Part shown: positions 1-64,000 of the stretch, in pieces
How the letters are laid out: each line of letters begins with the position of its first letter
Numbering within the stretch: position 1 is the first letter of the stretch
NCBI RefSeq assembly: GCF_009389715.1
Contig: NC_052402.1
Location: 18,365,985-18,429,984, forward strand
Reading direction: 5' to 3'
DNA: 64,000 bases
DNA from: Phoenix dactylifera
Lineage: Eukaryota; Streptophyta; Magnoliopsida; Arecales; Arecaceae
The notes under the pieces: generated by a model
Databases searched by the model: none
What the model was told of the DNA's origin: nothing
The model's input: the letters and a program-made list of their open reading frames with translations, nothing else
Translations under genes and position numbers: made by a program

Positions 1-192
1 TTTGAGTTTTCTATATGCATTTAAGTAGTTCATGTATTTGGGTTTATACATGTATCTGGGAGTCCTATAAATATTATGTAAGTCTTGTGGTTTTGGCAAG
101 ATGCAAGAGCCAAAGTGAATAAAATTTTTTTGAAGTATTTCGCCTTTTCATCCTTTTCTCTCTAAAAAAAACTCTCTTTCTATATTCCATCA
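1..192 (+). repeat. 5' LTR of the copia element (3' part only)
   Basis: This matches the last part of the 3' LTR at 5200-5377: both contain an ACTATGTAAGT-like stretch, AAGAGCCAAA, ATTTCGCCT and a CTCTCTTTCTATAT block before the terminal CA. The outer part lies outside the window. Confidence 0.85.
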
Positions 193-195
193 AAC

Positions 196-207
196 TGGCA
201 TCAAGGC
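196..207 (+). other. Primer binding site of the copia element
   Basis: TGGCATCAAGGC lies three bases after the LTR end. It is a slightly decayed form of TGGTATCAGAGC, the usual plant copia primer site complementary to initiator tRNA-Met. Confidence 0.7.
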
Positions 208-229
208 TCCAGTTTTTTGATCTTGGAGA

Positions 230-1125
230 TGGTCAATTCTATCTTTCCATTTTAATTTCCTCGCCTTGCAAAAGAGAATTATGAGAATTGGTGCATTCAG
301 ATGAAAAATTTGCTTGGATCGCAAAATATGTGGGAGATCGTGGATGGAGGCTATAAGGAGCCTCATGAGGAAGCTACGATGAGTCCTGCTTAAAGGAAGG
401 CTCTGCAGAGAATGTAGAAGAAGGACCAACAAGCTCTCACTCTCATCCATCAATATTTGGATGAAGCCTTGTTCGAAAGAGTGGCTAATGCGACCACCGC
501 TAAGCAAGCATGGGAGATCTTACAAAACTCCTACCAAAAAGTTGATAAAGTGAAGAAAGTGTACCTTCAAATGCTACGAGAAGATTTCGAAGGTATATGA
601 ATCTAAGAATTCGAATCCATTGCAGATTTTTTTCGAGAGTGTTGGCCATAGTGAATCAAATGAAGAGGTTTGGAGAAAGATTCAAAGATGTTCGGGTCAT
701 TGAGAAGATTCTTCACTGGTTGCATTCGAAGTTCGATTATATCATCATAACTATCGAGAAGTCCAAAGATTTGGGGACTATGACGGTTGATCAACTTATG
801 GGTTCGTTACAAGCCCATAAAGAGAAAGTCAATAAGAACAAGGAGCTGATCGAGCAAGTTCTAGCCACCAAGCTCTCGGTGAAGGGAAGGTAGGTGAACG
901 TGAGAAAAGTCAATGAGGAAGAGGACGTGGATGTGGACAAGTTCGAGGGAGAGGAGGAAGAGGAAGAGGAATAGGCGGACAAGGCAATCAAAATTCCAAC
1001 AATGAAATAAGGAGGCAATCCTGAAGAAGACGTGGTAGAGAAAACTACACAAAGCAAAATGATAAGTCCAAAGTTCGGTGTTATAATTGTTAAATAAATG
1101 GGCATTATATATGCTCGAGAGTGTT
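230..1125 (+). pseudogene. Copia gag remnant with zinc knuckle
   Basis: Translation in one frame gives a typical plant copia gag: a start region with NWCIQMKNLLGSQ, a middle with [15 protein letters not shown], and a coiled region near [21 protein letters not shown] (written here in part). A decayed CCHC knuckle (CYNC then GHYIC) is at about 1076-1125. Several in-frame stops (for example near 390, 415, 597 and 892) inactivate it. Gag normally packages the element RNA in virus-like particles. Confidence 0.85.
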
Positions 1126-2462
1126 GGAGTTATTCTAGCAATATTGAGGAGAAGGCTAATTATGTAGAGATTGAGAAAGCGGATACCACTTTGTTGCTAG
1201 TCTACAAAGGAGAAGAAAGAAGCAAGAAAGATTTGTGGTATTTTGAAAATGCTGCAAGCAATCACATATATGGAGATAAAAGCAAGTTTGTGGAGATTGA
1301 TAAATTGGTGACCGAATTTGTCACTTTTGGAGATAACTCTAAAGTTCTAATTCAAGGCAAATGTATAATTTTAATTTGATGAAAAATGGTGGCCATCAAC
1401 TTATGAGTAATATTTATTATGTTCCAAATATGAAAAGTGACATTTTGAGTTTGAGACAACTTTTGGAGAAGAAATATGAGGTTCATATGAAAAATCATAA
1501 TCTCTTACTTCAAGATGATAAGGAGAATGTGATTGCTAAGGTGCCAATAACAAAGAATGGAATATTTTTGCTTGATATTCCAACTGATGTTGCTAAATTT
1601 GTGTGGAAGATTCTTCTTAGTTTTGGCATTTGAGGCTTAGGCATGTGAATTTTGGAGGCTTGAATTTGTTGGGTCAAAAAGGGATGTTGAAGGGCTTGGC
1701 ATCTATTGACCAATCAGATTAACTAAGTGAAGGATGTCTTGTTGGGAAACAATTTCGAAAGAGCTTTCCAAGAAAAACTACTTTAAGAGCAAATGAGCCG
1801 CTTCAATTTGTTCATGCCGATGTTTGTGGATCAATCAAGCCTTCTTCATTTGGTAATAATCGGTATTTTCTTCTCTTTACTGATGATTTTAGTAGAAAAA
1901 CTTGGGATTTTTCCTTGAAAAAAAATATGAAATATTTGGTGCTTTTAGAAAATTTAAAGTACTTGTTGAAAAGCAAAGTGGCTATTGTATTAAAGCATTG
2001 AGAATGGATAGAGGAGGAGAGTTTACTTCTAACGAGTTTAATAATAAGTTTTGTAAAGCAAATGGCATTCGGCAGTTCTTGACCGTTCCAAGATCTCCAC
2101 AATAAAATGGTGTTATTGAAAGGAATATTAGGAGCATTCTCAATATGGCTCGAAGCTTGTTGAGGACCAAGAAGATGCCGAAAGAATTTTGGACGGAAGC
2201 GGTTGATTATGTGGTGTACTTATCCAACTGGTGTCCAACAAGAAGCCTATGGGACAAAACTCCCCAAGAAGCATGGAGTGGAAGAAATCCAATTGTTTCT
2301 TATTTAAGAGTTTTTGGAAGCATTGGTTATATTTATGTACCCGATCAAGAGAGGTCCAAGCTCAATGATAGAAGCAAGAAGCACATCTTCATTGGATATG
2401 ATCAACGTTCCAAAGGCTACAAGCTCGATCTACAATCCAAGTATTGGCAAGACGACTATTAG
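1126..2462 (+). pseudogene. Copia protease and integrase remnant
   Basis: The protease active-site region reads LWYFENAASNHIYG, so the expected aspartate-Ser/Thr-Gly triad is lost. A pre-integrase segment follows (IYYVPNMKSDILSL), then the integrase core from about 1800 with HADVCG, FTDDFSR, MDRGGEFTSNEF and VIERNIRSILNMA, ending in the GYDQRSKGYKL block. Stops and a frameshift near 1915 break the frame. A short spacer with stops (2463-2645) leads to the reverse transcriptase. Confidence 0.9.
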
Positions 2463-2645
2463 TAGAGATGTGGAGTTCAATGAAGAAGATTCATGGGATT
2501 AGAGTAATGAAGATAAGGAGAGGTATGATTTCTTTCCATTATTTGATGAGAAAGAGCATAGAAGTAAAGTTTAAGAGCCCACAATACCTCCTCGATCACC
2601 AACAACTCCTAGTACAACTTCTTCATCTTCTAGTGGAAGCTCTAG

Positions 2646-4925
2646 TGAAAGGCAACGACGAATGAGGAGCCTTTAAGATCTTTATGAGGTAACGAAAAAT
2701 TTAAGTGATGATCTAACTCTTTTTTGTTACTTTGCCAATTGTGAGCCCATAGTTTTTGAATAAGCGGTAAAAGATGAAAAGGAAGAGTTGCCATAGATGA
2801 GGAGTTCAAGTTGATTGAGAAGAATGACTCTTGAGCGTTGGCAACCATGTTGGAAGGTCAAAAGTCCATTAGTGTGAAGTGGGTGTAACAACCCAGGACC
2901 TCACCCAAAATGGCTAGTTGGAAGTTTTTATTTGGGTTCCTTGATCCTGTATAAGTACCCAAGATTTATCCAGCAAATAACCGATGTGGGACTAAACACA
3001 CGCCCACACGGATCCTTACATACTCCCCCATTCAAGCCCTGACGTCCTCGTCAGGCTAAGGGTTCAAATCTAATCACAAACACCACGATTGGCCCGTGGT
3101 CAGCCCCAATGGATCCGTTTGCAGTGTTCCCTAGTCCAATAGATTATGGGCCGGGTCGGCTCTGATACCATTTGCAACAACCCAGGACCTCACCCAAAAT
3201 GGATAGCCGGAAGTTACTATTTGGGTTCTTTGATCCTGTATAAATACCCAAGATCTACCCAGCAAATAACCGATGTGGGACTAAACACACGCCCGCATGG
3301 GTCCTCACATACTTCCTCTGTTCAAGCCCTGACGTCCTCGTCAGGCTAAGGGTTAAATCCATTCAAATCTAATCACAAACACTATGATCGGCTCATGGTT
3401 AGCCCCAAGGGATCCGTGCTGCAGTGACCCCTAGTCCACATAGATTATGGGCCGGATCCTCTCTGATACCATTTGTAACAACCCAGGACCTCACCCAAAT
3501 GGCTAGCCAGAAGTTTCTATTTGGGTTCCTCGATCCTGTATAAATACCCAAGATCTATCCAGCGAATAACCGATATGGGGCTAAACATACGCCCGCACGG
3601 ATCCTCACAGTGGGTTTGTAAAGAAAAGAAGAATGCTAATGATAAAGTAGAGAGATACAAGATAAGGTTGGTAGTTAAGGGATATAGCCAACGTTCCGGG
3701 ATTGATTATAATGAAGTGTTTCCTCCCACTGCATGGTTGGAGACCATCCGAATGATAATCTCACTTGCATTTCAAAGGAATTGGAAGATTTATCAAATGG
3801 ATGCCAAATGGCTTTCTTAAATAGCATTCTTAAAGAAGAGGTTTATATTGAACAACCTTTGGGCTATGTGATCAAAGGCCATGAAGACGAAGTGTTGAAG
3901 TTGAAGAAAGTCTTGTATGGTTTGAAGCAAGCGCCAAGGGCTTGGCATAGTCGGATTGACAAGTATTTTCAAGAGAATAAGTTTACTAAGTGCCCACATG
4001 AGTATACTCTCTATGCTAAGGTACGTAAAAATAAAGATATTTTGCTTGTTTGTTCATATGTTGATGATTTAATTTTTACGGGCAATAATACAAGTGTGTT
4101 TGGAAAGTTTAAGCAAGCTATGACTAGAAAGTTTGAAATGATGGATATTGATCTCATGTCTTATTATCTTGGCATTGAGATCAAACAAATGGAGGATCGA
4201 ATTTTTATTTTCCAAGAGGTTTTGCCAAGGAGATCCTTAAGAGATTCAAGATGGAAGATTGTTAATCTGTGAGCACTCCAGTAAAATATGGAGTCAAATT
4301 GTCTAAGCATGAAGAAGGAGAAAAGGTAGACTTTACAACCTTCAAGAATCTAGTTGAAAGTTTGAAATACCTAACTTGCACAAGGGATATACTTTTTAGA
4401 ATTGGGCTTGTTAGTCGGTTTATGGAGTCATCAAGTATGACACATTTCAAAGCGGCGAAACAAATTTTTTGTTATATCGAAAGTACAATTAGTTTTGACT
4501 TACTTTATTTATTTTCTAATGAATTTAAGCTTGTGGGCTATAATAATAGTGATTGAGCCGAAGATATGGATGATGGAAGAGCACTATCGGCATTGTTTTC
4601 TATTTAAAGAATACGACATGGAGTTTGAAGAAACAATCAATTATGACACTTTCTACTTATAAAATTAAATATGTTGCCGCTATATCTTATGTTTGTCATG
4701 AAAATTGTTGAAAGAGTTACAAATGCCACAAAAAAAGGCTACGAAGATATATTTGACAACAAATCGGCCATTGTACTGGTGAAGAATCTGGTTTCTATGA
4801 TATAAACAAGCATATAGATATGAGGTATCATTTTCTTAGAGATTGTATTGCAAAAAACGAAGTACAAATAAAGTATGTGAAGACATATGATCAAGTTATG
4901 GATATTTTTACGAAGCTTCGAATTT
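2646..4925 (+). pseudogene. Copia reverse transcriptase and RNase H remnant, split by a TRIM
   Basis: The N-terminal piece stops at 2883 and the domain resumes at 3610 with WVCKEKKNANDKVERYKIRL-like sequence. The catalytic YVDD box is at 4057-4068 inside SYVDDLIFTGNN. A degraded RNase H follows to about 4925. The 726-bp insertion falls between two halves of one codon context: K-W before it and V-C-K after it are in the same frame once the insert and one target duplication are discounted. A frameshift near 3820 and many stops after 4556 add to the decay. Confidence 0.9.
2884..3609 (-). mobile_element. Tandem TRIM (three LTRs, two internal regions) inside the copia RT
   Basis: Units in minus orientation: LTR 2884-3020, internal 3021-3172, LTR 3173-3309, internal 3310-3473, LTR 3474-3609. 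LTRs are 136-137 bp with TG...CA ends. On the minus strand each internal part starts with a TGGTATCAGAG primer site and ends in a G-rich polypurine stretch. A perfect 5-bp target duplication, GTGGG, is at 2879-2883 and 3610-3614. There is no coding capacity. Tandem arrays of TRIMs sharing LTRs are known and are explained by recombination between LTRs. Confidence 0.93.
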
Positions 4926-4968
4926 TAGCAAGTTGAGAATGATGCTAGAAATTAAGTTTAAAAAAGAG

Positions 4969-5377
4969 TGTTGAAAAAAATAAACTTAATTCAATGAATA
5001 TATGAAAGGTCACCTTGAAAGTGGTAATTCATATATTTAAATTTTCTATATACATTTAAATAATTTATATATTTAAATTTTTTTATGTATATTTAAGTAG
5101 TTCATATATTTGAATTTTTATGTATATTTAAATAATTTATATATTTGAATTTTTTATGCATATTTAAATAATTCATATATTTAAATTTCTATGTGCATTT
5201 AAATAGTTCATGTATTTAATTTTTTTTATATACTAGTTTATATATTTATATTTATATATGTTATGTTAAATACTATGTAAGTGTTTTAAGACGAAGCAAG
5301 AGCCAAAATAAATAAAAAAATATTTCGCCTCTTCACTCTTTTCTTTCTAAAAAAGTCTCTCTTTCTATATTTCATCA
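4969..5377 (+). repeat. 3' LTR of the copia element
   Basis: It starts TGTTGAAAA right after a purine-rich stretch (AAAAAAGAG) that fits a polypurine tract, and ends TTCATCA. It holds a run of degenerate 40-45-bp repeats (5030-5240), each an ATATATTTAAATTT-like block followed by TATGTATATTTAAATA-like sequence. Confidence 0.85.
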
Positions 5378-5625
5378 TTATTTTCCTAAAAAAGGTCTTA
5401 TGAAAATCATGTTTGAAAGAAATGTCGTCCCAAACAACAGACAGACAACACACTTCCATCACAAACTGCATTCGAGCTAAACTTGACCAAAAAAACTAGC
5501 ACTTGATTAAAGTTCTCACATACATGAAACAGTTGCACACAGATACATAAGACTTATAACAAGCCACTCCTTTTTCCACTGTTATCATCTATTTTTCACT
5601 ACGAAAACTGACGCCCGTTTTAAGC

Positions 5626-6619
5626 CTAAGACTGCCGGTTCTGATTGAGCCGAGCCGCCGCTGCCACGTTCGCCGCCACTCCCTGCGGATGCGTCGCCAT
5701 GTCCGGACTGTTCCGCATCTCTGCTCCGACCACCCGATCCGCGTCTTCCCGTGTCACCGCCTTGTCCGCCGGAAGCTTCGTCGTCGCATCCTATCATCAT
5801 CATCATCATATCACAGTCTTATGATACGACAGAGAGCCTATATATAGATTGGAACCCACCTGATGGCGGTAGAAGAATACTTACAGTGACAACGTCTGTG
5901 AGCTTGACTTTGTCCTCGTCGCGCATCACGCGGGCGTTGGCGTCCGCTGCCGACTGCGCCTCCGCGGCGACACCCCCCGGCAGAACTTCATTCCGCCCTG
6001 TCGCCCTCACTTCCGCTGCCTGCAACGCCGCCGCATCGCTCTCGTCCACCGGCTTCCCCCCTGCAGTCATCGCCGTCGCCCCGAGAGCTTCTCCGATAGT
6101 AATTGCATCGCCTCGCAAAGCCCCCTCCGGCGTCGCCATACTCACCGGCGCCGGCGTCTCATACCTTCCCACCATCTGTTCGAAAGCCAGAAGCAGCTCA
6201 AAGAAGCAAACACGAAAAATACCAGCCTTCTATATATATTGTGATATTATCTCCGGAGTTATTCTTACCTGTCCGCCCACAGACTCGGCGACGACGCGGC
6301 GGCCGGGGAGGTCGGTCTCGGTGACAGAGACGCCCTGGTCGGCCGGAAGGCCGCTGACATCGCGGTGGCCGACGAGCCCGGCCCGCTCGTTGCGTTTGGC
6401 AGCCGACTGCATGACGGCAGCAGGGCCACCTTTCTGCGTCTGGCCCATGACCAGGTTCTCGGCGGCTTGCATCATGGCAGCGTCCCGGGGTGCAATTGGC
6501 TCGCGAGCCAGCTCCCCCTGGACGTTAAACACGTCCCCGTACTTGATGGGCTCACCTTGAACATGGGCGTAGGCCTCGGCCTGGTTCAGTTGAGCCCTCC
6601 TCGGCCGTTCCTGGCTCAT
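5626..6619 (-). CDS. Late embryogenesis abundant protein, SMP family (LEA D-34 type)
   Basis: Exons on the minus strand: 6269-6619, 5885-6175 and 5626-5790; introns of 93 and 94 bp have GT-AG ends and phase 0. The product is 268 aa, the usual size for D-34 LEA proteins. Three seed maturation protein (SMP) repeats are visible, at roughly residues 14-75, 130-195 and 200-262, each with the alanine-rich GGPAAVMQSAA / GGVAAEAQSAA / GVAANVAAAARLNQ ending. The start is the MSQERPRR methionine at 6619; an upstream in-frame ATG at 6727 precedes the TATA box and is unlikely to be used. Proteins of this family accumulate late in seed development and are thought to protect cells from drying; no enzyme activity is known. 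No breaks are seen, so it looks functional. It lies between dead copia DNA and a CACTA element. Confidence 0.95.
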
Positions 6620-6684
6620 CCTCGAAGGCTTCGAACCAAGTTGATGGCTTATGTGATAGAGACGAAGATGGCCGTATCTTCGGC

Positions 6685-6910
6685 ATGCGTATTTATATAG
6701 CCGAGTGGAGCAAGGAGAAGGTGACATGTGGAATTTTTATGGTGACACTTGGAGGTTGGAAGGGGATGGGACCCTTGTCATTGGGACACGTTGTTCGGCT
6801 CCGGTCGGTGCTTGCCGACTTGACGCAGGGAAAAGGAAAATGGATAGCTTTGGGAAAAGACGCGACCGTCTAACATTAGCATGCAACGCCTTTCGGGAGC
6901 ACGTTGCATT
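6685..6910 (-). promoter_or_regulatory. Likely promoter of the LEA gene
   Basis: On the minus strand CTATATAAATA (6690-6700) is a good TATA box about 75 bases before the start codon. Further upstream are an RY-type CATGCA (6880-6885) and ACGT-core sites in CACGTT context (6787-6792 and 6900-6905). RY and ABRE-like elements together are typical of ABA/ABI3-controlled seed genes. Activity is inferred. Confidence 0.6.
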
Positions 6911-7283
6911 TGGCTTCCATTTTGGCCCGCCGAGGGTTGACATGGGTTGGACTGATCCAGGATAGAGGCTAATCTGGAACCGATCAGATCTCACTCAATT
7001 GGTCCAAAATTTTTAAAATCGGAGTCAAATAAATGTTGCGAGGGATTTGCTATGGTGCTTCCTAAAATTTTTGCTAGATAGTCTTTTTAAATTTTGGTTA
7101 CCTTTCCTTGTAAAATGAACTAGCTTGATTATTTTTTTTGCGGTAACTGGTTATGGGCGGTGGAAAATCGAAGTATGAGTACCAAGTACCATAATTTATG
7201 CAAAACATATTGGTGGTAGTTGATATATTATCATATAATTTTGGTAATATTTAGGGGTCATGGTTGCTGCCACTACAGAAAAA

Positions 7284-7432
7284 GTCGGTTTTACCGACGC
7301 TTTTCACAAGCGTTGGCAATATTTGGTCTAGCGTCAAAATTTGAGGACGCTTGTAAAAAGCGTCGGCAAAGGACGACGCTAATAAGCGTCGGTGTAGTCA
7401 CCGGATAAGACGACGCTAAAAAGCGTCGTCAG
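7284..7432. repeat. Left subterminal repeats of the CACTA element
   Basis: Short inverted repeats built on CGACGCTT...AAGCGTCG occur here about four times. In CACTA elements such repeats bind the transposase-associated DNA-binding protein. Confidence 0.85.
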
Positions 7433-7597
7433 AAACGAGCCCTCTCTCTCCTTCCGTTTTCCCGGCCACCGCCCTCCACCCTCAACCCATTCCAGAGTTT
7501 TTTTAAGAGGGGATCATCATCCCCATTCCTCGTCCATTCCTCGTCTTCTCTCTCTCTCTCTCATCATCATCGCCCCCCCTCGCTAACCCCCTCCAGA

Positions 7598-7939
7598 TTC
7601 AAGAAGCAGAACGGCTCCGGCGATGATATCTTCGCCCGCCTCTTCGCCGCCTCCTTGGATCCCGACTTCGCCCCCCTCTCCCTCGAACCGCAGATCCTCA
7701 AGTCCCGCCTCATCGCCAGCGAGACCCTCTACGGCCTCTTCCTCCTGCGCTCCTCCCCGACCCTCGCCGAGATCGCCGGCCTCGCCGGCTACGACTACGT
7801 GGTCGTCGACATGGAGCACGGCTCTGGCGGCATCGCGGAGGCCCTCCCCTGCCTCCTCGCCCTCGCCGCCGCCCGCACCCCAGCCATCCTCCGCCTTCCG
7901 GAGCTCTCCGCCGCCTGGGCCAAGAAGGCCCTTGATCTC
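7598..7939 (+). pseudogene. Captured fragment: HpcH/HpaI-type aldolase, N-terminal part
   Basis: One open frame reads like the start of the plant HpcH/HpaI aldolase family, with LIASETLYGLFLL, SPTLAEIAGLAGYDYVVVDM and the EHGSGG segment. Similarity ends after KKALDL, where unrelated sequence and a CT repeat (8010-8037) follow. The full enzyme would cleave 2-keto-3-deoxy acids; only about the first 115 residues are present here. It is GC-rich, unlike the AT-rich sequence beyond it, as expected for a first exon. Confidence 0.75.
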
Positions 7940-8003
7940 GCCGGCTACCTGGCGCGGGTTGACGAGGAAACCAGTCCTCCTCCATGGCGTGAGCCCAAAA
8001 CCA

Positions 8004-8041
<38 letters not shown>

Positions 8042-8455
8042 CCCCGAATTTTTGCTATTTTATATTGTGTTTGCTGTATAAGAACTGATTGTTTCCTCTC
8101 TTTTTTTAACTTTTATTTGTTTGAATTTAGTTTACTCGTTCGAGACCTGCTTGACTCTCTTTGTATCTTTAATATGCTTCTTGATTACTAATATGAAAAT
8201 AAATGTTCGTTTATGTGCCGCTTGTATCTAGTTGAAGTATTATTACTCTCTTATCTGGGTAGGTGCTCCTACTAGATTTGGTCTTTTGTTGCTAATTCTG
8301 TAGGATTTATTTAATGTTCTTCCTTTTTCTGCTTTTGAGGGTTTCATTACTTTGTTTTCCATCTGGTGTGGGTTTTTGGCTGTTAACGTCACCTGTTTGG
8401 CTTAATGGCGAAATTTCGATGCAACATCAATAATTTTGTGGCTCTTCTAATGCAG

Positions 8456-8743
8456 CGGAGGCTATCCTTCTCGGTTTCCAGCACTACCTGGTTATGCTTG
8501 GCACCACTGTCATCATTCCTACTGCTCTTGTTCCTCAGATGGGTGGAGGAAATGTATGACTTAATTACACAAATATGCATGATCCATGAGGTTGATGGTT
8601 CGTTTAGCTTTTGTTTTCAAAAAAATTGTACGTGAAACCACTTTTATTGCTTTAGGATGAGAAAGCTCAGGTGATCCAGACATTACTGTTTGTGGCCGGC
8701 TTAAACACTCTGTTACAGACCTTGTTTGGAACTCGTTTACAAG
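8456..8743 (+). pseudogene. Captured fragment: nucleobase-ascorbate transporter, two exons
   Basis: Exon 8456-8553 translates to EAILLGFQHYLVMLGTTVII and continues with PTALVPQMGGGN. Exon 8656-8743 gives DEKAQVIQTLLFVAGLNTLL and then QTLFGTRLQ. Both have AG before and GT after. These are the conserved first membrane segments of plant NAT/NCS2 transporters (uracil/xanthine permease family). The rest of the gene is absent. Confidence 0.85.
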
Positions 8744-8820
8744 GTTAATTTTCTAAACCAATTGGCTATCTTGGTTTCTGAACAAAACACTTGAAAATAC
8801 TAATGAGATTTCTTGAACAG

Positions 8821-8890
8821 GCCTTCTAGTGTTCCTGAAGGAGCTTATGTTCAGTGGGAAATTGAGCTACTTGGCTTTGAAATGCCTAAG
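8821..8890 (+). pseudogene. Captured fragment: FKBP-type isomerase exon (PASTICCINO1-like)
   Basis: A single exon with good splice sites reads PSSVPEGAYVQWEIELLGFE followed by MPK. This matches the end of an FKBP domain, just before the TPR region in PAS1-type peptidyl-prolyl isomerases. The assignment comes from memory of the family. A further 45-bp exon-like piece at 9046-9090, also with AG and GT borders, could not be assigned. Confidence 0.6.
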
Positions 8891-9265
8891 GTAATGAAGC
8901 TTCTTAAGTGCTCCAAACATCTGGAATTCTTATGTATTGTGGTCCTTCTCTCTGTTTTGCTAAAAAAAAGGGGGATTCTTGTGAATTTTGAATTGATTGT
9001 TTTAAATTGCTTAGAACCTCTAATATGTGCTTTGATCATCTTCAGGTTCTTTTGACAGAGGGAATCTCTGGGTCTCTGCGTAAGCTGAAGGTACTCACTA
9101 GGTTCTCATTTACATATTGATTTAATTATGATTGGCTTATATTCTAAGTGATCTTCTTCCATGTGGAGTACTAAACTCAAAGGAAGGGTGGCATCTTTCC
9201 TTATAATTTACTTCTTCCATAGCCTTATTTAAACAAAACTTGATATTTCTGCACATATTTCACAG

Positions 9266-10018
9266 ATTGGGAGAAGCTGAGAAGGCAATTCACCATTACA
9301 AGCTATCACGAAAGGAAACCAGCTCTAATGACTTCTCACAAGTGCATGCTCTCCAGACCCATTTGGCCAAGTGTAATGAAGCACGTAAGCAAAAGGATTG
9401 GCTCACTGTGTTAAAGGAATCACAGGCTGCTGTCTCTGCTGGTGCCGATTCTGCACCACAGGTCTTACATTACAATAACCTTTCAGTTTACATGGTGGCA
9501 GAAATTATACCTTATCTTGTTTCATGTATTATCTTTGCCTGAAAGTATATATGCCCAAGCTTCCTTATCTATTTCCTTGTCCAAATTGATTCATTATTTC
9601 AAAATGTTAGTTTTTACTTAATATTACTATGTTATATGTTTTTGCCACACCGCATATCGTTGCCCTGTTGAGATGCAATCAGGTTCCATTTGAAGATCTA
9701 ACTGCAATCAAGATTTGAGTAGAACTTACAGTGAGGAACGTCAGTTGAACGCTGTCTAAAAGATTTCCTGTGTCATTTTGTTTAATATCTTCATAAGAAG
9801 AGTATTAACTGTGGTTGGGTAGAGATAATTTAAGTCTATACATTTTTTCTTGTTCAACTTCATCTTACATGCCCATTGTGTTATGCTCTTAAGGTCTTTG
9901 CATTGCAAAAGGAGGAGGCTCTTAACCTCCTAAGGCATGACGATGCAGATTCAGTGTTAAACGGTGCCGCTAGGAATGCATACATCCTCGTAATCCGAGC
10001 ACAGGTTGATATGGCTTT
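9266..10018 (+). pseudogene. Captured fragment: TPR repeat thioredoxin-like (TTL) protein, two exons
   Basis: Exon 9266-9461 begins LGEAEKAIHHYKLSRKE and later has KQKDWLTVLKESQAAVSAGA. The second piece, 9894 to about 10018, has HDDADSVLNGA and LVIRAQVDMAL. Both are typical of plant TTL proteins, which hold TPR motifs and a thioredoxin-like domain. The second exon runs straight into the CACTA subterminal repeats, so the capture breakpoint is near 10018. The piece between the two exons is intron-like. Confidence 0.8.
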
Positions 10019-10063
10019 AATTTACATTCGTATTTTTAATTTTTTTTTCAAAAATAGCAATCC

Positions 10064-10376
10064 CGACGCTTTAAAGCGTTAGTAAAAAAAAGTTGTGGCA
10101 CGCCTACGCCAATGCTTTAAAGCGTCGGCCAAAATACATTTGCCGACGCTTTAAAGCGTCGGCGAAAACCCAAAACGCTTTGGGCTTTCCTGACACTTTA
10201 AAGCGTCGGTGAATGTCGTCTTTGCCGACGCTTCTATTAGCGTCGGAAAAGCCTTGTTTCTGCCGACGCTTTCTCTTAGCGTCGGCAAAAACCGGACCCA
10301 CGCCCACCTGCCCGACGTCTGACCCACGCTTTGGGGTGCGTGGGCTGGAAATTCGCCGACGCTTAAAAGCGTCGGT
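10064..10376. repeat. Right subterminal repeats of the CACTA element
   Basis: At least eight copies of GCCGACGCTT or its reverse are arranged as palindromes such as CGACGCTTTAAAGCGTCGG. They mirror the left end. Confidence 0.88.
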
Positions 10377-10423
10377 AGAGACCAAAAAAACCGCCGGGAG
10401 ATATCCTTTCTTTTGTAGTGTGC

Positions 10424-10831
10424 ACACCTCTCTCCAAAAAAAAATTATATGGGGCAAGTGCTACAGAATATCATATAGGCAGGGACTTATATATTGACAT
10501 ATTTTTTCTAATGCCCATCTTGAAGAGGAAACCCAAAAATCAAATAAGAATAACAGATTTCGTCAATCCCTTAACTCCAAAAGAGATCATCCACGAAGGG
10601 AGATCGTCTATTTCCTTTTTCTTCCTCATCCAGCCTCTCCATTTATTCTCTTTCTCATCAAGCTGTCTATCCCATCCGCGAGGTCTTTCTTATCTACCCG
10701 AGTTCTTTTCTCCTCCAAATCCTTCTCTATTTTTCTAGAATTTTTGCACCTAAAAGTTCATGAAATTTAAGGAATGATATATATATATATATAATTTCTT
10801 ATGTTTGACAAAGCTAGAAAATTATGCATTG
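10424..10831. other. Intergenic stretch without recognised features
   Basis: AT-rich sequence between the CACTA element and the hAT-like element. A short TA repeat is at 10777-10792. No gene or repeat boundary was identified. Confidence 0.6.
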
Positions 10832-10839
10832 GTACTTAT

Positions 10840-11738
10840 TAGGGCTAAAAATGGATCAGATATTGACATATCCATTTTTGTATCCATATTTTTCAATGAA
10901 TATGGATACAAATATGGATATTAAACATATATCAAAATTAATATCCATATTTGTTCTAAACGGATATGGATACGAATCGGATATTAAATATCTATATTTT
11001 CTTATCCGAATACGGATATAGATAGGAAGCTTTTTTTAATATTAATCAAATTTGAGCAAAATTCAAAGATAAAAACTAGCAATAAAGATATGATCATAAA
11101 GAAAAAAATTAATTAAAAAATATAATTTTAACAAGCATTTATCAAAAATAAAAACTAACCATTTCATAAACGATATACCGTTCAAAGTTGCTCGTCACTG
11201 AAGTAGAGGAGATCTATGGCGCCTCTAAGGTATCTCATGGCTGTCGCCAGTTGTAGTCGCTAGGTAAAAACTATGAAATGGATAGACCTTCAAAATTTTA
11301 GTTTCTTGAAGAAGATGAAGAGAAAAGAGGGATGAAACAAATAAGCGAGCGGTTTGTACCTTTCAGGCATGCTAGGTGATTCGAAAGATCTTATTCAAAT
11401 CGGGTATTCCATATTCAGGTTACTATCTTAAGTGACGGTCATCCGAATGTGGGTTTCTTTTAATTAAGATTTGGTTAATTACTTAATTGGTTTTTTGATT
11501 TAACTTAACTTAAACTTCTTCGTTTTACTTATCCTTAATATACATATATTGAATGCAGATCTGAATCCTTAAAAAATAGGTGTATTCGCATCTGTATCTG
11601 TATTCGGAAGATTTTTTAACTGACTATCCGAATCCGTATCCAGATCCGATTGGACCAATAAAGCAGTATCCAAATCGGATCCGAATTGGACATGGAAATA
11701 GATACGATCGAATATAATCGAACCCACTTTTAATTTTA
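10840..11738. mobile_element. hAT-like non-autonomous element
   Basis: The left end TAGGGCTAAAAATGG and the reverse of the right end, TAAAATTAAAAGTGG, form an imperfect terminal inverted repeat. The flanks are 8-bp duplications differing at one base (GTACTTAT at 10832-10839 and GTACTGAT at 11739-11746). Both ends are rich in GGATATGGATA-like and TCCGAATCCGTATCC-like subterminal repeats, facing each other. No transposase is seen. An 8-bp duplication and a TA(G)GG start fit the hAT superfamily. Confidence 0.65.
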
Positions 11739-11746
11739 GTACTGAT

Positions 11747-12207
11747 GTACACTATATTTTGAAAACTATGTATCGATTTACCAAGAGGTATACATTAGTT
11801 TGAGAGATGATTGATTTGCTTTATATGTATCATCTAGCCATGTAGTCTGTACTGGTAAAAAATACATTCTATAAATTATATATTGATTTACCAGGAGGTA
11901 CGAATTGGATCGCTGCTAGGTGTATATATAATGAGCCTGCAGTATGTATCAGAAAATCAATAAGTGTGTACCATCGGCTATATAGTATATAGTGGTAAAT
12001 ACGATGTTCTGAAAATTGTGTATCAAGTTGCTTGGAGATGTATATTAGGTTGCTAGATGACAAATTTGCTAAGTATGTATTATCTAATTGTGTATTGTGC
12101 ACCAATAAATATCATGTCTGTATATCGATTTATCTAGATATATGTATTTACTTGCTAAATGATTAATTTGTTTGGCGTATATTACTTGGTCATGTAGTAT
12201 GTACCGC
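11747..12207. repeat. Degenerate tandem repeat, about 110-125 bp period
   Basis: Roughly four diverged units, beginning near 11747, 11862, 11975 and 12100. Each has a GTGTATCGATTTACC-like block, a GGTTGCTAGATGA-like block, and a ATCTAGCCATGTAGTATG-like block. No coding potential. Confidence 0.6.
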
Positions 12208-12720
12208 AATTTTCTTTCTTCTTTTTAATTTTTTAATCATGAAACCAACGACTCTATTAGTTGGAGTCTATAATTTTGAGGTTTCTTCTTTAAGATGGGT
12301 ATTAGAGGAAACTTGGCAATATAAAAAGCCCAAACATAACATACCCCATGTTGCAGATGTATGATTTGTTTAGACTCATTCTCGAACCATTCAAGAATTT
12401 TTTTTAGGAAAAGAAAATAAATACTCATAAAATCCATAGAATTATATGATCCAATGCCATGTATGAAATTTTAAATACTAATTAGGCTCTGCAAAATAAT
12501 AGTGACGTTTTGATTCCATTAATTATAAGGAACCTTTACTAAACCCTAATTAAATGTTTACATATAACAAACATTGTTTTCCAGATTTGCCTGGATTGGA
12601 GTATTTAATGATCAACTAATTATAGTTACAGCAACATACTTTAGCTAGAAATAATGATCAATTATAGAAGAATAAAAATATTATTTGCTCAAATTACTAA
12701 TATCGAACAAAAGTTTATTA
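12208..12720. other. AT-rich intergenic sequence, nothing recognised
   Basis: Low-GC DNA with scattered stops in all frames, and no repeat boundary or exon-like segment. Confidence 0.6.
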
Positions 12721-12725
12721 TTTTA

Positions 12726-13218
12726 TGTGAGGATCCATGTTGGCATGTGTTTAGTCCTACATTGCTTATTTACTGGATAGATTTTGTGTACTTATACCAG
12801 ATCAAGGAATCCAAATGATACTTTCTGACTGGCCATTTGGGTGAGGTATTGGGTTGTTACAAATGATATTAGAGAAGACCCGGTTCATAACTTATGTGGA
12901 CTAGGGACACTGCAACACATATCCATTGGAGCTGACCACAGGCCGATCGTAGTGCTTGTGATTAGATTTGAATGGATTTGACCCTTAACCGCACAAGAAC
13001 GCCAAGACTTAAATAGGGAGAGTGTGTGAGGATCCGTGCGGGCATATGTTTAGTCCCACATCGGTTATTCGCTGGGTAAATCTTGAGGATCCGTGCGGGC
13101 ATGTGTTTAGTCCCACATTGGTTATTTGCTGGATAGATCTTGGATACTTATACAGGATCAAGAAATCCAAATAATATCTTTCGGTTGGTCATTTTGGGTG
13201 AGGTCTTGGGTTGTTGCA
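12726..13218 (+). mobile_element. TRIM element, second copy, with a partly duplicated 3' LTR
   Basis: 5' LTR 12726-12861 (TGTGAGG...TTACA), a decayed primer site just after it (AATGATATTAGAG), and 3' LTR from 13025 to 13218. Perfect 5-bp target duplication TTTTA at 12721-12725 and 13219-13223. The first 55-60 bases of the 3' LTR are repeated in tandem (about 13029-13084 and 13085-13140). There is no open reading frame. Confidence 0.92.
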
Positions 13219-13223
13219 TTTTA

Positions 13224-13640
13224 GCTGGTAAAAATATTCTGATCTCATGATACTATTTGTATAGATATTACAAGAATATTTTTTTTAATTATCAATATAG
13301 AATTTTAGTAGCAATAGTTCAAGAATGTCTATGATACTGCTTTTGCATGTTTATTTCGGATAAGCAGGCTACTAAAAAAGAAACATGTAGAAATTCTAGA
13401 TTCAAAGAATTTTAGGTGTGGCACAAAGATTTCCATTATAGATGGAGATCTGATTATATAGAGTAAATTATAAAAACATTTGTGAAGGTGAACCAGTATA
13501 AAAAATCTGCCTCATATACAATCCACTAGAGACTATTGCAAATTTCACTAGACCAAGTGTTGATATAGATCAACAAGTTTTAAAACTGCAGTGTAAATAC
13601 AATATTAACATTATGAGTTGAAGTATTATGACAATAAATG
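13224..13640. other. Intergenic sequence, nothing recognised
   Basis: AT-rich, no open frame of note and no clear repeat. Confidence 0.5.
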
Positions 13641-15330
13641 ATTGAGGTGATGTGGCACAACCAGATTCATCCAACTCATCATCCATGTGGTGAGCCAGGC
13701 GCCTAAAAATTCTTTAAGGCATTTTGGCTACCCTTCCCTCCAAACCAACCTAAAAGCTAATATGAGTAGACTGTAAGTAGCCAACTTGCGAGCCAAAATC
13801 TCTCAGCTCTGCTTGGAGACCTTAGCGACCAACCCAAGCAGAGTAGAACTACTTCATGGTAGAGGCAACCTGGTCCCTTGACCTGGGTATGCATGTGGCT
13901 TCAGCAATTCTATCACGTGTTATGCGGTTGCAGCACCCCCCTCAGTTGTTACGCCATATTAGAAATTGGTTATGAGATGACCCCAAATTTATTGGGATAT
14001 GATTCGCGGAAGATATATAATTTTAGTTATAAAAAGGTCTGAAAAACCCTCCATAAAGGTGAATGCTCCACTACTCTCCAGTACTAGTACCGACATTATT
14101 ATTCATTGCCTTCCTCACTTCCCACTAGGGGGGGACGCCATCCCCCTATGTAACCTATTCCATCTCTAGCAATTCCTCTCCACATCAACTAGGAAGAGTC
14201 TCCAAGTGGATGACTGACCATGATCGTAAGATAAAGGAGATAAGTAACCAGATCAAGGCCCTACAAGAGCAAATGATTGGAGCAAGGGACAATTTTGAGA
14301 CAATGAACGAACCTCCCTACACCAAGAAGATTCTGGAGGAGCCCCTACCGAAGAAGTTTAAAACACCTCTATTTGAGCTCTATGATGGTACCACGGACTT
14401 GATGGACATCTTAAGAGCTTCAAATTTCTCATGCTACTGTAAGGAGCTTTGGAAGGCAAGATATGCTGGGCATTCCGGCCGCACTCAAAAAGGTGGCTCA
14501 GTTCTAGTACTATAGCCTCCGACTGAGATCTATTTGCTCTTTCGACTAGCTCAATTGTCAGTTCACTAATCACTTCATCAGTAGCAAGAGGTAGAGGAAA
14601 ACTACTGCCAGTCTATTCACCATCTAGTAGAGGGAAGACAAATCCGTTCAGAACTACATTAGTTAGTTCACACAAAGACATTGGAGGTGTGCTGACTAGA
14701 TCATTCTATCGGGATAGCTACAGTGATGGACAGGATGAGGAGCTCACTTTTTAGCTTCTCCTTAGAGAAAAAGCCTCCAAAGGACATGGCCGAGCTCTTG
14801 ACTCAAGCAGACAAGTACATTAATGTTGAAGAGACCATTGCCGCTCAAAGAGAAGCAGCGAGAAAATATGGTAACAAATGCAAGGACTATAAGGAAAAAG
14901 ACAAACTAAGGAGAAAGCACAACCTGCAAGAGTAGATTGTCGTGCAACCTCAGAGTCCGCCCTAGAAGTTTGAAGGATATACCTCCCTCAATGCTTCGAG
15001 AACCCAAATCCTGATGAAAGTCCAGAACCAAGGCTACCGGCACTAGCCTAGAAAGCTAGGAACCTTTGCTAGGAAGAGGATATGAGCAAGTACTACGAAT
15101 TCTACATAAATTATAGGCACGACACCAAGAAATGCCTTCAACTGAAGGATAAGATTGTAGCCCCCATCCGACGGGGGTACCTTTGATGCTATGTGAGCAA
15201 TTATCAAAACCTAAGTTGAGATAGATGGACCCTTGAAAGGTGGAATAGTAATGATCAGCCATTTGCCTAGGTGATTGCCACTATCTCCAAAGGTCTTACT
15301 ATCATTAGTCCGAACCTTTCAGCTTGAAAG
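13640..15330 (+). mobile_element. Ty3/gypsy retrotransposon remnant (LTR tail and gag)
   Basis: A promoter-like region with TTATAAAAAGG (about 14030) and a C-rich leader precedes a gag open frame at 14210. The gag is of the plant gypsy type. No intact LTR pair or target duplication could be fixed, and pol is missing, so the outer limits are approximate. Confidence 0.65.
14210..15300 (+). pseudogene. Ty3/gypsy gag remnant
   Basis: The N-terminal frame has a coiled-coil start (DRKIKEISNQIKALQEQM) and the family hallmark ILEEPLPKKFKTPLFELYDG followed by TTD. After a frameshift, LEKKPPKDMAELLTQADKYI (14762-14822) matches the later gag region, and KYYEFYINYRHDTKKCLQLK (about 15090-15150) matches the knuckle-like region before the protease, with the first cysteine lost. 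Stops are frequent. It is a dead fragment. Confidence 0.75.
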
Positions 15331-15639
15331 AAGCATCGGCCAAACTTTTTCGATCTAGGAGTATCCATGTTGAATCTATTGAATCGTTGAGCTCAAGAAA
15401 CATGTGCCCCATAATAGCAAGGTGTAAAGTCAGTAAGAATTATGGTTCCTAATCTTTGTATTTTTTAATATTGACCATTAATGGAATTATGTTTCAATTT
15501 CTCTCCAACGGGTCAAAAGTGTTGCAAGTCATACCATTTCATAAAACCCTGCCTTCAAAAGATCACTCCATCTAAAAAGTCCTAGCTCGGCCTAAGAGGC
15601 ACACTCGATTTGATCACTCGAATTGTTTGCCAATTAAGG

Positions 15640-15960
15640 CCCATTGGACCTTGTACGCATCTTCATATAATCTCAAGGCTTCTTGGCCCCTGAGGTTCAA
15701 GCAAGCCCGATTACCTTTATATTTGCTCTTGTGTATTCTCGAGCAGGTTGTTAGCCTTTATACTTGTCGTCGTATATTTTCAAGTGGGCTTGTTGGCTTT
15801 TATACCCGTCCTTGTGTATTCTCAAGACTATTGGCCCCTGATGTTCGAGCAGGGCTACTGACCCTTATGTTCATCCTCATATATACTGAAAGCCTATTTG
15901 CCCCCGAGATTCGACCAGACCTGTTGGCCCTTATATTCATCCTCAATCAAGTATTCTCTT
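15640..15960. repeat. Degenerate tandem repeat in gypsy-derived DNA
   Basis: About four to five diverged units of 55-100 bp. Each combines a GTTGGCCCTTATATTCATCC-like block with a TGTATTCTCAAG-like block and often a GGCCCCTGAGGTTCGAGCAG-like block. Confidence 0.55.
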
Positions 15961-16590
15961 TTTATCAAGGATCGTAAAGGATTATATTCTACTCCGACAA
16001 GGTGATCTCCAGTATGCACCTATGGTATTTCTGTTGACCTCAAGTACTTCATAGAATTCTGCTCTTACCGTCTGATATATTCAGAAGGCGTTTCAGTTTA
16101 TTTCTTTGGTCATTATGGCTACTATGGAATTTTAATCTTACTTCAGCCTATCTCCAAGAGGCGTTGTTATCATATATCTAAAGCATTCATGGCTATCTCA
16201 GCTGCTTTCTACAAATATTTTAACTCGGCTAATCTTGATGTGATCTCGTCTCATCATGATCTTGTGGTCTTCACCTCAGTTAACCTCTAAAGGCATTCTG
16301 ATATTATGGCCTCGTCTCAAAGCTCTCAGCCGATCTTGATCACTTGAAATTATTATGGCCTTATCTCATCTTTTTGATCTTCTGGCTGACCTCGAAAACT
16401 TATATCCATGCATCTTTGTCTCATCTTAGCATCCTTAAAATGACCTCGAGTGAACATCTAAACAATAAGTGATAGAAAAGGTATGCTTGAAAATAATTTC
16501 ATTCCAATTAATAGTATATGGTTACATAGTAGGTCAAAGACCAAACTAGACCACTACAACATGAAAAGACTGGGATTAGCTAATCTATAG
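15961..16590. other. Spacer, probably part of the same retroelement remnant
   Basis: Repeated CTCGGCTAATCTTGAT- and ATGGCCTCGTCTCA-like motifs suggest decayed repetitive DNA. No gene was found. Confidence 0.4.
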
Positions 16591-16592
16591 TT

Positions 16593-17140
16593 CTTCAAGA
16601 TGATGAACTCTGGCAAGGACACCCAATGCAGGAGACCATCCTTCACCTTATCCCGCACTTCCATGGTGGCACCAAAAAGCACAAGAGGGGGGTCTACAGA
16701 AGCATATTGCTTGAGGCTTAACGGCTCCCCGACCTCTCCATTGTTGTCTGGCCCCCGGCCTTGTTGCTGTCGTATGCGGCTAGTTCGAGACCGCTAAAGT
16801 TGGCCTAGGGAAGAGCCACGACATCTGGCTTCGACATTCGTCGAAGCCCTCCACGAAGGAATCAACCATGATGAGGGCAAACTACGCATGAGAGTTCCCG
16901 ATGCCTTGAACTTCTCCACGGCCCAGGAAGCCCTCTTCTCGACCTGGGCGACCTAAAATTAAGCAACGTTCCTCCACCGCCGCTGCTCGGAGCAAAGTCG
17001 TTTGGGTCCAATCCTTCTCAATTACCAGCCAGCTCTTGAGGGACCCATTTTTGGCCTCTACCTCGGCCGTTTTCTCCCGGCCTTTTGCAAGGCCAACTGA
17101 AGCATCCCCTCATAGTTCTGAAGATGCTTCTCCTATGGAG
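16593..17140 (-). pseudogene. Decayed coiled-coil frame, probably retroelement-associated
   Basis: On the minus strand a broken frame reads ALQKAGRKTAEVEAKNGSLK, then IEKDWTQTTLLRAAAVEE, and further on MVDSFVEGFDECRSQMSWLF. The Ala/Glu-rich coiled-coil style and the closing EGFDECRSQ region resemble gag-like or accessory proteins often found with plant gypsy elements. Stops interrupt it. The assignment is by general resemblance only. Confidence 0.4.
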
Positions 17141-17289
17141 AATCCATTCTACACAGCAGAGGAAAAAAGGAAGATTAGTAAGAGGATTGATCTTCTCACA
17201 AGAAAATATGGAAGAAAAGCAGTAAACCACTACCCAAGATCGATTTTCAACGATTCGACAAGCAAATTCTGCAGAGATCTCTTTTGAAG

Positions 17290-17619
17290 TGACAAAAAGG
17301 GCACTTAGAAACTCTCCTAATATGACAGATTTGTAAGGGCCTCCATTTTCTTTTTATAAAGCTTCGAACAGAGTTCCACGGCGGCGAGCCCATTAAAAAT
17401 AATAAACTTTTAATAATAAACTTTTATCATCCTTTTTCTTTTTTACTTTCCACCAAAAAATTCTTTCTAACTGAAGCATTGGAGGGCCCAACTAGAGCCA
17501 ATTCAGCAAGCTCTCTGATCCTTGCCTATTTCCTTACAGGTCCACGGAGGCGGTTCATGTCAACATTCTCGGAACAACAGCAACATAAGTAATTAGAAAT
17601 ATTAATCGGGACCTCTCTC
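17290..17619. other. 3' flank of the PQT3-like gene
   Basis: AT-rich stretch followed by ordinary sequence; probably holds the 3' UTR and end of the minus-strand gene. No separate feature is seen. Confidence 0.4.
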
Positions 17620-20600
17620 TCACACGCACACAGAGGCAAACGCACAATCATCGGCGCTTGCTCCCACGCTCATGCGTCTCCCTCTCCCTGGACCCCCTCG
17701 CCGGCCGCCCCTCCTCCTCCGCCTCCCTCCTCGACGACGACGACGGCCTCCTCTTGAAATGATAATACTCCTCGCTCGACTCATGGTCGTACCCGCCGCC
17801 GCCGCCCCTCCGACCGACGACGAACCACCACCTTTCGATCCCTTCCACTCGTCCCTATTCCCGTCCGAACTGGACCGGCGGTGGGCCGACTCGTGCTGGT
17901 CCCTGAGCCCGTTCTTCAGCGGCAGCTCTGACGACTTCCTCTTCTTGCCGGCCCCCTCGCCTCCGCCGCCTCCGGCGGCGGATGAGGAGTGCGGGAAGCT
18001 GATGCGGGAGAAAACGCTGCCCTTCTGCTTCCGATCCAGCTTGGCAGTCTCGGCCGGCGGCGGCTCGTCGTGGTCCGAGGCCCTTCTCTTCCCGGCCCGG
18101 CTCGGGGAGTGCCGGCCCGAGTCGCGGGGCGGGCCGTGTCGGTCTGCTCGGTCGGACCGGTCGACGCTTGCCTCTTGGGATGTCAGCCTCTGAAACAAAA
18201 CACGATATGTTGCTCATCATGCACCTACCGTGACAAAAATAACACATAACAATGCTAAATCTTAAATTACACGCCTCAATTGCCCTCGGCCAGTGGCCAC
18301 AACATGGCTAAACGTAAATCTTTTTAAAAAGTTACAAATTAACACCTCTTTCCATCATCTACTATAATACATCATACATTGATAAAACTGATCAATTGAC
18401 TCAAAACTCTTTCTCCCTCTTCAAAGTTACCAATGACTGAAGTAATTTGAAGGCAGACAATGCCTGCCAATGTAACACCGTGACAATTTATTGAATCCAT
18501 CATGTATGGCTCTCAGTGGAGATAGGGGACATAGCCTAATCCACTTATACGAATCCACCAGGACGAAAATGATCCAAACGAAGGACTACATAAAAGATGG
18601 CTTCAACCTAACTGTGCTTCATGATGGCAATGGACGGCGCCAAGTAAGTTACAGGCGAACCCTAACTAGCACAAAGCCAAGAGCCATTTGGCTTCCAGGG
18701 TGCTCTCCGGAAAAGCTAAGTATGGAAGAACTCACGATTTCTCGACGTATGTCCGTGATTTATTATTACCTAGAAAGAAGGGGGAAAAACCCCTCAAATG
18801 TGTCCTCTAACAAGTTCCCTACGTTCTCGTGGCTCAGCAGGTCTAATTGAAGCCATCAGAGGCTTGCCCTTTCTCGAATGCCATCCCCCAATTCGAGAAA
18901 CAAGATTTCCAAGCCTCTTTCCATAAGAAGGGGCAGTAGCAATGGAGGAGAATGAAATAGTGGAAAGGAGCCGTACATTCTCGCTGCATCCACGAAAACC
19001 AGCCCAACTTTAGGAGAATAGCTTGCTATAGCTGCCTGAAGACCTGTTTCCAAATAATAAAAATGGGCAGCCAAAAGGTGCCAAGACCATGGTCAGCTTG
19101 GTGATGACCATGATCCAGTGAGCATACATGTCCCGCACGAGTGCACCAAGAACGACTCGATAAATCTAGGGCTTTCGAGGGATGAATCACAAACCGTCAC
19201 TCGCCCAAAGATGAATCCACATCTTACACCAGACCAAGACCAATAACAACTTCCAGCATATGCAAGGAAAAGCCCTATTCTGGCGAAAAACGAATCCCTC
19301 CTGAAAGTACTAATGCTGAAGAATTGCATCTTCTGCTAATGCTTATATTGATTGGGGTCTTAGATCTCCTTGGGAAATCCCCTTTTCTTGATAACCCTAT
19401 TCCCCCTATCATCATCCGGAGCTGCCGCAACTCGGGCTCTAATGCTGATACGATGACGCCCAGAGTACAAAAATGAATAAGCAAATGAATCAACAAAAGA
19501 AGACATACGGGCTTCGACTTCAATGAAGAAACGCCATTGGTTCCATTTGGTTCCCTTCTGGGCTCCCTATCCTTGGAGCGCTCCCTCTCCCTGAAACAAA
19601 CAGCAACTTCAGCAATCAAAAAAGGGAACAACAAAATCCACAAGCAGCACAAGGGCATTCCCTGAAACCTCCAGAGGATCAAAATCCATGAAAATGACAT
19701 GAATGACTCGATATAAAAAGAAAGCTACTTGGTATTACAACGATGGAAGCAAAAACAGCAGCATCAAACTCTCTATATCCATGTTATAAAGCTGCAGAAG
19801 ATATCGGTATATATACATGCATACACATAAAGATAGATGGATACATATAGAGATATATGATAAGGATCTTTAAGGCATTGCTTGAAATAATAATCCCACC
19901 AATATAATACAAGAAACTACAGGTGGTTTGAGAGGCATACCAAGCATGATGTATATTATTGATGTCGTTTATTGGAGAATGATTACAAGTGAGCAATAGG
20001 TATTCACCCTGGGAACAGTGCATGTCAATACATACTGAAGATTGGATTGCTGAATAAAAAGATGGAAGAATAAAGGCTCCTTGGAGTAATAGAGATACAT
20101 AATATATTAGTCAAAATAAAATATATCTCATGCAGTGCCACTCTAGTGGAACGTGTTGAAGCTGACAGTGCGAAAAGAGCCAAGGGGCAGAAAATTTGTT
20201 CATCCAACAAGTTTTCACTACAAGAATGCATAGATGAGCGTAGCAAGCGGTAACAAAGATACACTTATCTATGGTAAATTTATGGTAAAACAAGGCCGTA
20301 TAGAGTAAGGAAAGAGCCAGAAGGGAAAACACTTATTTATAGCACCACTGGAAAATAAAGCAAAGGAAAAAGGTGAAGATGACATAAAATGGAAAAAAGA
20401 TGGTCCAAACAAGAAGAGGAGGCCTGAAATATAAAGAAATCGATGCCAAGGATTAAAACAGAGAACCCAGACATGAAGTATGGGTTGTTTGTTGATATAA
20501 AAGTTCAATGCATTCAAAGATAGTTTACACTCACAGATTCCTAGGTTAAGATTTAGAAAACAACGACATCAAGAAAAATATGAAAAAGGACATAATATGT

Positions 20601-23600
20601 AACATGTCGTGTTACCAGTATATGCGAGATTTCAAATATAATGAACTACAGAATTTTGCACCATACTTCAGATAAATTAAGAAAAAGATGGATAATAAGA
20701 GCAGATTGAAGAATTGCGTCAAACCCTGGCGCATGCACTAAGAAACAAAACGTAGGAGTTAAATAGGATAGCAACTAGCTGCTGATATATTAGGAAAAAG
20801 CCCGGACTAAACTATTGCATCTACCACATAATGTCATTTTATTTTTAACTGCCTTTCTTCTCTACATGTTGTAAATATTTACCCATGATTACATCCATCT
20901 ACACTATGCCTATGAATATATGTGCATATTTTGGTCAACTATTTTATCTTATCTGATAAGTAATTATACTACTAGTTTCTCATGTAATATAGCAAATAAA
21001 CCACTACGAGAAACTTAAAATTGAAAAAGAAAAAAAAAAGATCAAGGAGTATCATGTGCATGTAATGTTATAGCTGTAACATTGTGTATATTAGCTTTCG
21101 CATAACACCATTAAAATTCTTATCTTTCAATTCCATTTAAACCACAAACAGCAAGCCTTGAACACATAAATTTCACAGCATAATTTTCAGAAAATTACCA
21201 AACACCATTCTAGGACCTAGAAGCTGAAATCTCCTCAGCTGCCTAACACAGTTATCTTGTTCATGTGCGCGTATGCGTGTGCATGTCTGTGTGTATATAC
21301 ACATTTAAGCAACACTTCAGTTTGGCATTGCAAAAACATCAACAAATTCAGAAAAATGAAAAAAAAAACAGAACTAAAGAGTAACCATTTGAATTACCTT
21401 TCATTGAGTCGGTCCATTTCACGCTTCCATCTTAGATCAGCTTTCTTAGCCTCAAATTCTTCCCTGGTCAAATATCCATGCCCCTGGTTCATACCCACGA
21501 TGCCTAAATTGGACAGATCCCTGCAAATGTATATTTTTTTCAATTTATGCAGCTTTCACATATGCTGTAAGTGAACTACGCATATAAAATCAAGGGAACT
21601 ATGACAAAAAAAAAAGTTGGTTATAGTTTCAAATTTCAAAATCTCTCTTTATCTTCTAGCTCTGAGGATGTCTTATAACTCTACAAGGACTTGTAACTAC
21701 CAAGCATACCTTGGAACTACTGGCATCATATAACTTTGTGCAGTAAATGGATCTCGTGGAAGAATACCTCCCCCAAAAGGAACATCAAAGGGGCCAGGCG
21801 TATAACCCATGTATTGCATGGGACCAGTGAAAGATGCCATGTATCCATCAACTCCAAATGGCATTCCACTACCAGCCCAGTAAGGGTTGTAGCCCGAAGC
21901 AGCCAAAGGCATCCCAGCAAAGTTTTCAGCTCCAAAATCTTGATAAGCCCTCCACTGCATGTCAGAAGCTGCAGACAGGAAAGGGAAGAAGCAAAGGTAA
22001 AGTAGTCAGACTGATTTTTGATTTGCGTACTACACAAAACATTTGATGATTTGCAGTGCATGTACAAGATAAAAGATTGGTACCACTGAGTAAAGTAGAA
22101 CAAAACAAAGGTAATGCACTAACCGTTACCAGCCATCCGTGTCTTCTTCTTCTTCTTCTTCTTTCCTGGTAAAAAAAAGGAATGAAATAGCTTTCTTAAG
22201 GGAACAGAATAGACCAAAAGGAAAGGTTTTCATAAAACCAGTGATTGATCATAATCACTGGCTTGCATAGTTACCGGCCCAGACAAATATAACTAACTGG
22301 AATTCCTTTGTCAAGCACCAACTGCAAAACCTCTCACTTTAGGATGCACCCTTTTTGATAAACAGATTCTACATTAATCTAAAAGATGATCTGAGATCAT
22401 AGGATAGTTTACTTGTTCTACGGAACCTTTGCAACAGTTCCAAACACTTACCATTTGCAGTGCATATCTTTGATATTTATTCTCTAACTTAGACAGACAA
22501 CTAGTAGACAATAAACAAATTTTAAAAAAAAATCATATTGCATTGCAAGTGCAGATCACCCACCTTGCTCTCTAGTAATCAACTTTTCCTGGCCTTCTTC
22601 AGGAACTGGAGCACTCTCAGGTGATGGTTCTTTTGCACTCGCTGATTCCGGCATTGCTTCAGATTTATTCACATTTGCAGTGACCTTCTTTTCCACAGTA
22701 TTTGTCTCAAATATTGCAGCCTTTACATTGCTTGCAGCCTCCCCTTCCTTCACATTTGGAGAACGTTCCAGTGGAGGAACTTGTTTATGTTCATCTTTGG
22801 AAGCAGCAGAAAGAGTAGGAGACAGGTTCTTGGGTTGTACTAGGCGAGCTGACTCCATATCTGAAAGACCAGAAGATACAGGACATTTCCATCAACCGCA
22901 TACAAATAACTATATATCACAAACCACGAAAAGTATTCATACCTTGACCATGAACAAGATTTCCTGCATTTTCTGTACTATTGGTTGTTGACTCCATTAT
23001 GCGACTAATTGTTTCCCTAAGTGTTCTATTTGGCAGAAGGTCATCTGCTAGTATGCCTGTAGCACCACAGACACACACTGACTTGCTAATAATATAATCT
23101 CTTATGCCTGGTGGAAGAAAATAAAATTGGCAATTGATCAAAAGGAAAAATTAAAACTTTGCTCTCTTAGTTTTACGTGTGCCAAATAATATAACACAAG
23201 AAAATTGAGTTCAAAGCATCAAGACACTTACATTTGTCACAAAAACTCTTAAAACAGCACTTGCTAGTCAAAACAGCATCTTTCATTACTTCTTTACAAA
23301 GTGGGCAGCCCAATTCTGGTGGAAGATCACTAACAGGACGAGCGGTAGGTAGCCCCTCAATTTCCTTCTCAAATGCAGCTCTATATAGGAAAAGTTGCTC
23401 ATCAGCTGTCATTTCTATCACAATACTGTAATAACAAGGAACACTGCATGAAGTCATCAACTTACTCATTTGGCTTAAGAACAGCAACAGCACCACCAGG
23501 CAACGCATAGGATGTCACGCCCCAAGCCCGAGGCGCGGCAGACGCCGCACGCCCGCACGGCGGGCCGCACGGGCGCGCAAGGCAGCAGATCATATCAAAG

Positions 23601-26600
23601 CAGATGCAGCTATTCAAAGATGACATAATTATTTAAATTGTATAAAAGCGGTCTTACAAAATTTCAAAATAGCATATGCCAACATAGTTCAAATATCCAA
23701 ACTAATTTAACTAAAATGCTCATAATCGAAGAAATCATCGAAAAATCTAACGCACTCCCCAATCCCGTGCGATCAAGCCTCTGGATCTGAAAAACAGAGA
23801 AAATAAAATAATGAGCTACACTAGCCCAGCAAGCAACAAAATACCTCAAAGTAGGGTCAGAGCATAACAGATCAAAATACAGGATAATGTCTGGAATCAA
23901 TCACAAATATCATTGTTTTGCTGTTTTCAAAACTTATTATCATTTTTCCGAAAACTCTGATACCAGAATCTCAACATGATAGGCTACGGCCACGTAACCC
24001 GGTAGAATGGGTTGCACAGAGTGCCAGAAACCACTATTGTTAGTCACCGATGGCAACGGTGTCCAGAAACCACTATTCTAATCACCGATGGCACGGTGTC
24101 GAAACCGGTTCCTCACAGATTACAAGTCGACAGGTCCAACGTATAATCCCCATTGGCGGGGCCAGAACAGAACAGATCATAGCCATGCTGAGAATGCATA
24201 AATATAAAAATAGATTTCATAAACTGTACAGGTATGTTTCACGAAATTCAGAGCATATAATATAATTTTCAAATAAAATTTAATATGCCAGACCCATTTT
24301 ACTAAACACAAAACATATTTCAAAATTTAATCCAGTAATAAATTACTTTACCAAATAATTTGGAGAAATGCACTTTGAAGCATTAAGTTACTTACCTCTT
24401 CTCGCTTGATTCCTACTTCAGGTAGACGGATCAGGTTCACCTGTTTAAATTTAATTAATTCCTTGTTAATTTTAGAACTAAGCAAAATCCAGAAATAATT
24501 CTATTGGACATAGCCCAACAGGGCCTAGAATTGGCCCATAATGGGCATGGCCCTATAGGGCCCATATCGGATACGGCCCAATGGGCCCACATAGACTCAG
24601 CTAACTAGGGCCCCCAATGTTGGCTTCTAATTGTACCTGTATGCAATAAAATTTATTGCATGGACTAATACTTAATTACAGGGTACTGTTCTATAATAAA
24701 ACTTGAGTGAGGGGACTAAATAAATATTGTTGGGGACCTTTACGTAATAAGTCTTTTCTATAGGGATCAAATACAAAATACAGAAGATCCTTTTTGTGAA
24801 ATAATAATATACTGTCAAGAGCTTATCTGCAAAATTTCATTTATTGGCTAAACGGGTTCGGTTTTCGGGTTCGGGTTTCAGGTTCGGGTTCGGATCTGAA
24901 CTGGACCCAAGTTGGGCCCACAAGAGTACTGCCCAACTGGGCCCAACCGAACTGGACTGGGCCCAAGTTGGGCCTGCAGTGGACTGGGCCCAAGTTGGGC
25001 CTGCAGTGGACAGGGACCAACGGCCCATCACAGTGTTCACGGCCCACAGTGGGCCTTCCTCCTTCCCGATCTCCCCATGGACAGAGGTGATGGGAAAACG
25101 GGGAAGGAAGGGGGGCGGCAGGGTGGTCGGTCTAGGTGGCCGGATGGTGGTCCGGCCGGCGGCTCGTGGGGGCGCAACTGTCGGTAGGGCGGTCGTGGCC
25201 GGCGGCAGATTGCTGCGGTGACCGGCGTCGAGAAAGAACCGAGAAGGGTCTCGGTGTGGGCCGATGCAAAGGGGAAAAATATGCTATTTGGCATGGAATC
25301 AAGGCAAGAGAGGGCTTACCGGCGGTGGCAGAGGCAGTAGGAGGAAGATCTCGGCCGCCGGTGCTCGATTCGGTGGTCAAGCGGCGGTGGCGGCGGTGCT
25401 TTCCGAAGAGGAAGAAGGTCTCAAAACAGGGGAGGCTCGGGTGGTGGTGGTGGTTGGCCAAGGCGGCCCGCCGGCGGCTTGGGAAGAGGGAACCGAGGGA
25501 GGAGAGGGAGAAGAGAGGGCTCGGTGGTGCTCTAGGGCAAGAAAGGGTGGGGTTTTTATCGTCCCCTCCGTAACGGCCCTCCGCCGCGAAAATCGCGGCG
25601 GTCGGGCGAGATTCGTGGCCGTGAATTGGGCGCGGATTGGCTGGGGGGGCGCCGCAGAATACCCGCGGCGTCGTTGCCCTGTTTGTTCCCCCGAAGGAGC
25701 CGGAGAGGATCGCCAACGTGATCCTCTGTTCCGGCTCCTCCCCTAATTGAATCGGGGCTGAAGTCGGCGAGGGCTGCCGATTTCAGCCCCGTGTCTCACA
25801 TAGGAACCATCAGGAGTTGCCATTAACATTGATTTAGGAATGCCAGTTGGGGGTCTCACCCTTTTAACATCATAATTTGGATCACCATTTGTGGGGCAGT
25901 GCTGGATAAAATGACCTGAACAAAATTAAAAAAAACTCTTAACATACATTAACTGGCGCTCGCAAATGCTGAAAACAATTAATTACAATGACCTCATTAG
26001 TCAACATATTATAAACGTACCTGGCACTTTGCATCTTTGACAAACATAGCCTGCTGGAGGTGTCCTTCGCTCCAGCCCACCTCGGCCTTAATTTAATGAG
26101 AAAAATGAAAATGTTAGTATCCAGGAAAATGGGAAGATAAAATAAAGTGATACATGCAACATATATCATAAAACTAAGAATTCGACTGCTTTTGCAACAA
26201 AAAGTCTACAAAAGAATGGATAGCAAATGTTTTAATCCTAAAATGCATTTGTGGAATCCCTATCATCACAAACATATACAGGAACCAAGAGAGTATATGC
26301 TACTTTTAGAGGAATATACATATATAAAGATGCAATTAACCAAATCCTAGTTCAATTTAAAAAGTTAACGTTATTGTGAGGCTCTGAGTGTAAGACAGTC
26401 AAAGAAGGAAAATGACACAAGAATAAAAAGCTATACAAAGACGGGAAAAGAGACAAGCATGAAGAGTTCTACAAGTGTTCAAGGGATTACCAAAACCACG
26501 ACCAGCCATCATCCTCCCACCCATTCCCCTACCAAAGCCTCTTCCAGCACCATAACCTTCTTGTGTTTGACTGCAAAGTTACATTGACCCAGTGAAAAAC

Positions 26601-27983
26601 ATTATGTTATAAATGATTCCTCATTGGTAAACAAAATGTGACTGCTATTGCTGCTCCATTCTCTCGAACTTCTCTAAACTTTTTAATTTCCAAAAAATAA
26701 AACCACTGAAATATAAGAAATATCAATGGTCCAATTAAATGTCTCACCGATTCCAGTCAAGGGCAGGTGTGTCAATTAAAGCCTTAATCTTGCTATCCTC
26801 ATCAACCTTATTTGCAGGAGAAACATCTACCACTGGACTGCCTGACTGAGCAGGAAGGACTTCTGGAATAGCATACAAATCATTACCAAACTCATCCCAT
26901 TCAGATTCTTCAGGCTGCAAAATGTGATTGAATGTGTATTATCAATATCCTTGCCATCAATCAAAGATGAGAACGGTCAGGAAAGATACACCCATTATCC
27001 ACTCAAGAATTAAGATAATGGTGGCTGGCACCAATTCAGAATGAAGAAAAAAAAAATTAAGCACCTAGAGAATCATATTCAAATATTATTAGTCTTACAT
27101 ATTTCACGGTAGATGGGTCGCCAACCAAAGTGTTACTTGCTGGTGGAAGATCTTCTAACTTATCCTCTACAACTTTTGTCCTGCAGATGGAATGCAAACT
27201 TTCAATATCAAAATCCAGTCAGGAAAGTCATCCACATTGTCTCAAAGTTGTCTTACAAAATTTGATCCTAATAAAGTTTCAAAATATTTCAGTAACACTA
27301 CATCCCTCCCACATAACCAAATCTAAAAATCATTAGCAAAAGCATAATGTAAATGCAAATAGAAGAGCTCATCAAATGCTCAAGATTCAGAGTGTGAGAT
27401 AGTACTCGTCTCGTTCTGTAACAATGGGCTTCCGTGGCCGTCCTGGGATGCGACGAATCAATACTGATGTATTTTTGGGTATCATAGCAGCTTCGTCTGC
27501 ATATTCTGAAACCGAAAATGGAAGAACACAGAGTCTATAAAAATCCAGAGTGAGATTAGAGCAACCTACATTGCTCCGAGCAAGGTAACTCAACAGATAC
27601 ACTATCAATCGAACAGTAGCCACAATCTCACCCCAACTCCATTACCCCTTATCTCTTAATTTTTCAAGCACAATTATCTAAAAATACTCCAATCAATCCT
27701 TTTTTTATTAGTTTTTAGTCTAATGACAATTAATTCTGAATGAACTGAACCATCCTCCTACAAGTAAACTGCATGAATAAACCAATCAAGAGAACCTAGT
27801 CTAGAAGAAGAACCAACCTTCATTAGTCTGCGCATTGGAGACCATGAGGTCAAAATCGGTACCCCTTCCCAAATGCTTGAATTCAAAAATTCGTTCTTTC
27901 AAATTGGCAACAGATATGAATTGACCCTCAATTAGAATAGAGTCGTAATCTTTTGCACTTTTAAACTTATAATACACAGCCAT
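17620..27983 (-). CDS. PQT3: PQT3/RBBP6-like E3 ubiquitin ligase (DWNN, CCHC, RING), interrupted by a solo LTR
   Basis: Exons (minus): 27818-27983, 27406-27505, 27099-27180, 26748-26914, 26491-26570, 26021-26086, 25801-25915 plus 23466-23507, 23232-23380, 22943-23107, 22564-22860, 22124-22165, 21710-21968, 21398-21520, 19509-19590, 17620-18189. Phases agree throughout and give 834 aa if the insertion is ignored. Domains: DWNN ubiquitin-like fold (about 3-76, starting MAVYYKFKSAKDYDSI), CCHC knuckle (214-227, CQRCKVPGHFIQHC), RING/U-box-like finger (298-337, CPLCKEVM...CVCG), a linker with a KKKKKK-TR basic patch, and an Arg/Ser-rich tail. In plants PARAQUAT TOLERANCE 3 is a negative regulator of oxidative-stress tolerance acting as an E3 ligase; function here is by homology. 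A 2,288-bp insertion splits the codon of Tyr259, and the C-terminal frame is doubtful (see findings). Confidence 0.88.
24023..24098. repeat. Short tandem repeat in the solo LTR
   Basis: CCAGAAACCACTATT...CACCGATGGCACGGTGTC occurs twice with a period of about 38 bases. Confidence 0.6.
24953..25012. repeat. 27-bp tandem repeat in the solo LTR
   Basis: Two full units of GGACTGGGCCCAAGTTGGGC plus CTGCAGT, with a diverged partial unit on either side. Confidence 0.75.
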
Positions 27984-28780
27984 TATTTTTTTTTCCCTTT
28001 CCGGCCTTCCTCTGATCTAATTGCAGACCAGCTTGACCACAATGAACAAATTGCCCGGAAAAAAAAGCAGCAAACTGAATTTAAAATGCCGAAAATTAAA
28101 AAAGCAGGCCTGATATTGAGCTAGAACAATAGAAATCATAGACATGAGTACAAGCAATCCTTGATGTAGATAACGCTCTATTATCCCATCAAGAAACGAT
28201 CTTTCCGGAAGGGAAAAGAGGAAGAGCTCGAGATGAGTTCTCCGCCTACCCCTTTATGTTCCGAACGAATAGAACAGCGATCCAAACAGCAAAGAGCCAC
28301 GATCCGCAGATAAATCCCCAAGATCGCCAATCGCCCTCGGCCGCTACAAGAGGAGAGAGGCTTCTGCGACAAGAAAAACCCCTTCGATCAAAGGGATTCA
28401 GCCGGAGGAGGAGAGATTGGATCCCGAGCTCACTAGACTGCCATCGCCAGAGCAGAATCGCCCGAAGCCGCGGCGTATCCGAGGATCCCCTGAACTACCA
28501 CTCCAATCGGAAAAATCGAAAAGAGAACGAAGAAACGACAGCTTCTACAATCGAGAGAACCCCAAATCGAACGGCAGAGGGACCTGGATGGATCAACCAG
28601 GGAAGGATCCGTAGAGAACTCGAAGCGATGGACAGATTTAAGGGGTGGAATCGGATCGAAGAGAGGATGGGGAGAAAAAAGGGGTTAGGGTTAGGGAATC
28701 CCCGATCCTCCCCCTCTATTTCTCCAGCGCTCGGAGATGAAGAGGTGGGGAACGAAAAGAGGGAATCCAGTTTCCTTTAA
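27984..28780 (-). promoter_or_regulatory. 5' UTR and promoter region of the PQT3-like gene
   Basis: A GC-richer stretch than its surroundings lies upstream of the start at 27983. Open frames on both strands here have no protein-like features. On the minus strand CCCTAACCCTAACCCC (about 28682-28697) contains telo-box-like AACCCTAA, which occurs in promoters of many plant housekeeping genes. A 5'-UTR intron is possible but could not be fixed. Confidence 0.45.
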
Positions 28781-31546
28781 GGAGCATCCCGGCGGCAGGC
28801 TTATCTTAATTTTTCACGAAAAAAAAAAAATCCTTACTTTACCAAAGAGGTGGGGCCCAGAGCAAAACGGTAGAGAATGAAGGCCACTGGAGTGGAGATG
28901 CATGCCTCTTTGTCCTTTTCCATTTGGGCTGGGTCTTGCAGGAGTTTAGATGGGACTCTAATATGATTAGAGTTTAAACTTTAGATTAGAAGAAGGAATA
29001 GAGGACTCATGTTGTCATTTGGTTTGGCAATCCATTATGTTCTATTGGATTGTAAGTATTTGTAGTTGTGGTATTGAATTGCATTTGGTTATAAAGCCAA
29101 TGACGGTTATCTGCAGCACCAAGTTTGGCAAAAAGTTGTGAACATCAAGGTCATGTATATTGGCATGACAACATTGCATGCTTTGGTATTGCAAGAGTAC
29201 TAGTTTCATGCAAGTCAAAAGTGTTGGCTTAGTAAAGCACGACATCGGGTTATCATAATGACTTGGCGGGTGAATTAGGCATTTCCCATACATAAAATAA
29301 TTGCTCTTTTGATGCTTTCGAAGATCCCATGCATACCGAGTCATATGAATTATGCATGTTGTACATGACTAAATGTGGATGACATGCCCTCGCAAACAAC
29401 AACAACAAAAACAAATGAATTATACATGTTTCTTGACATGCTTTGCTATGTATTATAAAATTTACCAGAAAAGCATGTTGCCTCACCCCCCCCTCAAAAA
29501 AGAAGAAGAAGAAGAAGAAATCTCCTCCACCTTTTTAAACTCGAAAAATAGTTTATCGAGCCTCAAATGTATGCTTGGGCTTGGGTTGATCAACTTGGAT
29601 TATAAGGCAAAACATAATGCATATTTAGATAGAGCCACACATGTAGTGAACTTGCCAACCACTTATTATGTCCACAGAGATTATCTTTATCAAGTCATTC
29701 CACTCATAAATAAAATTCAAAGTTTAGAATCCCTCTTTACTGGTAGGTTTATTTCAATTGGCTAGATATTGTAATCAAAAGTATGAGTTCATTATTTTAT
29801 TGAGTCTAAAAAATTTAGTCTAATCATGACTTGTACATAAAACAAGCCTATTTTAGCTTGAAGCAAGACATGTCAGAACTTTTATAACTAATGAATGCTT
29901 GGAAGAATGAACATTTATAAAGAATCAATGGAACTATAGACCACGATGATAGAGATGGAAGAAGAAGAAGAATGGTGAGATTGTAGATTGAGTGTTTGTC
30001 TACTCTCCTTTTGAAAGGATCAAGATCTTTTATCTTACCAAATCAAAGTCGATGATGACATTCTAAATTAAGAATACATAACATTGATCATGATATACAT
30101 TAAGAAACCAAAAATCATGTTTCTTTGAAACCTCCTAACCTTTCATCAAATAGCACAATCATCAACATTTATAATAGTATTAATGTAGCAAACTATATCA
30201 TAGGCATGTAAATTAAAAAAAATGATATCATTGATCATGGTCTGTATATTATAAAATATGTATGTACTAAAATTCAATATATTTGAATGCTTCAAATTAT
30301 AAATCATGCAAGCATCACATGATATTTGGTTCCAAGATAATTTTTATGATGTAGTTCATAAGCAATAATATGGATCCTCCATATGAAATCTCTATCATCG
30401 ATATTAGATTGTTAGGATTAAGCCTTCAATCCTTTTGGAAGAAGAGTACAACTTGTAGATTGAAATAAAAAATTTAGGATATGAAGGCCGAATGCACGTG
30501 TGAGTGACTTGGTAAAGAGCATTCTAAAATAACAAACAACTATTATGAATAATTATAAGGATGAAAGTTAGCAGCGCCAAGATTGGTAACTACGAGAGGC
30601 CAGCCATCTAGGCACATCGCCCTTTTATCCTAAGATTTTATTACTTCTGTGCTAACCATGTTTCTTCAGGGTTGTGACTTGTGAAGCTTGTTTGTTGTAT
30701 AAATCATTGTTCTTGGGCAGAATGGAGATTGGAGATTTATCAAGTAGATGTTGAATTTTCGATGACTCCAATGTATCTTTTGCAGATTATGTGCAGGGCA
30801 GATTGAGGTGGTAAAAAGCTTTTACCAAGACTTGTATTCATTATACATGCTTGTCGCTCGCTTAACCTTAAAAATGAAATGAAGGGGCATTGATTAGACC
30901 TGCATGGTCTAATCCATGGGTCTAGATTCCATGGGAAGTCGTCGTCGTCTTCATCGTCATCCTCTTTTCCTTCTAAACCAAGAAATTAAACCAAATTAAA
31001 CCAAATCAACTGAAACATAAATAGGTACAACCAAATGCATCTAAATCAAGACACTAAGTGCGACGAAAGCACCAATCTAGATCACATGGTTAGCCAATCA
31101 ATTCACCATCTGGCTGATCTGGTTCCCTTCCTAGCGTGTGTGAGGCCTTGAAAGAGCATAGGTCATCTACAACAGACCATTATGTCTATTCAAACCATTT
31201 GTTCTGGATTTGTCAGACAAGGATATGTTGGCATTTATTCAGAACTTGCCAAGTTGGTGACTAACATAACAAATAATTGATTGAAGTTTAATGGAGAAGT
31301 CCTGAATAGGTAAGGTAGCTTCAAAACATCACTCCACATTCAATAATTCTCAATCCACTATAAATTCAGATAATGAAGTAAGATCATACAATACAATAAA
31401 ATTACATGAAAGTTTCTATTTCTATTTGTTAATCTACCCTGAAAGGTTGCAAGTTCCTTATAATATAATGTCAAGATCAACTACTAAATAAAGTATAAAG
31501 AGCTGAATTACTTCAAGGAATCAATACATAGGTTGCAGCAGATGTT
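28781..31546. other. Long intergenic region without recognised genes
   Basis: AT-rich DNA with a small AAG repeat (29503-29520). No exon-like run, complete mobile element or RNA gene was identified. Old unrecognised repeats cannot be excluded. Confidence 0.5.
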
Positions 31547-31649
31547 CTAAAATGGCGGTAGCTTTTCTAGTTCCACAATCCAGTAGTTATCAGGAGCTAT
31601 TTTTCCAGTTCCCCCGTTCACAATCCTGAAGTAATCAGCAGCATCACCC
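31547..31649 (-). pseudogene. Exon-like end of an unrecognised gene
   Basis: After a good acceptor (TTTTCTGGCAG), one frame reads GDAADYFRIVNGGTGKIAPD, then NYWIVELEKLPPF and a TAG stop. The amino-acid make-up is strongly protein-like. The protein was not recognised. It could be the last exon of the same gene as the piece at 32603-32776, with the TRIM in the intron, but the phases do not join directly, so an exon is missing or the gene is broken. Confidence 0.4.
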
Positions 31650-31945
31650 CTGCCAGAAAATAAAGATAGAAGCTCCAAAGGAACAAAACAAATTAATTGG
31701 TTGTCACCCTGCAATGTAATGACAGTGAGCTCTCAATGCTAAGCCAAATTAAATAAAAATAATGATGGGAGCAAAAATGTCATAATTTGTGATTGCATGC
31801 TATGGTATATAGTAGAAATAACCAAAAGCAGCAAAGCAAATTGGCAACATTGCAGAGTCATGGAACCACAGGTTAACTATTTTGTCCCCAATACCAGTCA
31901 TTATCTTACAACAATCATAAGATAAACAGAAGTACAATCACTAAC

Positions 31946-32383
31946 TGTGAGGACCCGTGCGGGCATGTGTTTAGTCCCACATTGGTTATTCGCTGGGTAG
32001 ATCTTGAGTACTTATACAGGATCAAGGAACCCAAATAATACCTGCCGGCTAGCCATTTTGGATGAGGTCTTGGGTTGCTACAAATGGTATTAGAGCAGAC
32101 CCGGCCCATAACTTATGTAGACTATAGGACATTGCAACACGGATCCATTGGAGCTGACCACAGGCCGATCGTGGTATTTATGATTAGATTTGAATAGATT
32201 TAAACCCTTAGCCTGACGAGAATGTCATGGCTTAAACGGGGGAGTATGTGAGGACCCGTGCGGGCGTGTGTTTAGTCCCATATCGGTTATTCGCTAGGTA
32301 GATTTTGGGTACTTATACAGAATCAAGAAACCCAAATAATACCTTCCGGCTAGCTATTTTGGGTGAGGTCTTGGGTTGTTACA
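31946..32383 (+). mobile_element. TRIM element, third and most complete copy
   Basis: LTRs 31946-32082 and 32247-32383, both 137 bp, TGTGAGGACC...TTGTTACA. The primer site TGGTATTAGAGC is at 32085-32096, two bases after the LTR. The polypurine tract AACGGGGGAGTA abuts the 3' LTR. The internal region is 164 bp with no open frame. Flanking 5-bp duplications are CTAAC (31941-31945) and ATAAC (32384-32388), one mismatch. Total 438 bp. Confidence 0.93.
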
Positions 32384-32602
32384 ATAACCAAACAGATTGT
32401 AATACTGGCAGATCATACAAGTTTAAGTTAACATCTAGTCAATTACATTACAGGTGAAGAGAACTTATTAGACATTCTTTCAACTGGAAACGCTGCCTCA
32501 TAATAAACCCAAAGCCATGCCACATATATATATATGATGTCTAGGGCAAATGACCCTCAAAGACTTTACTGGTGATCTGTTTCTAGGAACGAACCAGTAT
32601 CT

Positions 32603-32776
32603 TTAGTCAAAAAAAGGCATTGAAATATGATCAGCACTGGCAAGTAGGAAAGCAGATACCATGCCAAATACCGCCCTTGTCATTGGGTTGGAGTGCTTCA
32701 GCTGGAAATTGATGGTATTTGTCATAGCTCCAATGCAGGCAGCAACAACTGCTACTTCATCTGGAACAAGAATTTT
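32603..32776 (-). pseudogene. Exon-like segment of an unrecognised gene
   Basis: After an acceptor (GGTTGCCCAG), one frame reads KILVPDEVAVVAACIGAMTN, then TINFQLKHSNPMTRAVFGM. A possible donor (CATG|GTATCT) follows; otherwise the frame stops at 32603. The sequence suggests part of a hydrophobic, perhaps membrane-linked, protein. No family was recognised. Confidence 0.4.
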
Positions 32777-32894
32777 CTGGGCAACCAGCACAAAGGAACA
32801 CCAAAGAGCTCAAAGAGTTAGTTAAAGGACTAAAAACTATAGACTTATTTATAAGCTAAAGATGCTAGCCTGTTATAATTTTGTCCTATCAAAG

Positions 32895-33095
32895 CAGAGG
32901 GCAGGGATCAAATCTCCATACCAAATAATATAATAAGATTTTCCGTACTGTCCCATACCAAATCAAGCACATATCATACCAATTCGGTATCGGTATATAA
33001 GACGTACCGATACTTGGTATACCGAACTGGCTGTGTGCCATACCATGTTGACACAGTAATAGTGTAGCACTGGTACAATACTTCATACCGAAATA
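32895..33095. repeat. Diverged GGTACC-type MITE-like repeat
   Basis: Many TACCGATAC / GGTATACC / CCATACCA blocks, some palindromic, resemble the element at 57070-57241 (for example ACCGATACTTGGTAT here and ACCGACACTTGGTAC there). The ends are unclear. Confidence 0.45.
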
Positions 33096-33099
33096 GCAT

Positions 33100-34584
33100 A
33101 CTTTGTAATATAATATTATAAACATATCGAAGCAATGCACTTTAATTTAAAATCTAGCGATTAAAACAAAACCGATAGAAAAGCAGTAAAAGGAAATTAT
33201 GAAATCTGATATTAGTTTGTGTCTGCCAATATCTTGGGTTATATCAGTTGATATTGGCTGAGAAAATAAGGGCCACTGTTGTTGCTAAGTGCCCAAAATG
33301 CCGACACAACAGATATCATCACAGATATCTCAGATGAGATGCACAAGATGAATGGAAGGGGGCTGGAGTTTATTGTTGTTACCTTATACTGCATTGTTAT
33401 CACAACTCTAGCAATTCTTTAAGCTTCTTATTTTCTGGTATTATTTATGCCTTTTCATAATTACTAAATGAGTGTGAAGAAATAGCAAGCACTTAAAAAA
33501 CAAGATCTGAAAATGCAGGAAGTTTGCATGAAGATATGAATTAAAACTGCCAATAAACACTTTCAGCTAGTTGATGAATGCCCTCACTAAATGTCTTAGC
33601 AGAGGGCAAGGGAATTCAAATTATTTTCCACGCATTTACTTTTCATATATACCATTGCTTAGACACAAGAAAAGAGATCCATAAGTCCAACAAACCAGTA
33701 TAAAGCAGAGATAAGAAACCAATGCAGTATATAATTTGTTTCATGATATTAACAGGCCCACTTAATCAATTTTGTGAGCCTAAAACTGCATTTAATTGCA
33801 AAAATTAATTGAGAGAGATATGAATGCATGTATGCATAAGGAGAGTTGATGGAAAAGCATACAAATTTCAGGTTCACTGATAAGTTTTGGCATACTCTTT
33901 CATGTCAAGTTTTTAAATTTCGGCCAAAATAGATTTTTTTGTCTCTTTCGGAACCTTTGATTGCTAAGCAAAAAAAGGTGTTACCACCAAGGCAAACCCA
34001 AGTTAGTAATTATCCATTTACTATTAAATCAAAAAATTCAATAGCAACACTATTTTATTCCAATGAATCATGCTGAAAACTTTATTTATCATTACAATAG
34101 TTATAATTGCCATTGTCTCTCCCGTGACTTAATATTATTTAACATCAAGTATAATTGTTGTGATAGCTATTATAATAGAATATCATAGAATATAATGACA
34201 TTATTTTCCAGAATATTGTTTGAACATTAAAGAATATTTTTCGACTGGTATTATTTTTAAAAAAACTTATAAATATTTTGAATTTTGAAAATAATATTAT
34301 TTTTATTAGAAAATAATATTAATGATGAAAATAGTAATCATAGCCACTGTTCCAATAATAGATTGTTATAATAGTTAATGGTCAAACAATATCTCTTATT
34401 TAAATAATTGTTTGTATATACTAGTTATGATGCACGAGCATATTCACGTCGCTGCTAAAGATTTTAGATTTGAAACAATTTAATTAAATCCCAAATTATA
34501 AAAAAATGAAAATAATTAACTTGCAATTATGTTTAATAAATTATATCTCACTTTCATGGATACTAAGACATAACTTTACAAGTT
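33100..34584. other. AT-rich intergenic sequence
   Basis: No gene was found. 34130-34380 has several ATAATATTATT-like inverted motifs that may be old MITE debris. Confidence 0.5.
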
Positions 34585-34690
34585 CTTGATGTCACGCCCC
34601 GAATCCGGACATTTTTTTTTTTTTTTTTTGTTTTGCATCCCAGATCCGGCTCATGACATGGCCGTGCTATTGTAGGTTGCTGCCCACAAT

Positions 34691-34764
34691 CAGGGCCGGC
34701 CCGAGCCTTAGGCGACTGAGGCGGTCGCCTAAGGCCCCGGGCCAACGGAAGGCCCCCGGAAGGT

Positions 34765-34810
<46 letters not shown>

Positions 34811-35717
34811 AGGGAGGGACCGTGACCAAAAGGAAGCAAAGGCCCCATATAAAACGGGATGAGCTGGCTACGAGTCTTCCCCCTTGATGGAAGGGAGGTG
34901 GAGAGTTTCTTGGCCTGCAGAGGGGAAATTTAGGAAGTTGGGGACGGTAGTTTTGTTTTGGATGGAGAGAGAGAGAGAGAGGGGAGGGATTTGGTTGGCT
35001 TGATACACGCCTGAAGCCACTCTTACCTTTCATCCCTTCTCTTGTTTGGTTTTGGTCTTGGTTTTCCTTCCCTCACATTACTCCTGATCCAGCTGGGCCA
35101 TCAGGAAGAAAGGGGGATTGGAAATGGACTTCTTGGAGGGTGGAGATTCTTTTAATTTTCTCCTCTCGGTTTCTTCTCCCCTCTTGGGTGGTAGAGAGAG
35201 AAGGAGGGAGGGGGTTGAATGGCTGCTGTGCTGTGATGTTGCGGTTGCTGCTTGGGTACTCACTTGAAGGGGAGATGGAGGGATGGGACTTTTATTAATT
35301 AGATGGAGTCAATTTCCCATAATGCCCCACTTTCTCTTATAGAGAAGCTCCTGGAGAAATTCTTTTCTTTACCATGACCATGAAGTGCCATGGGATGACC
35401 TTTTCCTATTCCGCTCTTGCTTGACATGATAAACAAAATTGCCAAGCATTATCTCAGTTATTTAATCAGTTTTATGGCCCTTCTTTTAGGATAATTACTT
35501 TTCTGCATTTCCATTCAAAAATAATATTAAATTAAAAAAATTTCTGGCCTATCTTTGTTAGATTCATGTACCTTTGTTGAAATAGTGTACTTGATAGCTA
35601 TCCATTTTCATATCATTTTTTTAATATTTTATATTTATTAAAAAAATTTATTATTAAAAAAAAAGGCCTCATTCATTGGATTCGCCTTAGGCCTCCAAAT
35701 GTATTGGGCCGCCCCTG
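34691..35717. mobile_element. hAT-type non-autonomous element nested in the solo LTR
   Basis: The terminal inverted repeat is CAGGGCCGGCCC at the left and CAGGGGCGGCCC (reverse of the right end). A perfect 8-bp duplication CCCACAAT lies at 34683-34690 and 35718-35725. Subterminal GCCTTAGGCGACTGAGGCGG-like sequence on the left and GCCTTAGGCCTCC on the right add support. Interior includes GA repeats (34766-34804 and near 34970). No transposase. Confidence 0.88.
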
Positions 35718-36466
35718 CCCACAATAACACGCAGCCCATGATAACAATATTATTTTATGGAATAAAACCAAATCCGATCAAGTTTATTGACTAACCATAA
35801 AGAAGCAAATACAGTGCATCTAATCAAATACTTGAGTTTGCAATATTACAACCCAAACTTATTAACATAGATACTTCTAAGAGTCCCTATAACTATGCTT
35901 CCACTCCAATTTTCATTCACTCTTTTCCGCTCCAAATCGTCTTAATTATCTGAAATAAATAAAGAAAACAACAGGGAGGTATGAGCTTGCTACTCAGTAA
36001 GTAACCATGTACTATCCCATTAGATCAAGCATAATTTTTCTCATGCCAATGCATCATTTGAAGAACTTAACAGAAAATAAAGCATTTCATAGATAAACTA
36101 TTCAAACAGGTTTAAAAAGCAAAATATGCTTCAACCATGCAAGTTCATAAACATGATAATGCAAGTCTTATAAAAATGTTGCCATTCATCCATTCTTTAT
36201 AAATCTTACTCTTAGACGGATGTACTGCTATGGTCACTATAATCCCGTGACAGGGTTCGTATTCGTAGTCGACAAGTTTTATAACTTATTCTTATTCGTT
36301 ACCAACTTTAACCCGTTGGCAGAGGGCCATATTCGTTGGATGCTAGCTCCAGAGGGGTCGACTGACCTCTATTTCTAGAGGTGGGCATAGCTATCTGAGA
36401 GTTTATAAATCATTATTCTTTTTCATAAGTCATACTTTCATACATAGGTTGGAAAATGACAAATGG

Positions 36467-36606
36467 CATCGTAATGTATAAAATTCATGATCATGCCACA
36501 AATCTCATTTTCATGCAATTTATCATAACCATAATTCATCGTAATGTATAAAATTCATAATCATGCCACAAATCTTATTTTCATGCAATTTATCATAACC
36601 ATAATT
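36467..36606. repeat. 70-bp direct tandem repeat in the second solo LTR
   Basis: Two nearly identical 70-bp units start with CATCGTAATGTATAAAATTC at 36467 and 36537. Confidence 0.85.
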
Positions 36607-37267
36607 TATATTGAAATATTTATGAAGGATGCAATTTAATCAAACTCATTAATCACATGCAATCATATGCTTGATCCTATTTTTAAGAAAATACATCATA
36701 ACAAATATATTTTTCATTATTTTATTCTTACAATTAAACAGTGATTTTTAAATTAATAAGATCAGTGCCAGGGTTACTTACCTTGATTCGCTCACGAATC
36801 TCTAGAACCAGATGACAATTTCACTGTACCTATCATCATCATAGAGGACAGATTATTTACTACTCATTCATCATTTTTTTATTTTTAATTTATTTATTTA
36901 TTATTATTTCATTTCATTTAAATACATCTATTACCTTAATTCTCTATTTATTTAATTACATATTTATTATTATTATCATTTATTTTATTTTTCCTTTTCT
37001 TTTTTTTTCTCCCGACGCTTTCCCTCTTCCCGAAGCTTCCCCTCTTCTTCTTCTTCTTCTTCTTCTTCTTCTTCTTCTCTCGCCCCCCCTTTTTCTCCCG
37101 TAAGGGAGGTCGGGCTCGAGAGGGTCGAACGGCAGCCGGCGACGCCCCTTCGGCCGATGCGCCGCCGGTGGCCGTCGCCCACGGTGCCTACGGCGCCCGC
37201 AGCTGCGGCCGTGGCCGTGCCCTCGGTCCGCGGCAGCAGCCGTGGCCGAACCCACGGCCTGCGGCTG

Positions 37268-37365
37268 GCGGTCCCCGGCCTCCGGCGCCCGCAGTCGCAG
37301 GTCGTGCCTGCGGTCGGCGGTCCCCGGCCTCCGGCGCCCGCAGTCGCAGGTCGTGCCTGCGGCCC
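37268..37365. repeat. 49-bp GC-rich tandem repeat in the second solo LTR
   Basis: Two units starting GCGGTCCCCGGCCTCCGGCG at 37268 and 37317. Confidence 0.8.
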
Positions 37366-38539
37366 GTGGCCGGCGTTCCCCTTCCTCTTTTTTTTTTTTT
37401 TTTCTTTCTTTCTTGCTTCTCACCCAGGGAGACAGGCGTGAGTTGCCCCCTTTGTCCCACCAGAGGGGAGAAGGGAAAGGCTCTGATCCGGCTGCAGTCC
37501 CTACCGATGACTGGCGGTGGCTGCGGCCGAAACCAAACGGCACTTATGGCCGGGAGCCGGCGGCGCAGACGACCACAGGTACGCCTTCTTCCCCTCTTCT
37601 TCTTTTGTTTTATTTCATTATTATAAGGTAAAAAGGACACAGGGTTAGGGTATACCTTGCTATAAAGAGAAGCTGTGGCTACTCTCTCCGGCGGCACTGG
37701 TGCGAGCTCCAAACCCTAGCAGCGGAGGAGAAGAAAGGGGTTAGAGACAGAGTGGGGTGGAGAAGGAGGAGTGCTTGGTGGATCTCAGATGCGGTCAATG
37801 GGGGGATTTTACAAACGGCTATGCTCATTCACCGCCGCAATTTCAGCGGCGGTTGCTCGGATTTATCGGCTATTCAAATGGCCGCCGCGGATCTCGCCCC
37901 CGTTATGCTCGAGAAGGCGCAGCCGAGGATTCTGGCATCTCCTCCGGCTTGGGCCTCACACTTGAATTATTTCTTTCTTGCTAAATATTTTCCCTTATTT
38001 GTTTTGGAGGTAATAGATTTTTTCCTATGTATTGCCTCTACTCCTTTTCCTATTCTCCAAAAATCTGGCAATGTTATAAATCGAGCATGTTTTAAATCTT
38101 TTGAGAGAGAAATTTAATTGAAGTTATGATATAAATATTTTAATCTCTATTTTAAATCCTTAGCAATGCAATTTGATTAAGGCTATTTTTTAAATTTAAA
38201 AATAAAAAATGAATTATTTTTGTGTAGTTTAAGGATTTATAGATGAAAACATAACACACCCTCCGGGAGACCATATTAATGGCTACTCTAACTTGTTAAA
38301 AGTCATGATTTAAACCATGGTTGAATCCAAAATGTACATTCTTATATCTAGGCTTATAAGGCTCGAATAAAACAAAAAAATATTTACTCTGAGAAAAGAT
38401 TACCGCCCCTCGAACTCTAACCAGCCAAAAGACTTTTAGTACTCGTTTGGTTCGCATAAAAAAAAAAGAGAGAAAATATTGTCAACAAAAAAATAAAAAA
38501 ATATCTCTTATTTGCTTGAAGTTTTTAAAAGAGAGATAG

Positions 38540-38860
38540 AGCCACCAAGGTGGTAGCCTGGTGGTAAAGGGGCGATAATTCCACCCAAGTTGTCCGGATC
38601 CGAAACGCACGGGCGTCGATTAAAATAAGGGACCGGATACCCCATATCCGGATGGCTTGTTGGCGAATATGCTTTCCTTTCACCTATATTGAGGTGACGC
38701 TGGGGTGACATACCCACACGTGAGGCGGTGAGCCCACGGGTCGGGGAAGGCATGCGAAAACCTGCGACCTGTATCGAACATTTCGTGATGGAAGGGGGCT
38801 CAGTAGGGAGCTACTACGCGGGTGGGCTGGTCCCTCCTCCCTCCTATTCTTTTACCAAAA
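38540..38860 (+). mobile_element. tRNA-derived SINE
   Basis: Starts with a tRNA-like A box (TAGCCTGGTGGTAAAGG) and ends in TTTTACCAAAA. The flanks carry a 13-bp duplication AAAAGAGAGAYAG (38527-38539 and 38861-38873) with one mismatch. No coding capacity. The internal B box is not clear. Confidence 0.6.
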
Positions 38861-38873
38861 AAAAGAGAGACAG

Positions 38874-39273
38874 AAAAGTAGTATTTTCATGGGAATAGAA
38901 TTTTTATATTTTAAGAAAAAAATTCATGAAAAATATGAAAAATCTACTTTCTATTAGAAATTAAATTTTTTTTCCAAAAATACACTTAAGCATTTAAAAT
39001 TCATGGATAAATATTTTTAAGAATATAATATATATTTTATAGAATTTTTCTTAAAAAATACGCTCAATTAAATATAAATCACTTTAAATTATACTATTGT
39101 TTTATCAATTAAATATGATAAAAATATTTTTTTCGAGCAACATATTCTAAAAATCATATTTCCCAAGAAAAAGCATTCTAGTTTTAAAAAATTCTTTCCG
39201 CGAGTCCTTAATCCGGCAAAAACAGTTTTTAGCGGGTTTCCATCCGAGGAGGAGAGCCGGCATCAGCTCAAAC
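38874..39273 (+). promoter_or_regulatory. Upstream region of the PPR gene
   Basis: AT-rich sequence that turns GC-richer over the last 60 bases before the ATG at 39274. No TATA box was singled out. Promoter role is inferred from position. Confidence 0.35.
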
Positions 39274-42200
39274 ATGGCGTCAATTTCTGGGGTTTTAGCC
39301 GTCGCCAGACGACGTTTTTGCCGTCAAACCCCAACGTCTTCCCTCACAGTTGCGGCGAACTCTCTCCTTGCCAAGCTGCTACGGGAGTCGGAGCCGGGCA
39401 TCAAGATCGCGCTGGACGCGGAGGAGGAGAGCTTGACGGCCCAGCGCGACGCCTCCTTCTGGCAACCCCTAATCGCCGCCCTCCTCTCCTCCGCTCCGAG
39501 GAAAGCCCAATTGGTAAAGCTAAAACCACCCCATTCTATTTGATTTTATTCCTTTTGAATGATTTTATTCTCCGTTCTCTCCGATCTTTACAGTTGACTG
39601 GAAAGAGATTTCGTGTAATAATGATTGAAATCTTGTGGAATTTTTTTATCTTTACAGGATACCGGATTAGTCTTTTGTAATTATTTAGATTCAGTTAGTA
39701 GATTTTTAAATGAAATCTTTGTTTTGAAATGCAAAATGGCGATTCCTAGCTTGAGTCACGTTCATAATTTGATATTCCCAGCACTCTGACTGGCGTGAAA
39801 CACTGAATCTTATTAAACAACTTTGGAGTATTAGGGCACAAGAATGGGATGCTAAACATGTATAAACTGGATGATTGTTGTTGTAGAACTTAAATGTTTA
39901 GTTGAATATCTGGAGGTGATACTGTTTTACTCGCTACTACTTGTGTGAAAATTTTCTTCCTGAAATAATGTTATTGCATTTCCATGATTAGAAGGAAATT
40001 ATAATAATTCTAAGGCTTATATCTAACTCTCTTATTTTTTCAAGAATTTTGATGAAATAGCCCTCCTCCTGAAATAGGTAATGGATTATGCCATGTTTAT
40101 ACCATGCCTCACTAGCATGGTGCTGCTACAAAGTGTAATGTTTGTTCGGTCTCGTGTTCAAGTTCACAAACTTGGCGTGTAAGATATTGATGTCGGTAGA
40201 TTCATGTGAAATTGGCAATCACTCATTGACTTCACGCACTATCACCTTTACCTATGGACAACCTGGGTTTTGCCAACTTTATTTAACTTGGTGAAATTGA
40301 CAATTTAAGCATTGATTCTGTGTTGATCTATGATTGGTTTGGGATTTGAATGTCATTTATTTCCATAAGTGATTTTAGGCTCTCTTCATCTGGAGTGACA
40401 TCTCCCAAAATTGATATGTCCTCTTGACTTAGCATCTCTACCAACTTTGACTTACCCTCTCTTGTCAACCATCCTCCTTGGTCCTCTCATCCCCTAGACT
40501 GCATTCCACCTCTTGATCCTATTTTCAGTGTCCTTGATTGCCACTGTTCCCTTCATCATTATCCTTAATTTCTTATTGGCTTATTCAAACCCTGAACCAG
40601 CCATTAATCATTCTCTCTCTGCTCTCATTGGTTCACCCCTTCCCTAGCTGTAACTTCTCTCTCCCAACCGTTGACATGCACCTTGTCCCTCCATATTTTG
40701 GTCAACCTATAGTAATTTCCTACTTCTCACTTCCTCTCCCTTAGGCTTTGGATCCTAGCCCATCCCCCATCTCTCTCTCTTGCCCCCCCTCTCTCTCTCT
40801 CTCTCTCGATATGGGTCCTTTGCTCCTAGCCACAACTCAAGGGGCCTCTTTCCTGAATCCTCTTCCTCTACTTAATTGACCTTAGCTCTCATGCCCTTCT
40901 GTGCAAGTATTCTTCTTCTCTTCTTCAATTGTAACTTGGATTATGGAAAGACTGACTACAAATCACTAGGGTAATTTAATGTCATCGATCACTTTGAATT
41001 TTTCCCCTCTATATTTTTTGATGGGGACTGCAATATAGAGGTCAAGTGATCACATGGTACACAAGCTAGCACCTAATGGATTTTATTTGGAATATCAAAA
41101 TATCAATAAATAGACAATCATCATCCAGAGCCTTTTGTAAATTTTTAGAAATAGATAACTTGAGTAGAAAGTTGGAAAGAAATTAGAATATTCAAAGAAA
41201 AGGAAAATAAGCTATCAAGCGGTGCTAATAAAAAAGCAGTTGCCTATGGTACTTAATTAATAATTAGCTTATAAGCAACAACTTGGCACTAACAAAGTAA
41301 CAATAGTATTGAAGGAGGAAGAGGAATAGTAGCAGGACAGGTGGCATGAGAAAGAAGATAAAAGAAGAGAGAAAAAGGGAATAGTAACAAGGGGAGGAAA
41401 CGTAGTAACAGTTGATAGGAGCTAGAGGAGGTTAAGTAGAATAGGATAAGGAAGAGCAGCAGTAGGCAGAGGAGGAAGAGTAGTAGCTGTAGTAGGGGTT
41501 AGAAGAAGAAAAGGATGGGAGTCAAAAGGGAAAAGAAGTACTTTAATCTTCTGTCAGCTGTAAACACTAAGGGCATGTTTCCCACTCTGCCTGTTATTCA
41601 CCTATTCCAGTGCTTCTACTTCCTCTCTCCTCTTTCTCTTATTGCTTAAGCTTATAATCTGCTTGTGGTGATCACATGCACCCCAGCCAGCCTTTGCTAG
41701 AGTTTATGACCTGCTTGTATATATCCATGTACGCCCTAGCCTGCCTTCTTGGAAGATAACCTGCCATCCTGCTTGCCCATCCTATGTAGGCACACCTAAG
41801 CTTGTATAGACTATTTGAGTGCCAATTAAGTGACTATGCCACTTATAGCAGGCTACTTATCTAGCTAAGGTGCACTTTCTTTTCCTTTTTTCTCCCCAAG
41901 CAACATATTCTAGATCTTCATATGCTTTGCTTAGCTTTATAGTTTTTTGGTTTTCTTATGTAATTTTTTTTTTTGCTGAACCACATTCATGTTCTTGTGC
42001 ACCGAAGCTACATCCAATTCTGATGTAATTAGTTAGGTTTTGGAATCAAAGTCTAGTAGTTAAAGGTGCAGCTAAACCAATTTCATGTAAGACTTTGATT
42101 TCTTCATTTTGCCCTATTCTTAAAGGCTAACTCATGTTTAAGGCATTTTCAAAGCCCACTATTGATATTTCTTTGATTCTGATTTTCATGTTATGAGGCT

Positions 42201-45200
42201 TTTGTGAACCAAAATGTCACCTAAGTTCTTGGTTGCATAACATTAGCTTCATAATCTTATTTTATTATTTCTTTGGTTTTGATACGTACATGGCAATATC
42301 GGACTATCCCACTAGCTACTTTCTGCACAATCTCTTACTAGCTGGTAGCAGCGCTTCTGACTTCTTAGTTGTGGGAATTTATATAGATTTTTGCAAATCT
42401 AAAATGCATTTGGCATCACTATCACTTTTCTTTTTAAAAAAATTGAAACAAGAATTTTATTCCCATTTTTTTTTTATTTCTGGCAACAAAAACATGTTTA
42501 GTAGTCCCTATTTTTTCACAACCAAAAAAAGAAAGCATGTTTGGTAAGCCAAAAGTAACAATTCAAAGTAGTTGTATTTTCCCTATATTCTCTAAGATGT
42601 ATTTATCGACTATAACAACCACAACTGCTATAGACATCATAGTTAACAAGCCCAAATTCATAACTCGTTGACCTAAAAATTTTGAAAACATAACAATATT
42701 GTAATCAACTATAGCCATACAAAAGTGAAAATATCAGTTCAGTGAAACATCAAATAGCATCTAATTAGCCCTATTCTCTCTTTGCCATATATTATTGGCT
42801 ATGTTATTTTGAATTTGATTCACTTGGTATGTTTGACTTTGTGAAACATTTACTTGGACTCTCTCCTACGATGTGCTGCCTTCTTGAGGTTGTACATCAT
42901 CATCTACTATAATGGCCTCCCTCTCATATTACTCAAATAAATGATCTTTCACGGAATGCATATTGCTAAAATTATGTATAGTACATCATGCAGTTACGAT
43001 TGTGTGCATAGTTTATAAGGAGGTATTTGTTTAAGACTTGGGAATCGAGCTTTTAGTACTTCAAATCAATGCTTGATAACACTGTGCAGTGATTAGTTCT
43101 GTAGTTAAATAGCTCCTCTATTTTAGTAGGATTCCATTCTGCTTCCTTATAGTCGCTCAAGTGGTATCATTCTCCACGATATAACGATAAAAGACCTGTC
43201 ATATTAGGGACCCCAACTCAGCGAGATGGTACTTCTTCTTACATTATTTACATAACTAAAGAAAAGTAATATAAGATAATATCAAATTATCTTCAGGGGG
43301 TAAAGAAAATTTGCATTCTGGGTTTGTGAGGCACTCCAGAAAGATTCTAGCATCATTTGCAGTTCCTTCCATTCCATCAATACATATGTAAAGCACGTGT
43401 TTAACGTTGAATGCACATGCAGGTATAATATTTTGTGTTGGATGTATCCTCTTCCCACGATATAGAATTTGCTCATCCACTGGGACACATGCAGCAATAT
43501 GTCTCCCATCTATAGCTCCAATATAGCTCTGCATAAGATAAAAGCACAAAATGTTATTCATATTATATAGCAAAATTTATAAAGTTGTTGGTTAAAATAA
43601 ATTACCTTAAGATATGGATAATATTTAGGATTGACTCGAATCTCAGGAGGAGTTATATCAAAAGATGGGGGAACAATTAACTCTTTGCCAATGTGAAAAA
43701 TTGGTTTGAGAACTTTATTGAAGTGTCGGGATATGGTTTTTCCTGAGTGTTGAAATCTTTCTTCCATAACTCTATTTCGCTCATTGTGAGATATCGTCAC
43801 CAAAAATATTGCAACTTGCTCCTCTATAGATAAAAACTTTCAATTTTTCAGAAGTTGTTTCTCCTTTAATAAGTTGCAAAAATCTGTAAATAAATGTGGC
43901 TCCATTCTGAATTAATTATGACATCTATTTGGATGACCTTGGAGCACCTCAACTATATATTCATGCCCTGTTAAGCAAGAGGTTCTACAAGGTTGCTTGC
44001 ATAAATACTTGTCAAAATATTCAGCAATGGCTAAAATCAATAGCATCTCTTATGAGCCATCATTTATATTATAATCAAAACTTATCGGATGAGTTCAGTT
44101 GTAGCTATGAGATTTTGAGATGCCATCTCTCCAACCTGTCAACATACAGAATGATCTAAATGATTCCATCAAATTACGAATACTGTTATGTCAATCAAAG
44201 ATGATTAGAGCACATAAAAAAATAAGTATCACCAAATATTACTTCACATCATTCTAACACATTACATGATTTTTTTCAACCATAACAGATATGCTTACTA
44301 ATTTGCTAAACATTTATTTGTAACATCCATAACAGCCATATTAGGCAATGTTCTTGAAATAGGGAAATACTATCTTGTTGATTCGGGGTACCCCAATATG
44401 CCAGATTTTTTTTCACCATGTCATGGAGAAAGATATCACCTGAGTGACTATTGGGGAGCAGGACAGAATCCTATCAAACTAGAGGAGCCATTTAACTGCA
44501 GACACTCATCATTAGTCAATGTTATTGAGCGTTGCTTTGGAGCACTAAAGACTCGATTCCAATTCTTTAACAAATGCCTCCTTATAAACTCTGCACACAA
44601 TGTTACATTGTAACTATATGTTGTGCTATACATAATTTTATCAAAATACATTTTGTGAGAGATTGTTTATTTTAGGATATAAGAGGGAGGACATTATAGT
44701 AGATGATGATGATGTGCAGCCTCAAGGAGGCAGCATATTGCCAAAGAGAGTCCAACTAAAAATGTCCCAACGTTGAATACGCCAGTTGAATCAAGTTCAA
44801 GATAACATAGCAAATAGTATATCTCAAAGAGAAACTAGGACAAATTAGATGTCTTTGTGCTGATATTTTCACTTTTGCGTGGACATATATTAATATAACA
44901 ATGTAACCATGATGTCTATACTGATGGTAGAGATACATATATCTTAGAGAATAGCAAAGAAAATACAATTGCTTTGAATTGTTACTTATTTCTTACCAGA
45001 CATGTTTTCTTTTTTCTGTTGTAAAAAAAAAAAAAAAACTAGCAAACATATTTCTGTTGTCAAAATTCTGAAAAAAATGGAAACAGAATTCATGTTTCTA
45101 ATTTTTTTAAAAAAAGAAAAGTGACTATGATGCCAAACACATCTAAAGCTGTTATTTCCACCTTTGTCACTACAAATCCACATCCTTTTGTTCTTCCCCC

Positions 45201-48200
45201 CCCATCTTGAAAGGTGCATGGGTTTATGCACTAATACCTACCATTTGCCATAAATGCCTAATTTCTTAAATATATAACTAGTGATAAAGGCACAAAAATG
45301 AAAAATAAATTATCACTCCACTAGAATCATGGGAGGAAAACAACCCATAACAGGTTGTTCCGAGCACAAAAGGTAGGCTACAGAAACTTCATTGTAAGCA
45401 AAAGAAAGCTTTCTCCCTCTCTTGATACTAACACACTAAAATAACACTAGACTTGGAACTAACACACTAAAATAACACCAGACTTGCAAACTATGCTCCA
45501 TTGCAAGCCAGATATTGCTCGCTTACCTTTCAATTAACAAGGAAGATTATACATGCCAAAATGACATTTTTTCCAACAAAAACGTGGGAATATATAAATA
45601 AATTGAACAATTAATAAAATCAAGAAGTCATGAATAATGATTCTTGATGAGTTGGAAAGATTATGTTGATGGAAGATACCTTATCCTTATTCTATTGCAA
45701 AGGTTGGGATCTGAAAAATAAAATCAGTAATTTTGCCCATGTAAAAAAATGCCTTCTTTCCAACCAATTAGGTTGGCCCTCAGAACACCCTGAAACAAGA
45801 GAACTGTCAGTTTTACATTGTCATGCATTAAGCTTGCAGAATGTTGTTGTATTTGATATTGCTGTCATCGCCTTTAATCCTTGCTTGCAGAATTCTTTGT
45901 GATGAATTGAGTAAATTAGAATTTGAGTGGGTGAAAGATCGATTGGTGGCTATATTACTTTATCCTAATCGAGTTTTTATCTACCACAGATAATTAGGGC
46001 TTTTTGCAAATTGTGTTCGTAACTCTGATAATATGTTTGGATTAGCAATTAGGACCCTTGGTGAAGTATTATGGTCAACCTATAACTGAATCCTAGTCTA
46101 TACATATTCCTACTCCTCCACCTTTTACTCTATCAAATTTTACTGATTTTTAAGCCATGTAAATGCTACTGAATATGATAATACTTTGGGTTGTACACTA
46201 GACTGGACTTAGGCACATCACTGAATATTAAAGAAGCAATCTGTGAGTTTTTTTAGTTGGTAGTTTCCGTTATTTAGTTTAATCAAGGCCAAGACCCTTT
46301 TTTTGGGATCACTTTTCAATTCTCCCACGCCTTCCCTCTTCTTCTTGTTTTTTTTTTCTCTCCAGTCCTTATGGCAAAAAAGTTACAATAATTGAATAAT
46401 CAGAGATATTTTGAAGCGATTTAACCTTAGATAAAGATTATGTATTGCTTTGCTTTTAGGCAATCTTTTCTGTAGTCTAACTACTGTAACCTCTGGGCTG
46501 TTCAGTCTTTAGAATTACCATAATATTTTGATGATCTTGTTTATTGGGTCATAAAAATTGTTCTTATATGGGTTGACTACCAATCATCAAAATATTTTGT
46601 AAAAATTGGGTTCAGCTTGAAGAATACATACTTAATTTTTTTAGCCTTTAGGTATGTATTGGTTATTTTCCTTGCATTGGAGCAGCTAACTTGGTTCAAT
46701 TTGTGCGAACATTGTGCATTGAGCAAGACTAAATGAAAGAGATGCTTGGACTGGACTGCATTGTCTGGCAAATTGATTCAACTTATATTTTTTCACACTG
46801 AAATTGCTTAGATTGGGGTTTAAGTGGAAAATAAACATTCAGCTGAAGATGAAACGGGTGCATTATAGAACACTGTACTGTATAGGGGTTATTGAACTAA
46901 GGGTTCTACAGTGTTTCATGAAGGTAAACTAAAGAATATGAAGAGAACAAGAAGAATTTAAAGTGAAACACAAGAAATTACATGACCAAACTCGCTATGC
47001 ATAGAAGAATGGTATCCATGATACATATTATAAGTGCAATTTGGATTAAAATGCTTCGATGGCTTGGTAAATAGAGAATTCAATGAAGCTGTATAACCTT
47101 ACAAGTCTTAGTGTTTAGTTTGATATATTTTATTGATTTTGTTACACTTCATTGTTTAACCTTATCGATATAGTAACGATTTGGCTTGGAAACGTCAATA
47201 TCAATATACATGCATGTTTAACCTTATCGATATAGTAACGATTTGGCTCAGACTTATCAATATCAATACACGTCCATGTTTAACCTTATCAATATAGTAA
47301 CGATTTGGCTTGGAAACATCGAGTCAGTACATATATTTTCCAATCTATGGGCATATAATTTTCAGACGTTTAGTTTTCAGTTCAATATGATGGAACATGG
47401 TCAATATATACTTGTAACGGTAGACCTATTTCAATATTATAGTAGCGATTTCTATGCGGAAGTGTTAATAGTTGATATACGGAGTATTCAATATATGAGC
47501 AAGCAAAGTTACAACTTTTAGTCTAATTTATGCGAGTAGTTGAATTTACAAATGTCTAAGTCAATATTAAAATGCATGTAAATCAGTGTTAGCTAAAGTT
47601 TCTGTTCAATTTTTATCAACCATGTCTTTTTTTACAATAGTATATTCCTTTCAAGTATTATAGGTTGAATTTGAGCATGAGCCTTAACGCAACGGTAAGG
47701 TTGCTCCATTGTGACCTAGGTGTCAGGATTTGAAACATTGGAAATAGCCTCTCCGCACTCGAGGTGGTTGGGGGAGGGGGGGGGGGGGGTTGGTTAAGGC
47801 TGCATACGTATGACTTTCCCCAGACTTCGCAGTGGTGGGAGTCTTGTGCATCAGACCACTCTTTTTTAAGTATCATTGGTTTAATTTAAATTTCCATGTT
47901 GAATCAGCACTAAAATTTAAAAAGTGTCAGATAATTTAGCTGTTTGTGCTATAAATCCTATAACATTGGCATTTACATGCAATTGAGATGACTTTGGTTT
48001 TTGGGAAATGATATGGAGTTGGCACCTAAAGTGCAGCTCTAAAAGTGGAATTCAATCTGATTTCAGGTAGCATATGTAGTTGACATTTGAAAGTTTTGAC
48101 TTCATCTAGAGTTGGCGACCTTTACCAATTTCACAATGGATGGGTGGACTCAGTATCTCAAGTGCCAACACCATGTGCTTCATGAAATGCGTTATTCGAT

Positions 48201-48910
48201 ATGCTGATTGCATGAGATCCATGAAAGAACAGAAATAATGCTTTTGTGGCATACTACTATGCCTTTTTTTCACTCCAGCATTCAAGCATAGTGAGGTACG
48301 GAAGTGGCAGGAGGCCATTCATTGCTAAATTTTTATAGGCTAGGGCTTTGTTTAATTAATTTTCAAATACTCTATTTTTTAAAAAATATCAGAATTCAAA
48401 GTGGAAAAGGCATGGCATTGCGATGTGGTCTTTTTTTATCAAAAAACCATGGAGTTTAAGAAGGACTTTCTAATTTAATAAATTTTGGAACTGCAATTTT
48501 TCTCATTTTAGTATTATAACCAAGATCGGCGGAATCGTCCCGAACTGGGCGGTTCCGGCAACGAAAATGAGACCCGTTGCTGGAGCCAGAGAAGGAGAAG
48601 GAAAGAGAGAGTGAGCGGGGGAGGGATAAGGAGAGGTCGGGATGCCGGCGGAGGCCGCGGCAGGCGAGGCTGCGAACAGTTTTCCTGTTTCGAATGAAAT
48701 AGGGGTCCGACCGCGGCTTAAAAAATTTTGCTTACCGATTTCACTTAAAAATCGCAAAGTTTTTTAAGCCGCGACCGGATTCATCTTTCATTCGAAACAG
48801 AAGAATCGGCCGCGGCCTCACCTGGCGCAGCCTCTGCTGGCCCCCTGCAGCCTCCGACGACCCTCCACTAGCGTCCGCCGGTCCTCCGCCAGTCTTCTTC
48901 CCTCTCTCCC

Positions 48911-48957
<47 letters not shown>

Positions 48958-50259
48958 TTTCTTCCATGGTACCATGCCCTTTATCGATATAGGCCCGGCA
49001 CGGTCCGTACCGACTCGTGCCACTGAAAAATTGGTACGGTGCCTGGTACCAGTTCTTCCGACCTTGATCATAGCAAATTAGAATAAAAAATATTTCTTTA
49101 TTTTCCAGTCATCCACACTTCGTGTAAACTTTAGCTAATCGATTTTTTCATTTCTTGATGTAATTGAAACATTAATCTTGTGTTATTTTTGGGATGTGAA
49201 GTAATTCATTAGAGGTATTTAATATCTTATTCTACATCTTCTGCTCATGCATGTATTTAGCAGGTCTTGGAATGGAAATTAGATAAACTATGCGGGGAGG
49301 GTATACGGGACTGGATCCCTTATTCAAAACTAATCTATTTCTGTGGGAAACTGGGCAACATTCCATTTGCAATGAAGGTCTTCACATCAATGGAGGCCCA
49401 AGGGATTAGAACAAATACTTGCACTTTTAACGCTCTGGTTACTTCTTGCTTGTCAACTGGCAATGTAGTTACAGCTTTGAGCTTGTTCGAGATAATGGAG
49501 AGGAATGAGAACTGCAAGCCTGACTTGGCCACTTACAATGCGTTTGTATCCATGTATTCGAAATATGGAGATGGTCACAATATGGTGGGCTGGTACCTGG
49601 CTGGAAAGAAAGCTGGGTTTTCCCCAAATATTCAAACCTATGAGTCCGTTATAACAGGGTTTATCAGATTGGAGAAGTATGATGATGCTGACCGGTTTTA
49701 TAAAGAAATGATGTCAAATGAAATTTTGCCTAATTTAACCATATTGGAGTCCAAACTTGAAGGGCTCTGTAAACAGAAGGATATGCATGGTATCAAAGAG
49801 TTTCTGAAGTTTGTTGTAGATGGAGGGTGGGAATTGAGTGAACCCATGGCTGAGAAGCTTGCAAGAATGTACAAGGAGTTGGGCCTGGTCAAAGAGATGG
49901 AACAGTTGCTTGGGCTCATCAAACCAACTCTAGATGTGGGTGTCTTGTCACGAATCCATTGTGGCATGATAAGATTGTATGCCCTATCAGATAGCTTGGA
50001 TGACATGGAATATTCAGTTGGGAGGATGTTGAAGGCAGGAATGACGTTCACCTGCCCAGAAGATGTTGATGCAGTCATCTCTTCTTACTTCCGACAGCAG
50101 GCTTTCACTAGGCTGGATTTGTTCTTGGACCGGATACGTTGCTCATACAAGCTTGCAAAATCTACTTATGATCTCTTAGTTTCTGGGTACCGCAAATTTG
50201 ACTTGCATGAGAGATTGGGTTTGATTGTAAAGGATATGAAAAATGTTGGGTATGCATAG
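39274..50259 (+). CDS. Pentatricopeptide repeat protein, At2g01390/EMB3111-like
   Basis: Two exons, 39274-39513 and 49264-50259, join in phase 0 (TTG|GTAAAG donor, TAGCAG|GTC acceptor) to give 411 aa. Exon 1 encodes an Arg/Ser-rich organelle-targeting start (MASISGVLAVARRRF) and ends APRKAQL; exon 2 begins VLEWKLDKLCGEG. This join matches the known VLEW context of the At2g01390 family. PPR motifs are visible at about 98-132, 133-169, 170-204 and 205-239, for example TFNALVTSCLSTGNVVTALS and TYESVITGFIRLEKYDDADR; later helical repeats are weaker. There is no DYW or E domain, so it is a P-class protein. Such proteins bind organelle RNA; the Arabidopsis relative is reported as needed for embryo development. 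The intron is 9,750 bp and full of mobile DNA. Confidence 0.9.
39514..42399. other. First part of the giant PPR intron
   Basis: Intron sequence with a CT repeat near 40770-40807. 41300-41540 is a purine-rich run of AGAAGAGGAGTAGTAG-like motifs. No exon-like run. Old unrecognised repeats are likely. Confidence 0.5.
43256..43930 (-). pseudogene. Harbinger transposase, N-terminal half
   Basis: On the minus strand FLVTISHNERNRVMEERFQH is followed by HSGKTISRHFNKVLKPIF, and then YIGAIDGRHIAACVP with the first catalytic Asp and DGMEGTANDARIF with the second. A gap at about 43545-43610 between the two segments looks like an intron. Upstream lies MEPHLFTDFCNLLKEK with a stop after it. It matches the DDE_Tnp_4 (PIF) family. 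Confidence 0.8.
44340..44640 (+). pseudogene. Harbinger transposase, C-terminal half, on the opposite strand
   Basis: On the plus strand GKYYLVDSGYPNMPDFF leads into GERYHLSDYWG and HSSLVNVIERCFGALKTRFQ, which carries the catalytic Glu of the DDE triad. It ends in a frameshifted CAIHNFI-like tail. It is the natural continuation of the half at 43256-43930 but inverted with respect to it. Confidence 0.8.
47154..47340. repeat. 62-bp tandem repeat in the PPR intron
   Basis: Three units start at 47154, 47216 and 47278, each with GTTTAACCTTATCGATATAG and TAACGATTTGGCT. Confidence 0.85.
47673..47867 (+). mobile_element. Au-type tRNA-derived SINE
   Basis: A-box-like TAACGCAACGGTAAGG, B-box region GGTGTCAGGATTTGAAAC, AGCCTCTCCGCACTCG, and an end with TGGTGGGAGTCTTGTGCATC plus a T run, as in plant Au SINEs. 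Imperfect 20-bp flanking duplications (17 of 20 matching) lie at 47653-47672 and 47868-47887. A G run of about 13 bases sits inside (47774-47788). Confidence 0.8.
48519..49068. mobile_element. MITE-like element with a strong internal palindrome
   Basis: The ends ACCAAGATCGGCGGAA and ATCAAGGTCGGAAGAA (reverse of the right end) match at 12 of 16 positions. Inside, a 47-base arm at 48685-48731 pairs with 48754-48800 around a 22-base loop. The right part has GGTACGGTGCCTGGTACC, like the elements at 57070 and 32895. A CT repeat covers 48914-48954. No clear target duplication. Confidence 0.55.
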
Positions 50260-53020
50260 TTTCTAACAGTTGGTTTCAGTTGATTGCTTGCTCTTCTTCA
50301 ACATCTGGTGAAATTAAGGGTGCTAAAGGGAGCAGCGCTAATTGTGTTCGCCGACTGCAGTTAAAAGGCTTACAAGAGACTGCATGTATTTCGGGACTAA
50401 ATCGATGACTGGTCTAAAGAACCGTTTATTTTCAGAGTGGTTTCTTGATGTATTGATATCTTGGCTGCTGATTGGTTCATAAATAATAATAGAGGCAGGT
50501 TTTTATAGCTTAAGTGTGCCTATATGGAACAGTTATTGCCATTTAATATGGAACAGTTATTGCCATTTGATTTTGCAGTGTACATCTATTAGCGAAACAA
50601 ATCAACAAAAAGAAGCTATAGAGTGCACAGCTATGCAAAAGCAAGCATCAAACAGGCTATTTGTTTGAACAAGTAAATGTGAAATTACTTGCAGAAGAGC
50701 TTGATAGACAAAAATTTGGTACGCTATTAAATAGACTTCTTATCATCGGTTGAGTGATGTGGTTGTGATACCAAGCAAGTTTACTTGTTGAACGGCTTGA
50801 AAAAGATTGTTACCAAAAAGGCATTCAAAAAATGATGGGGTGAACCATGTGGAGACTCCTATTAGCAGTTTATATTCAAAGTCCGTTGAAAATCGTATCT
50901 ATTGCCCTCCTCAATCAGCAGTTTAGCTCTTGTACCGATTTGATAGCATTGATTTTCTTTTTAACCTACTAATGCAGCATTAATGCTCAACTTAAAGTGG
51001 AATTGAGATATATGCGCAGGGGATCAGAAATAAATGTATATTGTTGTAGGGATTGCATAGAATGGTGTTATCTGAGGTTTGATCATCTTTTGCAGAGTCA
51101 ACTGAGATATGTTGCCCAATTCTAGAGGATGAGAAACTTGTGTTTTTTTCTCAGAACAAATGATACTTTTCCTTTTTGCTAATTTAATTGGATGTTGTGT
51201 TTGGTGGAAGTTGTATGGCACTGTGCGAATAGTAAAACTTTCACCTACTTGTTTGAGGTCGTAATCCTGATATAGCTGTATTCTACTTGTTTATTTTGGC
51301 TTGCATTTACTCAAATCAGAATTATTCTTATGTTGCCTCCAAATTTTTGGATGAGTCTGAGCAGGAGCAGGTCGGTCATGCATTCTTTGCGAAGTGACTT
51401 TCCTTTTTCCTCTTTTGTGTGTTTGTCTAGTCCCCAAGATCATATACAGGGATGGTTGAACAGTTGGAAAAAACAAAGCAGTTCTTATTCAGATAAACTC
51501 TTGAAGGTGTGGATATATTTGGATGAATACTATCATGGTACTTTAGTTAATCCTCAAATTTGATTATTTAATCCTACTAAAAGAAGAAGATGATATTTAA
51601 TATGTTTATATCATTGTTATTTATAAACAACAGTGTATTGTAAAATTTGATCTCACAATCTATTTGATTGTTGGCTCTAGGTTTTGAAAATTTCCAATTG
51701 TTGGCTCTTAGATTTTCAAAGTTTGAATCAGTTCATAAGCGCAGTTCCTAACTGTGTAACAATTCGCCTATCTAGTTAGAGATGGTCCAATTTTCATATA
51801 ATAAGAGCATCATAAGATGAAAGAAGCTTATTCTGAAGAAACACTCCCCTAAATACTATTTCACATTAAATATCAGTGCATATAAGGCAACATGATTGTC
51901 ATTTAAATGTAGGAATGAATGAAGAGGGAAAAAGAAGTTTCCTTGCTTGAGACACAGAGAAAAAGAGAGGCATTCAACCAACCAAAAAACAAAAAAATAA
52001 AAAGAAACAGATCTTATTGAGGCCTATGGTTGCTTTATGTGATCTCTCTTTCTATGATCCAATTACATTTGGTCAACTCATGATTGAGTAATTAGAGTCC
52101 AAAATCAATGGGCCAAGCTATTAGATGTGATTTATTATTTTTAAATTACTTACACTATTGATTCATTGCTGACAAACTATTTTTGTTGCACATAAAAATA
52201 GAACAAAAAACAAATATACAGATCATCTTAAGATCAAAAAATTTATGGTCAATAGCTTGTCGGCACCTATCTCTTCAAGTGAGAGTTCTAAGTTCAAACC
52301 AGGTGATAGAATATTTTCAGAAAAGTTTATTGAAATTTATAAATGAGGCAAGGGTCGGGAGTGTATACTTCTACACCAAATAAGCCATTCAAAGACTCCC
52401 CAAATATGTAAGGCTCCCAAGTATGTGCTGCTATCAACTTGCCACTGGCAGTAGCATCCCAACTGTATTTCTCTGAAACAATGAAAGCTTTCTATAATTA
52501 TTTTCTACAGACAAGTTCCTATTTTCATCTTCTACCTAGGATGATTATATCTGATCATTTCATCTAGAAGAGTAATTAAAAAAAATGATAAACAGCAAAA
52601 TCAAAAAGGTTTTAAACGACAACATGTTTCAGGTTGAATGCACATCTGCACCTTGTTTTTAATCTTTTAGAACTTATTATGCCAAATATGAGCATCCCAA
52701 AAATGTTTGCATGCATAATAAACATCATTGTTTCTTTTCAAATGGGCTTGCTCTCCTTGAACACTTCAAGCAGGGATTTATCAAGGATGATTTCATTACC
52801 AAAAAATCCAGACTTAACTGTCAATAATAGTCACAACTGGCGGAACATCCCCTGGTTTACCAATTGCAATAATTTACAAATTATGATTTATTACCATATT
52901 AATGTCATGATTCACTAAAAGCATCGGGACTCTTTTTCATCTAATTGCTAATTGAAAAAGTTACAAAAGTTCTTTGAAACAAAAAAAAAGTATATGCTAC
53001 CACAAACTCATCAAGAAATA
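50260..53020. other. Intergenic region between the PPR and bL17 genes
   Basis: The first few hundred bases should hold the PPR 3' UTR. The rest is AT-rich with no exon-like run apart from the SINE-like piece at 52243-52385. Confidence 0.5.
52243..52385 (+). mobile_element. Possible tRNA-derived SINE fragment
   Basis: TGGTCAATAGCTTGTCGG resembles an A box and GAGTTCTAAGTTCAAACCAG a B box, spaced about 35 bases apart. A GGCAAGGGTCGGGAGTGTAT tail follows. No flanking duplication was fixed. Confidence 0.4.
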
Positions 53021-53024
53021 CTAA

Positions 53025-56000
53025 TTAACTTTCTGATCCAGAGTTCTGATTCTCTTTAGGAGAAGCCCATTGTTGGCAAGCACGGGATTTTGTCCATGGA
53101 TCAAGAGGGACTCTCTGAGGTGGTTGTGGAGTTGGGGGTTTAGCCTCTCGGAGTTCATTTTCCCTGTCAACAAATCTGCATATAAATCCAGATATGTAAA
53201 AAATTAATACTTCATAGCTGATACTGAACATGTACATACTGCTGGACAATACAAAACACATTCAGCTGAGAACAGGAAGTATTATTTATTGATATGTCAT
53301 TCCTACCGTTGAGTGAAATCATATACCTTCTTCAAAGAAAAAAGAGTCATACATTATTTTTTCTTGTCTCGAATCATAAGTTGGAATCACATAAACTATT
53401 TTGATGTCATTTCATGTTTTTGTGTCTCAAAGGAATCATGACCTGAGTTGTTCAATCCTATATAGTGAGAATTAGACAAGCACTGGACCTAATGTTGGCA
53501 CCGTAAGTGCATGAACAGTGTTAACACATGCTCTTGTACCAGATAGAAATATGCTAAAAAGTACAGGTGAATATGGTGTGGAATTACACCAGGGCAATGG
53601 TAGGTGCAACCATACAAGCTCATAAGAACTGTGTAAAAGATAGCGAGCACATGGTATGAGAAAGTTAGCTAATGAGCACTCCCAGAGCGAAACAGTTTTC
53701 ACATCTCATCATCATGCTAATGGCCTGGGCATGCTTGGAGATGGTGGATAAGTTGCTTTGGTATCACTTATCAGTGAGTTCTACAACATGCACGATAAAG
53801 CCTGATATCAAGTTAAAACAGGTTTTCTAACGCAGCAAAATGAGATTTTGGCAAAATTCAGTCTTAGGTCTTTTGCTAACCTGTTGTGGTATAACTTGAC
53901 TACCAACAAGTTCAGGTAGCATCTAATTTTGTGAGAAATGTTCGATGGCTAGATTGATTAAATTCAGCAGATGGGACTATTTTATTAATCACGCAATTTT
54001 TCTTTCTTCTAGAGCTTTTTAGCTTTTTCGTATGCTTGCTAAGGATGCTTCTTTTAGCTTGTGTACTAAAATATTTTTCTCATTAAAACTTACTTCCCCA
54101 GCACTTTTCCAAAGGTAAAGGTCATATAAATTTTGGGACAGCTGTAACTGATGAGATAAGTTATGGCAGTGGATAGTCATCTGCAAGAAAGGATATCCAC
54201 AAGAGATTTAAAATAATGTAAAAGAAAATAGAAATCATAAAAAGAAGAGGAATAAAGAAAATCCATAACAAATTTATAAGAAGAACGAGAAGACTAAAGG
54301 AAGAAGGAAAAGTAATAGACTACAGTAATCATAAACACCTGAATTGCTTTCCTGTATTGTGACAAACACAACTCTACATGAGAATGACAGAGTATCCATG
54401 CATTCCATGAGATTTGAAAATGGAAGGCATAAATCATCCACCCTCCCATATAGCATGTGCTGAAGAGAATTAACATATATAAACATCCATGCATCATTCT
54501 CATGAAAAATAGATTACAAATTTTAGGAGAAACATAAAAAGAAAAGGTAAATTACTCAATATATGCCATAGGTGCAGCATCCCCAACTCGTATGCGAGTC
54601 CGAAGTAATCTTGTATAGCCACCTGCTCGGTCTCTGGTTTTCAAAAGAAATTTCTTCCATAAAAAAGAGCAATATACTTGGAAGAATGGATCATACCGAA
54701 TGTTAATAAATTAAATAGTTACTTATAGCGATAAGCCAGCTCTGTAAACAACTTATGAAGGACATCATCCCCACGAACAAAAGCAGAAGCACGACGTGCA
54801 GCAGCAAGTGTACCCTGAAAACAATCAAACTCAAGACTTAACATAACCGTGGCTATTACTGAGAAATGTTATACAAAATAAATATCAGCTTTATTAATCA
54901 TGCACCATACTAATCAAATAATACTGAAATGTTATTAGTTATAAAAGCATGCAGATTAAGTAAATGACAGATCTATCAGGAAGCAACTGTTCAACATGTT
55001 AGACAGCTGTTATGGGTGTCATGAGGATTTCAGACAAAGTGCTTGTCACGATATATATGAAGCAACTTTCCTTGCTCAAAAACATAAAACAGAGCAGAAG
55101 AAGAACAAAACTTGTGAAATAAAACCAAGTCAGAGGCATCTTGATCCACACCATAATGTACACATATGTCAGGTCTGTTTTCTTCACATTTGGATCTAGC
55201 TCTGGTATCATTTGACCCAGCATAAATGAATTGATCCTTTTTTCCTAAGAAGAAAACTATTGTTAATGGCAAATCTAGGAATAAGAAAAGAGAATAATGG
55301 CTCTCATCCTTTGCCACTAACAAGATAAGAGAGAACGGAGACCCCCAAAACTGATGCCTCAACTCGGTGATGAGGTAATGAAAAACAGAACAGAAAAAAA
55401 TAAAGAAAGTACATATTAAAAAAAACGTTGTCATATCAAAGTCTAAAGGTGATTGCAGAATAAACAAACATAAAGGAACCTAATAGAATCTGCAGACTTC
55501 TACATAATTATACAGGACATATATAACCTGATTAAGATGAGATCAAGAAAAAGCCAACATGAAATACAGAATCAAGCAGAACTTTGTTTTGAAGCAGCAA
55601 AGATAATCAAGCTGACAAGGTAATGAGGAAATCCCCAAGAAACTACAAATTGAGAGAATGAATAAACAATATATAGTATATAGATAGACAAATAAATAAA
55701 TAGATATAAAGCTGGATCAATAACAGAAAGAAAATTAGCTTAAATAATATTAAAGCAGTCTAGTTAGTTGCAAATCTTCAAATGCCCACCTTCACTATAG
55801 GCCACTCAACTATTCTTCTGTTTTGATCTGTCCAGATCTCCCGACTCACTGCATGTGAAAGTATAAGTTTGGTCTTCCAACATCTTTATTATGACTTGGA
55901 TTGTTTCAAGCATTCAATCCGGTTTCTTTGTTCCAATTAGCTGACAAAAATTGCAAACTTCTGTTGGCATTTGTACCAAATGCTATGAGACACGGCACCT

Positions 56001-57802
56001 TGTCAATTTGTCACCAACTCACCATGCCACAAAGAATGCCCTTCTTGTCACCTCTCAAGACCCTACTCAAGAGTTTATCACTAGTTATGTTCAATCTAGA
56101 ATAGTTTTGCTTCTGAAAGCTCGTACTCTAGATAATTCCAGACTATCTTTTTGCTAGACATAATGCATCCATATCACTGAGAATACTTATAAGAAGGATT
56201 TAATGGAAGGACTCCAACTTGCTACCACTTTTAAACCCTAAAACATTCTGCCTCTTTTTGAGCTCTCTAAATCATAAAGAGTAGGTAGCGCTCTTCCACT
56301 TCAATATATTCTGTTTGAGAAGTACTCCATCATTCTCCTGCATATAATGGATATAATGTAACTTCCTCAGCTTGACGCACATATTCTTCCAAAACATCAT
56401 AATACATGGCTCAAGTATTCAGCATCTATTGATATTCTCCCAGATTTTTGACTTATCCATAGCAATCTTACCATCGCACAACCTTTCCTAATCACTGTTT
56501 AGTTACTTTTATCATATTCAAGACTCCAGCTTTTTCTCACAAAAATCCTAGTTCAACTCATTCAGTCTCTTAATCCCTAATCACCCTTTTTCTTAAAAAC
56601 CATTTCCTTCCTTCATAAGAAGAAAAATTTATACAGTTTCTTCATATTAGAGTCATTCCAAATGCTCTTAGTTTAGTTGGCACTTACATTTAAGCCCACG
56701 AAACTAATATCTGATAAGCACGATGACTGGATAGACAAGTTTCAGAATAGTATATTCCCTCCAAAATGAAGGAAATCTACTCTTCCAGCATATGACATTT
56801 TATCCAATATTTCCATCATTCCCGTGCTTATTACATGTCCCCGACCCCAAGGAATCCCTCAATATGCTATCACAAGTTTTCATGCATCCCATATATGGGT
56901 AATAAGCTTGCCTGAACAATTACTCAAACATAGGTCAGCCACTCAAGAACAAATGAAGATAAAGTATAAAACAAATCAATTTTGTCCAAATCAATTGCAC
57001 TATCAAACAGTAACGTAAGTAAATTCCAGTCCTCATTGCTATGCTTTCTGATACATTATTGCGAGCATGGTATGCGGTACCGGTCGGTACCGAACATACC
57101 GTACTCGTACCGATGGATACCGGTATCGGTACGCCAGTGTCGGTACGTCTGACGTACCACGTACCATACCGTACCGACACTTGGTACGTCTATGTTAGTG
57201 CGGCACCAGTACGGGGTTCGGTACCGGTACGGCGAACCTTGATTGCGAGCATGTCAGAATTTTAGTGCTAGAATCTATTATTAGTGTTACAATGTTGTAG
57301 CCATTTGGCTTGTCTACCACTAACCTCCGAAGTATTTTTGGTGTCTGATAATGTTAGCAATGCAAACTTGGCAGAATTTGATGGGTGAAAATAATTATTA
57401 AAGCATAAAAGAAAGTATTTTGATAACCTCTTTGCCCAGCTGCACCATGTTGTCTGCAACACGACGAACTTCTTTTGCCTGCAATCATCCCAACAAATAC
57501 GACTTCAGCTTAGTTTTCACTGGTCGAATGATCACCAACTGCCCGACGAAATGCCACACACCCCACCCCAACCGAAACAGCCATATCTCTACAACCAGTA
57601 AGAGGAGGGGAAGAAGTACCTTTGCGACGGTGGTTTCGATGCGTTCATGCTTCACCAACTGAGAGACCATCGTCCTGAAGGAAAGCTAGAGCTTGTCAAG
57701 AAAGAAAGACCAAACTTAAAAGGAGGAGGAGGAGAAATGGAGTTACCTGAGCATAGAGACTCGGTGGGCCGCGGGGCGGCCGAGCTTCCGGAACTTGGTC
57801 AT
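53025..57802 (-). CDS. MRPL17: Ribosomal protein bL17, mitochondrial type
   Basis: Six exons on the minus strand: 57747-57802, 57620-57674, 57428-57478, 54723-54814, 54556-54633 and 53025-53175. All have GT-AG borders with matching phases and give 160 aa. The start [19 protein letters not shown] and the following [18 protein letters not shown] and [17 protein letters not shown] are hallmarks of bL17, a large-subunit protein near the peptide exit tunnel. A plant-specific C-terminal tail ([20 protein letters not shown]) matches the mitochondrial form; there is no separate cleavable presequence. Intron 3 is 2.6 kb and holds a MITE-like insertion. The gene appears intact. Its first exon and promoter lie at the edge of a tandem segmental duplication. 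Confidence 0.95.
57070..57241. mobile_element. 172-bp GGTACC-rich MITE-like insertion in the bL17 intron
   Basis: Flanked by a perfect 12-bp duplication ATTGCGAGCATG (57058-57069 and 57242-57253). The interior is made almost wholly of GGTACCGG, CGGTACG and TACCGTACC palindromes. The right end CGAACCTTG resembles the right end of the element at 48519-49068. No open frame. Confidence 0.7.
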
Positions 57803-58001
57803 GGTGGTGGCGGTGACGGAGCCGGCGGCGAGATTGCTCTCGGTAGTCGTTTCCGGCTCCCTAGGTTTAAGATCTAGAAACCAGTTCAAATTTTGTGGTT
57901 TCGTCCAATTGCACGTGCATCTCACGTGCCACATGGTCTCCCATGAGGTAAATATTATCTCAAAATTAATAATTATAAATGTATCCTTATAAAATACTTG
58001 T

Positions 58002-58004
<3 letters not shown>
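57803..58004 (-). promoter_or_regulatory. Upstream region of the bL17 gene
   Basis: GC-rich just before the start codon, then AT-rich. It contains CACGTG-type ACGT sites (57910-57930, GCACGTGCATCTCACGTGCC). Promoter role is inferred from position. Confidence 0.4.

Positions 58005-58085
<81 letters not shown>
58005..58085. repeat. AT dinucleotide microsatellite, about 81 bp
   Basis: Uninterrupted AT repeat of about 40 units in copy A. Likely variable in length. Confidence 0.97.
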
Positions 58086-58090
<5 letters not shown>

Positions 58091-60236
58091 TTTTTTTGGT
58101 GTATACGTACTCATGCCATCCAACGCTATTAAAAAGTTAATAATTTAAAATTAAAATAATTGAAACATCCTTAAGGATAAATATGCGAAAAGAAACATTT
58201 ATAAAGGTGTGTATATATATATAAATAATACTTTTGCAAAAATATTTATATAATTTTATATATTTATGAGGATATAAATGCAAAAAAAATTAAATTTTGC
58301 ATAAATATCGTTCTAAATATTAGAATTTATACGAATACTCTGACCAATTAATATTTATATGCATGCCCTTATAAAATACTATTTTTGTATGAATATTTTT
58401 GACATAGCAATTTAGCTGGCATGATTAGCAAAAATCACATTTATTTAAAAATTAATTAAAATTATTAAATTATCTTTTTTTATTTCTAAAGCAAGTAACA
58501 GGTTAACGGGTCTCGTTAGGAATTAATATTTCTACCCCCTGTGGGAAATTTTTCGATATCTCTCAATCCCTTTCTTTTATTCCTCCGTTCAGGATCAAAA
58601 CTATTCCCTCTCTAATATTTTTTAGAGCTAAAAAATTTCTTGCATACAAGGTGGTGGTTGATTTAAAATTGTTGTGACAAGATGGGCCTATGAGCACAAC
58701 AGTAGTAAGGAAGCTTGATTATTGCGATTTATTATGTGCCTTCAAGAGATTTTAATTCTTTTCTATATTCTGATACATGCTTCATATATGCATCTATGAT
58801 AATAAAAATTACAAGCTAGTTTTGGATGAAATAAGATATAGTGATTGTTAAAAAATAAAGTAGAATAAAGTAAAATAATTTTATGATTAGTGAAAGAACT
58901 TTAATAACTTTTTTTGTTATCTATTTGTCGAATCTATCTTTGTTTCAAGCAATATTTTTACAGAAAATATTGAGGAGCAGGCACTAAACTAATCCAAGTA
59001 TTAAAGCAAGTTGAAATAGTCAAAAAAAATAATTTTCTGCATGCAAATCCTTCTAAATATGTGAAATTATATGAATACCCTTGCAAAGTTGCTATTTACA
59101 TATATACCCCTATAAATATTTTTTGTATACGTATCTATTAAGGATATTTTATTTATTTTTTAATTTTAAACCGCTAATTTCTTAACAACATTAGATGGTG
59201 TAGGCATATATGTAAGACAAAAGAAAAAAGGGGTTTACAAGAAAAATAAGTATTTTATAAAGGTATACATGTAAATATCAATTTGGGAAGGATATTCATG
59301 TAAATTTAAATATTTAGAAGAATATGTGCACAAAAAAAATAAAAGAAAATATTAAAAGATATTAGTTGCGAAGGTCTTCCAATATGCACGTGAGATGCAC
59401 AAAAAATTGGTTTTAACTAAAACACATAAACAAGTCTACTGTTATAAACGAAAATACTAGTAAGTTATTTCAATACCTAAATTCTTAACCAATCTCTTCT
59501 TTTTTAACAGAAAAAGCTCACTTTTAAAACTAATATAATGGGTAAAACTCATCCAATCCAAAGACTCATTTAGTTCACGGAAAGAATTTTTTTTATTGGA
59601 ATATTTTTCTAAAAAGCTGATGTCTGGATATATGATGCTTGGAAAAGTAGTTTTTGTATGTTTGGTTGATCATGAAAAAATAACATATTTTAGAGTGACT
59701 TATATTTGGGTGAGCATCTAGTTTTTTGAAAAAGTGATGTAAAGTACTTATTATGCTCTTAATTAAAAAAATATTATTCTATTCTATCTAAAAACTTAAG
59801 GGTACTTTTGAAAAAAAAATAATTCTCCATCGCTGGAAATTAGATTTTTCTATATGCTACATGAGTTTTTTATTTTCATAAAATATGAAAATCTTATTTT
59901 CATGAGAAAGTTACTTTTTCATCTCTTTTCTTTGAAAACTCTAACGAAGCATGAAGTATTTTTCTATTTTTCTATTGACCATACTTTCTTCCCTTCTTTT
60001 CCCACAACGAAACGAGTCCCAACTCTCTAACAATTAATAAAAGCTACAATTGAAAACTTTGAATAGTATTTATCCAATTCAAATATATATCTACTATCTA
60101 GACATAAACTAGATATAAGCGTCCATGTAGTTGCCCGCTCCACCTCTACCAATTCATAGCCTCCACCCAATGGGCCTTTATGGCCATGTCTCCTATCTCC
60201 ACCATGGCCTCCACCACCTAGTCCAATCTATTTTAT

Positions 60237-60247
60237 ATACATACATG

Positions 60248-60280
<33 letters not shown>
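60237..60280. repeat. CATA tetranucleotide repeat
   Basis: About nine CATA units; a shorter version lies at the matching place in copy B (63216-63240). Confidence 0.85.
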
Positions 60281-60281
<1 letters not shown>

Positions 60282-60814
60282 TATATATACACACACTTAT
60301 AATATGAAGTCTCAACTTGTATTAAGCTTTCCATTCACCTCACGGATGCCTATTTAATAATGAGGCATATATTAATGACATCGATATTAATATAATTTGT
60401 TAACATTGTTTCTAACTATATATATCTAAAATGAAGGCTCAACTTTGTTGAGCTCTCCGTTCACCATGTAGATGATTGTATTAATGATGAGCATCTATTG
60501 ATTATGCCAATTTTAATATAATCCGTTAACATCATCCCTGGGCTATTAACCTAGCAAATGCTATAATCTATTATCCGTTAACATCTCAACTTGGCTTATA
60601 TGGCATCCTTCATTGCTATGTAGATACAGTATTAATGAACAGATGGATTCGAGCATTTTAACTCTTTAGCAAAGTACCTAGCAAATCAAATGGAGGTAGG
60701 GCTACAAGAGAGGAATCTGAGAGTATACACGAAATGTCGGTTAGTGAGCCTAGCTAATTTTTTGTCCTAATTAGCTAAAGGATTAAGTACACTCACCTTG
60801 GATGAGTGTACCTT

Positions 60815-60942
60815 TTCTAGCATAGTCGATTGGATGATTTGGGCCATAGGATTGAGACAACCATACATATGAATCGAATTCTAGCATAGTTGATCAGATG
60901 ATTTGAACCATAGGATTAAGACAACCATACCTATGAATCAAA
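60815..60942. repeat. 64-bp tandem repeat in copy A
   Basis: Two units, each starting TTCTAGCATAGT and containing CATAGGATT(G/A)AGACAACCAT. Copy B has the same pair near 63811-63940. Confidence 0.8.
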
Positions 60943-61020
60943 CGGGGTACATACTAGTATTATCCATAATAAGAGCAATTAAGTTGACACAAAAAAACCA
61001 TATTTGAAAGAAGAGGGCGG

Positions 61021-61120
61021 GTGGAGTAAACTGAGCATAGAGACGCGATGGACCATAGATGTTTCTGACTCTTTAGGTTCAAGATCTAGAAACTAGTTCT
61101 CCATTTTGTAGTTTTGTCTA
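61021..61120 (-). pseudogene. Dead fragment of bL17 exon 1 with upstream DNA
   Basis: On the minus strand HRVSMLR of exon 1 is preserved, but the donor GTAACT has become TTTACT and the middle of exon 1 with the true start codon is deleted. The following upstream part (TCTAGATCTT region) matches the bL17 5' flank. It cannot make protein. Confidence 0.75.
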
Positions 61121-61801
61121 ATTGCACGTACGGGAGGTCTTCAAATATGCATTTATAAAAGAAAATATTAAAAGGTATCAGTTGTGAGGCCTTCCAATAT
61201 GCATATGAGATGCTCAGAAAAAAAAAACACTTATACAAGTTTAACATGATAAAAAATAATAATAATTTATTTTAATACCTAACAAATTATTTTAATACTT
61301 AGATTCTCAATGAATGTCTTTATTAAAAAAGCTCACTTTAAAACTAATATAATGGATCAAACTCATTGTTGGAGTCCAACTCTCTAACAATTAATCAAAA
61401 GGTGTAGTTGAAAACTTTGAATGGTATCTAAGTGTCTGGTATTTAACCAATCCGAATATGAATCTAATACAGATTCTTGGAGCTAGACAAAAGCTAGACA
61501 TGAGCATCCATGTGGTTGCTCCCTCTACCTCTACCAACTCGCAGCATTCACCCAATGGGCCTTTGACAGCACATCTCCTATCTCAGTTGCAGTCTCCAAG
61601 ATCTTCTGCCGGGACTCTTTCGAGTCGGGCCAAGCGTTTTGAGTATGGGGCCAAGATTTTTGGATTAGTTGGGCCAATTTAGCTTGGGCCCAACCTTTTA
61701 GCCCAAATGATTTTTTTTAAAAAAGTTATGTAAAATGCCTATGCTCTTAATAAAAAAAAGGACCTTTTCCCATTCTATCTAAAAGCTTAAGGACACTTTT
61801 G

Positions 61802-62745
61802 TTGACGAGCTCCGTGTTGAGCAGGTGTGGAGTGGCCATCCCCCCACTATGCCTGGATTGTGAGGTAGACGAGTCGGTTGACTATGCACTATTCCAGTGT
61901 GTATAGGCGAGGGAGATATGGAGACTATCTGGGATCCCGAAGGATCCCGGAGGATATTTGGAGCCAGAGGAACTAATTTCTTGAGGTAGTCTGGCATTAG
62001 TCTGCTTGCCCCCCAGTTGCGTCGGGTGGTTATTGTGGCATCCTGCATAGTTTATCAGATATGGATGGCCAGGAACACTAGGGTATTTGGCGAGCGCAGT
62101 CCATCCCCACGATTCGTGATGGAGCGCACTCGGGCACAGGCAGCAGAGACTATCCATGCAGGTTTGGATCATTGACCTTGGACAGCTGGGGACATCTGGG
62201 CCTCCCACATTGCTTCGGCAGCTCCTCACACGATTTTCTTCACCTGAGAGCCCCCACCCTGAGTTTCCTCAAGGTCAATTTTGACGGCTTTGTCCTGGAT
62301 GGTGGTAGGAGGGGAGGGGCCTGTTTTATCATCAGGGGCCTGACTTCGAGTATGGTGGCAGCAAGGGGGTGTCAGCTCTTCAACACCTCGGTTCTAGGCG
62401 CAGAGTTACGGGCGGCTTGGATGGTTTGCGTTATGCGCGACATGTGATGCAGGCGACTTCCATCCTCTTGGAGGGAGATTCGGCCACGGTGATTAGCTGG
62501 ATCCGAAGGGGCCCATACGGTGATAGAGGAGTTCATTCCTTGCTCCGTGATATTTAGTTGATGGTGAGGGAGGCTGTTACATTTCAAGCTATGTATGTAT
62601 ATCGTGAGGCTAATGGGGCAGCGGACTGGGTGGCGGCATTTGTAGCGTGCTACTCAGGAGGCACCCTATGGGTTGGAGAGGATGAGATGTTCCGGGATTT
62701 TTTGTTTACCGATTCTACTGGATGTATTCGTACCCGCATTGTATG
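61802..62745 (+). pseudogene. LINE ORF2 C-terminal remnant (zinc-finger region and RNase H-like domain)
   Basis: The first part has the VYQIWMARNTRVFGE segment common before the RNase H domain in plant LINE ORF2. Then comes LKVNFDGFVLDGGRRGGACF, with the first catalytic Asp, LGAELRAAWM with the Glu, LEGDSATVISWIRRG with the second Asp, and YREANGAADWVA near the end. It matches the RVT_3 family. Frameshifts near 62445 and 62558 and stops break it. Confidence 0.85.
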
Positions 62746-62768
62746 ATACGCCTGTTTCAGCCAAAAAA
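61802..62768 (+). mobile_element. 5'-truncated LINE with RNase H-like domain
   Basis: Flanked by a 13-bp duplication AAGGACACTTTTG (61789-61801 and 62769-62781), and ending in a short A run (CCAAAAAAAA). Its left end starts inside coding sequence. These are the marks of target-primed reverse transcription with 5' truncation. It interrupts segmental copy B. Confidence 0.88.
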
Positions 62769-64000
62769 AAGGACACTTTTGAAAAAAAACCCAATTCTCT
62801 CCCAGTGGAAATTGGATTTTTCTGTCTCACATGAGTTTTTTTTCATAAAATATAGGAATCTTATTTTCATAAGAAAGTTACTTTTCCATCTCTCTTCTTT
62901 GAAAACTCTAACCAAGCATGAAGTATTCCCTGTTTTCCCATTGACCATACTTTCTCCCTTTTTTTTTCCACGAACGAAACGAGTCCCAGCTCTCTAACAA
63001 TTAATAAAAGCTACAATTGAAAACTTTGAATAGCATTTGTCCAATTCGAATACTTATCTACCATAGATTCTAGGAGCTAGACATAAGCTAGATATAAGTG
63101 TCCATGTAGTTGCTTGCTTCACCTCTATCGGCTCACAGCCTCCACCCAATGGGCCTTTATGACCATGTCTCCTATCTCCACCATGGCTTCCACCACCTGG
63201 GCCAATCTATTTTATATACATACATGCATACATACATGCATATATACACTTATATGTATGTATCTATATAATATGAAGGCTCTACTTGTACTAAGCTTTC
63301 CATTCACAGGATGCTATTTAATAATGAGGCATATATTAATGACATCATTGTTAATATAATTTATTAACATTATTTCTAGCTATATATATCTAAAATGAAG
63401 GCTCAACTTTGCTGAGCTCTCCATTTACCATGTAGATGACCGTATTAATGATGGAGCATCTATTGATTACGTCAATTTTGATATAATCTGTTAACATCAT
63501 CCCTGGGCTATTAAGCTAGCAAGTCTATTATCTATCATCTAGTATATGTGTGTGTGCATGTATTATATATATAATAGAGTTTTGGCTTATATGGAGTCCT
63601 TCATTGCTATGTAGACATAGTATTAATAAATAGATGGATCCGAGCATTTTAACTCTTTCACAAGTACCTAGCAAATCAAATGGAGGTAGGGCTATAGGAG
63701 AGCAATCCGAAAGTATACATGAAGTGTCGTTTAGCGAGCCTAGCTAATTTTTTGTTCAAATTAGATAAAAGATTAAGAATAAGTACACTCACCTTTGATG
63801 AGCATACCTTTTCTAGCATAGTCGATTCGATGATTTGTACCATAGGATCAAGACATCCATACCTATGAATCGAATTCTGGCATAGACGATTGGATGATTT
63901 GAACCATAGGATTAAGACAACCATTCCTATGAATCGAACAGGTTACATACTAGTATTATCTATCTTCAAAAAAGAAGTGAAGTGAGGCTTTCCAAGCCGA

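Follow-up and report, generated by a model that had tools for sequence, protein, structure and literature searches.

In date palm, the VIR-IM allele has been described as carrying an LTR retrotransposon in exon 3 of VIRESCENS (PMC10673830). For genes of the PQT3 kind, of which PQT3 (AT4G17410) and AT5G47430 are both Arabidopsis counterparts of RBBP6/Mpe1 (PMC10839035), loss is reported to improve tolerance of oxidative or salt stress, as in Arabidopsis pqt3 T-DNA mutants (PMC5038976) and rice OsPQT3 knockouts (PMC10153630). Here we describe a PQT3-like gene of Phoenix dactylifera, lying in a window of 64,000 nucleotides, in which a solo LTR splits a coding exon. An exonic LTR insertion is an ordinary kind of mutation, and its family history is in this case unusually well documented. 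The literature consulted on solo LTRs, exons, introns and splicing and on exon insertions with cryptic splicing holds, as far as its described content goes, no evident like case. Our preferred reading, to which we give a probability of roughly 0.8, is that a recent exonic insertion makes this copy a RING-less allele of 277 codons, presumably buffered by a second copy on contig C8. All searches in the genome covered one assembly, and what is said below on RNA and protein is predicted from its sequence.

The gene lies on the minus strand (17621..27983, ATG at 27983) and is, as judged from the DWNN domain, the CCHC zinc knuckle and the RING/U-box-like domain that are all encoded in its DNA, a member of the PQT3/RBBP6/Mpe1 family. 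Exons 1-13 were modelled with GT-AG junctions, and exon 14 (about 19590..19509, minus strand) and the last exon (about 18190..17621, minus strand) were placed roughly, being matched in C8 at 79% and 81%, respectively, with gaps. Upstream of the insert, DWNN (8.6e-32) and the zinc knuckle (9.4e-10) were found by Pfam, both above cutoff, and the N-terminal part also matches Mpe1 (7zgp) and RBBP6 (2c7h and 2ysa). Downstream of it the Pfam matches to RING/U-box domains are all below cutoff, and the RING matches that of RBBP6 (3ztg) at 5e-10. Peptide patterns for the zinc knuckle gave 245 matches in genome contigs and 30 in viral contigs, none of which was confirmed by tblastn.

The interrupted exon is exon 7 (25915..23466, minus strand; 157 bp after subtraction of the insert and one copy of the target duplication). 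Its 5' part (25801..25915) holds the end of the zinc knuckle and the conserved TGIPK motif and runs to Ser258 and the TA of the Tyr259 codon, with one copy of the duplication, and its 3' part (23466..23512; SYALPGGAVAVLKPNE) comprises 47 nt including the other copy. Exon 8 (23232..23380, minus strand), in which the RING/U-box-like domain begins, is severed by the insertion. The first-pass annotation had claimed a split exon of a PQT3-like gene, interrupted between zinc knuckle and RING; its coordinates coincide exactly with exon 7 as modelled here, and the Pfam knuckle indeed lies before the insert and the 3ztg-like RING after it.

The insert itself (23513-25800, 2,288 bp) was proposed as a 2.3-kb solo LTR flanked by a TAGGA duplication, and both proposals hold. 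On the plus strand its ends read TGTCACGCCC...GTCTCACA, of the TG...CA type; TAGGA is present at 23508-23512 and at 25801-25805 as a perfect 5-bp repeat that cannot be lengthened (4-6 bp being expected), and host exon adjoins the LTR directly at both edges, as in a solo LTR. A second copy of the LTR is absent from the 64-kb window, and a Pfam search of the six open reading frames of at least 120 aa in the insert gave no match. The sense strand of the LTR contains two AATAAA and no TATAAA. The ratio of observed to expected CpG is 0.875 in the LTR, versus 0.39 in the host exons and 0.27 in the host introns; the high ratio fits a young insertion and also the composition of the family, and no date was derived from it.

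At least 70 stretches matching the insert were found in this genome, so that it is a dispersed repeat, and several of them form same-strand LTR pairs. Two full elements were examined, on contigs C142 and C14, and both have the LTR at both ends and a 5-bp duplication of their own (AGTAT and GATCA, respectively). The element on C142 has a primer-binding site, its LTRs are 98.06% identical over 2,268 aligned sites, and its protein matches the Tf2-1-like SH3 profile at 1.2e-27, above cutoff, followed by a Chromo match (6.9e-5, 23.1 bits) that is slightly below its 25.1-bit cutoff. On the basis of this SH3/chromodomain pair the solo LTR is assigned to a chromodomain (Ty3/gypsy-type) element. The orientation was also read from C142, where TGTGAGAC...GCGTGACA is followed by TGGTATCAAAGC; the sense strand of the LTR is thus the minus strand, the same as that of the host gene. 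The 5' end TGTGAGA is retained in six of the seven aligned relatives. No relatives of the LTR were found in viral contigs (searched with 3 sequence patterns) or in plasmids, and its start string occurs in three published papers, none of which, as judged by title, deals with LTR elements.

The exons upstream of the insertion encode 258 residues, and the next codon is completed by the first T of the LTR, giving Tyr259. Reading on into the LTR adds 18 codons before a TAG (25743..25745, minus strand), 277 codons in total. This bears out the earlier claims that the insertion lies inside the Tyr259 codon and that translation into the insert stops after 18 codons with loss of the RING, as the stop precedes the RING exon, so that a ribosome reading this allele through into the LTR would not get as far as the RING. 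When the exon flanks are joined, no second lesion is found in exons 1-13, so that the window copy was broken only recently or remains in partial use.

Exon 7 was found at six other loci in the genome, in all of them uninterrupted and free of introns. An intron common to all homologues at this point, which the first-pass annotation had named as a refuting observation, is therefore not the case within this genome (0/6). Since these loci are all uninterrupted, the empty site is ancestral and the insertion postdates the duplications (K about 0.027); together with the dispersed nature of the repeat, they argue that the insert is not there by chance. The six comprise one paralogue on contig C8 and five duplicates that are about 98% identical. 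The C8 paralogue is such a second copy as the first-pass annotation had suggested looking for: its exons 1-13 are identical in length to those of the window copy, with GT-AG junctions, no stop and an open frame across all 13 exons checked, and dN/dS between the two is 0.26. The RING exons are absent from the five duplicates, in which a common deletion leaves exon 7 followed in phase by exon 13, with a stop at codon 293. Barring two weak distant matches, the RING exon was located only in the window copy and in C8, making the window copy one of two PQT3-like genes with RING exons. Since the duplication, exons 1-7 of the window lineage have acquired 4 nonsynonymous versus 1 synonymous changes, which suggests relaxed constraint on this copy, although with so few changes the difference is not significant (p = 0.11).

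We considered whether the LTR could be spliced out, using weight matrices that rest on no more than 13 donors and 12 acceptors, all from this gene, with leave-one-out scoring; the true acceptor of exon 8 scores -4.4 in this way, so that a low score is compatible with use. The predicted donor-like GTGAGA directly after TAT (25794..25799, minus strand) is there and scores 6.25 bits, where the 13 native donors range from -0.7 to 8.5; 4.3% of 3,011 minus-strand GTs score at least as high. The far edge lacks a nearby AG, as had also been noted: its final 97 bases contain none, and the nearest acceptor in the LTR has its first exon base at 23609. Exact removal of the insert by GT-AG splicing thus has no solution and would require a GT...AT intron. 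Among the GT-AG pairs tested there are four in-frame single-intron solutions, three of which use the acceptor TTCTTAAG/CC in the 3' part of exon 7 (first exon base 23473). A pair with the host donor at 25859 has a higher sum (12.5) than the pair from the LTR edge given below, but costs 31 residues. With two or three introns, six further in-frame solutions exist with sites of at least 4 bits. In general, the in-frame GT-AG routes involve residue loss and an 8-nt exon, added LTR codons, or very weak sites. Skipping of exon 7 shifts the frame, and a splice from the LTR-edge donor directly into exon 8 runs into a stop codon. By arithmetic from exon lengths, skipping of exons 5-7 would retain the frame and the RING and lose the knuckle.

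Of the two outcomes that had been offered, a broken allele or an LTR turned into an intron, the former is favoured and the latter is weak. The LTR would become a new intron if TAT/GTGAGA were joined to TTCTTAAG/CCAAATGA, yielding an in-frame protein that lacks ALPGGAVAVLK, and this is the sole in-frame single intron that starts at the LTR edge (6.25 + 4.16 bits). The 11 residues follow the zinc-knuckle/PSR motif and precede the RING, and their loss might be tolerated, as the yeast Mpe1 loop near here (residues 224-239) is described as disordered and poorly conserved (PMC9380774). They may, on the other hand, matter, since C8 differs by one residue only (ALPGGSVAVLK). An 8-nt exon would remain ahead of the native intron 7. 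The acceptor is weak, its score being reached by 5.8% of the minus-strand AGs in the window, and is old exon sequence: within exon 7, one change on the window lineage was found 3' of the insertion, and it is silent (at Ala260). We consider such an intron quite unlikely. Partial exonisation, in which the edge donor would be joined to a candidate 45-nt LTR exon (24440-24396, minus strand; CAG/GTGAACC...GAG/GTAAGT, 15 in-frame codons) and this to the exon remnant, or other combinations, would draw on the six multi-intron solutions, but all six likewise require that weak acceptor, with an 8-nt exon as the result. Strong sites are moreover no commoner in the LTR than in dinucleotide shuffles (2 donors versus a mean of 1.73 and 3 acceptors versus a mean of 1.74, a count of 3 being reached by 48 of 200 shuffles), which leaves exonisation extremely improbable. 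To the eye, the LTR's sense strand also has a striking exon arrangement like that of a gene, an impression dropped on the same comparison.

The co-orientation of LTR and gene and the open exons 8-13 would suit an LTR acting as promoter of a transcript that lacks the 5' part of the gene and carries the RING and the C-terminal part; with no TATAAA on the sense strand of the LTR, we regard this as very unlikely. Just as unlikely is an artefact, with a misjoined insert or one present in a single, unfixed haplotype: the search covered one assembly and date palm genes are described as mostly heterozygous (PMC10673830), but transposition produces just such a perfect 5-bp duplication flanking LTR-type ends, which would not be expected of a misjoin. 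Of the seven loci that retain exons 1-7, six have lost the capacity for a RING within a single frame (five through the common deletion, one through the LTR). A further, rather speculative and probably incorrect, thought is that these six form a family of RING-less DWNN and zinc-knuckle proteins, competing in mRNA 3'-end processing and the stress response with the ligase from C8, the one uninterrupted copy. Yeast Mpe1 with PSR defects is reportedly worse than absence of Mpe1 (PMC9380774).

In the preferred reading of a broken allele, a full chromodomain (Ty3/gypsy-type) element would have entered exon 7 in the sense of the gene, after which recombination between its LTRs probably left the solo LTR. 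Transcripts that read into the LTR would end translation after 277 codons and would be expected to decay, to receive a poly(A) tail within the LTR or to yield a protein with DWNN and zinc knuckle but no RING. The window allele would most likely make no full-length E3 ligase, and the uninterrupted C8 paralogue would presumably take over its function. Counting against this are the otherwise intact exons 1-13, the decent edge donor and the existence of an in-frame splice with moderate sites. The locus provides a clean test of how a plant cell handles a sense exonic LTR, by stopping, polyadenylating or splicing. The empty site at the other six loci of this genome fixes the ancestral state and the order of events, with the insertion after the duplications. 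As Arabidopsis and rice plants without PQT3 are more tolerant of oxidative or salt stress, the natural insertion allele is also a candidate locus for stress-tolerance association.

Compared with the pqt3 and OsPQT3 mutants, a gene of the same kind is lost (as predicted here), but by a natural insertion and with an uninterrupted paralogue remaining. The introners described in PMC9860276 resemble this locus in that an insert flanked by a target duplication could give one splice site and the host the other. They are presented there as many-copy families, many with DNA-transposon signatures, that mostly preserve the length of the mRNA, and no land plant was found to have them, whereas the far LTR edge here offers no clean 3' splice site. 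The maize waxy retrotransposon alleles (Varagona et al. 1992) share the insertion into a plant gene and a possible change in splicing; those insertions are described as lying in introns with alternative splicing, while ours lies in an exon and is known from DNA. With VIR-IM, as described, the locus shares the species, an LTR retrotransposon in a coding exon, a 5-bp duplication, a premature stop and a truncated protein (predicted in our case). VIR-IM carries a full element (11.7 kb, LTRs of 469 bp) and is, by its description, a dominant allele with a known phenotype in fruit colour, whereas the PQT3-like allele carries a 2.3-kb solo LTR and is a genotype read from the assembly.

Exon 7 (157 bp, minus strand, 25915..23466) of the PQT3-like gene, whose ATG lies at 27983 on the minus strand, was found to be split by an insert of 2,288 bp (23513-25800) that has the TG...CA ends of an LTR and is flanked by a perfect TAGGA duplication (23508-23512 and 25801-25805). 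The junctions of modelled exons 1-13 are GT-AG, the exons past 13 being placed roughly. Upstream of the insert the gene encodes 258 residues, where DWNN and a CCHC zinc knuckle both score above their Pfam cutoffs, and downstream a RING, clearest as a match to the RBBP6 RING 3ztg (5e-10); Mpe1 is also similar here, and the Pfam RING and U-box models match this part below their cutoffs. It belongs to the RBBP6/Mpe1/PQT3 kind of gene. Arabidopsis has two RBBP6/Mpe1 counterparts, AT4G17410 (PQT3) and AT5G47430, according to PMC10839035.

At least 70 matching stretches of the insert were found in the same genome (773 Mb in 2,391 contigs, including the window at C11:18365985-18429984), with 40 of 1,989 candidates scored. 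They form several same-strand pairs, two of which we looked at. The pair on contig C142 (175506-177806 and 182672-184973) has AGTAT at each side and LTRs that agree at 98.06% of 2,268 aligned sites (K 0.0197); its 5' LTR is followed by TGGTATCAAAGC, a usual primer-binding site, and a protein end with a Tf2-1-like SH3 and a chromodomain lies upstream of its 3' LTR. The pair on C14 has GATCA at each side. These pairs with their own flanking repeats, together with TGGTATCAAAGC and the chromodomain on C142, argue that the insert is a solo LTR from a Ty3/gypsy-type element with a chromodomain (the type being taken from the SH3/chromodomain end of the C142 relative). The solo LTR that the first-pass annotation had placed in an exon of a PQT3-like gene is borne out by the TAGGA repeats, the TG...CA ends and the paired relatives. 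The C142 element also fixes the orientation: LTR sense runs along the minus strand of the window, like the gene. The closest of seven aligned LTR relatives shows 95.8% identity at ungapped sites (K 0.044).

Other repeats in the window are a direct repeat of about 1.2 kb (59798-60964 and 62769-63960, 84% identity, copies about 2.97 kb apart), a dispersed family in both orientations at 2884-3609, 12724-13218 and 31946-32384 (its members match over about 130-440 bp at 80-91% identity and are tandemly structured inside) and an imperfect inverted repeat at 42409-45137 with arms of several hundred bases (77-80% identity). A putative copia-type reverse transcriptase remnant was recognized by eye in the ORF at 3715-4272.

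The first base of the LTR completes the codon of Tyr259, after which 18 codons follow up to a TAG at 25745-25743 (277 codons in total), so the early stop predicted by the first-pass annotation stands. The truncated product would retain the DWNN domain and the knuckle along with the conserved PSR motif, but would be without the remaining PSR, the RING and the C-terminus; in Arabidopsis PQT3 it is the C-terminal part that binds PRMT4b (PMC5038976). In the HMMER alignment, Pro247 of the window gene is aligned with Mpe1 Pro215, a residue that, in the structure of CPF, contacts the poly(A) signal (PMC9380774). Tyr259, 12 residues further and at about Mpe1 227 by plain extension outside the alignment, would fall approximately within a loop of Mpe1 that is disordered in that structure (PMC9380774).

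We consider removal of the LTR as an intron possible but unlikely. The donor at the LTR edge (TAT|GTGAGA), already noted as donor-like, scores 6.25 bits, a value that falls among those of the native donors, and GTGAGA also serves as the native donor after exon 4. Exact excision from the G of this donor would give an intron that ends in AT and not AG, AG is absent from the final 97 bases of the LTR, in line with the remark on the far edge, and no excess of splice-like sites was found in the LTR. Among the GT-AG pairs tested, four single introns keep the frame: the edge donor with the acceptor at 23473 (first exon base) leaves an exon remnant of 8 nt and drops ALPGGAVAVLK (sum 10.4 bits), the host donor 25859 with the same acceptor loses 31 residues (sum 12.5 bits), and the remaining two score very low. 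Donor 25827 (2.0 bits) would allow a direct in-frame join to exon 8 with loss of exon 7 codons, and the six in-frame solutions with two or three introns all use acceptor 23473.

Exon 7 was located at seven loci including the window gene (N-terminal piece as query; 82/82 candidates scored). The second PQT3 copy called for by the first-pass annotation is present on contig C8, with an uninterrupted exon 7 and 13 modelled exons of the same lengths, with GT-AG junctions and no stop; the frame was read for these 13, exon 14 and the last exon being gapped matches. It differs from the window copy by dS 0.28 and dN 0.073 (dN/dS 0.26). The other five are duplicates about 98% identical to the window gene in most exons, one on C11 at 21.35 Mb (L026, 21354000-21363900) and four on C521 (L027-L030). 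All have uninterrupted exons 1-7 followed by exon 13, exons 8-12, and with them the RING exons, being deleted with a junction between introns 7 and 12; exon 7 continues into exon 13 in phase, and a stop comes at codon 293 in 5/5. GT-AG is kept from exon 1 through the exon 13 acceptor in three of them, and altered acceptors precede exon 5 in L026 (AC) and exon 4 in L029 (TG). L029 contains a tandem array, in which one copy runs straight into the sequence upstream of the next. An eighth locus, a partial duplicate at C11:18540000-18548000, lies about 153 kb from the window gene and retains only exon 1 and exons 11-14, exons 2-10 being missing. Besides weak matches on C1 and C6, the RING exon was located only in the window gene and on C8; at C1:20537754-20537957 the RING part has a remote match (40%), perhaps an older RBBP6-like paralogue.

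Solo LTRs are not expected to be lost precisely, so an uninterrupted exon 7, as seen at the six empty loci, is the ancestral state, and the insertion postdates the split of the window copy from the duplicates. Two of the five duplicates were compared with the window copy and gave K values of 0.0269 over about 2.8 kb and 0.0275 over about 3.0 kb. Substitution rates per site and year are 1.3e-8 for grass LTRs and 2.6e-9 for palm genes, which would put the ceiling on the age of the insertion at roughly 1 or 5 million years, respectively. In exons 1-7 we counted 4 nonsynonymous and 1 synonymous changes in the window lineage and 7 and 1 on the stem leading to the five truncated duplicates. Compared with the remaining 26:38 of the window-C8 comparison this gives p = 0.11 for the window lineage, in a constraint test of low power, and p = 0.015 for the truncated stem; the truncated copies look unconstrained.

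The main reading of the first-pass annotation is right: a recent exonic solo LTR breaks one PQT3-like copy, and an uninterrupted paralogue persists; the fate of the RNA of the interrupted copy we infer. The nearest precedent is the VIR-IM allele of date palm, in which, according to PMC10673830, an exonic LTR retrotransposon brings a premature stop and the effect is dominant.
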